Assembly (NCBI GenBank): GCA_905221505.1
Contig: CAJNDL010000005.1
Span: 3,151-67,150, forward strand
Direction of reading: 5' to 3'
From: a bacterium
GTDB lineage: Bacteria; Bacillota; Bacilli; Lactobacillales; Streptococcaceae
Length of the DNA: 64,000 nt
The position numbers and the translations under genes were made by a program. The notes under the pieces were generated by a model. That model saw only the letters and a program-made list of their open reading frames with translations. It ran no database searches and was not told where the DNA came from. This document shows positions 1-64,000 of the stretch, piece after piece. Each line of letters opens with the position of its first letter. Position 1 is the first letter of the stretch.

Positions 1-222
1 TTCAGGAAAAGTGATAACACCTTTTAGAACTGGCTTAGCTTTGAGCCCTGTTTCTTCGAGGATTTCACGCGCCGCACATTCCTGAGGGGTCTCCCCTCGC
101 TCTAGCTTACCACCCACTCCAATCCATTTCCCTTCATGAACATCATTAGGTTTCTTATTACGGTGAAGCATGAGCAGTTCTTTCCCGTTATCAATGTAGC
201 AAATCGTCGCTAACTGAGGCAT
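1..222 (-). CDS. mutX: NUDIX hydrolase, MutX-like (3' end cut off by the window edge)
   Basis: The visible N-terminal 74 residues start MPQLATICYIDNG and contain a full NUDIX box, GGKLERGETPQECAAREILE followed by ETGL, matching GX5EX7REUXEEXGU. This fold hydrolyses nucleoside diphosphates linked to another group; MutX proteins of streptococci are 8-oxo-dGTP diphosphatases that sanitise the nucleotide pool. The gene starts 9 nt after ung ends, and pairing with ung supports a DNA-repair role (inference). The C-terminus lies outside the window. The family is certain; the exact substrate is not. Confidence 0.85.
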   Translation of the reverse strand, partial: MPQLATICYIDNGKELLMLHRNKKPNDVHEGKWIGVGGKLERGETPQECAAREILEETGLKAKPVLKGVITFPE

Positions 223-231
223 ATTTTCTCC

Positions 232-885
232 TTATCTAAGCCAATCGATTGGCTCTTGTCCTGTCTCTTTTAAGAATGCATTAGCCTTGGAAAAAGGCTT
301 GGAACCCCAAAATCCTCTGTAAACCGATAAAGGACTGGGATGGGCTGATTCGATAATCAAGTGCCGAGGATTGGTAACTAAGGCCATCTTCTTGCGTGCA
401 TAAGCTCCCCAGAGTACAAAAACGACTGGTCTATCTAGATGATTGACCACCTGAATCACAGCATCCGTAAAAGGCTCCCAGATTTGACCAGCATGACCAT
501 TGGCCTGTCCAGCAGGAACCGTCAAACAAGCATTAAGAAGCAAGACTCCTTGCTCAGCCCAAGCCGTCAAATCATGGGATTTCTTAACACCAATGTCATC
601 TGACAATTCCTTCAAGATATTTTGCAGGGATGGCGGAGCTGGGATAGAGTCAGGAACAGAAAAACTCAAGCCCTGCGCCTGACCTGGACCATGATAAGGA
701 TCCTGTCCTAAAATCACCACCTTCACGTCTTCTAGGGGTGTGGACAAGAGAGCCTGAAAAACCTTTTCCTTGGGTGGATAAATAGTCCCCTGAGCATAGA
801 CCTGATTCATAAACTGATTGATTTTCCCGAAATAACCCTCAGGTAATTGCTCCTTAATCAAAGCATGCCAAGACGAATGTTCCAT
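232..885 (-). CDS. ung: Uracil-DNA glycosylase (family 1)
   Basis: A 217-aa protein, the usual length for family 1 uracil-DNA glycosylase. It removes uracil from DNA to start base excision repair. The water-activating motif GQDPYH lies at residues 60-65 with catalytic Asp62, and the DNA-intercalation motif HPSPLS is at 182-187. The start follows a clear AAGGAG site. It is transcribed directly into the NUDIX gene. A -10 TATAAT (914-919 on the complement) lies about 30 nt upstream and abuts the terminator of the preceding transcription unit. Confidence 0.97.
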
Positions 886-921
886 AGCCGACTCCTTCGT
901 TTTTACTGCCTCTATTATAGC

Positions 922-948
922 AAAAAGTGGCTGTCTAAACCACTTTTT
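922..948 (-). terminator. Rho-independent terminator upstream of ung
   Basis: A 9-bp perfect stem (AAAAAGTGG / CCACTTTTT) ends the minus-strand unit made of the HAD gene and the unknown gene. On the minus strand its T run leads almost directly into the TATAAT of the ung promoter, so terminator and promoter nearly overlap. Confidence 0.8.
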
Positions 949-1022
949 ACAGTTTATCTAAACATTAAATAAATCGACTATATTTACGATTTGAATAAGT
1001 GAATGCAGTTTATAAAGAATAA

Positions 1023-1670
1023 CTATTTTTTATAATTACTTTTTAAATCCTTAAGCATTTGACTACCTCTTTCTAAAATCATCTTTTCTGAAATATTTTT
1101 AAACATATTAAAATCCATTTCAGAAAAAGGAGTTTCTTTAGAAACTTGCCATATGGTCTTTAAATAGTTCTTTTCTAAAAAGTCGTCGAAATTAGAAAAC
1201 ATTCGAAAATACAATTCATTCTCTTGGTGTAAAATTGCTCTTTTTAAAGGGTAATACTCTTTAATATTATTAACTTTTTGTTCGTAGGCATATTTTGCTA
1301 CATGATCTAGGTATATATCAAAAAAGTCATGCGGAAAATCTCCCATACTGCCATTACGATTCATATTGAGACTATATTTTCGATTAGTAAGATAATTCGG
1401 AAATATGTTTCCTATTACTCTAAGATTATCTACTTGAGAATCCCTTCTCCCAATATAATCCCCTTCTTTGACTAATGATGGAGATTTCCAAGTAAAAATT
1501 AAATCGCCAGAGAAATTTTTCTTATCATAAAACTTAAAAAGAGATTGATAAATACTATTTGCTAATTGACAAGTATCAGATGTAAATTCATAATTAACAG
1601 CTTCATTAAAATCAACTTCAGACATTTCAATGTACTCTTCAATAGTAATATTAGCTTTTTTTGTAGTCAT
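1023..1670 (-). CDS. Hypothetical protein (possibly DUF6994 family)
   Basis: A 215-aa soluble protein starting MTTKKANITIEEYIEMSEVD. A longer reading frame runs upstream, but that part overlaps the HAD gene. The start chosen at 1670 sits behind a good AAAGGAGA site, 13 nt after the HAD stop. There is no signal peptide or membrane segment. It is rich in aromatic and charged residues, with a C-terminal stretch around YYPLKRAILHQENELYFRMF. It recalls DUF6994 proteins, but this rests on memory of the pattern only. Its place behind the HAD gene and before a terminator indicates co-transcription. No function can be assigned. Confidence 0.75.
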   Translation of the reverse strand: MTTKKANITIEEYIEMSEVDFNEAVNYEFTSDTCQLANSIYQSLFKFYDKKNFSGDLIFTWKSPSLVKEGDYIGRRDSQVDNLRVIGNIFPNYLTNRKYSLNMNRNGSMGDFPHDFFDIYLDHVAKYAYEQKVNNIKEYYPLKRAILHQENELYFRMFSNFDDFLEKNYLKTIWQVSKETPFSEMDFNMFKNISEKMILERGSQMLKDLKSNYKK

Positions 1671-1683
1671 TAGCTCGTCTCCT

Positions 1684-2397
1684 TTAAAATGTAATCTTTT
1701 CAAGAGTATTTTTATCCAAACAATCCAGCAAATCTTGGTAAGAATGGACTTCGTAAGTCGGCTGGGCTTGTGTATGATTTTCGAGGTGATGAGGGTTGTA
1801 CCAAATCGTGTCAATCCCAGCATTATTGCCACCTTGAATGTCGGCGGTTAGGGAATCTCCAATCATCAGCGTCTTTTCTTTGCTAAAACCTGCAATCTGC
1901 TGACCGATTTTTTCGTAAAAAAGTGCATCAGGCTTTTGGGTTTGCAACTGTTCAGAGATAAAAACTTGATTGAAATAAGGTGCCAGAGCCGATTGAGCCA
2001 AACGCCCCGTCTGAATGGCAGTAATGCCATTTGTCGCAGTATACAAGTCATAATCACGCTCGATAAGGCTGTCTAAGAGTTCATGAGCGCCTGAAAGAGT
2101 TTGTCCCTGCTGGGCGAGGTAAAATTGGTAACGCTGGGCTAGAAAACTACCGTCTTTTTCCTGTCCAAAATGAGAAAATAAACGAGAAAAGCGCGTGTTA
2201 ACCAGCTCTTGTTTACTGATTTTCTTTTGCTCCAAGTCCTTCCAGAGAGCCTTGTTCATGGGAACATAATAATCTTTATAAGCCTGAATATCCGCAACTC
2301 CTTCTTCTTTTAGAAGTTGCGTCAAAGCCACATCCTCAGCAACATCAAAATCAAGCAAGGTGTGGTCAAGGTCGAAAAGTAGAAATTTGTAGGACAA
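1684..2397 (-). CDS. HAD-superfamily phosphatase, YjjG-type nucleotidase
   Basis: A 237-aa protein when started at the TTG at 2397, giving MSYKFLLFDLDHTLLDFD. This TTG has a GAAAGG site about 10 nt upstream; an ATG further upstream at 2445 would add 16 residues without homology to the family and lacks a good site. HAD motif I (DLDHT, Asp9 and Asp11) and motif IV (IGDSLTADIQGG) are present, with a helical cap between them. YjjG-type enzymes dephosphorylate pyrimidine nucleoside monophosphates, including damaged ones. That would fit the nearby ung and NUDIX genes, but the substrate is an inference. Confidence 0.88.
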   Translation of the reverse strand: MSYKFLLFDLDHTLLDFDVAEDVALTQLLKEEGVADIQAYKDYYVPMNKALWKDLEQKKISKQELVNTRFSRLFSHFGQEKDGSFLAQRYQFYLAQQGQTLSGAHELLDSLIERDYDLYTATNGITAIQTGRLAQSALAPYFNQVFISEQLQTQKPDALFYEKIGQQIAGFSKEKTLMIGDSLTADIQGGNNAGIDTIWYNPHHLENHTQAQPTYEVHSYQDLLDCLDKNTLEKITF

Positions 2398-2813
2398 TTT
2401 GAGAGTTTTCCTTTCTAAGGGAGCAAAATTTAACATCATGTTCAAATATGTTTACATTATACGATAAGAATAGTAGTCACTTCTCTAGCGAATGCTATCA
2501 TATTTGAATTATATGTAAATCATTAGTCAGCTTGAACTTTACTGAAACGAATTGCAAACGGATTATTTCAGCGAGAGCTATCATAAGTTTGAAATAGATT
2601 TCTAAAAGTATTCTGCATTAGAGGCACCTTTAACTTTCTTAACAGATAACATTATGCATACCGAGTCTAAATCTATGAAGAACTACTTCAAATTAAATAA
2701 AGAAAATGCGTAAGATAATCGTAAGTACTACTTCATCTTTTATGTTGAATCCGTGAAAGAAAGTAAGTTGACTAGGAATTACTACTATCAGAAAACTTTG
2801 AGAAATCTAAATT
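2398..2813. other. AT-rich non-coding stretch at the island edge
   Basis: About 400 nt with no credible reading frame on either strand and no ribosome-binding site followed by a long frame. It marks the transition from conserved housekeeping genes to the accessory island. I see no recognisable gene remnant in it. Confidence 0.5.
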
Positions 2814-2939
2814 AAGAGGCTGGGCAAGAAGGTTTTAAAATCAAAAAAACGCATAATATCAAGTGTTGAAAACTCTACGTTTTATTGTGGAACAATTTAC
2901 TTCCTTTTCTTTTGAAATTGAGTTTTTGCCAAGTCTCTT
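2814..2939. repeat. Inverted-repeat element, MITE-like or terminator-like
   Basis: A 126-bp segment bounded by 17-bp imperfect inverted repeats: AAGAGGCTGGGCAAGAA at 2814-2830 and TTTTTGCCAAGTCTCTT at 2923-2939 (14 of 17 positions pair). The right arm ends 3 nt before the stop codon of the nuclease-like gene. It has no coding capacity. It may be a small non-autonomous element like those scattered in mitis-group genomes, or a long terminator hairpin. Confidence 0.45.
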
Positions 2940-2942
2940 TTT

Positions 2943-3773
2943 TTACAAAAAATCACTTAAATCTATCTCAGTTGCAATTCTTTCGTAGATAATCTTTTTA
3001 GGAGTATTAGCCACACATCTAAATATCCCCTTAAACACATAATAGGTATTTCCTAATACATCCTTAAAATGTGCAAACACAATAGAGTTTTTTATATCCT
3101 TAACCTCCATATTTCCGTTAGACTTAGTTTGTTCAATAATCGATCCATCACTTGAAATAGTATTAATCCAGTCAGCATTAGGATATAATTTAGGAAACCA
3201 CAACTGAAGGTCTTCTCTCAATAAAAAAGTGGCACGTTGATGACTCTTAACTTCTTTTCCAAAAAGTTTCAATACATCTACATGAGTTCTAAATTTAGCA
3301 GTATCCATTATATGAATAACACCATTTTCAATCCACTTTTTGACAGAGTATTCTTGTCTATAAGAGTACGGAACAAAGGTTTTAGAATTTTGCTTTAGCA
3401 CCTTAATTTTATTTACTAATTGGTCAATCTGGTGATTAACGCTCTCAAAAGAAGCATTTTTTGTACAATTAATTCTTTCAAACTTAGTGTTCAATAAATG
3501 AATCACTTCTTTTTCTCTGTATTTATCAGCTTCTTCCTGTGACAAATGATGAGACTCGTCAATTTCAATAGCCAGTTTGAATTGTGGAAAATAAAGGTCA
3601 ATCAAATAGCGCCTTCCATCAGGTTTTTTCACAATTTGTTGTGTTGTAAACTGAATTTCAAAATCATTTAGCAAATGAATGATGCGTGAAATGACATAAA
3701 ATTCGTATTTCTTATACTTAATCTTAGTCAACATTTTTGAATAGTATGTCAATTCATCATAGTTTGTACTCAT
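2943..3773 (-). CDS. Putative modification-dependent endonuclease, PvuRts1I/AbaSI-like
   Basis: A 276-aa protein. The N-terminal half has a PD-(D/E)XK or Vsr-like signature: PDGRRYLIDLYFPQFKLAIE then IDESHH, giving Asp59, Glu70, Asp72 and His75-His76. The spacing resembles endonuclease domains of PvuRts1I-like enzymes that cut DNA with hydroxymethylated or glucosylated cytosine. The C-terminal half (residues 140-276, including VVFAHFKD-like and YYVFKGIF stretches) is the right size for an SRA-like base-sensing domain, but I cannot confirm that. It is AT-rich compared with flanking genes and lies next to a GmrSD-like gene, so a type IV restriction role is likely. The fallback call is a DUF559-type nuclease. 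Confidence 0.6.
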   Translation of the reverse strand: MSTNYDELTYYSKMLTKIKYKKYEFYVISRIIHLLNDFEIQFTTQQIVKKPDGRRYLIDLYFPQFKLAIEIDESHHLSQEEADKYREKEVIHLLNTKFERINCTKNASFESVNHQIDQLVNKIKVLKQNSKTFVPYSYRQEYSVKKWIENGVIHIMDTAKFRTHVDVLKLFGKEVKSHQRATFLLREDLQLWFPKLYPNADWINTISSDGSIIEQTKSNGNMEVKDIKNSIVFAHFKDVLGNTYYVFKGIFRCVANTPKKIIYERIATEIDLSDFL

Positions 3774-3917
3774 AATATTTCTCTCTTTTATAAACTGATT
3801 ATTATTTCACACTTAGCTTAAATATTTATTTTACTACATAGAAATCATAAATGACATCCTACGATTGTCATGATACTTACATTCCAACAAATAACATCTT
3901 AATGACTTTGTTAAAAT

Positions 3918-4052
3918 TTATAAAGAAGTTCTTAAAGTTAAACTGCGGTCTGATGTATTTCTGATTATTGAACCATTACGTTTATAAATTCCAGAATCTA
4001 AACCTTTCTGAATATTTAATGGAATTTCTATAGTAACTTGATTTAATGACAT
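3918..4052 (-). pseudogene. Truncated gene start, 44-codon remnant
   Basis: A short frame between the two restriction-like genes encodes MSLNQVTIEIPLNIQKGLDS and then GIYKRNGSIIRNTSDRSL before a stop. The N-terminus resembles the start of longer streptococcal proteins (pattern: PxxIQKGLDSGxYxRxGxVIR), recalled from memory. Only the first 40 or so residues remain, so it is most likely the stump of a gene lost from this island. A functional micro-protein cannot be excluded; the ribosome-binding site is weak. Confidence 0.45.
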
Positions 4053-4087
4053 AATTATAACTTATCTCTTAATTCTATCGTTCTAGT

Positions 4088-5857
4088 TTATTCAAAAATA
4101 AAATCAGCAATTCGTTTAGCAGATTTTTCTGTTGCCAGTTCAATGTCAGTTTTAGTCCAGGTGTCATTTACATAATTAACAAGAGATTTAGCTATTGGAA
4201 ACTTACTACCTATATAGCCATGACCACTTGTGATTGTATTCTCTCTTTTTGTTCTAAACCAAGCATCTCCAATTCCACGATTAATTTCGGATTCAAGGAG
4301 AATCTTATTACCAAGCTTCTCAGCATAATCTTTAAATTCTTCCTGGCTTTCTAGTCCAGCATCTGACAAAATATTTTCTCTATTCAAACCACTTTGCGGC
4401 ATAATGTGTTCAATATCAATATTTCCATTTAAATTAAAGTCCATACCTTTTTCCAATGAAAATAGGAATTCATTTACATAAAGAATAGAATTTGAAACAC
4501 CACTTTCAGTCAAAGTTTGTTTAACGTCTTCATAAACAAAATTAGTATGAATATGGTTCTTTATTTTTGAAATAAGTTCGTCGATTGAAATTGAATCGAC
4601 TTGACTGTACATCAGATTAATTTCTTCTAGGAAGCCTTTAAAAAGTTTATGGCTATATGAGAGTTCAGATAATTCAATCAAAACTCCAAGTCTAAGTAGG
4701 TATTCCAGATATGTGTTGTCTTGTCTGAAAAATAAATAACTACTAACAAAAGGTCGTAAATTACCGTTTAATTTGTTTATCAATTGACCATTGATAGTAT
4801 CAGATACTCGTTCAAAATTGTTTATGATTGTATTTAGTTCAGCAGTAAACAGAACATCTTCATTCAATAGATGTTTATTTTTTGAGAAAAAGGCTCTTAT
4901 ACCAGGATTTCTTCGATCAGCACCGTTTTGTTCTGAGAGTTTTACGAAAATATAGTGAGTAATTAACGCATTTAAGTCTAATCTAGATGAATCTGTACGT
5001 TTTACAATCTCTTGCCAATTTTTTTCGAAGTTTTTCCTATCTGATGCGTTTGCGGTGGTCTTAGATACGATTACTTCAATTGGGGTCAATGGAACACCAG
5101 TCCCATTTAAAGAATTGAAAATATTTATAGCCTGATCAGTATTATAACTTGTAATAGTAATCACTTGGCAATTATCAATAAAGTGGTTAGCAAAATTGAT
5201 AAGAGTAAAAACATTCAATTCGTTACACATATTGTAAAAATATCTAAAGTTTTTATAGTAGTTAGTATAGCGGTTGTCTTTCTGACGACGATAGATTTGG
5301 TGAACTCTATCTTTAATAGATATAAAATCTTTACCTAGCAAGATAGTAGTCATCTCACTAGCATATTTTTCTGAAATCGAATGATTTAGATACTTTATTC
5401 TATCATCGCCAGGATAATACAGTCCATCAACGAAATCATCTTTTTCGTCATCTGAAACATTGAAAAGCATTGTTACAATCTGCTCTTTAAGACCATTAAG
5501 ACGTTTCACTAATCTGCGTGCATCAATATCTAGAGTCGGTTGAAGTTCAAGCTCATTATCAATCTTCAATAAGATTGCCTTAAGAAGTAACATAAATGTC
5601 GTTGTTCTTTGCTGGCCATCAATCAAGGTTACTTCATGCTCTTCTCCAGATTCTTGAGCAATGAGAACAGCTCCAAAGAAATAATTGTCTTGGGAACTAT
5701 CATCGAAATTTTCCATATGAAGATTAATATCTTCAATGAGTTGTTCACATTGTGGTACTTGCCAAGCATAGGGTCTCTGATAGGTAGGAATATAAAATTC
5801 TGATTTTTCAAAATAAGATTTTACTTTTTGTAAGGCCGGTTTAATATCGTTTCTCAT
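4088..5857 (-). CDS. DUF262/DUF1524 protein, GmrSD-like type IV restriction enzyme
   Basis: A 589-aa single polypeptide joining both halves of the GmrS/GmrD architecture. The N-terminal DUF262 domain has the ParB-like motif IPTYQRPYAW (23-32) and the hallmark DGQQRTTT (80-87), associated with NTP binding and hydrolysis. The C-terminal DUF1524 domain is an HNH nuclease with IDIEHIMPQS (His484) and a downstream GNKILLESEINRGIG segment. Such proteins cleave modified phage DNA, or guard phosphorothioated DNA in related systems. The start at 5857 follows GGAG. It sits in an AT-rich island with a second nuclease-like gene. The domain call is firm; the target modification is unknown. Confidence 0.9.
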   Translation of the reverse strand: MRNDIKPALQKVKSYFEKSEFYIPTYQRPYAWQVPQCEQLIEDINLHMENFDDSSQDNYFFGAVLIAQESGEEHEVTLIDGQQRTTTFMLLLKAILLKIDNELELQPTLDIDARRLVKRLNGLKEQIVTMLFNVSDDEKDDFVDGLYYPGDDRIKYLNHSISEKYASEMTTILLGKDFISIKDRVHQIYRRQKDNRYTNYYKNFRYFYNMCNELNVFTLINFANHFIDNCQVITITSYNTDQAINIFNSLNGTGVPLTPIEVIVSKTTANASDRKNFEKNWQEIVKRTDSSRLDLNALITHYIFVKLSEQNGADRRNPGIRAFFSKNKHLLNEDVLFTAELNTIINNFERVSDTINGQLINKLNGNLRPFVSSYLFFRQDNTYLEYLLRLGVLIELSELSYSHKLFKGFLEEINLMYSQVDSISIDELISKIKNHIHTNFVYEDVKQTLTESGVSNSILYVNEFLFSLEKGMDFNLNGNIDIEHIMPQSGLNRENILSDAGLESQEEFKDYAEKLGNKILLESEINRGIGDAWFRTKRENTITSGHGYIGSKFPIAKSLVNYVNDTWTKTDIELATEKSAKRIADFIFE

Positions 5858-6395
5858 TCAAATTCTCCAATAATCTTTTCTGATGATATTATACCACTAA
5901 AACGCTAACAATTAAACACTAACTATGTCCGAACTATCTAACGATTTAATTCCCTTTTAACGATTACATCTTTGGAATCTTAACAAGTTATACCATTATA
6001 ATTTGAAATCTATCTACACCCCTAAATAATACCAAAAAGCCTTCAAATTTTTAAGTTTCAAGGTTTTTACTGCATTAAATTGTAATATCTAACTTCTACT
6101 GTTTTCGAAGAGTATAATTTAATAACTTGAAAAAAATTCGAATACTCTCCTATACAACTGACAGCCCAAATCTTTCAGAATAGAACAATTCTAACTATCG
6201 AATAACTCAACTTCATAAATATCTATGTAATTCTAGACCTAGAATTCCTATAAACAAAATGTTTTCGCACTATTCTAAGCCATTGATTGCCTTAAGTTTT
6301 AATTTTTGAAGGATTCTAAAGCTAGAATAGTCCCATCACAATCTGTTTTGAATGATTCACAATTTAGAAACGCTATGATTCTACTCCTTTTACAT
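5858..6395. other. Non-coding AT-rich spacer at the right edge of the island
   Basis: About 540 nt without a credible gene. It contains a possible bidirectional hairpin at 6034-6068 (AAAAAGCCTT ... AAGGTTTTT) and two short palindromes built on AATTCTAG/CTAGAATT around 6231-6247 and 6313-6330. The promoter of the GmrSD-like gene should lie at the left end. Confidence 0.45.
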
Positions 6396-6424
6396 TAAAA
6401 AGGAACTGCTCAAGCAATCCCTTT
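6396..6424 (-). terminator. Terminator of dhaKLM
   Basis: On the minus strand, AAAGGGATTGCTTGAGCAGTTCCTTTTT folds into a GC-containing stem followed by a T run, about 80 nt after the dhaM stop codon. Confidence 0.65.
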
Positions 6425-6506
6425 CTGATTCTGTAATAATCTACTTAAAATTTGATAGTTGAGATAATCAATAGCCCACCTATAAAAAGAGTTATAGCAA
6501 AATTCC

Positions 6507-6881
6507 TTATTTATTGATTTCAAGCTCCGCCAACTGTGTTTGAATAACTGACAGTTCTGCCCCAGCCTGAAGAAGAGCAGCTGCAGTATAGGCACCTTCT
6601 ACAATTGGAACACTGTTGATGATGATACTCTTATCACTGAAATCAGCCACCATTTCTAAATTCATTTTAGCAGAACCTAGGTCAAAAAAGGCAAGTAAAG
6701 TATCTGCTGGATTTTCGGAAACAACCCTATCTACTTGATCAAAACTAGTTCCAATTCCTCCGTCCTCGGTTCCTCCTACATAAGTAATCGGAACATCTTT
6801 AGCCACTTCACTAATCAGTTCAACAAGACCTTGTGCAATGTGTTTGGAATGTGAAACGATAACAAGACCAATACTTCCCAT
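6507..6881 (-). CDS. dhaM: PTS-dependent dihydroxyacetone kinase phosphotransferase subunit DhaM
   Basis: A 124-aa single-domain protein with the EIIA-mannose fold. It begins MGSIGLVIVSHSKHIAQG, with His11 as the expected phosphorylation site. DhaM takes phosphate from HPr and passes it to the ADP bound in DhaL. Unlike enterobacterial DhaM, it has no fused HPr or enzyme I domain, which is normal in Firmicutes. The glycine-rich YVGGTEDGGIGTSFDQV segment follows the family pattern. Its start codon overlaps the dhaL stop by one base, so the two are translationally coupled. Confidence 0.93.
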   Translation of the reverse strand: MGSIGLVIVSHSKHIAQGLVELISEVAKDVPITYVGGTEDGGIGTSFDQVDRVVSENPADTLLAFFDLGSAKMNLEMVADFSDKSIIINSVPIVEGAYTAAALLQAGAELSVIQTQLAELEINK

Positions 6882-7456
6882 TAAACCACCCCAGTTTCTA
6901 AAAGAGCAGTAAAGAGTAATCCTGATGAAAATGATCCAGGGTCAATATGTCCGAGAGATCGCTCTCCTACATAAGATGCTCTTCCTTTAGTTGCAAGTAA
7001 ATCTTTGGTAGCATTCACTACCTGATCAATAACCTCTTGAGTCAACTGGCCATCAGACAAGGCAGCAATAACAGGAGTCCAAACATCAACCATTGTCTTT
7101 TCTCCAACTTCTGCTTTCCCACGTTTGACAATCATATCCAAACCGCTTTGTAAGATTTCTTCTAATTTCGAATTTGAATCAGCCTTGGCCATGCCCATAA
7201 AAGCAGAGCCATACAGAGGACCAGAAGCACCGCCTACCTTACTCAGTAGTTGCATTGAGACAAGTTTAAAAACATCACTGCTTGTCTCAAATTGCTTTCC
7301 TTCTAAGTTTTCCATAACTGCAGCCATGCCACGCGCCATATTTCCACCGTGGTCTCCATCTCCTATAGGAGTGTCTAGCTCACTAAGGTAATCTTTCTGT
7401 TCTTGAATCTTTTCATTAAAAAGCTTCATCCATTCAAGAGCTTGTTCAGCATTCAT
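6881..7456 (-). CDS. dhaL: Dihydroxyacetone kinase ADP-binding subunit DhaL
   Basis: A 191-aa all-helical subunit that holds ADP-Mg as a permanent cofactor and phosphorylates dihydroxyacetone bound to DhaK. The metal-binding motif DTPIGDGDHGGNM gives Asp28, Asp33 and Asp35. The loop GGASGPLYGSAF and the motif RASYVGERSLGHIDPG are typical. It lies between dhaK and dhaM in the usual order and overlaps dhaM by one nucleotide. Confidence 0.95.
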   Translation of the reverse strand: MNAEQALEWMKLFNEKIQEQKDYLSELDTPIGDGDHGGNMARGMAAVMENLEGKQFETSSDVFKLVSMQLLSKVGGASGPLYGSAFMGMAKADSNSKLEEILQSGLDMIVKRGKAEVGEKTMVDVWTPVIAALSDGQLTQEVIDQVVNATKDLLATKGRASYVGERSLGHIDPGSFSSGLLFTALLETGVV

Positions 7457-7477
7457 TTGACATTTCCTCCTAAAGTT

Positions 7478-8467
7478 TTACCAAGCTGGTGTAGTAACAG
7501 GTGCATTTAGAGCATCCAACCACTCATCATCTGCCAATCGTATCAATGTTAATGACAATCCAGCCATATCAATTGAGGTCATATAGTTCCCAATTTTCTT
7601 AAATGCCAACTGAACACCTTTTTCATGGAGTAATTTTGCCACATCATTTGCAAATACATATTGTTCCATAAGAGGCGTGCTTCCTAAACCATTGATGAGA
7701 AGGCCATAGCGTTCACCAGCTTTAAGTTGGAAACCTTCAGATAATTTTTCAACCAATTCTGAAGCCAATTGTGCTGAAGGTTGCATTTTCTCTTTTTTAT
7801 ACCCTGGCTCACCGTGAATACCAACTCCATATTCAAATTCATCGTCTTCTAGAACAAATCCTGGTTTGCCAACTTCAGGAACGGTTGCACCAGACAAGGC
7901 CAGCCCAATTGTTTTAATTTCTAACACAATTTTATCTGCCAAATCCTTCATTTCAGCTAATGATTTACCAGAACGAGCCGCAGCACCCAAAATTTTATGA
8001 ACTAAAATAGTACCTGCAACACCTCGACGACCTTGGGTATAGAGACTATTTTCAACAGCGATATCATCATCAACCACAACACTTGCTACATCAATACCTT
8101 CCATTTCAGCAAGTTCTTGTGCAATTTCAAAGTTCATGATATCACCAGAATAGTTCTTGATAACCATGAAAACCCCAGCACCTTCATCAGCTACCTTAAT
8201 AGCCTCTAAAATTTGGTCTGGAGTAGGTGAGGTAAAGACTGCGCCACAAATGGCAGCAGACAGCATTCCTTCTCCTACAAATCCAGCATGACTTGGTTCA
8301 TGTCCTGAACCTCCACCTGAAATGAGTCCAACTTTTCCTGTCTTTTCTGCCTTTCTAACGATGACATCAAAACCATCTAAACGTTCTACCAAGTCATCAT
8401 GCATGAATGATAACCCCTGCAACATTTCATCAACAACTTGTGTCGGTTCATTTATAATTTTTTTCAT
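7478..8467 (-). CDS. dhaK: Dihydroxyacetone kinase substrate-binding subunit DhaK
   Basis: A 329-aa subunit that binds dihydroxyacetone covalently as a hemiaminal. The residues involved are visible: His56 in GGGSGHEPSH, Asp109 in NYSGDIMNF and the nucleophilic His218 in GVGIHGEPGY. With DhaL and DhaM it forms the PTS-driven kinase that makes dihydroxyacetone phosphate for glycolysis. It is the first gene of dhaKLM and diverges from dhaS, with the promoter and DhaS-type operator between them. Confidence 0.96.
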   Translation of the reverse strand: MKKIINEPTQVVDEMLQGLSFMHDDLVERLDGFDVIVRKAEKTGKVGLISGGGSGHEPSHAGFVGEGMLSAAICGAVFTSPTPDQILEAIKVADEGAGVFMVIKNYSGDIMNFEIAQELAEMEGIDVASVVVDDDIAVENSLYTQGRRGVAGTILVHKILGAAARSGKSLAEMKDLADKIVLEIKTIGLALSGATVPEVGKPGFVLEDDEFEYGVGIHGEPGYKKEKMQPSAQLASELVEKLSEGFQLKAGERYGLLINGLGSTPLMEQYVFANDVAKLLHEKGVQLAFKKIGNYMTSIDMAGLSLTLIRLADDEWLDALNAPVTTPAW

Positions 8468-8506
8468 GAGAAACTCCTTTCGGCATCTACCTTTGTTTTC
8501 GCTTTC

Positions 8507-8535
8507 ATTATATATTTTTTATTGCTGGCTGATAA
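8507..8535 (-). promoter_or_regulatory. dhaKLM promoter
   Basis: On the minus strand a -35 TTATCA (8530-8535) and a -10 TATAAT (8507-8512) are 17 nt apart. The weak -35 and an operator immediately upstream fit an activator-dependent promoter. Confidence 0.6.
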
Positions 8536-8536
8536 G

Positions 8537-8558
8537 GGACAGATTCTATTATTTGTCC
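8537..8558. promoter_or_regulatory. DhaS operator
   Basis: The inverted repeat GGACAGAT-N6-ATTTGTCC differs by one base from the DhaS box I recall for Lactococcus lactis (GGACACAT-N6-ATTTGTCC). It lies directly upstream of the dhaK -35 and about 60 nt before dhaS, so it could serve both directions. Confidence 0.75.
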
Positions 8559-8620
8559 CCTTTTAAACCCGTTTCAAGCATTTTTTTGGTAAAATGAAGG
8601 AAGTAAAAGAAAGGTTTCCT

Positions 8621-9151
8621 ATGGCATCATCACTCATTACAAAAAAACGGATTGCCAAGGCATTTAGAGACCTATTAGCTACTAGAGAATTTGATAAAAT
8701 CTCTATTGTAGAGATCATGGAATCAGCTGGCATTCGTAGACAGACCTTTTATAATCACTTTCTTGACAAATATGAACTGCTAGACTGGATATTTGAAAAT
8801 GACCTAACTGAGTATATCACCAATAACTTGGACTTCATTTCAGGCCAAAAACTATTACAAGAATTATTTTTTTATTTCGAACAAGAGCGTGACTTTTATA
8901 TTCAACTTTTTGATATTCAAGGGCAAAATAACTTCTATGACCACTTTATCAGCTACTGTCGCTTGCTTGTATCAAAAATTTTAAGAGAATATGGTCAGAT
9001 TGATATCGATTCATCTGCTTATACTTGTTTTTTGTTAGACTATCATTCACATGCTCTAGCAGAAATCGTGAAGGCTTACGTCAATAAAAAAAGTCCAGTT
9101 CCACAACCAGACTTTCTAATCATGACAATTATTGGAAAGAGACCACAATGA
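8621..9151 (+). CDS. dhaS: TetR-family activator of the dha operon, DhaS
   Basis: A 176-aa protein with an N-terminal TetR helix-turn-helix (ITKKRIAKAFRDLLATREFD ... RRQTFYNHFLDKYELLDWIF). The start at 8621 is preferred because GAAAGG lies just upstream; an in-frame ATG at 8594 would add nine residues over that site. In L. lactis, DhaS binds DhaQ loaded with dihydroxyacetone and activates dhaKLM. The neighbouring dhaQ and the matching operator make the same circuit likely here. It overlaps dhaQ by 4 nt. Confidence 0.9.
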   Translation: MASSLITKKRIAKAFRDLLATREFDKISIVEIMESAGIRRQTFYNHFLDKYELLDWIFENDLTEYITNNLDFISGQKLLQELFFYFEQERDFYIQLFDIQGQNNFYDHFISYCRLLVSKILREYGQIDIDSSAYTCFLLDYHSHALAEIVKAYVNKKSPVPQPDFLIMTIIGKRPQ

Positions 9152-10137
9152 CATTTATTTCAAATCATAAACAGAAAATTATTTCAAGTTACATTTCGGC
9201 AACTGTCAGCAGTCATCCTGAATTAGAAAAACACCCTACCTTGCCATTAGTCTATCAAAAAAATCGCAATCCTCTTCAGGTTCCAATATTGTCGGGTGGA
9301 GGTTCAGGTCACGAACCTGCTCATATTGGATATGTGGGAGAAGGAATGCTTACTGCTGCTATCTATGGCCAATTATTTACTCCACCTACCAGAACTGAAA
9401 TCTTAGAGTCCATTCGTTTTTTAAACAATGGTCACGGTGTCTTCATCATTGTAAAAAATTTCGAAGCAGACATCAAAGAATTTAGCTCTGCCATTAACAC
9501 TGCTAGAAAAGAAGGAATTAAAGTCGGCTATAGTCTAGCACACGACGATATTTCAATTGAACCTCACAATAGATTTCAAATTAGAGGAAGAGGGCTTGCA
9601 GGGACAATTTTACTGCATAAAATTCTAGGATTTGCAGCTCAAAATGGTGCCGACATAGAACAACTAACCGATTTAGGTCATCAACTTGCTCCCGAAATCG
9701 CAACGATTGGCTTTGCAAGGAAATCCGCTAGTCTACCCCAAACCACCCTTCCACTATTTAACTTGGAAGAAGGAAATATTTCCTATGGTATTGGGATACA
9801 TGGCGAAGAAGGATATCGTATCGTCCCATTTCAATCTTCGGAAATCCTTGCAAATGAAATTATAAGTAAATTAAGATTACACTATCATTGGAAAAAGAGG
9901 GATCAATTTATATTGCTTGTAAATAATCTAGGTACTACTAGCAACCTAGAAATGGGCATCTTTACCAATGATCTCCTTCAACTCTTAGAAATTGAAGGAG
10001 TCACTATTACATTTATAAAATCAGGAACATTTATGACCAGTCTAGATATGGCAGGTATATCCGTAACTCTTTGCCCTGCGAAAAATAAACAATGGTTAGA
10101 AGCACTTAATGCTCCAACAACAGCTTTTGCATGGTAA
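9148..10137 (+). CDS. dhaQ: DhaK paralogue DhaQ, co-activator of the dha operon
   Basis: A 329-aa paralogue of DhaK, translated from an ATGA overlap with dhaS. It keeps the dihydroxyacetone-binding residues His55 (GGGSGHEPAH), Asp108 and His218 (GIGIHGEEGY), yet is clearly diverged (for example SLAHDDISIEPHNRFQIRG). In L. lactis, DhaQ binds dihydroxyacetone but serves as a sensor that docks on DhaS rather than as a kinase subunit. Pairing with dhaS and separation from dhaL support that assignment. Confidence 0.88.
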   Translation: MTFISNHKQKIISSYISATVSSHPELEKHPTLPLVYQKNRNPLQVPILSGGGSGHEPAHIGYVGEGMLTAAIYGQLFTPPTRTEILESIRFLNNGHGVFIIVKNFEADIKEFSSAINTARKEGIKVGYSLAHDDISIEPHNRFQIRGRGLAGTILLHKILGFAAQNGADIEQLTDLGHQLAPEIATIGFARKSASLPQTTLPLFNLEEGNISYGIGIHGEEGYRIVPFQSSEILANEIISKLRLHYHWKKRDQFILLVNNLGTTSNLEMGIFTNDLLQLLEIEGVTITFIKSGTFMTSLDMAGISVTLCPAKNKQWLEALNAPTTAFAW

Positions 10138-10153
10138 TTTGCTTGTATAACTC

Positions 10154-10183
10154 AAAAGGGCTACATAACTTGGTAGCCCTTTT
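10154..10183 (+). terminator. Terminator of dhaSQ
   Basis: An 11-bp perfect stem AAAAGGGCTAC / GTAGCCCTTTT with an 8-nt loop, 17 nt after the dhaQ stop. It would work in both directions. Confidence 0.85.
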
Positions 10184-10198
10184 AAACTTATATAACGT

Positions 10199-10276
10199 TT
10201 AGATGAAACGGTTGAACTTCTCATAGTTTTCCTTAGAGGCTAGCACCAGCTCCTCTTTTGTTTTTGGTCTAGGCAC
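10199..10276 (-). pseudogene. Stump of a ClbS/DfsB-family gene
   Basis: A 25-codon minus-strand frame from a GTG reads VPRPKTKEELVLASKENYEK then FNRFI and a stop. This resembles the conserved N-terminus of ClbS/DfsB (DUF1706) four-helix proteins, which are about 170 aa. A GGGAG site precedes the GTG. The rest of the gene is missing, so this is a relic next to the dhaSQ terminator. Confidence 0.55.
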
Positions 10277-10333
10277 AGGAGTACTCCCTTCACATTGCTA
10301 GTTATCATTAGAAATCTTTTATCCTTTAAATCT

Positions 10334-10828
10334 CTACAACTTATCCTTTAATTTCTCAACAAAGAGATAGGCTGCTGGACAGGTCAAGGTGTTCTTAATC
10401 GTTAGATGGTTGATTTGATGGATCTTTTTGCGGTCAGTATGGGGAAATTCACGACAGGCTTTTGGACGAACTTCATAGATGGAACAGAGGTTATCTCCCC
10501 CTAAAAATGGGCAGGGCATGGATTTGAAAACCTTGTCTCCATCTTCATCTACCTGCAGAAACTCCGCTTCAAAAGCAGGTAATTTCATCTTAAAATACTT
10601 GGCAATACGGGTGATGTCTGCCTCTTTGAAGTCGGGTCCCAAAGTCTTACAACAGTTAGCACAGGCAGTACAATCAATCTCCGCAAAGACTTCTTGATGA
10701 ATCTGCTGGGCTATCTTGTCTAAGTTTTTTGGTGGCTTTTTCTTTAGATTGGCTAAAACTTTACGATGTTCCTTCTGCTTTTGTAAGGCTAGCTGGTGGT
10801 AATACTCAATATCAATTTCTTTAGACAT
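10334..10828 (-). CDS. YkgJ-family cysteine-cluster protein
   Basis: A 164-aa protein with a metal-binding cysteine array: CTACANCCKTLGPDF around residue 55, then CPFLGGDNLCSIYEVRPKAC around 107-126 and REFPHTD. The C-x2-C-x2-CC and C-x6-C-x10-C pattern defines the YkgJ/UPF0153 family, thought to bind an iron-sulfur cluster or zinc. The function is unknown. It is transcribed alone. Confidence 0.85.
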   Translation of the reverse strand: MSKEIDIEYYHQLALQKQKEHRKVLANLKKKPPKNLDKIAQQIHQEVFAEIDCTACANCCKTLGPDFKEADITRIAKYFKMKLPAFEAEFLQVDEDGDKVFKSMPCPFLGGDNLCSIYEVRPKACREFPHTDRKKIHQINHLTIKNTLTCPAAYLFVEKLKDKL

Positions 10829-10923
10829 GATTTCTCTCTTATTCTATTTACTTCCCCCTATTATACCATGCCTCTGCACCATTGAAAAGTGGACTATATT
10901 AGACTATACTTTTCCAAAACACG

Positions 10924-10956
10924 TCAAAAAAAACCTTGCAACTAGGTTACAAGGTT
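10924..10956 (-). terminator. Terminator of ptsHI
   Basis: Minus-strand stem AACCTTG / CAAGGTT (10950-10956 with 10932-10938) followed by a run of eight T, 8 nt after the ptsI stop. Confidence 0.85.
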
Positions 10957-10963
10957 AATGACA

Positions 10964-12697
10964 TTAATCGAAGTTAACGTATTCTTTTTGAAGTTCAAGA
11001 ACTTCTTCCATTGTTGAACACTCTGTAAGGGCACGGTTAGCGTACTCTTCCATCTTAGCAGTATCCAATTTTTTCATCAAGCTACGTGTACGAAGTACAG
11101 ATGTTGCTGACATAGAGAACTCATCCAAGCCCATTCCGACAAGAAGTGGAACAGCTTTTTGGTCACCAGCCATCTCACCACACATACCAGCCCATTTACC
11201 TTCAGCGTGAGCTGCCTTGATAACGTTGTTGATCAAGCGAAGGATTGATGGGTTATATGGTTGGTAAAGGTATGAAACTTGTTCGTTCATACGGTCTGCT
11301 GCCATTGTGTATTGGATCAAGTCATTTGTACCAATTGAGAAGAAGTCTACTTCTTTTGCAAATTGGTCTGCAAGCATCGCTGCTGCAGGGATTTCAATCA
11401 TAATACCAACTTGGATATCATCCGCAACTGCAACACCTTCAGCAAGAAGATTTGCTTTTTCTTCATCAAAGACTGCTTTGGCTGCACGGAATTCTTTCAA
11501 GAGGGCAACCATTGGGAACATGATACGCAATTGACCATGAACAGAAGCACGAAGAAGGGCACGGATTTGTGTACGGAACATTGCATCTCCAGTTTCAGAA
11601 ATAGAGATACGAAGGGCACGGAATCCAAGGAATGGGTTCATTTCGTGTGGCATATCGAAGTAAGGAAGTTCCTTATCTCCACCGATATCCATTGTACGAA
11701 CAACCACTGGTTTACCATTCATTCCCTCAAGAACAGCCTTGTATGCTTCATACTGCTCATCCTCAGTTGGGAAGTCTTGAGAATCCATGTACAAGAACTC
11801 TGTACGGTAAAGTCCAACAGCTTCTGCACCGTTGTTGTTAACACCTTCAACGTCTTTTGGAGTACCGATGTTAGCAGCCAACTCGAAGTGTTTACCGTCA
11901 GCAGTCACTGTCTGAGCATCTTTCAAAAGTGCCCATTCAGCTTTTTGTTTAGCATAAGCTTCACCAGCTGCTTTAAATTCTGCCGCTTGTTCATCCGTTG
12001 GGTTGATAATCACTTCACCAGTAATTCCGTTCACGGCAAGGATATCGCCGTCTTTCACTACTTCAGTGATGTTATTTGTTCCCAATACAGCTGCAATTTC
12101 AAGTGTACGTGCCATGATAGCTGAGTGGCTTGTACGTCCACCGATGTTAGTTACAAAAGCTTTTACAAAGTTTTTGTCCAATTGAGCTGTATCAGATGGT
12201 GTCAAGTCATGTGCAATCACGATTACTTCTTCGTTGATTGAAGCTGGGTTTGGCAATTTCTTACCAAGAAGGTTTGCCAATACACGTTTTGTCACGTCTC
12301 GGATATCCGCTGCACGTTCTTGCATGTATGGGTTGTCTTCCATGCCTTCAAAGATAGTGATGAACATGTCAGTCACTTCTTTAAGACCTGCTTCTGCATT
12401 GACTTTCTTAGCACGGATTGTTTCTTTAATCTGACCAATCAATTCTGGGTCAGCAAGAACCATCAAATGAGCGTCAAAAACTTGAGCCGCTTCTTCACCA
12501 AGCGTACCTACAGCTTTCTCACGGATAAGAGAAAGCTCGTTTTGAGAAGCTTCAAGAGCTACATCTAAACGAGCCTCTTCTGCGTTTGTATCTTCGACTG
12601 AAATAGTCTCGAATGACAAATCCGGTTGAACGAGTAGATATGCTTTTGCAACTGCAACACCGTCAGATGCTGCGATTCCTTTAAGCATTTCTGTCAT
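10964..12697 (-). CDS. ptsI: PTS enzyme I (phosphoenolpyruvate-protein phosphotransferase)
   Basis: A 577-aa protein, the full family length. Enzyme I transfers phosphate from phosphoenolpyruvate to HPr, feeding all PTS permeases, including the lactose, galactitol-type and dihydroxyacetone systems in this window. The active His191 lies in [13 protein letters not shown]. The C-terminal TIM barrel shows [11 protein letters not shown], the [14 protein letters not shown] motif and the catalytic cysteine in GMCGEMAGD. It starts 5 nt after ptsH; the ribosome-binding site AAGGAAA overlaps the ptsH stop. Confidence 0.98.
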
Positions 12698-12702
12698 TTT
12701 CC

Positions 12703-12966
12703 TTATGCCAATCCTTCTTTTTCCATTGTTTCTGAGATTGCAGCGATAGCGTCATCTGCATCTGCACCTTCAGCTGAGATAGTTACGTCAGCACCTTGGC
12801 CAACACCAAGACTCATAACACCCATGATTGATTTAAGGTTAACTGATTTACCTTTGTACTCAAGAGTGATATCTGAAGCAAATTTGCTAGCAGTTTGTAC
12901 CAACAATGTTGCTGGACGTGCGTGAATACCTGTTTCTGCCACTACGTGGAAATCTTTAGAAGCCAT
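12703..12966 (-). CDS. ptsH: PTS phosphocarrier protein HPr
   Basis: An 87-aa protein with catalytic His15 in [10 protein letters not shown] and regulatory Ser46 in [12 protein letters not shown]. Phosphorylation of Ser46 by HPrK makes HPr the co-repressor of CcpA. That links it to the cre-like sites noted near lacT, focA and ldh. It is the first gene of ptsHI. Confidence 0.98.
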
Positions 12967-13028
12967 AGTTTGACTCTCCTTTTGTTCTTTCTTTTTTGAG
13001 TTATAAGTGATAACCCTTACAATTTGGT

Positions 13029-13057
13029 ATTATATCATCTTCTAGGATTTTTTTCAA
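13029..13057 (-). promoter_or_regulatory. ptsHI promoter
   Basis: Minus-strand -35 TTGAAA (13052-13057) and -10 TATAAT (13029-13034) with a 17-nt spacer, about 60 nt before ptsH. The divergent region up to nrdH (12967-13316) otherwise holds only the nrd control sites. Confidence 0.75.
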
Positions 13058-13188
13058 GCATTTTATGGGATTTATTCTATTTCCTTTCAGATAACTTGCT
13101 GAAAATCTTCTATTCTAGATAACAAAACACAGGATATAGTTTTTTAAAAAACAACTTATAGGATAATTATCATCATTTTACAAAACAA

Positions 13189-13204
13189 ACACTACATATT
13201 GTGT
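13189..13204. promoter_or_regulatory. NrdR box 1
   Basis: ACACTACATATTGTGT fits the NrdR consensus ACACWATATATWGTGT well. NrdR is the ATP/dATP-sensing repressor of ribonucleotide reductase genes. The site lies upstream of the nrdH promoter. Confidence 0.8.
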
Positions 13205-13230
13205 TTTGTTTAGCTATGTATAAAAACAGA

Positions 13231-13246
13231 CCACTATATTTAGTTC
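13231..13246. promoter_or_regulatory. NrdR box 2
   Basis: CCACTATATTTAGTTC is a weaker second match to the NrdR consensus. It begins exactly 42 bp after box 1 (four helical turns) and ends 7 bp before the nrdH -35. Confidence 0.7.
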
Positions 13247-13253
13247 TAAATTA

Positions 13254-13281
13254 TTGACAAAATTTTAATTTCTGATATACT
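13254..13281 (+). promoter_or_regulatory. nrdHE promoter
   Basis: A perfect -35 TTGACA (13254-13259) and -10 TATACT (13276-13281) with a 16-nt spacer, 35 nt before nrdH. Confidence 0.8.
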
Positions 13282-13316
13282 AAGAAAGTAATCTATTTTG
13301 AAAAAGGAGTTACATA

Positions 13317-13535
13317 ATGGTAACCGTTTATTCTAAAAACAACTGTGTCCAATGTAAGATGACCAAACGTTTCTTGGACAGTAATAACGTTGAATATAAA
13401 GAAATCAATCTCGATGAGCAACCTGAGTACATCGATCAAGTTAAAGAGCTCGGTTTCAGCGCAGCTCCTGTTATCCAAACACCAACTGAAGTCTTTTCAG
13501 GTTTCCAACCAGGAAAACTGAAACAATTAGCATAA
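13317..13535 (+). CDS. nrdH: Glutaredoxin-like protein NrdH
   Basis: A 72-aa protein with the redox motif CVQC (Cys10, Cys13). NrdH has a glutaredoxin sequence but is reduced by thioredoxin reductase; it supplies electrons to class Ib ribonucleotide reductase. It follows a good GGAG site (AAAAAGGAG). It is the first gene of nrdHEF and is controlled by the two NrdR boxes upstream. Confidence 0.95.
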   Translation: MVTVYSKNNCVQCKMTKRFLDSNNVEYKEINLDEQPEYIDQVKELGFSAAPVIQTPTEVFSGFQPGKLKQLA

Positions 13536-13615
13536 TCTTAGTACATCATCCAGAAGAAACTGCTTCTAGGGCTAACTTAGAGGCCTTTCTTTTGTAATTA
13601 GATAAGGGAAATTTT

Positions 13616-15775
13616 ATGGGATTAAAACATCTTGAGGACGTGACTTACTTCCGTCTCAATAACGAAATCAACCGTCCTGTTAATGGACAAATCATGCTTC
13701 ATAAAGATAAAGAAGCCTTGGATGCCTTCTTTAAAGAAAATGTAGTTCCAAACACTATGGTTTTTGATTCAATCAAAGCTAAAATCAACTACCTCATTGA
13801 ACACAACTACATCGAAACAGCCTTTATCAAGAAATACCGTCCAGAATTTTTGGAAGAGTTGGCTCAATTTATCAAAGAACAAAACTTCCAATTCAAGTCT
13901 TTCATGGCTGCCTATAAATTTTATAATCAATATGCTTTGAAAACCAACGACGGTGAATATTATCTTGAAAGTATGGAAGACCGTGTCTTCTTTAACGCCC
14001 TTTATTTTGCTGACGGTGATGAGGCGATTGCAATCGATATTGCCAATGAAATCATCCACCAACGCTACCAACCAGCTACTCCTTCCTTCTTGAATGCTGG
14101 ACGTGCTCGTCGTGGAGAGTTGGTATCTTGTTTCTTGATTCAGGTCACAGATGATATGAACTCTATCGGACGATCTATCAACTCTGCCCTTCAACTTTCA
14201 CGTATCGGTGGTGGTGTGGGCATTACCCTCAGCAACCTTCGTGAAGCTGGTGCACCTATCAAGGGCTATGAAGGTGCTGCTTCTGGAGTCGTACCTGTTA
14301 TGAAACTCTTCGAAGACAGCTTCTCTTACTCCAACCAACTCGGACAACGTCAAGGTGCCGGTGTTGTTTACCTCAATGTCTTTCACCCAGATATCATCGC
14401 CTTCCTTTCCACTAAGAAAGAAAACGCCGATGAAAAAGTTCGTGTTAAGACCCTTTCACTTGGTGTTGTGGTGCCCGATAAATTCTACGAATTAGCACGT
14501 AAAAATGAAGAAATGTACCTCTTCAGTCCTTACTCTGTAGAACTTGAATATGGTGTACCATTCAACTATATCGACATCACTGAAAAATACGATGAATTGG
14601 TCGCAAATCCAAATATCCGCAAGACAAAAATCAAGGCCCGTGATTTGGAAACTGAAATTTCTAAATTGCAACAAGAATCTGGCTACCCTTATGTAGTCAA
14701 CATTGATACGGCTAACCGTGCAAACCCAGTTGATGGTAAGATTATTATGAGTAACTTGTGTTCTGAGATTCTTCAAGTTCAAGAACCAAGCTTGATCAAC
14801 GATGCTCAAGAATTCCTTCAAATGGGAACGGACGTTTCATGTAACCTTGGTTCAACCAACGTAGTTAACATGATGACTTCACCTGACTTTGGTCGTTCTA
14901 TCCGTGCTATGGTTCGTGCCCTTACTTTCGTTACAGATAGTTCGCACATCGTAGCTGTTCCTACCATCGACCACGGAAATAGCCAAGCTCATACCTTTGG
15001 TCTTGGTGCAATGGGACTTCACAGCTACCTTGCCCAACAATTGATTGAATATGGATCGCCTGAGTCTGTTGAATTTACAAGCATCTACTTCATGCTCATG
15101 AACTACTGGACCTTGGTTGAGTCAAACAATATTGCGCGTGAACGTGGTATCACCTTCCACAACTTTGAAAAATCAGACTATGCTAACGGAAGTTACTTCG
15201 ACAAGTATGTAACTGGCGAATTTATTCCAAAATCAGACCGTGTTAAAGAACTCTTCAAAGATGTCTTTATCCCAAGTGCTGCTGACTGGGCTGAACTTCG
15301 TGACAAGGTTCAAGCAGATGGACTTTACCACCAAAACCGCCTTGCTGTAGCGCCAAATGGTTCTATCAGTTACATCAACGACGTTTCTGCTTCTATCCAC
15401 CCGATTACGCAACGTATCGAAGAACGTCAAGAAAAGAAAATCGGGAAAATCTACTACCCTGCTGCTGGCTTGTCAACAGATACTATTCCTTACTACACTT
15501 CTGCCTACGACATGGATATGCGTAAGGTGATTGATGTTTACGCTGCTGCGACTGAGCACGTGGACCAAGGACTTTCACTCACTCTCTTCATGCGTAGTGA
15601 CATTCCAAAAGGGCTTTACGAATGGAAGAAAGAAAACAAACAAACGACACGTGACTTGTCTATCCTTCGTAACTATGCCTTTAACAAGGGAATCAAGTCT
15701 ATCTACTACGTCCGTACCTTTACAGATGATGGTGGAGAAGTCGGTGCCAACCAATGTGAAAGCTGTGTGATTTAA
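13616..15775 (+). CDS. nrdE: Class Ib ribonucleotide reductase large subunit NrdE
   Basis: A 719-aa catalytic subunit that reduces ribonucleoside diphosphates. Active-site features include Cys in RRGELVSCFLIQVTDDM, the NLCSEILQ segment and the C-terminal redox pair in GANQCESCVI. It has the short N-terminus typical of class Ib, without an ATP cone, so it is not regulated through the overall activity site. It lies 80 nt after nrdH. Confidence 0.97.
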   Translation: MGLKHLEDVTYFRLNNEINRPVNGQIMLHKDKEALDAFFKENVVPNTMVFDSIKAKINYLIEHNYIETAFIKKYRPEFLEELAQFIKEQNFQFKSFMAAYKFYNQYALKTNDGEYYLESMEDRVFFNALYFADGDEAIAIDIANEIIHQRYQPATPSFLNAGRARRGELVSCFLIQVTDDMNSIGRSINSALQLSRIGGGVGITLSNLREAGAPIKGYEGAASGVVPVMKLFEDSFSYSNQLGQRQGAGVVYLNVFHPDIIAFLSTKKENADEKVRVKTLSLGVVVPDKFYELARKNEEMYLFSPYSVELEYGVPFNYIDITEKYDELVANPNIRKTKIKARDLETEISKLQQESGYPYVVNIDTANRANPVDGKIIMSNLCSEILQVQEPSLINDAQEFLQMGTDVSCNLGSTNVVNMMTSPDFGRSIRAMVRALTFVTDSSHIVAVPTIDHGNSQAHTFGLGAMGLHSYLAQQLIEYGSPESVEFTSIYFMLMNYWTLVESNNIARERGITFHNFEKSDYANGSYFDKYVTGEFIPKSDRVKELFKDVFIPSAADWAELRDKVQADGLYHQNRLAVAPNGSISYINDVSASIHPITQRIEERQEKKIGKIYYPAAGLSTDTIPYYTSAYDMDMRKVIDVYAAATEHVDQGLSLTLFMRSDIPKGLYEWKKENKQTTRDLSILRNYAFNKGIKSIYYVRTFTDDGGEVGANQCESCVI

Positions 15776-15862
15776 TCCTTGCTTGAGGAAACTACATTTT
15801 CTCAGATTAGCAATTCATTTATCAGACTAAACTGGAATAAGCATCTATACTATGAAAAAACC

Positions 15863-15888
15863 AAAAAGTCGGGCTTCCGACTTTTTGT
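15863..15888 (+). terminator. Terminator between nrdE and nrdF
   Basis: The stem AAAAAGTCGG / CCGACTTTTT with a GCTT loop is followed by a T-rich stretch. It would attenuate nrdHE read-through and implies that nrdF needs its own promoter. Confidence 0.8.
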
Positions 15889-15924
15889 GCGATACTCCTC
15901 TGGAATTATGATAAAATAGAAATA

Positions 15925-15940
15925 ATTGTGAGTTCGCAAT
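15925..15940. promoter_or_regulatory. Palindrome upstream of nrdF
   Basis: ATTGTGA-GT-TCGCAAT has 7-bp arms with one mismatch. It lies just after a TATGATAAAAT -10-like sequence and 25 nt before nrdF. The form resembles a CRP/FNR-type half-site pair, but no regulator is known to me. Confidence 0.35.
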
Positions 15941-15964
15941 ATTAAACACAGAAAGAGATTTCAA

Positions 15965-16927
15965 ATGGAAACTTACTACAAAGCCATTAACTGGAATGCC
16001 ATCGAAGATGTCATCGACAAATCAACTTGGGAAAAGCTGACCGAGCAATTTTGGCTCGATACACGTATTCCCTTGTCAAATGACTTGGATGACTGGAGAA
16101 AGCTATCAAATGTAGAAAAAGACTTAGTTGGAAAAGTCTTTGGTGGTTTAACCCTTCTCGACACTATGCAATCTGAAACTGGGGTTCAAGCCCTTCGCGC
16201 AGACATCCGTACACCACATGAGGAAGCTGTTTTCAATAACATCCAATTTATGGAATCTGTCCATGCTAAATCTTACTCATCAATCTTCTCTACCCTGAAT
16301 ACCAAAGCTGAGATTGAAGAAATTTTTGAATGGACCAATACCAATCCTTATCTGCAAAAGAAGGCTGAGATTGTCAACGAAATCTACCTAAACGGTAGCC
16401 CACTTGAAAAGAAAGTTGCCAGTGTCTTCCTCGAAACCTTCCTCTTCTACTCTGGTTTCTTCACTCCCCTCTATTATCTTGGGAACAACAAACTAGCCAA
16501 CGTTGCAGAAATTATTAAATTGATTATTCGTGACGAATCTGTTCACGGAACCTACATCGGATATAAATTCCAACTTGGTTTTAATGAATTACCTGAAGAA
16601 GAGCAAGAAAAGCTAAAAGAATGGATGTACGACCTGCTCTACACTCTTTATGAAAATGAAGAAGGCTACACAGAAAGCCTCTATGACGGTGTTGGTTGGA
16701 CGGAAGAAGTTAAAACCTTCCTTCGCTACAATGCTAACAAGGCACTCATGAACCTGGGACAAGATCCACTCTTCCCAGACTCAGCAGATGATGTCAACCC
16801 AATCGTCATGAACGGTATTTCAACAGGAACATCTAACCACGACTTCTTCTCTCAAGTCGGAAATGGTTACCTTCTTGGCGAAGTTGAAGCCATGCAAGAC
16901 GATGACTACAACTACGGTTTGGACTAA
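15965..16927 (+). CDS. nrdF: Class Ib ribonucleotide reductase small subunit NrdF
   Basis: A 320-aa subunit that carries the di-manganese or di-iron tyrosyl radical. Metal-ligand helices are visible around QFMESVHAKSYSSIF and RDESVHGTYIGYKFQ. It is separated from nrdE by 189 nt holding a terminator and a palindrome, so it is probably transcribed at least partly on its own. No nrdI is present in this window. Confidence 0.96.
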   Translation: METYYKAINWNAIEDVIDKSTWEKLTEQFWLDTRIPLSNDLDDWRKLSNVEKDLVGKVFGGLTLLDTMQSETGVQALRADIRTPHEEAVFNNIQFMESVHAKSYSSIFSTLNTKAEIEEIFEWTNTNPYLQKKAEIVNEIYLNGSPLEKKVASVFLETFLFYSGFFTPLYYLGNNKLANVAEIIKLIIRDESVHGTYIGYKFQLGFNELPEEEQEKLKEWMYDLLYTLYENEEGYTESLYDGVGWTEEVKTFLRYNANKALMNLGQDPLFPDSADDVNPIVMNGISTGTSNHDFFSQVGNGYLLGEVEAMQDDDYNYGLD

Positions 16928-16951
16928 GTCATCTATTTTATGAGTGATAAC

Positions 16952-16988
16952 AAATATCATGGTTTGTTTAAAACAACCATGATATTTT
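16952..16988 (+). terminator. Terminator of nrdF
   Basis: Long perfect stem AAATATCATGGTT / AACCATGATATTT (16952-16964 with 16975-16987) followed by a T-rich run. Confidence 0.88.
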
Positions 16989-17069
16989 TGTTTTTGTTTT
17001 CTTTTGTTTTTTAAATTGATTGATTGAATACTTTATGATAAAATAGTAATAGAAATAGAGGTGATAACG

Positions 17070-17837
17070 ATGCTAAAGCAGGAAAAACTAGATAATATTC
17101 TAGAAACAGTAAATACAAAGGGAACAATTACTGTAAAAGAAATCATGACTCGCCTGGATGTATCAGATATGACTGCTAGACGCTACTTGCAAGAGTTGGC
17201 AGACAAGGATCTACTTGTTCGTGTGCACGGTGGAGCTGAGAAAATTCGTACAGGTTCTATTTTAAACAATGAACGTTCCAATATTGAAAAACAAAGCTTA
17301 CAAATCGCAGAAAAACAAGAAATCAGCCGTTTTGCAGGCCATTTAATCGATGAAGGAGAAACCATTTTTATCGGCCCAGGTACAACCTTGGAATCTTTTG
17401 CCCGTGAACTTCCAATCGATAATATTCGTGTTGTAACAAACAGTTTACCAGTTTTTCTCATCCTAAACGAACGAAAACTAACAGATTTGATTTTAATTGG
17501 TGGAAACTATCGCTCTATCACTGGAGCCTTTGTGGGAACACTAACCTTGCAAAACTTGGCCAATCTTCAATTTTCTAAAGCTTTCGTTAGCTGTAATGGT
17601 ATTCAGGACAATGCGATTGCGACCTTTAGTGAAGAGGAAGGCGAATCTCAACGCATCGCCCTCAATAATTCCAATAAAAAATACTTACTAGCTGACCATA
17701 GTAAGTTCAATAAATTTGATTTCTATACCTTCTACAATATCTCTGATATTGATACCATCGTTTCAGATTCTAAACTGAGCAAAGAAACCTTTGAACAACT
17801 TTCAAAACAAACAAAAATTATTCTTTCTAAACCATAA
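17070..17837 (+). CDS. lacR: Lactose phosphotransferase repressor LacR (DeoR family)
   Basis: A 255-aa DeoR-family repressor. The N-terminal helix-turn-helix reads ITVKEIMTRLDVSDMTARRY; a sugar-phosphate-binding DeoRC domain follows (GGNYRSITGAFVG, ADHSKF). The ATG at 17070 is chosen over an upstream GTG that overlaps the GAGGTGA ribosome-binding site. LacR repressors release DNA when tagatose 6-phosphate accumulates. It stands at the edge of the lactose block, convergent with the lac genes it should control. Confidence 0.9.
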   Translation: MLKQEKLDNILETVNTKGTITVKEIMTRLDVSDMTARRYLQELADKDLLVRVHGGAEKIRTGSILNNERSNIEKQSLQIAEKQEISRFAGHLIDEGETIFIGPGTTLESFARELPIDNIRVVTNSLPVFLILNERKLTDLILIGGNYRSITGAFVGTLTLQNLANLQFSKAFVSCNGIQDNAIATFSEEEGESQRIALNNSNKKYLLADHSKFNKFDFYTFYNISDIDTIVSDSKLSKETFEQLSKQTKIILSKP

Positions 17838-17858
17838 AACTGAGGATTGATAAAATAT

Positions 17859-17907
17859 AAAATGCGTCACATCAAGAAAATAAGAATCTTGATATGACGC
17901 ATTTTTT
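17859..17907. terminator. Bidirectional terminator between lacR and the lac operon
   Basis: A long stem (AAATGCGTCA paired with TGACGCATTT, extended by ATCAAGA / TCTTGAT) with A runs on one side and T runs on the other. It serves lacR and the converging minus-strand unit. Confidence 0.88.
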
Positions 17908-17937
17908 GATGAAGATTTTTACAAAGAGTTTCCTACT

Positions 17938-18195
17938 TTATGATTGTTGAAACGGCATAAAATCTGAATCAAAGGAGATATTATCCCGTTCTTCAGGACT
18001 GATAAAATTTAAAAAGATATTTTTAAATTCTTCCAGCTCATAATCTGAATGGCAAATCCATTCTTTACCAGTCGAGACATACCATTTTCCGAGACTTTTC
18101 AATTCTTCATTCGTCAAATGCGGTATTTGAGAACATTTTTCGAAATTTATAATATAAACTTTTTCATAAATAGATTGGATAAAATCTTTGAACAT
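17938..18195 (-). CDS. Small hypothetical protein at the 3' end of the lac operon
   Basis: An 85-aa acidic, soluble protein (MFKDFIQSIYEKVYIINFEK ... DFMPFQQS) with several aromatic residues and no signal peptide or membrane segment. It has a GAGG site 7 nt before the start and lies 42 nt after lacG with no terminator between, so it should be transcribed with lacTFEG. I do not recognise the family. Confidence 0.7.
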   Translation of the reverse strand: MFKDFIQSIYEKVYIINFEKCSQIPHLTNEELKSLGKWYVSTGKEWICHSDYELEEFKNIFLNFISPEERDNISFDSDFMPFQQS

Positions 18196-18237
18196 CTTTC
18201 TGCCTCACTAGAATTCTATATCTAATTACTAATTCTA

Positions 18238-19653
<1,416 letters not shown>

Positions 19654-19742
19654 CTATTTCTTGATTTAAAATAAAGTAAAAGTGAGAGGAGAGGAGTCAG
19701 TGAGCCATCCTTCTCCATCTCACTTCTTGTACCAAGTCACCT

Positions 19743-19990
19743 AATTGTGACATGAGAAGATAAAAACAATATCTTTTTACCGACGAATTAATAAGGCGAT
19801 TAGGAAATTCGCCATAGCGATTTCCGTAACGAGAGGAAACTATTTCATAGTCTCTATTATTAATCGAATTGTGACATGAGGAGGTAAAAACGATATCTTT
19901 TTACCGACGAATTAACAAGGCGATTAGGAAATTCGCCATAGCGATTTCCGTAACGATAGGAGACTATTTTATAGTCCCTATCGTTAATCG
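19743..19990 (-). repeat. Two tandem 124-bp repeats between lacE and lacG
   Basis: Copy 1 spans 19743-19866 and copy 2 19867-19990, with an exact 124-bp period, no indels and about a dozen substitutions. The boundary contains the last lacE codons (Gln-Phe-Asp-stop), so the unit duplicated the end of lacE plus the following spacer. Each unit carries a GGTAAAAA / TTTTTACC hairpin and a GGCGA / TCGCC hairpin. Copy 2 ends in a strong stem at 19951-19986 directly after the lacE stop; the matching stem in copy 1 is degraded. Confidence 0.9.
19951..19986 (-). other. Strong hairpin at the lacE 3' end
   Basis: TAACGATAGG-a-GACTAT pairs with ATAGTC-CTATCGTTA through a single bulge and a 3-nt loop. It starts at the lacE stop codon and lacks a T run on the minus strand, so it looks more like an mRNA-stabilising or processing element than a terminator. 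Confidence 0.65.
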
Positions 19991-21675
19991 AATTGAGCTT
20001 GTACGAATGCAAGAGCACCTTTTCCATCACGAGTTAATTTGATGTATTGAGCCCCTTCTGTCTTGGCAAGTTTAATACCAAGTTTATCTGTTTCTGCTTT
20101 CATATCTTCAAAGTTTGAAGCAACTTGAGGAGCAAGGATAACAAGATCAAACTCTGGCAACATTTCACGGTGAGCACCATAGCCACCTGCTGCTGCTTTC
20201 ACAGGAACATTGTACTCTGCAGCTGCCTTGTTCAAAGCATTTGCAAGAAGTCCACTTGTCCCTCCACCAGCACAAAGAACAAGGACATTTGTTTCTTTAG
20301 TAATTGTATTTTGAGCTGCTTCTACACCTGCTTTTTCAAGAATAGCATCTGCTTTTGCAGTGTTGAAGTTTGCAGCAACTTTTTCTTTCAATTCATCATT
20401 AGACTTACCTGAACGTTCTTCTTCAAGAATTTGTTCATCATAAACTTTAAGGAATGGATAGTAAATGACAACGTCAACCACAATTAGAAGGGCGGCAAGA
20501 ATGAATGATAGCACTTGGAAATTCGTACCAAGAACTAGACCTAGTGGAGCTGGAGTTGTCCATGGTAGATTAGCAGTAAATGAGTTCATTCCAAGTGTTT
20601 CAATAAAGAATTTGAAGATCCATACGTTTGCGATTGGAGCAAAGATAAATGGAATGAAGAAGATTGGGTTTAATACAAGCGGTGCACCAAACAAGATTGG
20701 TTCGTTTACACCAAAGAAGGTTGGAACTACTGAAGCACGACCGATTGCACGGTTACGTTTTGATTTTGTTAACCACATGAACATGAATGGAACAACCAGT
20801 GTCGCACCAGTACCACCCATGGTAACGATAAACATTTGTGTACCAGAAGTAAGAATCTTGTCTGCATGCATCCCTTGTTGGAGAAGGTTCAAGTTGACTT
20901 CAGCATTTGCATAGGTAATAGCTGCGATAGCAGGCTCAACGATAGATGGACCATGGATACCAACAAACCAGAAGAAGGCAAAGGCACCAAAGATAATGGT
21001 AATACCTAGATAACCATCAGCAGCAGAGAATAATGGTGCAAAGAATTTACCGATTGATTCTGCTACACTAGCACCAACAAAATGACGAGCTAGTAAATCA
21101 AGAGCATAAAGAGAAACAACTGATAGAGTGAATGGAATCACATCTTTAAAGACTTGTGAGATATTTGGTGGAACTTCGTCAGGCATACGAATAGTGACGT
21201 TGTTCTTAACACAAACCTTATAGATGGCTACGGTAACAAAGGCAGCAAGGAAGGCTGAAAGCAAACCTTTTGTCCCCAAGAATCCAGTAGCTAGGCCATT
21301 TTCGATAGGATCAGCTGCCAACATCAACAAACCAACAATTGCTGCCAACAATGTTGACATATAATTGATTTGATTGGTTTTCTCCATGCTACGGTTTACT
21401 GAGTCGGTCAATGACTTAGCTGTTGTACCAGCTACCAAGAGAGCCAGAATACCCATTGAATAGCTGTAAGGTTTCATAAGAAAGGCTACAACTTCATCAG
21501 ACCATTTAAAGCCCCATGAGTTTGGTACAAAAGCAATCAAGATAAAGATACTTGAGAAGAGAATAACAGGCATACCTGCAATGAAACCATCACGAATGGC
21601 ACGAAGGTAGATATTACGAGATAGCTTCTCAAAGAAAGGCTTTCCTCTCTCGATAAATGCAATTAATTTATTCAT
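19984..21675 (-). CDS. lacE: Lactose-specific PTS enzyme IICB
   Basis: A 563-aa membrane permease of the lactose family. The N-terminal EIIC domain (about residues 1-420) has many membrane spans and motifs such as [15 protein letters not shown] and GVNEPILFG. The C-terminal EIIB domain carries the phosphorylated Cys468 in [12 protein letters not shown]. It imports lactose as lactose 6-phosphate, receiving phosphate from LacF. Its start overlaps the lacF stop by one base. Confidence 0.96.
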
Positions 21676-21992
21676 TATTTAACTCCTCTCTTGTAGAGTT
21701 CAATTAAGTGGTGCATCAAATCTTTTAATAAGATGGTGGTCATCAAGTGGTCTTGGCCATGCATCATGGTTACACTATAAGCTAAATCTTCACCAGCTGC
21801 TTCCTTAGTCAATAGACTTGTTTGCGCGTGGTGAGCTTCAGCAATGCAAGAACCAGCTTCCTCAACTAGGCTATCCGCTTTTGCAAAATCACCAGCTTCA
21901 GCAGCCTTCAAGGCTTCCAATAGTTTTGAACGAGCATCTCCAGCATAGGCTACGATTTCAAAACCTAACAATGTTACTTCTTCTCTATTCAT
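21675..21992 (-). CDS. lacF: Lactose-specific PTS enzyme IIA
   Basis: A 105-aa helical protein of the IIA-Lac family. The phospho-accepting His78 lies in MMHGQDHLM, exactly the expected position. It receives phosphate from HPr and passes it to LacE Cys468. It lies between lacT and lacE. Confidence 0.95.
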
Positions 21993-22027
21993 GATAGAAT
22001 TCTCCTTATATAGTTTTAAATAAATTT

Positions 22028-22864
22028 TTATGACAATAAACGTTGGATATGTAGAACTAGATAAACTCGTTCACTCTTATACAAATCAAGACCTGTATGT
22101 TGCGTAATCACATCATAGATCTTGGAACCAATCTCGAAGGCTTTTGGATAGGATTGTTTGATATGGTCTTCCATATCCAGAAGTGATTGGTTATCATCTC
22201 TAGAGCGGTCTAAATAATCCAAGAAATAATTCAAATGGATCATAAAGCGATCATAGAAATGGTTATTCTCTTTGGTTCGTTGAATTGCATAGTCCTTTAG
22301 CACTTCTTCAACATTTCTGAGAATTTCTTTCCTCTTATCAATCGATTCAACTATTTGGACTTCATTCTCACCCTCAGCATTGATGAAATGATAGGCAATC
22401 CGAATAATTTCGTCCTCAGGGAAATGATCTGCTAGCTTCTGACGGTAAATTTCAAAAGCTTCATTTGCGATTTGAAAAGCGACAGGATACTTGGCAGAAA
22501 TATCTGGCAGATTGCTATCCTTGTACCTTCCTTGTGCTAGAGCTTGGTAAGAACAGTAAATATGATCTGTCAAGGTTACATAGAGATACTCTTGAATCGG
22601 ATAATGATATTTCTTTGATAGCTTATCAATGATTTCATAAGTCACTGTGATAAAATCAAGCGGAACATCTTTGAGGAGAGCCATAAAGTTTTCTCTTGAC
22701 TCTTCGGTCTTCATCCGAAAGATTTTCTCAACCTGATGTTCAGCAATCAAATCCCCCTTCTTTTTCCCAAATGCAATCCCCTTACCAATCACAATCACTT
22801 CTTCTCCTTTATCATTTCTGACAAGCGAGACATTGTGATTCATTGGATTTAGAATTCGATACAT
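22028..22864 (-). CDS. lacT: Transcriptional antiterminator LacT (BglG family)
   Basis: A 278-aa protein with an N-terminal CAT RNA-binding domain ([20 protein letters not shown] ... [13 protein letters not shown]) and two PRD domains whose histidines respond to PTS phosphorylation. Active LacT binds the RAT hairpin in the leader upstream of its own gene and stops premature termination of lacTFEG. The RAT sequence and the competing terminator are both visible at 22902-22981. Confidence 0.93.
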
Positions 22865-22901
22865 GTCAACCTCCTTTTATATTTTAAAGGTATATGAGTA
22901 T

Positions 22902-22959
22902 AAAAAATGACCACAAATGAACTAGAAAATCAGCCGATTTCTAATTCACCTGTGATCAT
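22902..22959 (-). terminator. Leader terminator of the lacTFEG operon
   Basis: A long minus-strand stem: ATGATCACAGGTGAATTAGA pairs with the reverse-strand segment ending TTTGTGGTCAT, followed by six T. It begins inside the RAT element, so RAT folding and terminator folding exclude each other. Confidence 0.82.
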
Positions 22960-22981
22960 GCCTAATATTACTTAGTAACAC
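22952..22981 (-). promoter_or_regulatory. Ribonucleic antiterminator (RAT) for LacT
   Basis: A 30-nt element beginning GTGTTACTAAGTAATATTAG and continuing GCATGATCAC on the minus strand. It has the GTTACT ... AGGCA layout of BglG-family antiterminator targets and overlaps the start of the leader terminator by 8 nt. Confidence 0.72.
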
Positions 22982-23006
22982 TCACCTTGTATTAACTTGT
23001 GATTTA

Positions 23007-23035
23007 AGTATAGCACAAGTAAGTTATTTTGTAAA
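23007..23035 (-). promoter_or_regulatory. lacTFEG promoter
   Basis: Minus-strand -35 TTTACA (23030-23035) and -10 TATACT (23007-23012), 17-nt spacer. The -35 lies inside the cre site. The transcript start would be about 25 nt before the RAT. Confidence 0.78.
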
Positions 23036-23043
23036 CCTTTACA
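23030..23043. promoter_or_regulatory. Catabolite-responsive element (cre) over the lacT promoter
   Basis: TGTAAACCTTTACA fits the cre pattern TGWAANCGNTNWCA except for CC in place of the central CG. It covers the -35, so CcpA binding would repress lacTFEG when preferred sugars are present. Confidence 0.7.
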
Positions 23044-23097
23044 TGCAACTTTTTTAAAAATTTTTTAGATTCATGTTCCTAACCTAGGAGGACTTTC

Positions 23098-24078
23098 TTA
23101 CACGCGTTCTTTCCATGAAGTCGCTGTTGTTTGAAGAACTTTGTTGAGTTCATCAATATTTTCAAAACCTGTTGTGCGTAGCCATTCGCGAGCTGCTGCT
23201 TCACCATCTTTGATGTAAGCTTCAACTGATCCAGCCCATGTTGCACGTCCACAAAGAACTCCGTTGAAGTTTGCACCTGATTCATGGGCAAATACAAGAG
23301 TATCTTGGAAGAGTTTAGCTGATACACCAGCACTCAAGTAGATGTATGGCAAGTTAGTTGCTTCATCTTGTGCTTTGAAGAAGGCTGCTGCTTCTTCACG
23401 AGTATAAACTACTTCACCTTCAGCGAAACCTTCAACATATTTAATGTTAACAGGGACTTCCACTTTCAAGACATCAATGTTAAAGCGTGGGTCTGAGAAG
23501 ACTTTCATAGCACCAATAACTTTGTGTGGTTTTACTTTCGCGTATTCTACAGAACCTGCGTCCGCAATTTTTTCATCGTAAGCAAGGATTTCAAGGAAAA
23601 ATGGGATATCTTCAGCCACACACTCTGAGCCGATACGTTCGATGTAAGCTTGTTTTTCTTGGTTAAGTTCGTCTGAGCTATCTACATCATAGTAAAGCAA
23701 GAATTTAACTGCATCTGCACCTTCTTCTTTGATACGTTTTGCAGACCAAACATCCAAGCAGTCTGGCAAACGTTTTGTACTTGTTGTATCATAACCTGTT
23801 TTTTCATAAGCAAGGAGAAGACCAGCTTTTTCATCAAGAGCTTTAGTTGCTGGAAGTCCATACTCAGGGTCAAGAAGCATTGATGAAGCGTATTTAGTCA
23901 ATTCATCTGCTACCAAAACTTTAAGTTCTTCCATTTGAGCTACAGTTGGTTCTTCTGTTTGGTGTTGAGCCATGAGGCGTTTCAAAGCACCACGTTGGTC
24001 AAATGCAAGAGCTGAGATGATTCCATTTTCATCAGAAAGTTTTTCTAAGCGTGCACGTTTTTGTTCTGTTAAAGCCAT
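23098..24078 (-). CDS. lacD: Tagatose 1,6-bisphosphate aldolase
   Basis: A 326-aa class I aldolase that cleaves tagatose 1,6-bisphosphate into dihydroxyacetone phosphate and glyceraldehyde 3-phosphate. The Schiff-base lysine is expected in [12 protein letters not shown]. The N-terminus [15 protein letters not shown] is typical of LacD. It is the last gene of lacABCD, one base from the lacC stop. Confidence 0.96.
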
Positions 24079-24079
24079 T

Positions 24080-25009
24080 TTATACCTCTTTTACTATTAA
24101 TTGATCATATAGAGCTTGATAGTTGGCCATGTTGACATGACCAGTCATTTTTTCTTGAGCATTGAGCATACCAAGGACATTTGCCTTGATGAGTAATTCT
24201 GCATCCGATTCTTTATGAAGTAGTCCTGAAGAAATCCCTGCTACAGTAGAGTCTCCAGATCCAACAGGATTTACCACCTGAATTCTAGGAATATCTACCT
24301 TGTAGAAGGTGTCACCATGTTTGGCAAAGGCACCATTAGCACCAAGTGAAACGATAATCCATTCAATTCCTGCAAACAAAGGTTCTTGAAGGACTTCTTT
24401 TAATTCATCCAAATCCTCAGAAACTTCTCTTCCTAGAAGCTGAGATAATTCCTCATTATTTGGTTTGATGACTGTTGGTTTATGTGGTGATTCAAGAACC
24501 GCCTGAAGAGCTGCACCAGAGCAGTCCAAAACAACAGGCTTGCCAGCTTGATTAGCAAGTTCTACCAAGCTCGCATAGTAATCAACTGGAAGGCCAGCTG
24601 GGAGACTACCTGAGATAGCTACTACTTCAACTGACTCCAGGAGATTTTTGAAATGTTCCAAAAAGTCTTGACCTTCCTGTTCTAAAACTACAGGACCTTT
24701 TTCAAGAACTTCTGTTTGGTTGTCTCCATGGAGAATAGCGATACAGTTACGAGTTTCTCCCTGAATAGAGAAGAAATCTTTCTTAACGTTATCATCGATA
24801 TGTTCAACCAAAAACTCACCAAGTTTACCACCTACTAAACCAGTAGCAAGAACAGAATCACCAAATTCTGAAAGCACTCGTGTAACATTGAGGCCCTTAC
24901 CACCAGCCGTTTTGGTTACATCCACCACACGATTGACAGTATCAATCTTCAACTCATCCAAGGGATAGGAAATATCGATGGATGGGTTCATTGTGACTGT
25001 TAAAATCAT
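24080..25009 (-). CDS. lacC: Tagatose-6-phosphate kinase
   Basis: A 309-aa PfkB-family kinase that makes tagatose 1,6-bisphosphate. The PfkB signatures are [11 protein letters not shown] near residue 37 and [13 protein letters not shown] near 249, with the catalytic aspartate in GSGDS. It sits between lacB and lacD with gaps of 10 nt and 1 nt. Confidence 0.95.
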
Positions 25010-25019
25010 AGGTCACCTC

Positions 25020-25535
25020 TTAGTCGTGGTATTCTCCGCGATCCCATTTTTCAAGGAATTCAGTGAAGAAGTTTGCGTCTGTTTGTTGAGCATTGTGACT
25101 TTCAACGTGTTCAATTTTCGCAATCAATTTTTTGTTTTCTTCAGATGGTTTGTATTCAGCATGGATGAAAGCTTCGATGATGTCACACATGAGCAATTCA
25201 CCAGTAATCTTACCACCAAAACCGATAACATTAGCGTTCAATTGTTCTTTAGCATAAAGGGCTGTTGTCATATCACGAACCAAGGCAGAACGGACACCTG
25301 GAACTTTATTTACAGCGTTGTTGATACCAACACCTGTACCACAGATACATACTCCAAGATCAGCTTGACCGCTAGTTACAGCTTCCCCTACTTTTTTACC
25401 AAAGATTGGGTAGTGAGTACGTGTATGGTCATATGTACCAAAGTCAATGACTTCATATCCTTTTGATTTCAAAAATTCTGAAACCGCCATTTTTTCATCT
25501 GTTACGATGTGGTCACATCCAATTGCAATTCTCAT
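25020..25535 (-). CDS. lacB: Galactose-6-phosphate isomerase subunit LacB
   Basis: A 171-aa RpiB/LacAB-family protein ([20 protein letters not shown]). The motif [16 protein letters not shown] contains the catalytic cysteine of the fold. With LacA it converts galactose 6-phosphate to tagatose 6-phosphate. Length and C-terminal extension match LacB. Confidence 0.95.
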
Positions 25536-25564
25536 TTTAACTTACCTTTCTTACTCTAATCTAA

Positions 25565-25990
25565 TTAGCACATTTTGTTCAACATATCGACACGAATTTG
25601 GTGACGTCCACCGTCGTATTTACCGTTAACAAATCCTTTAGCAATATTTTTAGCCAATTCATCACCAACAAGTTGTGCACCCATAGTGATCATACGTGAG
25701 TTGTTGTGACCACGAGTCATATAAGCTGAACGTTCGTCAGATACTTCTGCAGCAACCATTCCTTTGATTTTTGTTGCGACCATAAATGGACCAGCACCGT
25801 AAGCATCAATCACAATACCAAGGTTTTGTTCTTCTTTGTTTACTTCTGCAGCAACAGCAAGAGTCACATCAACAAAGTCTTGACCTTCAGCTGTAACATC
25901 CACAACGTGGAAGTTTTCTTTTTCCAAGAAGTCTTTCACAACTTCTTTCAATCTCAAACCTGCAGCATCTGCACCGATAACAATAGACAT
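25565..25990 (-). CDS. lacA: Galactose-6-phosphate isomerase subunit LacA
   Basis: A 141-aa RpiB-fold protein ([20 protein letters not shown]). It is shorter than LacB, and the position corresponding to LacB's catalytic cysteine reads [11 protein letters not shown], as usual for LacA, which needs LacB for activity. It is the first gene of lacABCD. Confidence 0.94.
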
Positions 25991-26047
25991 ATTGTATACT
26001 CCTTTTTATTTTTCTAGGCTAATAAAACCTTTTATAGTTAGCAGTTT

Positions 26048-26154
26048 ATACTCTTCGAAAATCAAATTCAAACCGCGTCAACGTCGCCTTGCCGTACTCA
26101 AGTACAGCCTGCGGCTAGTTTCCTAGTTTGCTCTTTAATTTTCATTGAGTATTA
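26048..26154. repeat. BOX element (boxA + boxC)
   Basis: Begins ATACTCTTCGAAAATC and ends with the boxC signature GCGGCTAGTTTCCTAG ... CATTGAGTATTA, with the two ends complementary. No boxB lies between them. It sits in the leader of lacA, about 60 nt before the start codon, so it would be transcribed as a hairpin in the lacABCD mRNA. Confidence 0.92.
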
Positions 26155-26292
26155 CCTACAAAAAGCTTTCTAGCAGTTTATTGATAAATTGGATTGAATG
26201 AGATGAATTACACACCCTATTCAAGTTTAGGAAATCAAGTTCCTAGAATAATCTCTCCTTCAAAGAGAATATAACAAGTGATTATTTGTTTG

Positions 26293-26322
26293 TTACAAAC
26301 ATCATTTGTTGCTTACAAACAT
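26293..26322. promoter_or_regulatory. Putative LacR operator of lacABCD
   Basis: The 10-mer TTACAAACAT occurs twice with a 20-bp period (26293-26302 and 26313-26322), directly downstream of the lacA -10. The core ACAAACA is also repeated upstream of the gat-lacX promoter. Assignment to LacR is inferred from position and the shared motif. Confidence 0.55.
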
Positions 26323-26351
26323 AATATACTCCTATTTCTAGAAAAAGTCAA
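26323..26351 (-). promoter_or_regulatory. lacABCD promoter
   Basis: Minus-strand -35 TTGACT (26346-26351) and -10 TATATT (26323-26328), 17-nt spacer, starting 30 nt after the lacX stop. No terminator separates lacX from this promoter, so read-through from the gat-lacX unit is possible. Confidence 0.75.
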
Positions 26352-26380
26352 CAGTTAATGTTTGTTTTTGTGGTTTTTAT

Positions 26381-27277
26381 CTAAAAGATTTCGATATCAA
26401 AACCAATTTGATCCACTTGTCCTGTCTCTAAGAGACGAACATTCTTCTTATCTTCTAGATGATCTCCTTCTTCAAGGGATGTTGACAAACCAGACCATGG
26501 TTCAAAAGCAATGAAAGGACCTTTATTCAAAGTTGACCAGATAATAAGATTTGGAAACTCTGCAAAGTGCACTTTCAACCCTTTATCATGTTTACGAGAA
26601 CGAAGGGCAATTGTTCTAGATTGCATTTCATCTAAAGTAACTGCATCTGTGCTAAACAAATCATAGCTGAGGTCTACTTCTTTTTGACCTTCTAGCCATG
26701 GACTTCTATCTTGGAAATCCAACATACCTGTTTCTGGGAAAGGACGTGGAACAGAGCAAGTCTCTTCTTTCTCAAACTCTAGATAATAATCTTCATAGAC
26801 TTCATCATCAAGCAGAGGACAATTAAATCCTGGATGTCCACCAATAAAGTAAGGCAGGACCTTGCTAGTTTCTTTATTGAAAATCTTGTATTGAGTTCGT
26901 ACTGTCTTGCCAGTAAGGATATAAGTGATTTCTAGTCGGAAATGATAAGGATAGTTTTGATAGCTATTCTCATCGTCTTCAATTGCAAAAGTGACGCTAT
27001 TATCTGTCTGTCCAACTAATTCAAATTCTTTCTTGCGAACCAAACCATGACGAGGAATCTTTCCTTTACTTTCTTGTCCATTCTCATCTATATAGAAGGC
27101 TGTATCCTCTCTCAATGAACCACAAATGGGAAAGAGAACAGGAGCTTGTCCGCTCCAATAAGTAGCATCTCCTTGCCACAAATACTCAAGACCTTCAGCA
27201 TCTTTTATAGAAGAAAGAGCCCCACCAAAACTGTTAAATTGAACTCTTAATTGTTCTGATTTTAATTCAATTACCAT
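26381..27277 (-). CDS. lacX: Galactose mutarotase-like protein LacX (aldose 1-epimerase family)
   Basis: A 298-aa beta-sandwich epimerase. The catalytic histidine is expected in GGHPGFNCPL, with IPRHGLVRKKEF and the late AFEPWSGL segment typical of the LacX branch. LacX probably interconverts sugar or sugar-phosphate anomers for the tagatose pathway; the exact substrate is unproven. It is the last gene of the gat PTS unit and lies just upstream of lacA. Confidence 0.88.
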   Translation of the reverse strand: MVIELKSEQLRVQFNSFGGALSSIKDAEGLEYLWQGDATYWSGQAPVLFPICGSLREDTAFYIDENGQESKGKIPRHGLVRKKEFELVGQTDNSVTFAIEDDENSYQNYPYHFRLEITYILTGKTVRTQYKIFNKETSKVLPYFIGGHPGFNCPLLDDEVYEDYYLEFEKEETCSVPRPFPETGMLDFQDRSPWLEGQKEVDLSYDLFSTDAVTLDEMQSRTIALRSRKHDKGLKVHFAEFPNLIIWSTLNKGPFIAFEPWSGLSTSLEEGDHLEDKKNVRLLETGQVDQIGFDIEIF

Positions 27278-27377
27278 TATTTTCTCCGATTTCTTGATCG
27301 TTTATAAAAAACTAGGCTGTCACTCCTAATGGATGTCGACAACCTAGCTTTAACAATTTACATTTTATAGGAGCGCA

Positions 27378-28853
27378 TTATTTTGCTTTTGCTGCGTACT
27401 CTTCGTTACGTTTGATCATTTGTTTTCTGTACCAAGCAAAGATACCGATATAGAATACAAGGAAGACTACAGCACCAAGGATTGCTTTGATATCACCTGT
27501 TGTAGTGTTACCAATTGTCCAACCAAGAAGTTTTTCGATTGGTCCTTCAAGAGTTGAGTGAGTGATCAATTGAGTTTCGCTCACACCTGCTGGGAAGGCA
27601 CCTACACCTTTAGCAAGTTCTGTTGCAAATGGTGCGATAAGTGTACCTGAAAGAAGGAAGAGTGGCAACAAGAGTGTTCCGAAGATGATCATACGGAGCA
27701 ATTTACCACGAGTTACCACCAAGAGAGCTGGTGTAACACCCATAGCGATGATACCAGCAAGTGGTAAGATACCATTTCCGACTTTTGAAAGAAGCACTGC
27801 TTCAATCAACATGATTGGTGCAAGTACGTTGGCACAAGCCCAGATTTCAGCACGACCAGCGATGAATGGCCAGTCAAGACCGATATTGAATTTACGTCCT
27901 TGAAGACGTTTAGTAGCAACGTTTGTAATACCTTGTGAAAGTGGTTCTACGGCAGCGATGAACCATGAACCAATAAGTGAGAAGAGTTCCAAAGATACAC
28001 CAGCAGTCAAACCAAGAGACAACCAACCTTTGATAACGAGACGCCATTTATCTGCATCGACAACACCTTCAATTGGATGTGGAGTTCCCATAATACCGAT
28101 AACGATACCAAGAATGAAACCGATGAAGAATTTAGATCCCCAGAAACCGATTTTCTTGTTCAATTTAGCAGCATCAAAGTCATATTTATCAAGACCTGGG
28201 AAGAATTTTTCAAAAATCTTATCCAAAACCATGATAACTGGGTTCATCATGTAGTTCATGTGAGTTGAAGTCATTGGAGATGAACTTGGTGCATTAAGAA
28301 GGTCATCAAATGTAGGTTTCATCAAGTCAGAGTTGATGATTTTAAGGACCCCAACAAGTACAATAGCTGCTGTAGCAATCAATAGTGAAACCCCTTGGCT
28401 CACACCGTTGTTGTCTGCATACCATTTAATCAAAAGACCTGTGATAGACAAGTGCCAGATATCGAAGATATCAACGTCAAGTGTATCTGTTTTCTTCATA
28501 GCAAGCATCACTATGTTGACAATCAACATGATGAGCAAGAAGTAAAGTGTCCAAGCAGAACCCCAAGTGATTGTAGCAAGTGGTGCCCAACCAACGTCGG
28601 TAATACTCAATTGAATACCAGTATTTTCAACAAATTTTGCTAGCGACGCTGAGAAAGCAGTGTTTAGCATACCGATGATAGCACCGATACCAGTAAGGGC
28701 GATGGCAAGTTTGATACCACCTTCAAGCGCTTTGGAGAATTTCACTCCAAAAAGTAGAGCCAATATTGTCAAAATGATCAACATGATGACAGGACCACCC
28801 ATATCTAAGACGGGTGTAAAGACCTTTTTGATTAGGTCAAAGATTGCATCCAT
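27378..28853 (-). CDS. gatC: PTS galactitol-family enzyme IIC
   Basis: A 491-aa multi-span permease of the galactitol (GatC) family: MDAIFDLIKKVFTPVLDMGG, then PHPIEGVVDADKWR and FNIGLDWPFIAGRAEIWA. It forms a complete permease with the following EIIB and EIIA genes. In mitis-group streptococci such Gat-type systems next to lac genes carry galactose as galactose 6-phosphate, which lacABCD then degrades. That substrate is inferred from context. Confidence 0.9.
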   Translation of the reverse strand: MDAIFDLIKKVFTPVLDMGGPVIMLIILTILALLFGVKFSKALEGGIKLAIALTGIGAIIGMLNTAFSASLAKFVENTGIQLSITDVGWAPLATITWGSAWTLYFLLIMLIVNIVMLAMKKTDTLDVDIFDIWHLSITGLLIKWYADNNGVSQGVSLLIATAAIVLVGVLKIINSDLMKPTFDDLLNAPSSSPMTSTHMNYMMNPVIMVLDKIFEKFFPGLDKYDFDAAKLNKKIGFWGSKFFIGFILGIVIGIMGTPHPIEGVVDADKWRLVIKGWLSLGLTAGVSLELFSLIGSWFIAAVEPLSQGITNVATKRLQGRKFNIGLDWPFIAGRAEIWACANVLAPIMLIEAVLLSKVGNGILPLAGIIAMGVTPALLVVTRGKLLRMIIFGTLLLPLFLLSGTLIAPFATELAKGVGAFPAGVSETQLITHSTLEGPIEKLLGWTIGNTTTGDIKAILGAVVFLVFYIGIFAWYRKQMIKRNEEYAAKAK

Positions 28854-28898
28854 AACAGTTCCTCCCTTTTTTATTTATGAATGTTAACAAATTGATAA

Positions 28899-29204
28899 TT
28901 AGCTTAATCCGTGTTCTTTAATAGCTGTTTCAATATTGTCAAATACTGGAGCACTCATAGCTGGGATACGGAATAAGATTGGTCCAGCTTCGATAACTGG
29001 AATACCTGGGTCAAAACCAAGGTCTGTCGCAGCAATTGGTGTAAAGATGTCATAACCTTTGATAAGGTCTTCGTTGACGTCCTTGACCATAACTGCATCA
29101 CAGTGAACATCGTAACCACGGTTTGAAAGTTCTTCTTCAAGAGCACTTTTAATTTGGTGGCTTGAGTTAACACCTGCACCGCAGGCGGCAAGAATTTTAA
29201 TCAT
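28899..29204 (-). CDS. gatB: PTS galactitol-family enzyme IIB
   Basis: A 101-aa protein starting MIKILAACGAGVNSSHQIKS. The phosphorylated cysteine is Cys8 in the P-loop-like ACGAGVNSS. The start at 29204 follows GGAGGA; an upstream in-frame start would add 12 unlikely residues overlapping that site. It lies between the EIIA and EIIC genes. Confidence 0.92.
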   Translation of the reverse strand: MIKILAACGAGVNSSHQIKSALEEELSNRGYDVHCDAVMVKDVNEDLIKGYDIFTPIAATDLGFDPGIPVIEAGPILFRIPAMSAPVFDNIETAIKEHGLS

Positions 29205-29242
29205 ATGGATTTCCTCCGATTTAATATTTTTAATAGACAAGA

Positions 29243-29719
29243 TTAAGCGATTGCTTCAGCGATATAAGCATAAAGGGCTTCTGGTTCAGAAATCTTTGAT
29301 AGGTTTTCAAGATGACCATTTCCAGTAAAGAAGTCCATCAACTGAGCAAGAATGTTTGTTTGACTTGAACTTGAGTTATTAATGATAAAGAAGAGCAGGG
29401 ATACTTCTACTTCCTTATCCGGTGCAATCATATTGTGGAAAGTCACTGGTTTATCTAATCGAACGACCACAACTTTTTCAGCTAGATTATGAACAATATC
29501 TGTATGAGGAATAGCCACATTCGGCAAATCCTTACCCAAAAATTCCATATCTAAGCCAGTTGGAAATGACTTTTCACGCGTGATCAAGGCTTCACGATAG
29601 GTTGGAGTTACGATTTCTCGTTCTTCCAATAAAGTTGCAACCTGATCAAAGAGATGTTCTTGATTATCCGCTTCTAAGCAAAACACAAGGTTTTTGTCAA
29701 AGAAATGATCTAATCCCAT
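29243..29719 (-). CDS. gatA: PTS enzyme IIA (fructose/mannitol-type fold)
   Basis: A 158-aa protein with the PTS EIIA type-2 signature: GLDMEFLGKDLPNVAIPHTD, with the phosphorylated histidine in IPHTD near residue 67. The start at 29719 (MGLDHFFDKN) follows AAGGG. It is the first gene of the gatABC-lacX unit. Confidence 0.92.
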   Translation of the reverse strand: MGLDHFFDKNLVFCLEADNQEHLFDQVATLLEEREIVTPTYREALITREKSFPTGLDMEFLGKDLPNVAIPHTDIVHNLAEKVVVVRLDKPVTFHNMIAPDKEVEVSLLFFIINNSSSSQTNILAQLMDFFTGNGHLENLSKISEPEALYAYIAEAIA

Positions 29720-29755
29720 AAGGTTTTCCCTTCTTTCCATTAACTTTATGCTATA

Positions 29756-29784
29756 AGTATAACACTATATGAAATCGTTGTCAA
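29756..29784 (-). promoter_or_regulatory. gatABC-lacX promoter
   Basis: A perfect minus-strand -35 TTGACA (29779-29784) and -10 TATACT (29756-29761) with a 17-nt spacer, 37 nt before gatA. Upstream, the ACAAACA core occurs twice (29851-29857, 29863-29869), as at lacA. Confidence 0.82.
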
Positions 29785-29898
29785 TGTTTTTCTGTTGTTT
29801 TTTGTCTCTTTTTTTATATTTTTGTTGTTTTTGTAGTTCATTATATAAAAACAAACAAATAAACAAACACTTCGAACATTTTTTCTGTTCTAGAAACT

Positions 29899-29927
29899 AA
29901 AAAAGCAGACCATTTAAGCCTGCTTTA
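29899..29927 (-). terminator. Terminator of lepA
   Basis: Minus-strand stem AAAGCAG / CTGCTTT with a T run (CTGCTTTTTTAG), about 55 nt after the lepA stop. Confidence 0.82.
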
Positions 29928-29979
29928 CTATTGATTCTTATATAAATTTCCTATTAACAAGAAAAACAATTCTGATAAC

Positions 29980-31803
29980 TTATTCTTCATCCATACTCAA
30001 GACGCTTAAGAAGGCTTCTTGCGGAACTTCTACTGATCCGATAGCTTTCATGCGTTTCTTACCAGCTTTTTGTTTTTCAAGCAGTTTACGTTTACGAGAA
30101 ACGTCACCACCATAACACTTGGCAAGTACGTTCTTACGAAGGGCCTTGATATCTGTACGAGCAACAATCTTGTGTCCAATTGCTGCTTGAATCGGAACTT
30201 CAAATTGTTGACGAGGTATGATTTTCTTGAGCTTATCAACGATGAGTTTCCCACGTTCGTAGGCAAAGTCCTTGTGAACGATAAAGCTGAGGGCATCCAC
30301 CTTGTCTCCATTGAGAAGGATATCCATTTTGACTAGCTTAGATGGGCGATACTCTGACAATTCATAGTCAAAGCTGGCATAACCACGTGTCGAAGACTTA
30401 AGTTTATCAAAGAAGTCAAAGACGATTTCAGCAAGAGGAATTTGATAGATAATATTAACACGATTGTCATCAATATAATCCATGGTCACAAAATCCCCAC
30501 GCTTACGTTGAGCCAATTCCATCACTGCTCCTACAAACTCCTGCGGTACCATGATTTGAGCTTTAACATAAGGTTCCTCAATGGTAGCAATTTTGGTTGG
30601 GTCTGGAAACTCAGACGGGTTTGACACATCCATTGATTCACCGTCAGTCAAATTAACTTTGTAAATAACAGACGGAGCTGTCATGATGAGGTCAATGTTA
30701 AACTCACGCTCTAAACGCTCTTGGATAACATCCATATGGAGAAGTCCAAGGAATCCACAACGGAAACCAAATCCAAGTGCCTGAGATGTTTCTGGTTCAA
30801 ACTGCAAGCTGGCATCATTCAGTTGCAATTTTTCAAGCGCTTCACGGAGGTCATTGTACTTGTTTGATTCGATTGGATAGAGACCCGCAAAAACCATAGG
30901 ATTCATCTGCTTGTAGCCATGTAATGGCTCTGCCGCAGGATTGGTTGCCAAGGTAACGGTATCCCCGACACGAGTGTCCTGAACCGTCTTGATAGAAGCC
31001 GCAATATAACCAACGTCACCAGTCGCAAGGAAATCACGACCAACTGCTTTGGGTGTAAAAATACCGACTTCGGTAACATCAAAGGTCTTGCCATTGCTCA
31101 TGAGCTGAATCTTATCGCCTGGTTTGACCACTCCGTCCATGACGCGAACTTGGAGGATAACCCCACGGTAAGCATCGTAAACAGAGTCGAAAATCAAGGC
31201 CTTAAGCGGCGCCGTCACATCACCTGTTGGCGCTGGCACTTTTTCTACGATTTGCTCGAGAATTTCTTCGATACCAATACCAGCTTTAGCTGATGCTAGT
31301 ACTGCTTCGCTAGCATCCAAACCAATGACATCCTCAATTTCTGTACGCACGCGCTCTGGATCTGCAGCTGGCAGGTCAATTTTATTAATGACTGGCATGA
31401 TTTCCAAATCATTGTCCAAGGCTAGATAAACGTTGGCAAGGGTTTGAGCCTCAATCCCTTGAGCAGCATCGACCACCAAAATAGCCCCCTCACAGGCAGC
31501 TAGCGAACGCGAAACTTCATAGGTAAAGTCTACGTGCCCCGGCGTATCTATCAAGTGGAAAATATAAGTTTCCCCATCTTTAGCAGTATAATTCAGCTCG
31601 ATGGCATTGAGTTTAATGGTAATCCCACGCTCCCGCTCTAGATCCATGCTGTCCAAAAGCTGGGCCTGCATTTCACGACTAGAAACCGTCTCAGTCTTTT
31701 CCAAAATGCGGTCTGCAAGAGTCGACTTTCCGTGGTCAATATGGGCGATAATAGAGAAGTTACGGATCTTCTCCTGTCGTTTTTTCAATTCTTCTAAGTT
31801 CAT
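29980..31803 (-). CDS. lepA: Elongation factor 4 (LepA)
   Basis: A 607-aa ribosomal back-translocase GTPase. G-domain motifs are AHIDHGKST (P-loop), DTPGHVDF and NKIDLP. The C-terminal LepA domain ends [13 protein letters not shown]. The start at 31803 ([10 protein letters not shown]) follows GAAAGGAAG; a longer frame upstream adds 21 residues absent from the family. Confidence 0.97.
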
Positions 31804-31881
31804 GATTCTCTTCCTTTCAGGGTATCTATTTATTATAAATTGTTTTTGATATTTTGACAAGACCATACCCTGCTAGGAGTA

Positions 31882-32610
31882 CTAATCTTCAGCAACAAAG
31901 CCGTCATTTTCGATAAAGTGGTGTTCTGTCATTCCTTGGTCAGTAAAGACAATCCCATGAAGGACACCACCATAAACAGCTCCTCCGTCCATGCCAATCT
32001 TGCCATCTTCTGTAGTCCAAAGTTCAGCTGTACCTCGGTCTTGCTTCAACAAACCATAAACTGGTGTATGACCAAAGACAATGGTTTTTCCAGTATGATT
32101 TTCGGCTTCGTGGAATGGTTTTCTAAGCCAGACTTTTTTATAATCTGTGGTTTCATGCCAATCATCCAAGGTTAAATCAATACCTGCATGAACAAAGATA
32201 TACTTGTCTGTCTCTACCACAAACGGCATTTGACGAATAAATTCGACCAAATCTGCCGCTTCAGTAGCAACACGCTTGGCATCTTCTACTCCATCAACTG
32301 GTGCATCCAAGGGACGACCTAGAATAGAGTTAATGGTTGTATCTCCACCATTGCGACGATAGTGGTCATAACTTTCTTCTGGGTCATCGAGCCAAGTCAA
32401 AAACATATACTCGTGATTTCCTGACAAACAGATTGCCCCTTGATTGTCCACCAAGTCCTTAACCATCTCTAGAACACGACGACTATCCTCACCGCGGTCA
32501 ATCAAATCACCCAAAAAGAGCAACTGGGTCTGACCATCCCATGTTTTGAGAAGGTCTTCTAGCATCCCAGCTTTTCCGTGAACATCTCCAATTACATAAT
32601 AGTCTGTCAT
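31882..32610 (-). CDS. Serine/threonine-type metallophosphoesterase
   Basis: A 242-aa calcineurin-like phosphoesterase. Metal motifs are GDVHGKAGML (8-17), LGDLIDRGEDS (33-43), SGNHEYM (about 80) and later FVHAGID and FGHTPV. The fold hydrolyses phosphoproteins or symmetrical dinucleotides such as Ap4A; the substrate is not clear. It overlaps the recN end region by adjacency (1-nt gap) and is likely co-transcribed with it. Confidence 0.85.
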   Translation of the reverse strand: MTDYYVIGDVHGKAGMLEDLLKTWDGQTQLLFLGDLIDRGEDSRRVLEMVKDLVDNQGAICLSGNHEYMFLTWLDDPEESYDHYRRNGGDTTINSILGRPLDAPVDGVEDAKRVATEAADLVEFIRQMPFVVETDKYIFVHAGIDLTLDDWHETTDYKKVWLRKPFHEAENHTGKTIVFGHTPVYGLLKQDRGTAELWTTEDGKIGMDGGAVYGGVLHGIVFTDQGMTEHHFIENDGFVAED

Positions 32611-32611
32611 C

Positions 32612-34279
32612 TTATTTCTCCCTGTTTCTCAACAATTCTCTGGCTTGCGTCAGGGCTGCTTCCGTCACATCATCACCAGCCAACATCTTGGCAACTTCCT
32701 CAACTCGCTCTTCAACCGTCAAAAGACGAACAGTCGAAATCGTTGAATGCTCATTGCTAATCTTCTCAATAAAGAATTGATAATCCGCAATCGCAATCAC
32801 TTGTGGCAAATGGGAAATAGCCAAAACCTGACCATGCTGGCCAATCTTGTGAATTTTCTGCGCAATAGCCTGAGCTACACGACCTGAAACTCCCGTATCC
32901 ACTTCATCAAAGACGATGCTGGTCTTGCCTTCTTTACGTGAAAAGGCAGATTTAATAGCTAGCATGAGACGGGATAATTCCCCACCAGATGCAACCTTAA
33001 CCAAGGGTTTAAAGTCTTCGCCAGGGTTGGTTGAAATGTAAAACTCAACTGTTTCATTGCCCTCACGGCTGAATTTGCCCTTGCTAAAACGAACCTGAAA
33101 CTGGGCTTTTTCCATATAAAGGTCTTGAAGTTCTTGTTTAATCTCAGCTTCGAGCTGCTGAGCCAAATCATGACGAGCAGATGCAAGCTGACCTGCCAAA
33201 TCGACAAGATTAACTTCCAACTTCTTAAGCTCTGCTTCCATGTCCTCAGAAGAAAGGTTATTACCTGTCAAAAGATTGTATTCTTCTGTAATTTTGGCAA
33301 AATACAGCAAGACATCATCCACAGTTCCACCATACTTACGAGTAATGGTATGAAGAAGGTCCAAACGATTCTCGACTTGCATGAGACGATTGCCGTCAAA
33401 ATCAAGGTCCTCAATGATAGCTTCCAGACGCTTGCTAATATCTTCTAAGACATAGTAGGTCTCAGACAGAGAACTTGAAATTTCACGGTAGTCAGGGTCA
33501 TATTCTTCGACACTTTCCATGTCATTCATGGCTAAACGAACATTAGCTAGACTTGAAAACTCTTCATTGTCTAACATGCTGTAGGCATTGGTTAGGGTAT
33601 CTGCAATATTTTTATGGTTGAGGAGTTTATCTCGCTCTTGGTTGAGATCCAAGTCTTCCCCTGCTTGCAAATTAGCCGCCTCAATCTCTGCCATTTGAAA
33701 TTCCAACATTTCAATACGAGCCTTATGTTCCTGTTGGTTTTTCTTGACTTCCAGAACCTGCTTGCGCATTTTTCGATAGGCATCAAAACTAGTCTGGTAG
33801 GTTTCTTTTAAGTCCCAAAAAGCTACATCGCCAAATTCATCCAACATCTGGATGTGTAGTTGAGGACGCATTAACTCCTCTTGGTCATGCTGGCCATGAA
33901 TATCCACCAGATGTTGCCCAATGGCACGCAAGACAGATAGATTGACCATCTGGCCATTTACACGGCTAATACTACGACCATTTTGCAGAATTTCTCGACG
34001 GATGATAATCTCATCCCCCAATTCCAAACCTTGCTCATCAAAAATTTCCTGTAAAAGGCGACTATTCTCAACTGAGAAAAGCCCCTCAATCTCTGCCTTT
34101 GGTGCACCATGACGAATAACATCTGTCGTTGCACGAGCTCCCAACATCATATTCATGGCATCAATGATAATCGACTTCCCTGCACCTGTCTCACCAGTCA
34201 GGACAGTCATTCCCTTCTCAAAATTGAGGGAAATAGCCTCAATAATGGCAAAGTTTTTTATCGAAATTTCAAGTAACAT
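32612..34279 (-). CDS. recN: DNA repair protein RecN
   Basis: A 555-aa SMC-like ATPase that gathers broken DNA ends for recombinational repair. The N-terminal Walker A is TGETGAGKSI, a long coiled-coil region spans about residues 160-370, and the C-terminal ABC signature LSRLMLAI and Walker B SIVFDEVDTGVSG are present. It lies 6 nt after argR, the usual argR-recN pairing of Firmicutes. Confidence 0.97.
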   Translation of the reverse strand: MLLEISIKNFAIIEAISLNFEKGMTVLTGETGAGKSIIIDAMNMMLGARATTDVIRHGAPKAEIEGLFSVENSRLLQEIFDEQGLELGDEIIIRREILQNGRSISRVNGQMVNLSVLRAIGQHLVDIHGQHDQEELMRPQLHIQMLDEFGDVAFWDLKETYQTSFDAYRKMRKQVLEVKKNQQEHKARIEMLEFQMAEIEAANLQAGEDLDLNQERDKLLNHKNIADTLTNAYSMLDNEEFSSLANVRLAMNDMESVEEYDPDYREISSSLSETYYVLEDISKRLEAIIEDLDFDGNRLMQVENRLDLLHTITRKYGGTVDDVLLYFAKITEEYNLLTGNNLSSEDMEAELKKLEVNLVDLAGQLASARHDLAQQLEAEIKQELQDLYMEKAQFQVRFSKGKFSREGNETVEFYISTNPGEDFKPLVKVASGGELSRLMLAIKSAFSRKEGKTSIVFDEVDTGVSGRVAQAIAQKIHKIGQHGQVLAISHLPQVIAIADYQFFIEKISNEHSTISTVRLLTVEERVEEVAKMLAGDDVTEAALTQARELLRNREK

Positions 34280-34285
34280 ATAGAC

Positions 34286-34717
34286 CTACCAATTTTTTAC
34301 TTGTTCAAAGATTTCCTCAGCTAGACTTTCACTTCTGGCAATGACTAAAATCGAGCTATCATCAGCTAAACAGCTAAAAATCTTGTTCGCAAAAGTCTCG
34401 ATTAACTGAGCTTTTACAAAAGCCGTATTTCCTGGGATAACTTGTAGATTGATCATCTTGTCCATCAATTCGGCTGACTCAATATTGTCTTCAGCCAGTT
34501 GCAAACTTTTTACGATTGATTTTGGCAATTCATAGACATAGGTGTTGTCTCTCAAAGGAATTTTGACAATACCTAGCTCTTTGATATCTCGGGATACCGT
34601 CGCCTGAGTGGCAGTGATGCCTGCTTCTTTCAAATGTTCTACGATTTCTTCTTGCGTACCGATTTGATAATCTGTCACAAATCGTCTAATTTTTTCAAGT
34701 CTCTCTTTTTTATTCAT
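34286..34717 (-). CDS. argR: Arginine repressor (ArgR family)
   Basis: A 143-aa protein with a winged helix-turn-helix (TQATVSRDIKELGIVKIP) and a C-terminal oligomerisation and arginine-binding domain (PGNTAFVKAQLIE, LADDSSILVIARS). It overlaps tlyA by 8 nt. A second ArgR-family gene is at 60601-61071; streptococci commonly need two or three ArgR-type proteins to control arginine genes. Confidence 0.93.
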   Translation of the reverse strand: MNKKERLEKIRRFVTDYQIGTQEEIVEHLKEAGITATQATVSRDIKELGIVKIPLRDNTYVYELPKSIVKSLQLAEDNIESAELMDKMINLQVIPGNTAFVKAQLIETFANKIFSCLADDSSILVIARSESLAEEIFEQVKNW

Positions 34718-35525
34718 TTTTAAATTGACTATGCGCCCTCTCTACTACTTCTTCAATCTCAGCAAGAACCTGATTGCTTGCTGACTCTTCTTTTTTCAAA
34801 TACGCTAAAAACTCAATATTTCCATGTCCACCTTGGATGGGAGAAAAGTCCAAACCAAGGACTGAAAAGCCTTCCTCTACTGCCATAGCTGTGACAGATT
34901 CAAGGACATTTTGATGAACCTTGGCATCTCGAATAATTCCATTTTTCCCAATCTGCTCACGTCCTGCCTCAAACTGAGGCTTAACCAGAGCCACAACCTG
35001 ACCTTGATCAGCTAACACTCGGTGCAAGGCTGGCAAAATCAGACTGAGGGAAATGAAACTCACATCAATACTGGCAAAGCTCGGTTCCTTTTCAAAGTCA
35101 GTCTTTTCAGCATAGCGGAAATTGAACTGCTCCATGCTGACAACACGTGGGTCTTGGCGTAGTTTCCAAGCCAACTGATTGGTACCAACATCAACTGCAA
35201 AGACTAACTCAGCACCATTTTGCAACATGACGTCGGTAAAGCCTCCAGTAGAAGCCCCGATATCAATCGTGGTCACTCCATCAACTGACAAATCAAAGAC
35301 CTGCAAGGCTTTTTCCAATTTCAAGCCACCACGGCTAACATACTTGAGTTTTTCACCCTTGAGTTTTAGCTCGGTGGCGTCTGGGATTTTCTCCCCTGGT
35401 TTATCAAACCGTTCTCCATTCAGGACTGCTACGACTAGTCCAGCCATGACACCGCGCTTGGCCTGTTCTCGCGTTTCAAACAAGCCCTGTTTATAAGCTA
35501 GTACATCTACTCTTTCCTTAGCCAT
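34710..35525 (-). CDS. tlyA: TlyA-family rRNA 2'-O-methyltransferase
   Basis: A 271-aa protein with an N-terminal S4 RNA-binding domain (residues 1-60) and an FtsJ/RrmJ-like methyltransferase domain with the SAM motif DIGASTGGFTDVML. TlyA proteins methylate 16S and 23S rRNA. It overlaps ispA and argR by 8 nt each. Confidence 0.92.
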   Translation of the reverse strand: MAKERVDVLAYKQGLFETREQAKRGVMAGLVVAVLNGERFDKPGEKIPDATELKLKGEKLKYVSRGGLKLEKALQVFDLSVDGVTTIDIGASTGGFTDVMLQNGAELVFAVDVGTNQLAWKLRQDPRVVSMEQFNFRYAEKTDFEKEPSFASIDVSFISLSLILPALHRVLADQGQVVALVKPQFEAGREQIGKNGIIRDAKVHQNVLESVTAMAVEEGFSVLGLDFSPIQGGHGNIEFLAYLKKEESASNQVLAEIEEVVERAHSQFKNE

Positions 35526-36393
35526 TGATTCTCAAACTTTCTACTACACTTACAATTGATTCTATCTCAAAGGGAACTTGCTGGGCAATTTCTTCTAATT
35601 TGGCATTAGCTTGATCTAGGGTTTGGTTACAAAAGGCAATGGCCTCTTCCAAGCCCAACAAGGCAGGATAGGTTGACTTTTCTGCCTGCAAATCCTTTTG
35701 AGGAGTCTTGCCGATTTCCTCAAAACTAGCTGTCACATCTAGCACATCGTCTCTAACTTGAAAGGCAAGTCCAATCAATTCACCTACAGTTTTAAGTTTT
35801 GCTTGCATTTCAGGTGCCAATTCAGCTATAATAGCAGCCGCTTGGAAGGGATAGGCTAGTAGCTTCCCAGTCTTATTGGCATGAATGGTCTGAAGTTCTT
35901 TCAAGGACAAATGCTGGTGTTCGCCTTCCATGTCCAAAACCTGCCCTGCTACCATACCTAGACTTCCTGAAGCAAGGGATAAGTTGGCAATCAAGTCCAC
36001 CTTGATCTGACTTGGCAAATCTGCCTGCGCTATCAAGGCATAAGGATCCAGGAATAAAGCATCTCCTGCCAAAATGGCCATCGCTTCACCGAATTTCTTA
36101 TGATTGGTCAAACGCCCTCGACGATAATCATCATCATCCATAGCAGGAAGATCATCGTGAATCAAGCTCCCTGTATGAATCATTTCCAAGGCAGCGGCCA
36201 CCTGCGCGTGAGCAGGTTTGATGGCAATATGCAAGGCTTCCAGAACTTCTAACAAGAGAAAAGGTCGAATACGCTTGCCACCAGCATGAATGGAATAGAG
36301 CACAGACTCACGCAAACTAGAGGCAAACTGCTGGTCTCCATAAAAGTCTTCCAAAGCCGACTCAACAAGAGCTAATTTTTCTTGCTTCTTCAT
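35518..36393 (-). CDS. ispA: Farnesyl/geranyl diphosphate synthase
   Basis: A 291-aa trans-prenyltransferase that makes farnesyl diphosphate for undecaprenyl phosphate. The two aspartate-rich motifs are [15 protein letters not shown] (first) and [11 protein letters not shown] (second). It overlaps xseB by 4 nt (ATGA). Confidence 0.95.
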
Positions 36394-36602
36394 TCAAAAT
36401 CACTTTCTGTTCCGTCTTCTTGCATGACCTTAACCAAGGTCTTTTCAGCCTTGTCCAGCGTCGCTTGGAGCTCTTTTGACAAGACCATGCCCTTTTGAAA
36501 GGCCGCAATCGCATCTTCCAAAGCAATCTCTCCATTTTCCAAACTTTGGACAATGGTCTCCAGTTCTGCTAGATTTTCCTCAAATTTCTTTTGTTTTGAC
36601 AT
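36390..36602 (-). CDS. xseB: Exodeoxyribonuclease VII small subunit
   Basis: A 70-aa coiled-coil protein with the family signature [20 protein letters not shown]. It binds XseA to form the single-strand exonuclease. It overlaps xseA by 23 nt. Confidence 0.96.
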
Positions 36603-37920
36603 CTTTAACCTCTAATTCTACTTGACCATCTCGCATCAAAAGCGTTACTTGGTCTTTTTTCTTCAAAGTTTCAACTGAATCCACAACTGACTCTTCTTTT
36701 TTGACAATAGCGTAGCCACGCGCCACGATACGACTGGTATCCAACATGAGCAAGGCTTCTGAAAGTCGCTTGACTTCAGCAACCTTGGCATCATAAACCA
36801 GCGCCATTTGGCTACGTAGGAGCTTATCCAACTGACCTAGGCGGTCTTGATAACGCTGGATTTTTGTAACAGGTGATAATTGCACCAGTTGATGTGTCCT
36901 TGCTTGTACTAATTGGTTGCTATCAGAAATCCGTGTTCGCAAACTTTGTTTTAATCGCAGTTGCAGTTGGTCCAATCGTTGCAAATAACCATCATACAAG
37001 CGCTCTGGCTGTCTAAAGATGACTGACTGACTGCATTTTTTCAAAGATTCTTGTTTCTTAGATAGGACATTTCGGACTGCCGTTGCCATCCGTTTTTCCT
37101 GATTTTGCAAATGAGCTAATAGATCCAACTTGGTCACAGGTGTTGCTAGTTCAGCAGCAGCTGTTGGTGTCGCAGCGCGACGATCTGCCACAAAATCCGC
37201 TAAAGTCACATCCGTCTCATGCCCCACACTAGAGATAACTGGTAAACGAGATTCAAAAATCGCTCGTACCACAATTTCTTCGTTAAAGGCCCAGAGATCC
37301 TCGATAGAACCCCCACCACGACCAATAATCAGCAAATCCAAATCGTCCCGTTGATTAGCACGCGCAATATTTCGAGCAATTTCCTCTGCAGCCCCTTCAC
37401 CTTGAACCTTGGTCGGATAGAGAAGAATATCGACACCTGGAAATCGCCTGCTGACGGTCGTGATAATATCTCGAATAACGGCTCCACTACGACTTGTCAC
37501 CACACCAATTCTCTTAGAAAATTGGGGAAGAGGTTGCTTGAAGCGTTCTTGAAACAGGCCTTCTTCTGTCAATTTTTTCTTGAGTTGTTCAAACTGAATC
37601 GCAAGCGCCCCAACCCCATCAGGATCAGCCTTTTCAATGATGATCGAGTAGCTACCGCTTGGTTCATAGACCTGTACACGCCCAATCACATTGATTTTCA
37701 TTCCTTCTTCCAGGTCGAAGCCTAATTTCTGATAAATCCCAGACCAGATGGTCGCTTGAATGACCGCATGGTCGTCTTTCAGGGAGAAATATTGGTGAGT
37801 AGGCCGTTTACGAAAGTTGGAAACTTGACCAGTTAAATAGACCCGTTCCAAGTAAGGGTCTTTATCGAATTTCATTTTCAAATACTTGGTCAAAGTTGTT
37901 ACCGATAAATACTTTTCCAT
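36580..37920 (-). CDS. xseA: Exodeoxyribonuclease VII large subunit
   Basis: A 446-aa protein. The N-terminal OB fold covers residues 1-100 ([20 protein letters not shown]); the catalytic region has [29 protein letters not shown] and [20 protein letters not shown]. The start at 37920 is used because an earlier in-frame GTG is part of the AGGTGGAG site. It begins the xseA-xseB-ispA-tlyA-argR-recN run. Confidence 0.97.
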
Positions 37921-38020
37921 CTCCACCTACTATTCATTTCCTTGCTCTTTCATGGGTATTATTATACCAAAAATATGCCTAAAAATCTTCATTTATATAC
38001 CATTATGAGGAGAAAATAGA

Positions 38021-38039
38021 AAAAGGAGGCAAGGCCTCC
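38021..38039 (-). terminator. Terminator of udk
   Basis: Minus-strand GGAGGC-CTT-GCCTCC followed by five T, 8 nt after the udk stop. Confidence 0.88.
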
Positions 38040-38047
38040 ACATCTGT

Positions 38048-38686
38048 TTATTTGCTGTTTCGAGCTTCTTCCAAAATCTTTGCAATCTTGGTCGTCAACA
38101 GATCGATAGCAACTGTATTGCTAACCCCTTCAGGAATAACGATATCAGCATATCGCTTGGTTGGCTCAATAAACTGGTGATACATAGGTTTAACCACACC
38201 TAAGTACTGGTCAATAACGCTATCAAGGCTACGTCCACGTTCTTCCATATCACGCTTGATACGACGAATAATGCGTACATCATCATCCGTATCTACAAAA
38301 ATCTTGATATCCATCAAATCACGCAGACGCTTGTCCTCCAAGACCAAAATCCCCTCAACGATAAAGACATCTTGAGGCTCTTGACGATAAGTCTTGCTAC
38401 TCCGTGTATGCTCTGTATAGTCATAAGTCGGAATGTCCACCGGACGCCCTGCCAACAATTCCTTAATCTGCTCGATCATCAAGTCTGTATCAAAGGCAAA
38501 AGGATGGTCATAGTTAGTTTTGACACGCTCTTCAAAGGTCAAATGAGACTGATCCTTGTAGTATGAATCATGCTCAATCATGGAAATCTTTTCATCAGGG
38601 AAATGCGATAAAATGGCTCTTGAAACACTGGTTTTTCCTCCACCAGAACCACCTGTCACTCCGATAATGATTGGTCTATTTTGCAT
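38048..38686 (-). CDS. udk: Uridine kinase
   Basis: A 212-aa P-loop kinase that phosphorylates uridine and cytidine for pyrimidine salvage. Walker A is [12 protein letters not shown] (residues 9-20); EHDSYYKD and [10 protein letters not shown] are family motifs. It follows truB by about 110 nt. Confidence 0.97.
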
Positions 38687-38797
38687 GCTATCCTCCGTTT
38701 TTTTATCCGTCGTCTATTCTATCACATTTTTTGTAAAATTTATAGTCTGATTTGGATAGTCTATGAAAAGAATTCTAATCCCTACACCCCAGTTAGA

Positions 38798-39676
38798 TTA
38801 GCTAAAAACCTTTCTTGGCTTATAGAGATTGTCCCGTTTTTCTAGAATGGCTAGCAATTTATCGCCTTCAAAAGCAGCCAATTCTTGGTCTGTTTGGTCG
38901 AGCTCGATAAAACGACCAAAGCGCACTTCTGTAGCCTCTTCTGGACTTAGGAAAACTTTGACGAGGTCCCCTGTCCCAATCTCTAGAGGATGGAGAAAGT
39001 CTAATTGCCCAGCCTCCACTTTTGTAGCAATTTCTTCCAAGGTAAGAGCATCCTCCAGTTGTAAACCTGCCGCACTAGTCCGTGTCAGATGTGACATATG
39101 GGCTGCATAACCAAGCTTCTCTCCCAAGTCAACTGACAAAGTACGGATATAAGTTCCCTTACTGCATTTCACACGAAAAGTAAAGCGTGCAAGTTCTCCG
39201 TCATAAGAAATCGGACTTGTTCGTTCAAATTGATAAATGGTCACCTGACGTTCTGGACGTTCCACTTCCTGACCAGCACGCGCATACTCATAAAGCTTAC
39301 GACCATTGACCTTGACAGCCGAGTACATAGGCGGAATCTGGGTAATAGACCCAGTCAAATTGGCTATCGCTTCATCAACAAGATTTTCATCCAAGGGCGA
39401 CAAAACAGGGGCCTCTTCGACCACTTCCCCACTAGCATCCTCTGTCGTCGTTGAATAGCCGAGAGTAATCTCCCCCACATAGACCTTACCCTCATCCTGC
39501 ATGAACTCGACCATGCGTGTCGCCTTGCCAACCGCAATCGGCAAAACACCCACTACATCCGGATCCAAGGTCCCACCATGACCAATTTTCTTAGTTCCCA
39601 AAATCTTACGCAGTTTAAAAACCGCATCATGCGAGGTCATCCCCGCTTCTTTTTTTAAGTTGATAATACCGTTCAT
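38798..39676 (-). CDS. truB: tRNA pseudouridine-55 synthase TruB
   Basis: A 292-aa enzyme that forms pseudouridine 55 in the T loop. The catalytic aspartate lies in [19 protein letters not shown]. It starts 19 nt after the AAA+ ATPase gene of the accessory operon, so that operon may read into truB. Confidence 0.97.
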
Positions 39677-39695
39677 TTTTGCTTTCTAATTTCAT

Positions 39696-40781
39696 TCATA
39701 AAATATCTTCTTCAAGAATTGTAATGTAATTATCTTTTGTAACAAAAGATAGTGTGGCTAATCTTATTGCTTGGTTCATAATTATCCTGTCAAATACATT
39801 TCTTACAAATCGCCCATTTGCATTTTTATTTTCAGGATTGCAACTATGTAATTCTAAATATTTTTTTAATTTTTCTTTTGCAGAATCATGCAAAATGTAC
39901 TCTTCAATTTTGCAATATGAAAGAAAAATATCAAACATTTGGTCCACAGTATAATCTTCAAACGTAATAAAATAATTAAATCTTGATTTTAACCCAGGAT
40001 TAGATTCAAAAAATTTTTTCATTAATTCATCATATCCAGCAACAATAACCACCAAATCATCACGATAATCTTCTAATGCTTTTGTTAACTCAGTTAAACA
40101 CTCTCGACCATAACTATCACTTTTATCGTTTTCAGTAATACTATATGCTTCATCAATAAACAATACACCACCTTTGGCTTTTTGTATCAATCTCTTCACT
40201 TTCGAAGCCGTCTGTCCTTGATATTCTGCTATTAAGTCTGTTCTACTTGCCTCTATAAAGTGACCTTTACTTAGTATTCCTAGAGAACGATACATATTAC
40301 CAACAATTCTAGCAACTGTTGTCTTACCAGTACCTGGATTACCTAAAAACGCCATATGCATAGTTCTATTTGTTTTTTTAAGACCGATTTTTTCTCTACT
40401 TTGTTGAACTTTATTAAATGCGACTAGATCTTCAATCTCTTTCTTCACATTTTCTAAACCTATTAATGACTTTAAATCATTTGCTAGTGCTTCAAATGAT
40501 TTATTATTTGTTTCTTTCAAAATCAAATAATTTGTATCAATAACTCTAGAGCCAAGATATTTATATAATAATTCCAATATGCTAGTTTGCTTATCTTTGA
40601 TTTTAGAGAATGTCTCTTTAGTAGTTAAGTTTCCTAATAGTTTTATAAACTCTAAGTCAGCATTTTTAACATTATTAACAATATCTTGAAGAATTACTTC
40701 TAATTCATAAGTACTATTTGTTAAATCATCCAGTTTTTTCACTTCCGATTTTAACAATTTTAAATAAGTTTCACTAATCAT
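39696..40781 (-). CDS. CbbX/EccA-like AAA+ ATPase of a three-gene accessory operon
   Basis: A 361-aa protein. A helical N-terminal region (1-100) precedes a complete AAA+ module: Walker A GNPGTGKT (147-154), a pore-loop candidate AEYQGQT (185-191), Walker B VLFIDEAY (206-213), sensor 1 near VIVAGY (245-250), the arginine finger in NPGLKSRF (Arg267) and sensor 2 in NGRFVRNVFD (Arg324). This is the CbxX/CfqX/SpoVK/EccA branch, whose members remodel or unfold protein partners. Its ATG follows the preceding stop directly (TAGATG), so translation is coupled. It is AT-rich beside truB. The client is probably one of its two operon partners (inference). Confidence 0.88.
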   Translation of the reverse strand: MISETYLKLLKSEVKKLDDLTNSTYELEVILQDIVNNVKNADLEFIKLLGNLTTKETFSKIKDKQTSILELLYKYLGSRVIDTNYLILKETNNKSFEALANDLKSLIGLENVKKEIEDLVAFNKVQQSREKIGLKKTNRTMHMAFLGNPGTGKTTVARIVGNMYRSLGILSKGHFIEASRTDLIAEYQGQTASKVKRLIQKAKGGVLFIDEAYSITENDKSDSYGRECLTELTKALEDYRDDLVVIVAGYDELMKKFFESNPGLKSRFNYFITFEDYTVDQMFDIFLSYCKIEEYILHDSAKEKLKKYLELHSCNPENKNANGRFVRNVFDRIIMNQAIRLATLSFVTKDNYITILEEDIL

Positions 40782-41582
40782 CTACATTCCTTTAAACAAT
40801 AGAAATAATACTATTATAACAACAGCGACTCCAAGAGTATAGAATCCTTTTCTAAGGAAACTAATCTCTTTTTGTTTTTCCTCTAGTTCAGTTTGAAATT
40901 TCTCGACAATTAAAGTAAGATTTTTACCTTCCTCTATTAATCGAACATTCATCTTGTCTACATCGTTTTTAAGATTATTTTGTGTTTCTTCAACTTGTAA
41001 ATGCAAATCGTTAAAACTATTTTCTATTTTCACTAATGATTTTAGCTTCGCTTTTAAACTATCAATTTCAATTTGAATTTCACTTTGCTTATCTTCAAGT
41101 TGTTCTAACTCTTCTAGCTTGTTATGATGTTTCTTCAATATATCAATTAAATCTTTATTCTGTTTAAAAACATCATCTAATAATTTTTTATTACCAGTTT
41201 GATATTCTTCTATTTCGTGCAATCCCTGTATAGCTTTATTATTTGCCTCTTTGGCTGCAATCAAAGATTTTGAAATACTTTGAATATACTCATCATCCAA
41301 TATTTGGAAAGTTTCGTAAATAGTATTAAATTCTTGAATAATCTTTTTTATGTGAATATTTTGTTCAATCATTCTATTTTGAACAGCATCAGTAAGAGCG
41401 TTCAAATCTTTACCCTTAACATCATATTCCATTCCAATAAATCCTAACATAGGATCATCTGTTGGAACTGTTGGTAAATCTGACTGTTCAGGGATCTCTT
41501 CACTAAAGGCTTTTAGCTCTTGTTTTTTTTCATTAAATCTTTCAGAATTTGCTAAAACTTGAATCTCTAATTCTTCTGACAT
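40782..41582 (-). CDS. Coiled-coil protein with C-terminal membrane anchor
   Basis: A 266-aa acidic protein. Residues 1-60 are low in structure and contain a proline-rich patch (EQSDLPTVPTDDPM). Residues 60-240 are almost entirely heptad-like coiled coil rich in Glu, Lys, Leu and Ile. One hydrophobic helix at about 246-263 (YTLGVAVVIIVLFLLF) ends the protein, giving a tail-anchored layout with the coil facing the cytoplasm. No family is recognised. It is the middle gene of the accessory operon, coupled to the ATPase by adjacent stop and start codons and 9 nt from the HNH-like gene. Confidence 0.8.
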   Translation of the reverse strand: MSEELEIQVLANSERFNEKKQELKAFSEEIPEQSDLPTVPTDDPMLGFIGMEYDVKGKDLNALTDAVQNRMIEQNIHIKKIIQEFNTIYETFQILDDEYIQSISKSLIAAKEANNKAIQGLHEIEEYQTGNKKLLDDVFKQNKDLIDILKKHHNKLEELEQLEDKQSEIQIEIDSLKAKLKSLVKIENSFNDLHLQVEETQNNLKNDVDKMNVRLIEEGKNLTLIVEKFQTELEEKQKEISFLRKGFYTLGVAVVIIVLFLLFKGM

Positions 41583-41591
41583 AACATTCTC

Positions 41592-43262
41592 CTATAATAA
41601 ATCGTTTAATGCATTTTGCATTTCTTCAAGTTCACTTTGCTTTTCATCAAAGTAAATTTCATTAGCTAATAATCGCTGTTTGAAATCAATCTTTAAATTA
41701 GAAAACTCTTCATCAACATTGCCAAGTAGTTCTCTTAGTTTTTGATGGTTCTTAGCCATCTTACTGAAGATATCATTTCGCTTAACAGCAACATTTTGCT
41801 CGGCAACAAAAATTTGAACATCCTGAATTCTTAGCAATTCGTTCTTCTTATTAGCTTGTTTCTTTTGATTTTCCTCAATTAACTTTCTGGAAATAAATTG
41901 ATCAATTCCATTAATAATTATTGCTCCCAAAATTCCGGTTAGTAAACTAGCTAAAAACATTCCTAGAATATTTGCAATTTTTCCTAAATATTTAATTTCT
42001 TTATTGAAGGCTTTTATTTTTTTAAAATAATTTTCAAAATACTCTCCTAAAAACATTGCTCCTACACCTACTAATGCAGAAATAATGATTTTTGAAATAT
42101 GGGCAATTTTAATCTCAGTAGAATGAGACTGGTTTTCAGGGTTTGATAAATAAGAAATACTTTCTCTTATTGAGCCAAATATTTGTTTAACTACGTTTGT
42201 GATTTTTTGAAGTTTTTGATTGATTGCTCCAATAATTTCCCCCACTATACTTCCAACAAAACTGTCTACACCCACTTTAATAAAATCTCTAATTTTACCA
42301 AAGAAGGAATGAAGTGCATTTTTCATTTCATCTAAGAATGTATCAAACGATCGTTTTTTAGATTTAAAAAAACGAACCAAAGCATTCATTATTTCTTTCA
42401 ACATCCCAAATAACGCTGCAACAAACATAGCTTTAACTGCGTCTTTACCTGCCTTGTTCGCCATTCTAACCGCAGCTTTCTTTGCTATTGGTTTATACAT
42501 AGCTTTCTTTGCACTTTTTTCAGCTTTAATCATCTTATCTGAATCAGCAGCCAATTTATCATTTAATTTTTTATTATTTTCAGCCTTAAGATTTCGCTTT
42601 TCGGCATCCGAGATATTCATCTTATCAATTTTTTTATTAGCTCTTTCAACTTGTTCTTTTAGATTTTTTTCTCTCGCTTCTCTATTCTTTATATAGTCAC
42701 TATTTGATGTTGCTCCTTTACTTTTATTCAGCGATTCATTAGTTGCTGCAAAATTTTCCTTTTTATTTGCTAAATCAGCAGTTTCAATATCTGCAATTTT
42801 CCTCCATGTGTTTTCAAAAATCTGTTTTCTTGGTATGACGTGATCCAAATTAGCTTTTTCGTTAATTTTTATTGTTTTTCCAGTATATTCATCCTTTAAA
42901 TTTCCATTTTTTTGCCTTTCTTTCATAGCATTATTTGCATCAGTATACCTTTTATCTTTCATTATTTTAGCACCCTCTTCTTTTGTATAACCATTAGGAT
43001 TTTTATCGTTATACTGCTTAAGAAGCGTGTCGCTTGTCATATCTAAACCAATTTGGTTCGCAAATTGACTCCAAATTTCATCTAAAATGACATCTCCTAA
43101 TTTATCCGGTAAACTAATTTCTTTACATTCTAGTTCTAATTTCTCAAGATTAGAGAACTCCATTGTAAATTGCTGTTCCAATAGTTCTTCTAACTCATCA
43201 TAGTTTAAATTTTCAGACTCATTTACTTCTTCAGTATTCAATACTAATAATTCATTTTCCAC
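41592..43262 (-). CDS. Multi-helix membrane protein with an HNH-like nuclease motif
   Basis: A 556-aa protein starting at GTG 43262 behind GAGGAAG, 7 nt after the DUF2130 stop. An HNH-like core spans residues 122-183: DEYTGK, then NLDHVIPRKQIFEN (Asp140-His141) and ANKKENFAATNESLNKSKG with candidate Asn170. The zinc cysteines of many HNH domains are absent. A Lys-rich helical linker (190-270) leads to several hydrophobic helices near 276-298, 330-347, 386-408 and 426-456; the last 100 residues are coiled coil. A membrane-tethered nuclease is the simplest reading, but activity is unproven. I know no named family with this architecture. Confidence 0.72.
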   Translation of the reverse strand: MENELLVLNTEEVNESENLNYDELEELLEQQFTMEFSNLEKLELECKEISLPDKLGDVILDEIWSQFANQIGLDMTSDTLLKQYNDKNPNGYTKEEGAKIMKDKRYTDANNAMKERQKNGNLKDEYTGKTIKINEKANLDHVIPRKQIFENTWRKIADIETADLANKKENFAATNESLNKSKGATSNSDYIKNREAREKNLKEQVERANKKIDKMNISDAEKRNLKAENNKKLNDKLAADSDKMIKAEKSAKKAMYKPIAKKAAVRMANKAGKDAVKAMFVAALFGMLKEIMNALVRFFKSKKRSFDTFLDEMKNALHSFFGKIRDFIKVGVDSFVGSIVGEIIGAINQKLQKITNVVKQIFGSIRESISYLSNPENQSHSTEIKIAHISKIIISALVGVGAMFLGEYFENYFKKIKAFNKEIKYLGKIANILGMFLASLLTGILGAIIINGIDQFISRKLIEENQKKQANKKNELLRIQDVQIFVAEQNVAVKRNDIFSKMAKNHQKLRELLGNVDEEFSNLKIDFKQRLLANEIYFDEKQSELEEMQNALNDLL

Positions 43263-43269
43263 TGCTTCC

Positions 43270-44544
43270 TCATTCCCCCTTCAGTGCTTCAAATTTCGCT
43301 TTCATAGTTGGATTTTTCCGAGTTAATTTTTTGACGGAGACATCTTCCAGTTTGTTGTTTGCAAGACGGAGTTGGTTTTCGGATGTGGTTAGGAACTTCT
43401 TAACCTCTTCCATGCGTTTGATAGCCTTGTCGATTTCATCGATAGCTTTGCCAAAGTTGGTCGAAGCTGAATTGTAGTTCTTAGCAAAAGCTAGTTTAAA
43501 GGCATCCAAGTCTTCTTCAAAATGTGTAATATCAATGTTTTGTTCACGCACCAAGGCCAGCTCCTGCTTGTATTTAAGAGAATTAAGCGCCGCATTACGC
43601 AAGAGACCAATCAGCTGGATAAAGAACTGAGGACGAACCACATACATCTTTTCATACTCGTGACTAACGTCAACAATCCCTGTGTTAAAGTAGTCGTTAT
43701 CTGCCTCAAGCATGGTCACCAACACGGCATACTCACAGTTCTTTTCACGACGGTCCTTATCCAATTCCTTATAGAAATCTGCATTCTTGTGCTTCTTCTC
43801 TGTGCCGTCCGCTTCATTTTTCATCTCAAACATGATGGAAATGATTTCCACCCCATTTTCATCACTCTCACGGAAGATAAAGTCCCCTTTAGACCCACGC
43901 GCAGAAACCTTGTTATCCTTCTCAAAGTAAGCATTTGGAAAGGCAAAACTGCGGATCTTGTTAAACTCACTTTCTGCATACTGTTCCAGACTTTCCCCAA
44001 TCGCTTTTGTGGATTGTTGAGCCTTGAAATTCTTGTAAAATTCGACTTGTTCACTGGCTGCTTTAAGCTGGACTTCATAGTTTTGTTTAACAGAAGCCAA
44101 AGACAACTCATTTTCCTTTTCTTGTAATAGCAACTGATTTTTGACCTGATCTCGTTCTTTTTCAAGGTCAGAAAGGGTCTTTTGCAGTTGATTTTCATGC
44201 TCTAAACGCAAGGTGGCCAATTGGTTTTCCAAGGCCTGCACTTCCTTGTCCTTTGCTAATAAGGCCTCATGACTTGTCTGTTCAACTTCTTTCTTGGCCA
44301 ATTCTTTTTCTGTACCAAAGTTTTGGATTTGACTCTGCAATTGAGCAATTTCTTGGTCTTTTTGAGCCAGTTTAATCTGTTGTTCATTCATAGCCTTTTG
44401 CTCAGCCAAGGCCAGTTCCTGCTTCATGCGGTCGTGTAATTCCTTATCAAACTCTGCCGTTCTCACTTGGGACAAGAGTTCGGCATACTGGCTTTCATTT
44501 ACTGTAAAGACTTCCCCACAGTTAGGGCATTTGATTTCGTTCAT
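43270..44544 (-). CDS. DUF2130 protein (zinc ribbon, coiled coil, nuclease-like domain)
   Basis: A 424-aa protein. A small N-terminal zinc-ribbon half has IKCPNCGEVF, then a coiled coil runs over about residues 30-180. The C-terminal DUF2130 domain contains GSKGDFIFRE and IISIMFEMKNEADGTEKKHK, recalling the D...ExK pattern of PD-(D/E)XK and RmuC-like nucleases. The family is widespread in streptococci and its role is unsettled. It lies 7 nt upstream of the HNH-like membrane gene and so heads the same transcript. Confidence 0.85.
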   Translation of the reverse strand: MNEIKCPNCGEVFTVNESQYAELLSQVRTAEFDKELHDRMKQELALAEQKAMNEQQIKLAQKDQEIAQLQSQIQNFGTEKELAKKEVEQTSHEALLAKDKEVQALENQLATLRLEHENQLQKTLSDLEKERDQVKNQLLLQEKENELSLASVKQNYEVQLKAASEQVEFYKNFKAQQSTKAIGESLEQYAESEFNKIRSFAFPNAYFEKDNKVSARGSKGDFIFRESDENGVEIISIMFEMKNEADGTEKKHKNADFYKELDKDRREKNCEYAVLVTMLEADNDYFNTGIVDVSHEYEKMYVVRPQFFIQLIGLLRNAALNSLKYKQELALVREQNIDITHFEEDLDAFKLAFAKNYNSASTNFGKAIDEIDKAIKRMEEVKKFLTTSENQLRLANNKLEDVSVKKLTRKNPTMKAKFEALKGE

Positions 44545-44600
44545 ATCGTTCCTCTTTCTAGGCTTCTGTAACCATTATATCATGCCTAAGGGAAAATCAA

Positions 44601-44630
44601 AAACAGCGAGTCGAAACCCACTGTTTATCT
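44601..44630 (-). terminator. Terminator after the sulfhydrylase pseudogene
   Basis: Minus-strand AAACAGTGGGT-TTCG-ACTCGCTGTTT stem (two wobble pairs) followed by a T run, 13 nt after the stop codon. Confidence 0.75.
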
Positions 44631-44639
44631 TCTTTTTCT

Positions 44640-45964
<1,325 letters not shown>

Positions 45965-46030
45965 CTATCTTGACTAATACCTCTTTTCTATATTTTGATA
46001 TAAGGAGCGACTATTACTTCTTACAAAACA

Positions 46031-46053
46031 AAAAAGCACGAATCAATCGTGCT
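46031..46053 (-). terminator. Terminator of the formate/nitrite transporter gene
   Basis: Minus-strand stem AGCACGA / TCGTGCT (46047-46053 with 46035-46041) followed by a T run. Confidence 0.8.
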
Positions 46054-46060
46054 CATTTTC

Positions 46061-46858
46061 TTAATCTACATAAGTATCTTCGTTTTTATTGAGGAAGGCA
46101 TATGGAAGACCCATCAAGAGGCCTCCTCCGATAAAGTTTCCGATGAAGGTTACTCCCCAGTGACGAAGCATATTTCCAACACCGAAGTTAGCAATTGAAT
46201 CAGCAGCAACACTGAATTTCACAATCGCGAAAGAAGCAAAGTTCGCCGCAATGTGCTCATTTGTTAAGAATACAAACATGTAAATTGCTGACAACACAAG
46301 CCAAAGTTTGGCACCACCATCTTTGACCAAAACAAATGAAAGAATGGCAATGTTTACAAAGATATTGGCTAAAATACCTTCAAGTAAGACTAGCTCATTT
46401 GAACGGCCTAACTTCATCTCAACAACCCCTGAAATAAAGCTATCGTGAGTCAGATTTGCATAGGCTGCCGAGTGAGCGAAGCCCCAACCTGCTATCAATG
46501 CTCCGATAAGATTGAACAAGGTACAGTATAGTAAAATCTCTGCTGTTTTTCTCCAAGAGATTTTTTTCAAGAAACTACCAGCAGTCAAGAACATCATGTT
46601 TGATGTTACCAACTCGGCATTCAAGAAAACAATGTAGGCCAATCCCCAAGCAAAGACAAAGGGGAAGAGAAAGCGTCCACTACCTGGTGCGATTTTATTA
46701 ATCAAGTCAGCTCCAACTGCACCAGCAGCTGTACTGAAGGTTAAAAATGCACCTGCGAACATAGAACGAATTGCATACTTAAATTTGCTTTGGCTATAAA
46801 GACTTTCTTTCTTCTTGCAAGCAAATTCAATCTTTGAGATAAATTCTGAAGAAACCAT
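46061..46858 (-). CDS. Formate/nitrite transporter family channel (FocA/NirC)
   Basis: A 265-aa six-span membrane protein of the FNT family: AGAFLTFSTAAGAVGADL, AELVTSNMMFLTAGS, and FIGNFIGGGLLMGLPYAF. In fermenting streptococci such a channel exports formate made by pyruvate formate-lyase. A cre-like sequence over its promoter supports a role in carbon flow. The exact ion is an inference. Confidence 0.85.
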   Translation of the reverse strand: MVSSEFISKIEFACKKKESLYSQSKFKYAIRSMFAGAFLTFSTAAGAVGADLINKIAPGSGRFLFPFVFAWGLAYIVFLNAELVTSNMMFLTAGSFLKKISWRKTAEILLYCTLFNLIGALIAGWGFAHSAAYANLTHDSFISGVVEMKLGRSNELVLLEGILANIFVNIAILSFVLVKDGGAKLWLVLSAIYMFVFLTNEHIAANFASFAIVKFSVAADSIANFGVGNMLRHWGVTFIGNFIGGGLLMGLPYAFLNKNEDTYVD

Positions 46859-46888
46859 AATAAACTCCTAAAAATTTTTTACCTGATA

Positions 46889-46926
46889 ATTATATCACAA
46901 ACTTTCGATTTTAGGAAACGTTTTCT
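46889..46926 (-). promoter_or_regulatory. Promoter -10 and cre-like site of the FNT gene
   Basis: A -10 TATAAT (46889-46894) lies 31 nt before the start codon. The sequence AGGAAACGTTTTCT (46913-46926) resembles a cre with a perfect central CG and would cover the -35 region. Confidence 0.5.
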
Positions 46927-46963
46927 GTATTTCATAACAGTTTATTTTTATGAAAATCTTAAA

Positions 46964-46994
46964 AAATCAGTGAAATCCAGGATTTCACTGATTT
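46964..46994 (-). terminator. Terminator of srtA
   Basis: A perfect 14-bp stem (AAATCAGTGAAATC / GATTTCACTGATTT) with a 3-nt loop, followed on the minus strand by a T run. Confidence 0.88.
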
Positions 46995-46997
46995 GTA

Positions 46998-47741
46998 TTA
47001 ATAAAATTGTTTATATGGCTGATTGAAAGCTGTTAGGATTTCATCAGATGTTTGTGAATAATCTTTTGTTTCTTTCAAATCGCCTTTTACAATAATACGT
47101 TCTGTAGCGGCAAGGTCTTCACAGGTTACTAATGTAATCTCATTTACCCCATCTCTATCATCAACTTCATCAACACGATCCGGTGTAACCCGTTTGACTT
47201 CACGTATTTCATAAGTATAAACTTTATTTTTATCGGTTAGATAAATCTTCATACCATTTTTAGCGTTATCTAAAGGAGAAAATAACATTTTATTAGCATT
47301 ATTGACACCAAAAATATGATGACTAGCTAGACTATAATTTCCTTTCCCCATCACTTGATCGCGTTTCATGGTACCAGCACCATAGAAGAGATTGACATTA
47401 TCAAGCCCTTTAAAAATTGGCAGATTCATTTCTAATTCAGGAACTGCAATTCCGCCGATAACTGGTAATTTTTGAGCATCCCATTGAGAAGCTAGAACAG
47501 CTTCCGAAGAGATAGCATTGACAGAATCAAAATCAAAATTTCCTTCTGTATCCTGATTTTCTTCTATTTTTTCTTTTGATACCTGACTAACTTGGTATTT
47601 ATTGGTATTCCAAACTATGAAAATATCACGAATTTTAGCATTAAAAATCAAAGCAATTGATAGTAGTATCAGAAATCCTGCTAGGATATTTGTCAGCAGA
47701 TTTTTTCGTTTATTTTTCTTCTTATTATTTTTTTGAGACAT
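46998..47741 (-). CDS. srtA: Class A sortase SrtA
   Basis: A 247-aa membrane-anchored transpeptidase. One N-terminal membrane helix (about 14-34) is followed by the catalytic domain, with His in SLASHHIFGV, Cys in ITLVTCEDLAATERIIV and Arg in the same segment. It attaches LPxTG surface proteins to the wall. Its start overlaps the gyrA stop by one base, the usual gyrA-srtA arrangement in streptococci. Confidence 0.96.
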   Translation of the reverse strand: MSQKNNKKKNKRKNLLTNILAGFLILLSIALIFNAKIRDIFIVWNTNKYQVSQVSKEKIEENQDTEGNFDFDSVNAISSEAVLASQWDAQKLPVIGGIAVPELEMNLPIFKGLDNVNLFYGAGTMKRDQVMGKGNYSLASHHIFGVNNANKMLFSPLDNAKNGMKIYLTDKNKVYTYEIREVKRVTPDRVDEVDDRDGVNEITLVTCEDLAATERIIVKGDLKETKDYSQTSDEILTAFNQPYKQFY

Positions 47742-50209
47742 TATGCTTCACCTTCTGTTTCGTTTTCTGTCCCAACTTCTTCTTTTTCTGCCGCTGCAAC
47801 CGTAGTAAAGGTCACAATTTTAGCATCTTGATCCAGACGCATTACTTTAACTCCCATAGTTGAGCGTCCTGTTTGTGAAATATTGGCAACATTGGTTCGA
47901 ATCATGACACCTGTATCAGTGATAATCATCAAGTCTTCATCACCTTTCACAGTCAAGAGACCTGATAGAGGACCATTTTTCTCAGCCACATTTGCCGTCT
48001 TCATCCCTTTACCACCACGACCTTTTGTTGGATATTCAGTCGCGACTGTACGCTTACCATATCCTTTTTCAGTAATGATAAGAACCTCGTCTTGATCTGT
48101 AATCACACTAGCTCCAACAACTGTGTCTCCGTCACGAAGGTTAACACCTTTTACACCAGTGGCGATACGGCTCATGCCACGAACGGCCGATTGATTAAAT
48201 CGAACTGCATAACCAAACTTGGTACCAATGATAATATCCGTATCTTCTTCCGTCAACAAGACATTAATCAACTCATCTTCATCCTTGAGGTTCAAAGCCT
48301 TGAGACCATTCTGGCGAATGTTAGCAAATTCCTTGACGCTGGTTCGCTTCACAATACCATGACGGGTTGTGAAGAAGAGGTAAGCATCATCACTGCGTTC
48401 AGACTCAACATTGATGATGGTTTGAATACTTTCGCCTTCATCCAATTTCAAAAGATTGACTACTGGTAGCCCTTTGGCCGTCCGACCATACTCAGGAATT
48501 TCATAACCTTTCAGACGATAGACACGTCCTTTATTTGTGAAGAAGAGCAGGTGATCATGGGTGCTAGTTGACACTAACTCTCGGACAAAATCGTCATCCT
48601 TAACACCTGTTCCTTGAACACCGCGGCCACCACGTTTTTGAGCAGTAAACTCAGCTTGGTCCAGACGTTTAATGTAGCCTTTGTTAGAAAGCGTAATTAA
48701 AACATCCGATTCTTCAATCAAATCTTCATCTTCAAGACTCAAAACTTCACCAACCATCAACTCTGTACGACGTTCGTCTCCAAACTTACGCTTGACTTCG
48801 TCTAATTCATCTTTGATGATTTGAGAAACACGTTCCGGCTTAGCAAGAATATCTGCCAAATCCGCAATCAGAGCCAAAAGGTCATCATACTCAGACTGAA
48901 TCTTATCACGTTCCAAACCTGTCAAACGACGAAGACGCATATCAAGGATAGCCTGACTTTGGCGTTCAGAAAGCTTGAACTTGCTCATCAACTCAGCTTG
49001 TGCTTCCGCATCCGTTTCACTAGCACGGATGATACGAATCACTTCATCGATATGGTCTAGTGCTATTAAGAGACCTTCTAAGATATGCGCACGCGCTTCA
49101 GCTTTTTCCTTATCAAAACGTGTCCGACGAACAACCACTTCTTTTTGGTGCTCAATATAAGCATCCAAAATCTGACGAAGGGACAAGATTTTCGGTACAC
49201 CATTTTGGATAGCCAGCATATTGAAACCAAAGTTGGTTTGCATCTGAGTCATCTTGAAGAGATTATTGAGAATAACATTTGCTGAGGCATCACGCTTAAC
49301 TTCGATAACAAATCGAACACCTTCACGGTTTGACTCATCACGTACTGCTGTAATCCCCTCAATGCGTTTTTCCTGAACCAAGCGAACAATATGCTCATGC
49401 ACCTTGGTTTTATTGACCATATAAGGAAATTCTGTTACAACAATGCGCTCACGGCCAGTCTTAGTTTCTTCGATTTCAGTACGAGAACGAAGGACAATAG
49501 AACCTTTACCTGTTTCATAAGCCTTATGAATGCCTGATTTCCCCATAACAAGGGCACCAGTTGGAAAATCTGGACCAGGTAAGACTTCCATCAAGTCCTT
49601 GGTAGTCACTTCAGGATTGTCCATGACCAACTTCACTGCATCAACGGTTTCTCCCAAGTTGTGAGGGGGAATGTTGGTAGCCATCCCAACGGCAATACCA
49701 GTTGCTCCATTGACCAAAAGGTTTGGAAAACGAGCTGGCAAGACCAAGGGTTCACGCTCATTGGCATCATAATTATCAACGAAATCAACCGTATTCTTAT
49801 TGATATCACGAAGCATTTCCAGAGCAATCTTGCTCATACGTGCCTCAGTATAACGCTGGGCGGCAGCACCATCACCATCCATGGAACCAAAGTTTCCATG
49901 TCCATCAACAAGCATGTAACGGTAGCTCCACCATTGAGCCATACGAACCATGGCTTCATAGATAGAGGAATCACCGTGTGGGTGATATTTACCCATGACA
50001 TCCCCTGTAATACGAGCAGATTTTTTATGAGGTTTGTCTGGAGTAACACCCAATTCATTCATTCCATAGAGAATCCGACGGTGAACAGGTTTCAAGCCAT
50101 CTCGAACATCAGGAAGAGCCCGCGCTACGATAACACTCATGGCGTAATCGATAAAGCTCGTCTTCATCTCCTTTGTCAGATTGACATTCACTAAATTTCT
50201 ATCCTGCAT
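47741..50209 (-). CDS. gyrA: DNA gyrase subunit A
   Basis: An 822-aa subunit that cuts and rejoins DNA. The start at 50209 gives [15 protein letters not shown], the standard streptococcal form. Catalytic Tyr120 lies in [11 protein letters not shown]. The quinolone-resistance region reads [12 protein letters not shown] with Ser81 and Glu85 unchanged. The GyrA-box [10 protein letters not shown] and the six-bladed C-terminal domain follow. It is divergent from ldh. Confidence 0.98.
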
Positions 50210-50288
50210 TAATAAATGCCTCATTTCACTATTAGTAATTAATAATATTATACCATAATGTCCGCCATATTTCAGGTATCCAAATTAG

Positions 50289-50302
50289 CTAAAACGTTTA
50301 CA
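50289..50302. promoter_or_regulatory. cre-like site upstream of ldh
   Basis: CTAAAACGTTTACA fits the cre pattern TGWAANCGNTNWCA at 12 of 14 positions. It ends 22 nt before the ldh -35, a position more compatible with activation than repression. Confidence 0.5.
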
Positions 50303-50324
50303 TCAAGAACTCCAAGGCATATTC

Positions 50325-50353
50325 GTGACAAAGCTTTTTAAAAGTGATAGAAT
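50325..50353 (+). promoter_or_regulatory. ldh promoter
   Basis: -35 GTGACA (50325-50330) and -10 TAGAAT (50348-50353), 17-nt spacer, 50 nt before ldh. Confidence 0.65.
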
Positions 50354-50361
50354 TAAAATAA

Positions 50362-51390
<1,029 letters not shown>

Positions 51391-51401
51391 TTTAACTATA
51401 G

Positions 51402-51432
51402 ACAACTCCTTGAATCATCAAGGAGTTGTTTT
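51402..51432 (+). terminator. Terminator of ldh
   Basis: A perfect 12-bp stem ACAACTCCTTGA / TCAAGGAGTTGT with a 4-nt loop and a T run, 12 nt after the ldh stop. Confidence 0.9.
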
Positions 51433-51445
51433 TATCTGTATTTAC

Positions 51446-51625
51446 ATTTACACTCAATATCTTATTAGTTTGCTTGTAAAAAGCAATATTCCTCTTCACA
51501 CCATCATGTCGCGTGTAGGCCATAAAGACGCTAAGACGACCAATCAAATTTATACTCACATCACAAAAAGTATGGAACAAGCAACGATTTACTCTTTAGC
51601 TACCGTTGCATTAAATCAAAAGTAG
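51446..51625 (+). pseudogene. C-terminal remnant of a phage/ICE tyrosine integrase
   Basis: A frame after the ldh terminator encodes YLISLLVKSNIPLHTIMSRV followed by GHKDAKTTNQIYTHITKSME. This is the tail of streptococcal tyrosine recombinases: it keeps the GH of box II and the nucleophile Tyr in IYTHI, but the catalytic HxxR just upstream has decayed and the rest of the gene is gone. There is no start site. It marks a former integration or recombination event between ldh and pyk. Confidence 0.8.
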
Positions 51626-51645
51626 TAAACTTTTCCCATATACGA

Positions 51646-51690
51646 AAAAGCCCATCATACAGGCTATAAAAGCTTGATATGATAGGCTAT
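51646..51690 (-). terminator. Terminator of pyk
   Basis: AGCCcATCATA (51649-51659) pairs with TATGATAGGCT (51678-51688), one mismatch. A run on one side and T run on the other make it bidirectional; it separates pyk from the integrase remnant. Confidence 0.75.
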
Positions 51691-51700
51691 TTTCTATTAA

Positions 51701-53206
51701 TTAACGTACTGTACGGATACGCATTGTATTTGTACGAACAGCTTCTCCAAGTGGTACACCAGCTACGATAACGATATCGTCACCAGATTGTACAAGACCT
51801 GCTTCAACTGCTTTACGTTCAGCAATTTCGAACATATCGTCAGTTGATGATGGAGCATCTGTCAACATTGGGATAACACCCCAGTTCAACATCAATCCAC
51901 GTTCTGTCAATTCGTCGAATGTCAATGCCAAGATGTCAGCATTTGGACGGTATTTAGAGATCAAACGTGCAGTGTGACCTGTCTTAGTAAGAGTTACAAC
52001 CAATTTAATGTCCATTGAGTTAGTAGCATCTTTAACAGCTGAAGCCATTACTTCTGTCTTAGAGTTACGTTCGAATGAATCTGAGTTCAAACGTCCGTAT
52101 TCGTTAAGAAGAGTTTGAGCGTTCTTATCGATTGTAGCCATTGTAGTTACTGACTCAAGTGGGTACTTACCGTTTGCAGACTCACCTGAAAGCATTGTTG
52201 CGTCAGTTCCGTCGATAACAGCGTTAAATACGTCTGATACTTCTGAACGAGTTGCACGTGGTTTTTCAGTCATTGTTTCAAGCATGTTTGTTGCAGTGAT
52301 AACAACTTTACCTGCAGCATTGACTTTAGTGATAATCATTTTTTGGTAAACTGGAACCATTTCGAATGGTACTTCGATACCCATGTCACCACGAGCAATC
52401 ATGATACCATCAGCAGCTTCGATGATTTCATCCAAGTTATCGATACCTTGTTGGTTTTCGATTTTAGCGAACAATTGAACGTGTCCATTTCCAGTTTCTT
52501 CACAGATTGCACGAACTTCGTTCACATCTTTTGCAGTACGTACGAATGAAATCGCGATGAAGTTGATACCTTGTTCAAGACCGAAACGGATATCGTCGTT
52601 ATCGCGTTCAGCAAGAGCTGGGAAAGGAATTTTAGTGTTAGGAATGTTCACACCTTTTTGTTTAGCAATGATACCATCGTTTTCAACTTCAACTTCAAAT
52701 TCACGAGTTGCATCATCTTTAGCAACCACACGAAGACCAAGTTTACCATCGTCAACCAACACTTGACGACCAACTTCAACATCATCATAGATATCAAGAG
52801 CACCAGCAACGTTCAATGCAATCACTTCACGAGTTGATTTGATTCCTTGTTTAGTTGCAACACGGATTTTCTCACCAGTTTTGTATGAATACTCTTTAGC
52901 TTCACCTTCGAACAATTCTGTACGGATTTCTGGTCCTTTTGTATCAAGAAGGAAACCAACCTTTTTACCTGCAAGTTTTTCAGCAAGTTTAACAGTTGCC
53001 ATACGCTCACCTTGTTCTTGGTGGTCACCGTGTGAGAAGTTGAAACGGAATGTGTTAGCGCCAGCTTCAATCAATTTAGCAATGTTTTTAGCTGAAGCTT
53101 CAACATCAAGTTTTTCACCCCAGTATCCATCATCACCAAATTTTTTACCACCACGGATTTCTACCGCAGGACCCAAAGTTGCAACGATTTTTACACGTTT
53201 ATTCAT
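51701..53206 (-). CDS. pyk: Pyruvate kinase
   Basis: A 501-aa glycolytic enzyme converting phosphoenolpyruvate and ADP to pyruvate and ATP. Motifs: RFNFSHGDHQEQ, LDTKGPEIRTE, the signature FAKIENQQGIDNLDEI and the segment MIARGDMGIEVPFE. It lies 58 nt after pfkA with no terminator, forming the pfkA-pyk operon. Confidence 0.98.
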   Translation of the reverse strand: MNKRVKIVATLGPAVEIRGGKKFGDDGYWGEKLDVEASAKNIAKLIEAGANTFRFNFSHGDHQEQGERMATVKLAEKLAGKKVGFLLDTKGPEIRTELFEGEAKEYSYKTGEKIRVATKQGIKSTREVIALNVAGALDIYDDVEVGRQVLVDDGKLGLRVVAKDDATREFEVEVENDGIIAKQKGVNIPNTKIPFPALAERDNDDIRFGLEQGINFIAISFVRTAKDVNEVRAICEETGNGHVQLFAKIENQQGIDNLDEIIEAADGIMIARGDMGIEVPFEMVPVYQKMIITKVNAAGKVVITATNMLETMTEKPRATRSEVSDVFNAVIDGTDATMLSGESANGKYPLESVTTMATIDKNAQTLLNEYGRLNSDSFERNSKTEVMASAVKDATNSMDIKLVVTLTKTGHTARLISKYRPNADILALTFDELTERGLMLNWGVIPMLTDAPSSTDDMFEIAERKAVEAGLVQSGDDIVIVAGVPLGEAVRTNTMRIRTVR

Positions 53207-53264
53207 GATTTTTGTGACTCCTTTATATATATGACCTTTTTGGTCTTATTAACTAAATTGTAAA

Positions 53265-54278
<1,014 letters not shown>

Positions 54279-54354
54279 TTATGCTCCTTTTTCTTTTAAC
54301 ATTCTTATTAATTATACCACATTTGATTTTAAAATTCTTCTATTTTCCGTATTT

Positions 54355-57300
54355 TTAGCGATAAATCGTTTTCATAACCATTTCATTCAATTTCGCTTCT
54401 AATTCATTGGATTTAGCTACAAAATGATGGGGAGAAACGATTGTTTTCTGTTCCTCTTCATACCTGATGATGACTGGGATTGGGCCTTTATACTGGTCTA
54501 AAATACGTGAAATTTCTTGATCCGATTCATGATTTTTCACCTGTATCCAAAAGCGTTCAGCAACTGCTTCTCTTATTTCTTGTGCAATCATTTGCAGACG
54601 GCCATCACGTGACTGGATTTTTCCTTTTATATAGTAGAAGGCTCCCTCTTTTATTTCCTGTCCAACCTGACGATATAAGTCTGAAAAGAGAGTGACATCC
54701 AATTTTTTCTTACTGTCATCCACCTGTAAGAAAGCCATGTTTTCGCCCTTTTTGGTACGAATTACTTTTATTTTCTGAACTTCAACCAAAATAATAGCGT
54801 AGCTATTTTCTGATAAATTACTAATAGGAGTAATTGGGTAAATAGCCTTACTTGCGATAGTTTGTAGAGGATGTTTGCTAACACCTATTCCTAAAAGCTC
54901 TTGTTCCATATAGAATTTTTCTTGCTCCGTCCAGTCCTCCGAATCTTGCCAACTATAGATGGTCTCACCAAACAAGCTTCCTAACTCTTTCACAAATTCA
55001 AATAGATTAGCTAAATTATTGAATACTTTTTGACGATTTTTTTCAAATGAATCGAAAAGACCAACTTTTACCAAAGGTTCTAGCAAGGGAAGTTTCAGAT
55101 AATTCTCAGGTAATTTAGCTATAAAATCTTCAATGTTAGAATAAGGTCTATTTTCAAGAATCCATAGAGCCAAATCCTTGCTGACTCCCTTAATCGATTT
55201 CAATCCTAGATAGATGGCCTTGTTTGCAATTTTATCGTGATAGGGAATGGTGTTGATGGACAGAGGCGCTACTTCAAAGCCTGCTTCTAGGGCATCTGTT
55301 AAGTAATCACTGTTGGCAGAATTTAACATGACCTGATAAAAAATGGCTGGATAATGCGTTTTGAAATAAGCCAACTGGAAGGCCAAGGCTGAGTAGGCAT
55401 AGGCGTGAGATCGGTTAAACCCATAACCTGCAAACTTCTCCATGACATCAAAGACCTGCTCTGCCTTTTCCACGGTATGTCCAGCTTCTAATGAACCTTG
55501 GATAAAGGAAGCCCTCATCTCATGCATAGCAGAGGCATCCTTTTTCCCCATAGCTCGACGCAAAATGTCGGCTTTCCCAAGACTAAATCCGCCAAAACGC
55601 TGGGCAACTTGCATAACCTGCTCCTGATAGAGCATAATGCCGTAGGTTGGAGCCAAAATATCCTCCAGTACTGGATCCAGAACAGTCACTTCTTCCTGCC
55701 CATGCTTTCTTGCCACAAAATTATTGATATAGTCACTAGCACCTGGTCGATTTAGGGAAGTAGTTGCTACAACATCTTCAAAACAGACTGGTTGAACACG
55801 CTTAAGCAGGCGAATGGCACCAGGTTGTTCAAATTGAAAGATACCTTTTGTATTACCAGCAGCAAAAAGAGCTAACGTTTCTTTGTCTTCTAAATTGATT
55901 TCTTCTATTTTCAGATGAATCCCTTCTGTTTCAGCAAGCAACTCTTGCATTTTCTGGACAAAGGCCAAATTTCGTAGTCCCAGAAAGTCCATCTTCAAAA
56001 GCCCGCTAGCCTCAACACCATGAGCATCATACTGAGTCAGTGGAATTTCATCACCATGCTTTAGAGGAATGTAGTCCGTCAAATCTTGGTCGCTGATCAC
56101 AACACCAGCCGCATGGACAGAGGTTTGTCTTGGATAGCCCTCTATCTTGCAAGCAATCTCAAAGGCTTTTTGGTATTCTAACTTACTATTGATTTGCTGA
56201 CGAAACTGGAGATTCCCCTCATAGGCTGACTTGAGATTGTCACGAAAACTGATTTTCTTGGTAATTGCGGATAATTCATACTCTGGAACACCAAAGCGTT
56301 TTAAGACATCTCGTAGAGCTTGCTTGGCTCCAAAGGTTGAAAAAGTAACGATTTGTGCAGCATGTTTACTACCATATTTATTGCCAACATATCTGATAAA
56401 ATCTGGACGATAAATATCAGGAATATCGATATCAATATCAGGCATGGTATAGCGTTCACGATTGAGAAAGCGTTCAAAAATCAGATTTTTCTCTACTGGG
56501 TCAATCCCTGTGATATCCAAGGCATAGGAAACCAAGCTACCAACTGCAGAACCCCGTCCCATTCCCATATAGTAGCCATTCGAACGTCCGAAACGCAGCA
56601 AATCCCAAACGACCAAGAAATAATCATCAAAGCCCATATCATGAATAACAGCCAATTCTTGGTCAAGACGATCTTGATATTCTTTACTAGACAATCCCTT
56701 CTGAGCAAGCCCCAGTTCAGCACGTTCTCTCAACTCTTCTACGGCTGGTCTAGCTGGGTTAAAACGAGGCAATTTCAAACTCGTATCCAAATCATAAGAA
56801 ATACCTGAAATAAGTTTTTCTAAATTGTCCAAGGCTTGCGGAAAACGCTCTTGGAATAATTTCTCTAAAGAACTTGCCGATATAAAGACATCTTGTCGTG
56901 AACGCAAGGGAACTTCTCTAAGCGGTAGATTTTCTTTGATTGCTGTTAAGACTTGCAGGACTTCTCTATCCCTGCTTTCAAAGGCATTGACCCGATAAAG
57001 GGGCAAAATAGGATAATGAAATTCGCTTGCTACCGTTTCTGTATAAACACCAATATAATAATTACGGCCTAGCTCTAATGACTCCAATCCATCAAAATAA
57101 GGCACAATTACCGCAATATCCTCTAGGTACTGAGATAGAACTGACCAATTTTTCTCCCCCTGCATCTTGGCTGTTGAAAGCTTCATCAACTGCTGATAGC
57201 CCACACTAGATAGAGCTAAAAAGCGTAAATTCACTTCCTGAGCATCCACAAATACAGTCATTTCAAGCCCTAATAAAGGATGAATGCCATATTTTTTTGT

Positions 57301-57456
57301 AACCTCTAGAAAGTCGAAAGCCCCATAAAGATTGTCAATATCCATCATAGCCAGATGAGTGTATCCATAGTCTTTTGCTACTCTCACATACTTGGTGATT
57401 GAAATGACACTCTCCATAAAACTATAGACTGTTTTTGTATCTAGTTGTGCGATCAA
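54355..57456 (-). CDS. dnaE: DNA polymerase III alpha subunit DnaE (Gram-positive type)
   Basis: A 1033-aa C-family polymerase that works with PolC, extending primers on the lagging strand. The N-terminal PHP domain is followed by the polymerase core with PDIDIDIPD (metal aspartates) and GMGRGSAVGSLVSYALDITG, then a helix-hairpin-helix and a C-terminal OB fold. The best start is a TTG at 57456 (MIAQLDTKTVYS) behind GAGGAG; an upstream GTG gives nine extra residues. It precedes pfkA-pyk in the same direction. Confidence 0.96.
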   Translation of the reverse strand: MIAQLDTKTVYSFMESVISITKYVRVAKDYGYTHLAMMDIDNLYGAFDFLEVTKKYGIHPLLGLEMTVFVDAQEVNLRFLALSSVGYQQLMKLSTAKMQGEKNWSVLSQYLEDIAVIVPYFDGLESLELGRNYYIGVYTETVASEFHYPILPLYRVNAFESRDREVLQVLTAIKENLPLREVPLRSRQDVFISASSLEKLFQERFPQALDNLEKLISGISYDLDTSLKLPRFNPARPAVEELRERAELGLAQKGLSSKEYQDRLDQELAVIHDMGFDDYFLVVWDLLRFGRSNGYYMGMGRGSAVGSLVSYALDITGIDPVEKNLIFERFLNRERYTMPDIDIDIPDIYRPDFIRYVGNKYGSKHAAQIVTFSTFGAKQALRDVLKRFGVPEYELSAITKKISFRDNLKSAYEGNLQFRQQINSKLEYQKAFEIACKIEGYPRQTSVHAAGVVISDQDLTDYIPLKHGDEIPLTQYDAHGVEASGLLKMDFLGLRNLAFVQKMQELLAETEGIHLKIEEINLEDKETLALFAAGNTKGIFQFEQPGAIRLLKRVQPVCFEDVVATTSLNRPGASDYINNFVARKHGQEEVTVLDPVLEDILAPTYGIMLYQEQVMQVAQRFGGFSLGKADILRRAMGKKDASAMHEMRASFIQGSLEAGHTVEKAEQVFDVMEKFAGYGFNRSHAYAYSALAFQLAYFKTHYPAIFYQVMLNSANSDYLTDALEAGFEVAPLSINTIPYHDKIANKAIYLGLKSIKGVSKDLALWILENRPYSNIEDFIAKLPENYLKLPLLEPLVKVGLFDSFEKNRQKVFNNLANLFEFVKELGSLFGETIYSWQDSEDWTEQEKFYMEQELLGIGVSKHPLQTIASKAIYPITPISNLSENSYAIILVEVQKIKVIRTKKGENMAFLQVDDSKKKLDVTLFSDLYRQVGQEIKEGAFYYIKGKIQSRDGRLQMIAQEIREAVAERFWIQVKNHESDQEISRILDQYKGPIPVIIRYEEEQKTIVSPHHFVAKSNELEAKLNEMVMKTIYR

Positions 57457-57842
57457 TTTACACTTCTCCTCTATCCTTCTCACTATATTATACCATTTTC
57501 AAAAAGAGAAAGACAAAAGCAATAACTCCTATTTCTATTTTATATTTTAAATAAGGCATTTTGGATGAAAAAATAACAAATATATTTGCAGTAAAAATGT
57601 TTCTGTAAACTATTTTGAACTTTTTATCCTAATAAATGGATATCTCCTTTAAAGAAGTGAGATAAATTCATTCAAAATTCTTGTTAGATATCGTTTAATT
57701 TATGAATGCTATAGAATATCACATATTATTTCATATAAATTGTATTCATTATTCTTTAATTAATTTCTTTCTCACTTAATAATTCCCTTTCTCCTATTTT
57801 TTTGATATAATAACCTTAATTATTATTTTACAAGGAGGTTTT
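57457..57842. other. Divergent dnaE-pepX control region
   Basis: An AT-rich region of 386 nt. On the minus strand an extended -10 TGGTATAAT (57487-57492 for the hexamer) drives dnaE. On the plus strand a TATAAT at about 57805-57811 lies 30-odd nt before pepX, with weak -35 matches. I see no gene or clear operator in the middle. Confidence 0.5.
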
Positions 57843-60125
57843 ATGCGCTTTAATCAATTCAGCTATTTATCACTTCCAAGAGATACTATTTTATATGAAT
57901 TAAAAAAGTATGGATTTGATTTTCCATCTGAGTCAACAAATAAAAAGATGTTGGAATCTTTTCTAAGTTGTTTCTTTTTCACTTATCAAGACACCAACTA
58001 CCCACTTTCCATCCTAGCAGCTGATAAAAAAACAGACATGCTGACATTTTTTCAATCAGAAGATGAACTGACAGCAGATATTTTTTATACTGTTGCTTTT
58101 CAACTTTTAGGCTTTTCTTATTTGGTTGACTTCGAAGATAGTGACGTTTTTCGTAAAGAAACTGGATTTCCCATTATATATGGTGACTTGATTGAAAATC
58201 TTTATCAGTTACTCAATACTCGCACCAAAAAGGGAAATACTCTTATCGACCAACTTGTTAGTGATGGTCTTATTCCGGAGGATAATGACTACCACTACTT
58301 TAACGGCAAGAGTTTGGCTACTTTTTCTAGCCATGATGTCATTCGTGAAGTGGTCTACGTTGAGTCTCGTGTCGATACTGACCAAAAAGGGCTACCAGAC
58401 CTAGTCAAGGTCAGCATTATTCGTCCACGTTATGAGGGGCAAATCCCTGCCATCATGACAGCCAGTCCCTATCATCAAGGAACCAATGACAAAGCCAGCG
58501 ACAAAGCTCTTTACAAGATGGAGGGCGATCTCGAGGTTAAGTCTGCTCACAAGATCGAGTTAGAGGAACCTCAACTCAATCTCGTCCAACCCCAAGGTCA
58601 AGCTGATCTTGTGGCTGAAGCTGAGGAAAAGCTAAGTCACATCAACTCTAGCTATACACTCAACGACTACTTCCTCCCACGAGGTTTTGCCAATCTCTAT
58701 GTTTCAGGTGTTGGTACCAAAGACTCTACTGGTTTCATGACTAATGGCGACTACCAGCAAATCGAGGCTTATAAAAATGTCATTGATTGGCTTAATGGTC
58801 GTTGCCGTGCCTTTACCGACCACACGCGCCAGCGTCAAATCAAGGCTGACTGGTCAAACGGAAAAGTTGCCACAACTGGACTTTCTTATCTAGGTACCAT
58901 GTCAAACGGCCTTGCCACTACAGGCGTCGATGGTTTAGAGGTTATCATTGCCGAGGCAGGAATTTCATCATGGTACAACTACTATCGTGAAAACGGTCTG
59001 GTGACCAGCCCAGGTGGCTATCCAGGTGAAGACTTTGACTCCCTTGCTGAGTTAACCTATTCTCGTAATCTTTTAGCTGGTGACTATATTCGTAGTAACG
59101 AGGCTCACCAAGCTGACTTAGAAAAAGTAAAAGAGCAACTGGATCGCAAAACTGGTGACTATAACCAGTTTTGGCATGACCGCAACTATCTGCTCAATGC
59201 CCATAAGGTAACAGCAGAGGTTGTCTTTACTCATGGTTCTCAGGATTGGAATGTCAAACCACTTCATGTTTATCAGATGTTCCATGCTCTTCCTGCTCAT
59301 ATAAATAAGCACTTCTTTTTCCATAATGGCGCTCATGTGTATATGAACAACTGGCAGTCCATTGACTTCCGTGAGTCCATGAATGCCTTATTGACTAAGA
59401 AATTACTGGGACAGGAAACAGATTTCCAACTTCCTACTGTTATCTGGCAGGACAATACAGCTCCTCAGACTTGGTTATCACTTGGTAACTTCGGTCGGCA
59501 AGAAAACTTTGAAACCTTCTCACTTGGTCAAGAAGAGCAAGTCATTCAAAACCAGTACCCAGATAAGGATTTTGAACACTATGGCAAAACCTACCAGACC
59601 TTCAATACGGAACTTTATCAAGGAAAAGCCAATCAGATTACAATTGACCTTCCTGTGACTAAGGATCTTCACTTGAACGGTCGCGCTCAACTCAATCTTC
59701 GTATCAAATCCAGTACAAACAAGGGGCTTTTATCTGCTCAACTACTGGAACTTGGTCAAAAGAAATACCTACAACCTTATCCAGCTATTTTAAGTGCTAA
59801 AACCATTGATAATGGACGCTACCACATGTTGGAAAATCTCTGTGAATTGCCATTTAGACCAGAGGCACAACGAGTCGTGACAAAAGGTTACCTTAATTTA
59901 CAGAATAGAAACGATTTACTGTTAGTAGAGGATATTACTGCAGATGAATGGATGGATGTGCAATTTGAACTGCAACCAACTATTTACAAGCTAAAAGAAG
60001 GAGATACTCTTCGTTTAGCCCTTTATACTACTGACTTTGAAATCACTATACGTGACAATACCGACTACCACTTAACTGTTGATCTTGAACAGTCTACTCT
60101 TATCCTACCTTGTCAGAAGGTATAA
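57843..60125 (+). CDS. pepX: X-prolyl dipeptidyl aminopeptidase
   Basis: A 760-aa cytoplasmic serine peptidase (S15 family) that removes X-Pro dipeptides from imported peptides. The catalytic serine lies in [13 protein letters not shown], with the Asp and His of the triad expected in the [10 protein letters not shown] and HNGAHVYMN segments. The N-terminal domain is the helical dimerisation part and the C-terminus is a jelly-roll. It follows AAGGAGG. A decayed copy of its 3' end lies directly downstream. Confidence 0.96.
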
Positions 60126-60149
60126 TGTAACAGACATTCAGTATGGAAA

Positions 60150-60595
60150 AATTTCCACTTGAATAGTCTAACAAAACATAAACTTGGTATCAAATCCACT
60201 CTCAAAGAGGGACTTATGATAAGCCCATAACTGGAGTTTGGACAAAAGATACTAATCCCCCCTAACCAACATGTGTAACCCTCTATCATACACGCTACCA
60301 CACCACATGTTGGACAATCACTGTGAATTATATTTATAGAAAATTCACAATAAGCCGTGACAAAATGCTACCATAATTAAATGATTCACTGTCAATAAAG
60401 AACATCAAAGTAAATGAACTAATTGACCTCCAATTCATCCACACTTAACTAGTGACAAGTTAAAAGAAGGAGATTTTCTCCGTATCGTTCTTTAGGCTAC
60501 TGACATTGAAACCATTATACGTGACAATACCGCTTACCACTCGACTGACAATTTCGATCAGTCCACGCTTTCTGTACTTTGTACAAGGAGTTAAA
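60150..60595 (+). pseudogene. Decayed duplicate of the pepX 3' end
   Basis: This stretch aligns by eye with pepX 59664-60122. Shared tracts include CGTATCAAATCCA-like GGTATCAAATCCACTC, GCTACCAC...CACATGTTGGA, AGTTAAAAGAAGGAGAT and TATACGTGACAATACCG. Stops and indels break every frame, so it is a relic of a tandem or recombined pepX copy. Its end runs into the ribosome-binding site of the argR-family gene. Confidence 0.85.
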
Positions 60596-60600
60596 TTATT

Positions 60601-61071
60601 ATGAACAAATCTGAACACCGACACCAACTCATACGCGCTCTTGTTGCAAAAAACAAGATTCATACACAGGCTGAGTTGCAAGCCCTTCTTGCTGATAACG
60701 ACATTCAAGTTACCCAGGCAACTCTCTCACGCGACATAAAAAATATGAACCTCTCAAAAGTACGTGAAGAAGACAACTCTTACTACGTACTCAATACAGG
60801 TTCTATCTCAAAATGGGAGAAACGTCTCGAAATCTATATGGAAGATGCTCTTGTACTGATGCGTCCTGTTCAACATCAAGTACTTTTGAAAACTCTTCCT
60901 GGTTTGGCTCAATCATTTGGTTCTATCATTGATGCTTTGAGTTTCCCTGACGCTATCGCTACCCTCTGTGGTGATGATGTCTGTCTCGTTATCTGCGAAG
61001 ATGCAGAAGCTGCTCAAAAATGCTTTGAAGATCTGAAAAAATTCGCCCCACCATTTTTCTTTGGTGAATAG
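60601..61071 (+). CDS. ArgR-family transcriptional regulator (second copy)
   Basis: A 156-aa protein with the ArgR winged helix (VTQATLSRDIKNMNLSKVRE) and a C-terminal domain (LKTLPGLAQSFGSIIDAL, CGDDVCLVICED). The arginine-contact region differs from that of the argR at 34286-34717, so it may sense differently or act as a hetero-partner (inference). It follows AAGGAG and has its own terminator. The promoter must lie in the pepX relic or upstream of it. Confidence 0.88.
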   Translation: MNKSEHRHQLIRALVAKNKIHTQAELQALLADNDIQVTQATLSRDIKNMNLSKVREEDNSYYVLNTGSISKWEKRLEIYMEDALVLMRPVQHQVLLKTLPGLAQSFGSIIDALSFPDAIATLCGDDVCLVICEDAEAAQKCFEDLKKFAPPFFFGE

Positions 61072-61072
61072 C

Positions 61073-61107
61073 AAAATCCCGTGTCCTGATGTGGCACGGA
61101 ATTTTGT
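61073..61107 (+). terminator. Terminator of the second argR-family gene
   Basis: Stem AAAATCCCGTG / CACGGAATTTT (61073-61083 with 61095-61105) just after the stop codon, followed by a T-rich tract. Confidence 0.8.
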
Positions 61108-61121
61108 TATATTCTTTACTG

Positions 61122-61242
61122 ATACTCTTCGAAAACCTCTTCAAACCACGTCAGCGTCACCTCATCTGCCACCTCAAAGCAGTGCTTTGAGCAACCTGCG
61201 GCTAGCTTCCTAGTTTGCTCTTTGATTTTCATTGAGTATTAA
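61122..61242. repeat. BOX element
   Basis: Starts ATACTCTTCGAAAACCTC, passes through CACGTCAGCGTCACCTCAT, and ends with GCGGCTAGCTTCCTAG ... CATTGAGTATTA. It contains an internal AAAGCAGTGCTTTGAG hairpin between the boxA and boxC parts. It lies between the argR-family terminator and ftsK. Confidence 0.93.
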
Positions 61243-61285
61243 TAAAACAAAAAAGAGAAAACTATCTCATACATGAGTACAAAAG

Positions 61286-61340
61286 CTCCCCCTATAGTTT
61301 CTAGTGAAAAACAAATATTCACTAGAAACTATAGGGGGAG
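61286..61340. repeat. Perfect 23-bp inverted repeat
   Basis: Arms at 61286-61308 and 61318-61340 are perfectly complementary around a 9-nt loop. The arms begin CTCCCCCTATAG and continue TTTCTAGTGAA. On the minus strand the stem is followed by TTTTG, so it could terminate ftsK transcripts. Perfect arms of this length are also compatible with a small mobile element end or a SPRITE-type pneumococcal repeat. Confidence 0.85.
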
Positions 61341-61504
61341 TCTTCATATATCTAAAAGAAATTCTAAACCTGTTTCAGCTTGATATAGTGTTTGAATAAA
61401 ATGTGAACAAATTTATTAGAGAATTCAAATCAATTTCATGCTTTAAACGTCGTTTTGTACTATTTTAGATTCAATTAATTATACATTATAGATAATCCGC
61501 TTCA

Positions 61505-61550
61505 AAAATCTCTTCAAATCACGTCAGGTTCACATTTCCGTATAAGAGAG
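61505..61550. repeat. Degenerate boxA-like fragment
   Basis: CTTCAAAAATCTCTTCAAAT followed by CACGTCAGGTTCAC resembles boxA of BOX elements with several changes. No boxC follows; the copy is truncated next to the ftsK stop codon. The stretch 61342-61504 between the hairpin and this fragment is AT-rich and shows no gene. Confidence 0.6.
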
Positions 61551-61554
61551 AAAT

Positions 61555-63858
61555 TTATTGTTGTAAAACTTTTCTCGGTTTGGTACCTTCAGCTGGACCA
61601 ATGACACCTGCCATCTCAAGCTCTTCCATGAGACGGGTGGCACGGTTAAATCCAACTGACAAACGACGCTGAATCATAGATGCGCTGGCTTTCTGAGTTT
61701 CGATTACCAAAGCCTTGGCTTCTTCAAAGAGCGGGTCACCACCAGATTCACCATCTGAAAATTCTCCATCATTTTCAGAAACCTCACCTGGATCAAAACT
61801 CTCATCGTAGTCCGCATCTGCCTGAGCCTTGATAAAGTTTACGATGCGTTCAACATCATCATCCGAGATAAAGGAGCCTTGGAGACGAACTGGATGATTT
61901 TCATCAATCGGTTTAAAGAGCATGTCTCCTCGACCAAGCAGTTTTTCTGCTCCATTTTCATCCAAAATCGTACGGGAGTCTGTACCAGATGAAACCGCAA
62001 ACGCCACACGAGATGGGACATTGGCCTTAATCAGACCAGAGATGACATCAACAGATGGACGCTGGGTTGCAAGAATCATGTGAATACCAGCAGCACGCGC
62101 CTTCTGCCCAAGACGAATGATAGCATCTTCTACTTCCTTGCTAGCCACCATCATGAGGTCAGCCAACTCATCCACAATCACGACAATGAGTGGCAGTGGA
62201 ATCTGCTTGTACTCAGACTGAACATTGAACTCTTCTACCTTGGCATTAAAGCCTGCAATATTCCGAACTCCTACCTTGGCAAAAAGTTCATAACGATTTT
62301 CCATCTCATCCACAACCTTTTGCAGGGCCTTGCTGGCCTTGCGTGGATTGGTCACAACTGGAATCAAGAGATGAGGAATGTCATTGTAAACAGACAACTC
62401 AACCATCTTGGGATCGACCATCATAAATTTGACTTGGTCTGGTCTTGCCTTCATGAGAATGCTAGCGATAATACCGTTAACTGCTACTGACTTCCCAGAA
62501 CCCGTTGAACCTGCGACGAGCAAGTGGGGCATTTTAGAAAGGTCAAAAGCCCTTGCGGTGCCATTAACTGCCTTCCCTAGAGGAATTTCCAAGAGATTTT
62601 CTGGTTTCGTTTGAGATTGTTCCCATAGTTCGCGGAAGGACACAGTCGCAATCTCAGAGTTAGGAACCTCGATTCCAACGAGAGATTTTCCTGGGATTGG
62701 AGCTTCAATCCGGACATCCTTGGCGGCCAAGGCTAGAGCGAGGTCATCTGCTAGATTGGAAATGCGATTAACCCGTACACCAACTGCTGGCTTGACTTCA
62801 TACTTGGTCACTGATGGGCCAATTTCAGCCCGTTCAACTGTCACCTTGATACCAAAGCTGGCAAAAGTTTCTTCTAGGATTTTGATATTTTCTCGGACGA
62901 TTTTCTTCTCTTTAGACTGGTCTTTGGGTTTATCAGGAGCAAAGAGTTGTAAACTTGGAAGTTTGTATTCAAGGGCTTCCTTGGCTGAAAAATCGACCTG
63001 AACCTCTTCATCATCAAAGTTTCCTTCTTGATTGGGGAACTCATGTTCAGCTTGAGGCAGGATGATTTCTGGTTCCACCCACTCTTCTTCAGGCATAGAT
63101 GGAAAATCTTGAACAGCTTCCTCTGTCAAAATTTCACCTGTTTCCATATCGACAGGAGGAAAATCAAGTAAGGCTTTCTCAGCGGCTTCTTTTTCTAATC
63201 TAGCCTCTTCCTCAGCCTTTTGGCGAGCTTTTTCTTCTTGTTTGACAAAGCGTTCCTCCTTTCGACGCTCATGCCCTTCTCGCCATTTGGCAAAGCCTCT
63301 ACTAAAAAATTCAGCGATATCGTAAACAGACCAAGGACTAACTAGGAGAGCGCCTGCTAAAATCAAGATAGAACCAATAAAGTAAGTACCGATATTTGAG
63401 AAGAGAAAGGCTGTTGGCACATAGAGTCCAACACCAATCAAGCCTCCACCAGCAAAACTGGTCGTTCGAAAACCAGTCAAATCAGTCACAACCTGCGCCA
63501 TGGTTCCTTTTAGAACGGACTTGTCCAAACCATATTTCCAAACCAAGTAGGCCTCAAAAATCAGGAGCAAGCCCGCAAATATAGTGAAAAAGCCAGCTAG
63601 GAGGCCTTCCTGTTTTCGTATCCACTTGAAAAAGAAGAGATAGACCAAGAGGGCAAATATTGCCAGATAGGCTAAGCTTCCCACCAGCAAGCGAATTAAA
63701 TTGTAAAGGGTAATACCTGCAGCCCCTAATTTAAAGGCTGCGAAAATCAATAAAATCGCGATTCCTAATGAAATCAACATTCGTTGAATCGCTTCTTTTC
63801 TTTCGAGTTCTGCTTTAGACGGTCTCCGTCTTGTTTTACTTGTATTCTTGTTTGCCAT
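61555..63858 (-). CDS. ftsK: DNA translocase FtsK/SpoIIIE
   Basis: A 767-aa protein that pumps DNA during chromosome segregation at the septum. Four to five N-terminal membrane spans (about residues 30-175) are followed by an acidic linker, then the motor domain with Walker [14 protein letters not shown] and Walker [13 protein letters not shown], and a C-terminal gamma winged helix ([20 protein letters not shown]). The ATG at 63858 ([12 protein letters not shown]) is the standard start. It has no normal ribosome-binding site; an extended -10 lies 6 nt upstream. Confidence 0.96.
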
Positions 63859-63864
63859 TCTTCT

Positions 63865-63873
63865 ATTATACCA
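63865..63873 (-). promoter_or_regulatory. Extended -10 promoter immediately before ftsK
   Basis: Minus-strand TGGTATAAT: the hexamer is at 63865-63870 and the TG extension at 63872-63873. Only AGAAGA separates TATAAT from the ATG, so transcription should start at or within a base or two of the start codon. Confidence 0.65.
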
Positions 63874-63965
63874 TATTTCGGCTGGCAATCTTACGCCTAA
63901 AAAACCGCAATCCACAGATGAGTCCACTGAAAAAATAAGCCTCTTACTTTTAATAAACTGAAAAC

Positions 63966-64000
63966 CGAGGAATCTCTCATCAATTTGAGCGAATTCCTCG
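63966..64000 (-). terminator. Terminator at the window edge
   Basis: Stem CGAGGAAT / ATTCCTCG (63966-63973 with 63993-64000). On the minus strand it is followed by GGTTTTCAG, so it probably ends a gene lying beyond the right edge. Confidence 0.6.

Follow-up and report, generated by a model that had tools for sequence, protein, structure and literature searches.

What do three tightly coupled genes, set between DUF2130 and truB on a streptococcal chromosome, do for the cell that carries them? In the window (the whole 64,000-nucleotide stretch of DNA analyzed), all three genes are intact and lie on the minus strand: P1 (41592..43262), which begins with GTG and encodes a 556-aa membrane protein with a predicted HNH nuclease domain; P2 (40782..41582), a 266-aa coiled coil with a C-terminal membrane anchor; and P3 (39696..40781), a 361-aa AAA+ ATPase of the SpoVK/CbbX/EccA clade. 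DUF2130 (43270-44544) lies upstream of the trio and truB (38798-39676) downstream. The DUF2130 stop is 7 nt from the P1 GTG, P1 and P2 are 9 nt apart, P2 runs into P3 at TAGATG with a gap of 0 nt, and 19 nt separate P3 from truB. GC content is about 25-33% across the trio versus about 39-47% in the adjacent genes. Open reading frames, composition, and the 7-nt, 9-nt, and TAGATG junctions thus agree with the initial annotation, which had described three tightly coupled low-GC genes between these two neighbors. Low GC was dropped as sufficient proof of transfer, however, because it is not unique in the window: another stretch, at 46.5-48 kb, is also low (30-35%). Empty sites and the divergence of cassette and flanks were used instead.

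Among nine related genomes, the DUF2130-truB site is empty in four (G001, G002, G009, and G018, where the two genes are 9-11 nt apart) and filled by other genes in five (G003, G004, G008, G010, and G014). G001 and G002, whose sites are empty, have a single copy of the 9-mer TAGAAAGCA there. At filled sites it precedes truB (the right copy, 39680..39688 on the minus strand in the window), and the left copy, before P1, is intact in L025 and diverged in L022 and the window (43263..43271, minus strand). From this site comparison, the repeat resembles either a duplicated target or a short stretch of homology where the cassette went in. A further comparison is offered by L023, another species with the trio between DUF2130 and truB. 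Here the flanks are 76% (DUF2130) and 75% (truB) identical to those of the window, versus 80% for P1, 94% for P2, and 87% for P3, and synonymous differences follow suit (0.85 and 0.66 for DUF2130 and truB; 0.46, 0.26, and 0.52 for P1, P2, and P3). Because the trio is more alike than its flanks, the cassette was exchanged after the species split. Values of dN/dS between 0.09 and 0.20 in all six trio-gene comparisons, of the window with L022 and L023, indicate purifying selection.

Distribution within the genus is patchy. P1 was found in 14 of 197 Streptococcus genomes (E 0.001), and 13 loci were examined, with a weak match on a 3.4-kb contig (G105) left out. Ten of these carry P1, P2, and P3 in order—L028 with P2 split over two overlapping ORFs—and three are decayed (L024, L025, and L026), two of them reduced to a 303-aa remnant in which the start of P1 is fused with a piece of P3. 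The DUF2130-truB site is occupied in five of the 13; the rest are sited elsewhere. In wider searches with P1, the order (295 genomes) gave 16 matches at E 0.001, of which seven fell below 1e-20, and the phylum (398 genomes) gave one below 1e-20. At the protein level, 7999 candidates yielded 1753 scored relatives, and all 120 among the matches listed are at least 91% identical. The earlier proposal of an inserted, non-core, horizontally moving cassette is therefore sustained by empty sites in related streptococci and by sporadic presence, the trio being neither fixed at this locus in all genomes nor normal in composition.

Whether the three genes travel together was addressed from the side of the ATPase, through an alignment scan of named genomes from which the best 80 of 540 AAA+ loci were analyzed. 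An intact P1 (> 450 aa) lies upstream on the same strand in 61 of these 80, and the order P1-(X)-P2-P3, where X is an additional small protein, is conserved in these 61 and in two more loci with P1 in two ORFs (L150 and L189, the latter a Fusobacteria MAG); the share of 61 in 80 is not valid for all such ATPases, since similarity to the AAA+ genes of the trio was the basis for choosing the 80. The other 17 comprise six in which the sequence stops less than 2.5 kb beyond the AAA+ gene on its upstream side (L135, L138, L148, L157, L162, and L178) and eleven that lack P1 (L133, L158, L196, and L198-L205). By phylum, the 61 loci are 48 Bacillota, 8 Bacteroidota, 3 Spirochaetota, 1 Lentisphaerota, and 1 Pseudomonadota. 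Because the same gene order recurs in many genera and the genes are under purifying selection, the trio is not a chance arrangement. A tree divides it into two subfamilies split by a branch of 1.37 (support 100/100): the window's, which also includes S. mitis BCC45, Paenibacillus, Sporosarcina, Lachnospiraceae, and Treponema socranskii, and another with S. mitis SK564, two further S. mitis, and S. pneumoniae 19F (L187). Both subfamilies at different sites within one species fit horizontal transfer; the multiple phylum changes on the tree are in themselves no proof of it. Taken as genomic evidence, these patterns identify the trio as a sporadic, horizontally moved unit. A phage-borne trio as the rule is unsupported, as just 2 of 77 viral AAA+ loci have P1. 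Relatives of P1 are present in six records of Aeromonas jumbo phages.

The putative effector is P1. Its HNH core, assigned in the initial annotation to Asp140-His141 and Asn170, stands at just these positions (codons 42840..42845 and 42753..42755, minus strand): among 62 P1 homologs, N170, N179, and K182 are kept in all 62, and D140 and H141 in 60 each, the catalytic histidine being missing in two. These residues persist at 15-58% domain identity. A model of the domain (residues 80-262; 42477..43025, minus strand) reaches a pLDDT of 96.7 and a pTM of 0.87, and places a beta-beta-alpha fold around the conserved residues. Its structural neighbors are mainly HNH/beta-beta-alpha-metal nucleases, so the nuclease fold looked for in this part of the protein was found; they include a Vibrio periplasmic nuclease and endonuclease I. 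The domain also matches the BrxU motif. Against Pfam HNH_4 the window P1 scores 17.2 bits, below the gathering score of 22, and 2 of 62 family members match at E up to 0.01. On conservation and modeling together, the HNH core is judged genuine, and metal-dependent cleavage of DNA by this domain would be its expected activity. No signal peptide precedes it, and the domain would most simply be cytosolic. A helical membrane region follows at about residues 270-480 (41823..42455, minus strand, from hydropathy, exact helices uncertain). Of the several membrane helices claimed for P1, the membrane protein itself stands, but the count is uncertain: three segments clear the hydropathy cut-off, barely. 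Relatives of P1 go by database names such as cobalamin adenosyltransferase, cation diffusion facilitator, and ATPase; these names were rejected because the relatives scanned with Pfam show none of those domains.

P2 was predicted to be a coiled coil with a single C-terminal anchor, and the window sequence agrees, with a hydrophobic anchor at residues 247-265 (40788..40844, minus strand); the P2 of L126 has the same length and position, with its hydrophobic maximum at residue 247. Across the 61 loci, the ORF preceding the AAA+ gene includes a hydrophobic stretch among its final 29 residues in 53, fails the cut-off in six (one by rounding), and is absent in two. At 21 of the 61 loci, protein X (85-165 aa) is encoded between P1 and the AAA+ gene; it has a hydrophobic stretch in its N-terminal part. 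P1 tails are rich in acidic residues (D+E 30% in the last 16 residues versus 16% in the remainder; in the window, residues 541-556, 41595..41642, minus strand), and X has similar tails, 17 of 21 exceeding the 95% level of 360 neighbor ORFs. CbbX acts on the C-terminus of its Rubisco target, and it is by this analogy that the acidic tails of P1 and X are proposed, as a guess, to serve as a chaperone handle for P3. The likeness of X and P1 tails was set aside as an argument for that role, since shared descent suffices: in some loci X is similar along its length to the C-terminal part of P1 (five ORFs, 118-146 aa or less, E < 1e-3), and in own-locus comparisons of X and P1 the bodies match as strongly as the tails.

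P3 had been described as a complete CbbX/EccA-type AAA+ ATPase, and its clade is confirmed: Pfam finds AAA and AAA_lid_6, sensor 1 carries GY, and the nearest solved structures are CbbX (5e-75) and EccA1 (3.5e-61). Walker A (GNPGTGKTT, residues 147-155; 40317..40343, minus strand) and Walker B (VLFIDE, residues 206-211; 40149..40166, minus strand) are both in place. The clade criterion—AAA core, AAA_lid_6, and sensor-1 GY—is taken from PMC10659427, and by it P3 is classed within the SpoVK/CbbX/EccA clade on sequence features. It differs from the named members in its N-terminal region, its operon partners, and its scores, which fall below the NCBIfam equivalog cut-offs for SpoVK (284.2 versus 422.95 bits), CbbX (235.4 versus 459.25), and EccA (220.4 versus 466.65). 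In that same paper, proteins of the clade are described as dedicated chaperones with narrow targets and no protease partners, SpoVK, for example, activating MurG (PMC10659427); for this reason P3 is proposed to serve P1 or P2.

Does the trio belong to a defense system already described? The window P1 matches PADLOC family PDC-M40B over residues 95-514 (E 1.8e-8), and P2 and P3 match generic coiled-coil and AAA families only. PMC12813430 defines PDC as an unvalidated candidate family. A match to a described system, which the initial annotation had failed to make, thus exists at the level of a candidate, but no named, tested system was found. Even the candidate differs from the trio. P2 has no match to PDC-M40C at E up to 1, and a subfamily II P1 (L034) none to PDC-M40B at E up to 0.01. 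The P1 relatives of L020 and L108 each adjoin a PDC-M40C coiled coil that, by eye, ends hydrophobic like P2, but these pairs have no annotated AAA+ neighbor, unlike the trio. The partner in L019 and L021 is PDC-M09A.

The jumbo phage killer, Juk, provides a second connection. In L106, a P1 relative (PDC-M40B, 6.2e-62) directly follows JukA (2.4e-58) and a WYL gene, and annotation labels give the same JukA and P1-relative pairing in L293. From the other side, seven Streptococcus genomes without P1 encode a P3 relative (43-49% identical) directly after a 343-355-aa protein, and all seven of these proteins match JukB (E 8e-8 to 6e-11, over a partial profile). The window trio itself has no such match: P1, P2, P3, and DUF2130 lack a JukA match at E up to 1, and P1, P2, and P3 a JukB match, P1 having been scanned at E up to 1. 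According to PMC13282480, JukA is a sensor at the early infection vesicle, JukB is the pore former that it recruits, and Juk acts at the entry compartment of the infecting phage; JukB forms pores, whereas P1 carries an HNH domain. WYL genes, which a title in a reference list names as regulators of defense systems, lie upstream in 4 of 13 Gram-negative or phage contexts (L106, L293, L296, and L298, among L019-L021, L106-L108, and L293-L299). WYL-like genes occur in 11 of 61 trio loci, directly upstream and co-oriented in eight. Models for WYL match 10-12 of 149 neighbor ORFs, a set built from the three nearest ORFs (at least 120 aa and no more than 5 kb away) at each of 51 non-Streptococcus loci, from which those of at least 1200 aa were dropped (149 kept of 152, out of 360); as a defense-island test this is weak, the neighbor set having no control and 25 of 234 PADLOC families being among the matches listed.

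More distant likenesses concern the nuclease. BrxU, other HNH restriction nucleases, and the HNH domain of Cas9 have the DH...N...N..K motif and domain fold in common with P1, which adds a membrane region and lacks their DUF262 or RuvC domain. SNIPE-type surface nucleases, which combine DUF4041 with GIY-YIG, share the idea of a membrane-fixed nuclease meeting phage DNA on entry, but a domain scan finds neither DUF4041 nor GIY-YIG in P1. No description of the AAA+ trio was found in the literature searched, subscription papers lying mostly outside the search and several searches being noisy; the text of an S. thermophilus defense paper (PMC11514479) is without AAA, HNH, SpoVK, transmembrane, or coiled.

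With a probability of about 0.55, we read the trio as a system against phages or mobile elements in which a membrane-bound HNH nuclease depends on a dedicated AAA+ chaperone for its assembly or arming. The gene unit, the HNH core and fold, the anchors, the ATPase clade, the mobility, and the Juk-type partner links are directly supported here. P1 would be a membrane-embedded effector, waiting with its N-terminal HNH domain, a metal-dependent nuclease, in the cytosol. P2, held by its C-terminal anchor, would act as scaffold or sensor at the membrane, and P3 as a dedicated chaperone that assembles P1, holds it inactive, or activates it, possibly by taking hold of the acidic C-termini of P1 and of X in the loci that encode it. 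Upon infection, P1 would cut DNA near the membrane, with phage DNA a more probable target than plasmid or transforming DNA or the host. The trigger, the P3-P1 interaction, DNA cleavage, and a defense function are what we infer.

The same parts could instead serve abortive infection, an unlikely reading in which P1, once activated, turns on the host's own chromosome or membrane, and the infected cell is killed or arrested as a result. A nuclease on a membrane protein controlled by an ATPase, and the sporadic, decaying distribution of the trio, would suit it, as would the report in PMC13282480 that JukB, the partner of JukA, is a pore former. Sequence data do not separate this reading from direct attack on phage DNA, but a membrane-fixed nuclease suggests a local target. 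A role outside defense is improbable. P3 could act on a membrane protein as EccA or SpoVK do, in an envelope or secretion module with a merely structural HNH fold; P3 is related to EccA1 and SpoVK, active in secretion and envelope synthesis according to PMC10659427, and 2 of 62 P1 proteins lack the catalytic histidine. Retention of the HNH core despite low overall identity argues against such a module, as do sporadic presence, empty sites, and decay, the Juk-derived partners, and the position of P3 under the NCBIfam cut-offs for SpoVK, CbbX, and EccA. Least probable is a barrier to plasmids or natural transformation, not phage, with P1 destroying DNA that arrives via a conjugation or uptake channel: streptococci take up DNA, EndA, the membrane nuclease of uptake, has a beta-beta-alpha-metal fold, and the Vibrio nuclease and endonuclease I are structural neighbors of the P1 domain, but that domain, without a signal peptide, is most simply cytosolic, and relatives in Lachnospiraceae, Bacteroidota, and Aeromonas jumbo phages are unconnected to competence.

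The reading as a chaperone-armed nuclease system may extend further. Tentatively, and at less than even odds, a membrane-fixed HNH nuclease assembled or armed by a CbbX-type AAA+ protein gripping the acidic tails of P1 and X could belong to a modular immune superfamily. Its members would swap sensors or chaperones (JukA, PDC-M09A, PDC-M40C, or P2 with the AAA+ protein) against membrane effectors (JukB pores or P1 nucleases) working at the point of phage DNA entry. If true, an energy-driven membrane nuclease would join the few immune systems acting at the phage DNA entry site, and the poorly understood SpoVK/CbbX/EccA chaperone clade would gain a role in immunity. Juk-type logic would reach Gram-positive bacteria, including oral streptococci, and a family mislabeled in databases as cobalamin adenosyltransferase or cation diffusion facilitator would acquire a function. 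Well conserved and widespread, with relatives already among PADLOC candidates, the trio appears, as judged from its genes, to fit a new branch of immunity at the entry site.

The cargo carried between DUF2130 and truB varies among loci in other genomes (L071-L075): in L071 the interval holds three mutually similar proteins of 270-280 aa together with further genes, and in L072-L075 it holds genes resembling an acetyltransferase and a hydrolase. At this same site, the trio copies of L024, L025 and L026 are in decay, and L025 and L026 have in common a 303-aa remnant in which the start of P1, the HNH-domain membrane protein, is fused to a piece of the AAA+ ATPase P3. Another low-GC stretch (30-35%) lies at 46500-48000 of the window.

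Lactococcus plasmids (L017, L018 5926-10210) encode P1, the small extra protein X, the coiled coil P2 and the AAA+ ATPase, with P1 annotated there as a cation diffusion facilitator. A Prevotellaceae locus (L139:4163-8902) has a 1579-aa protein at the P2 position, where 180-800 aa is usual. In the P1 homologues of L142 and L167, the HNH core residue H141 is replaced by E or D, and these proteins may be inactive or pseudo-enzyme forms.

On both plasmids with a pair of P1 and JukA, the sensor of the jumbo phage killer (Juk) system, radical SAM and histidinol-phosphatase genes follow (L106:5317-9029; L293:4836-8050). Lysinibacillus AAA+ proteins without P1 (562-569 aa; L196, L200, L201, L203) are encoded close to a WYL-like regulator gene. 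Seven Streptococcus genomes carry a three-gene operon that is sister to the trio (L098:6465-9543; L099-L104), encoding a 209-220-aa protein, a protein of 343-355 aa resembling the pore former JukB, and a P3-related AAA+ ATPase of 430-465 aa. P1 is absent from this operon, which is possibly a Gram-positive Juk-like system.
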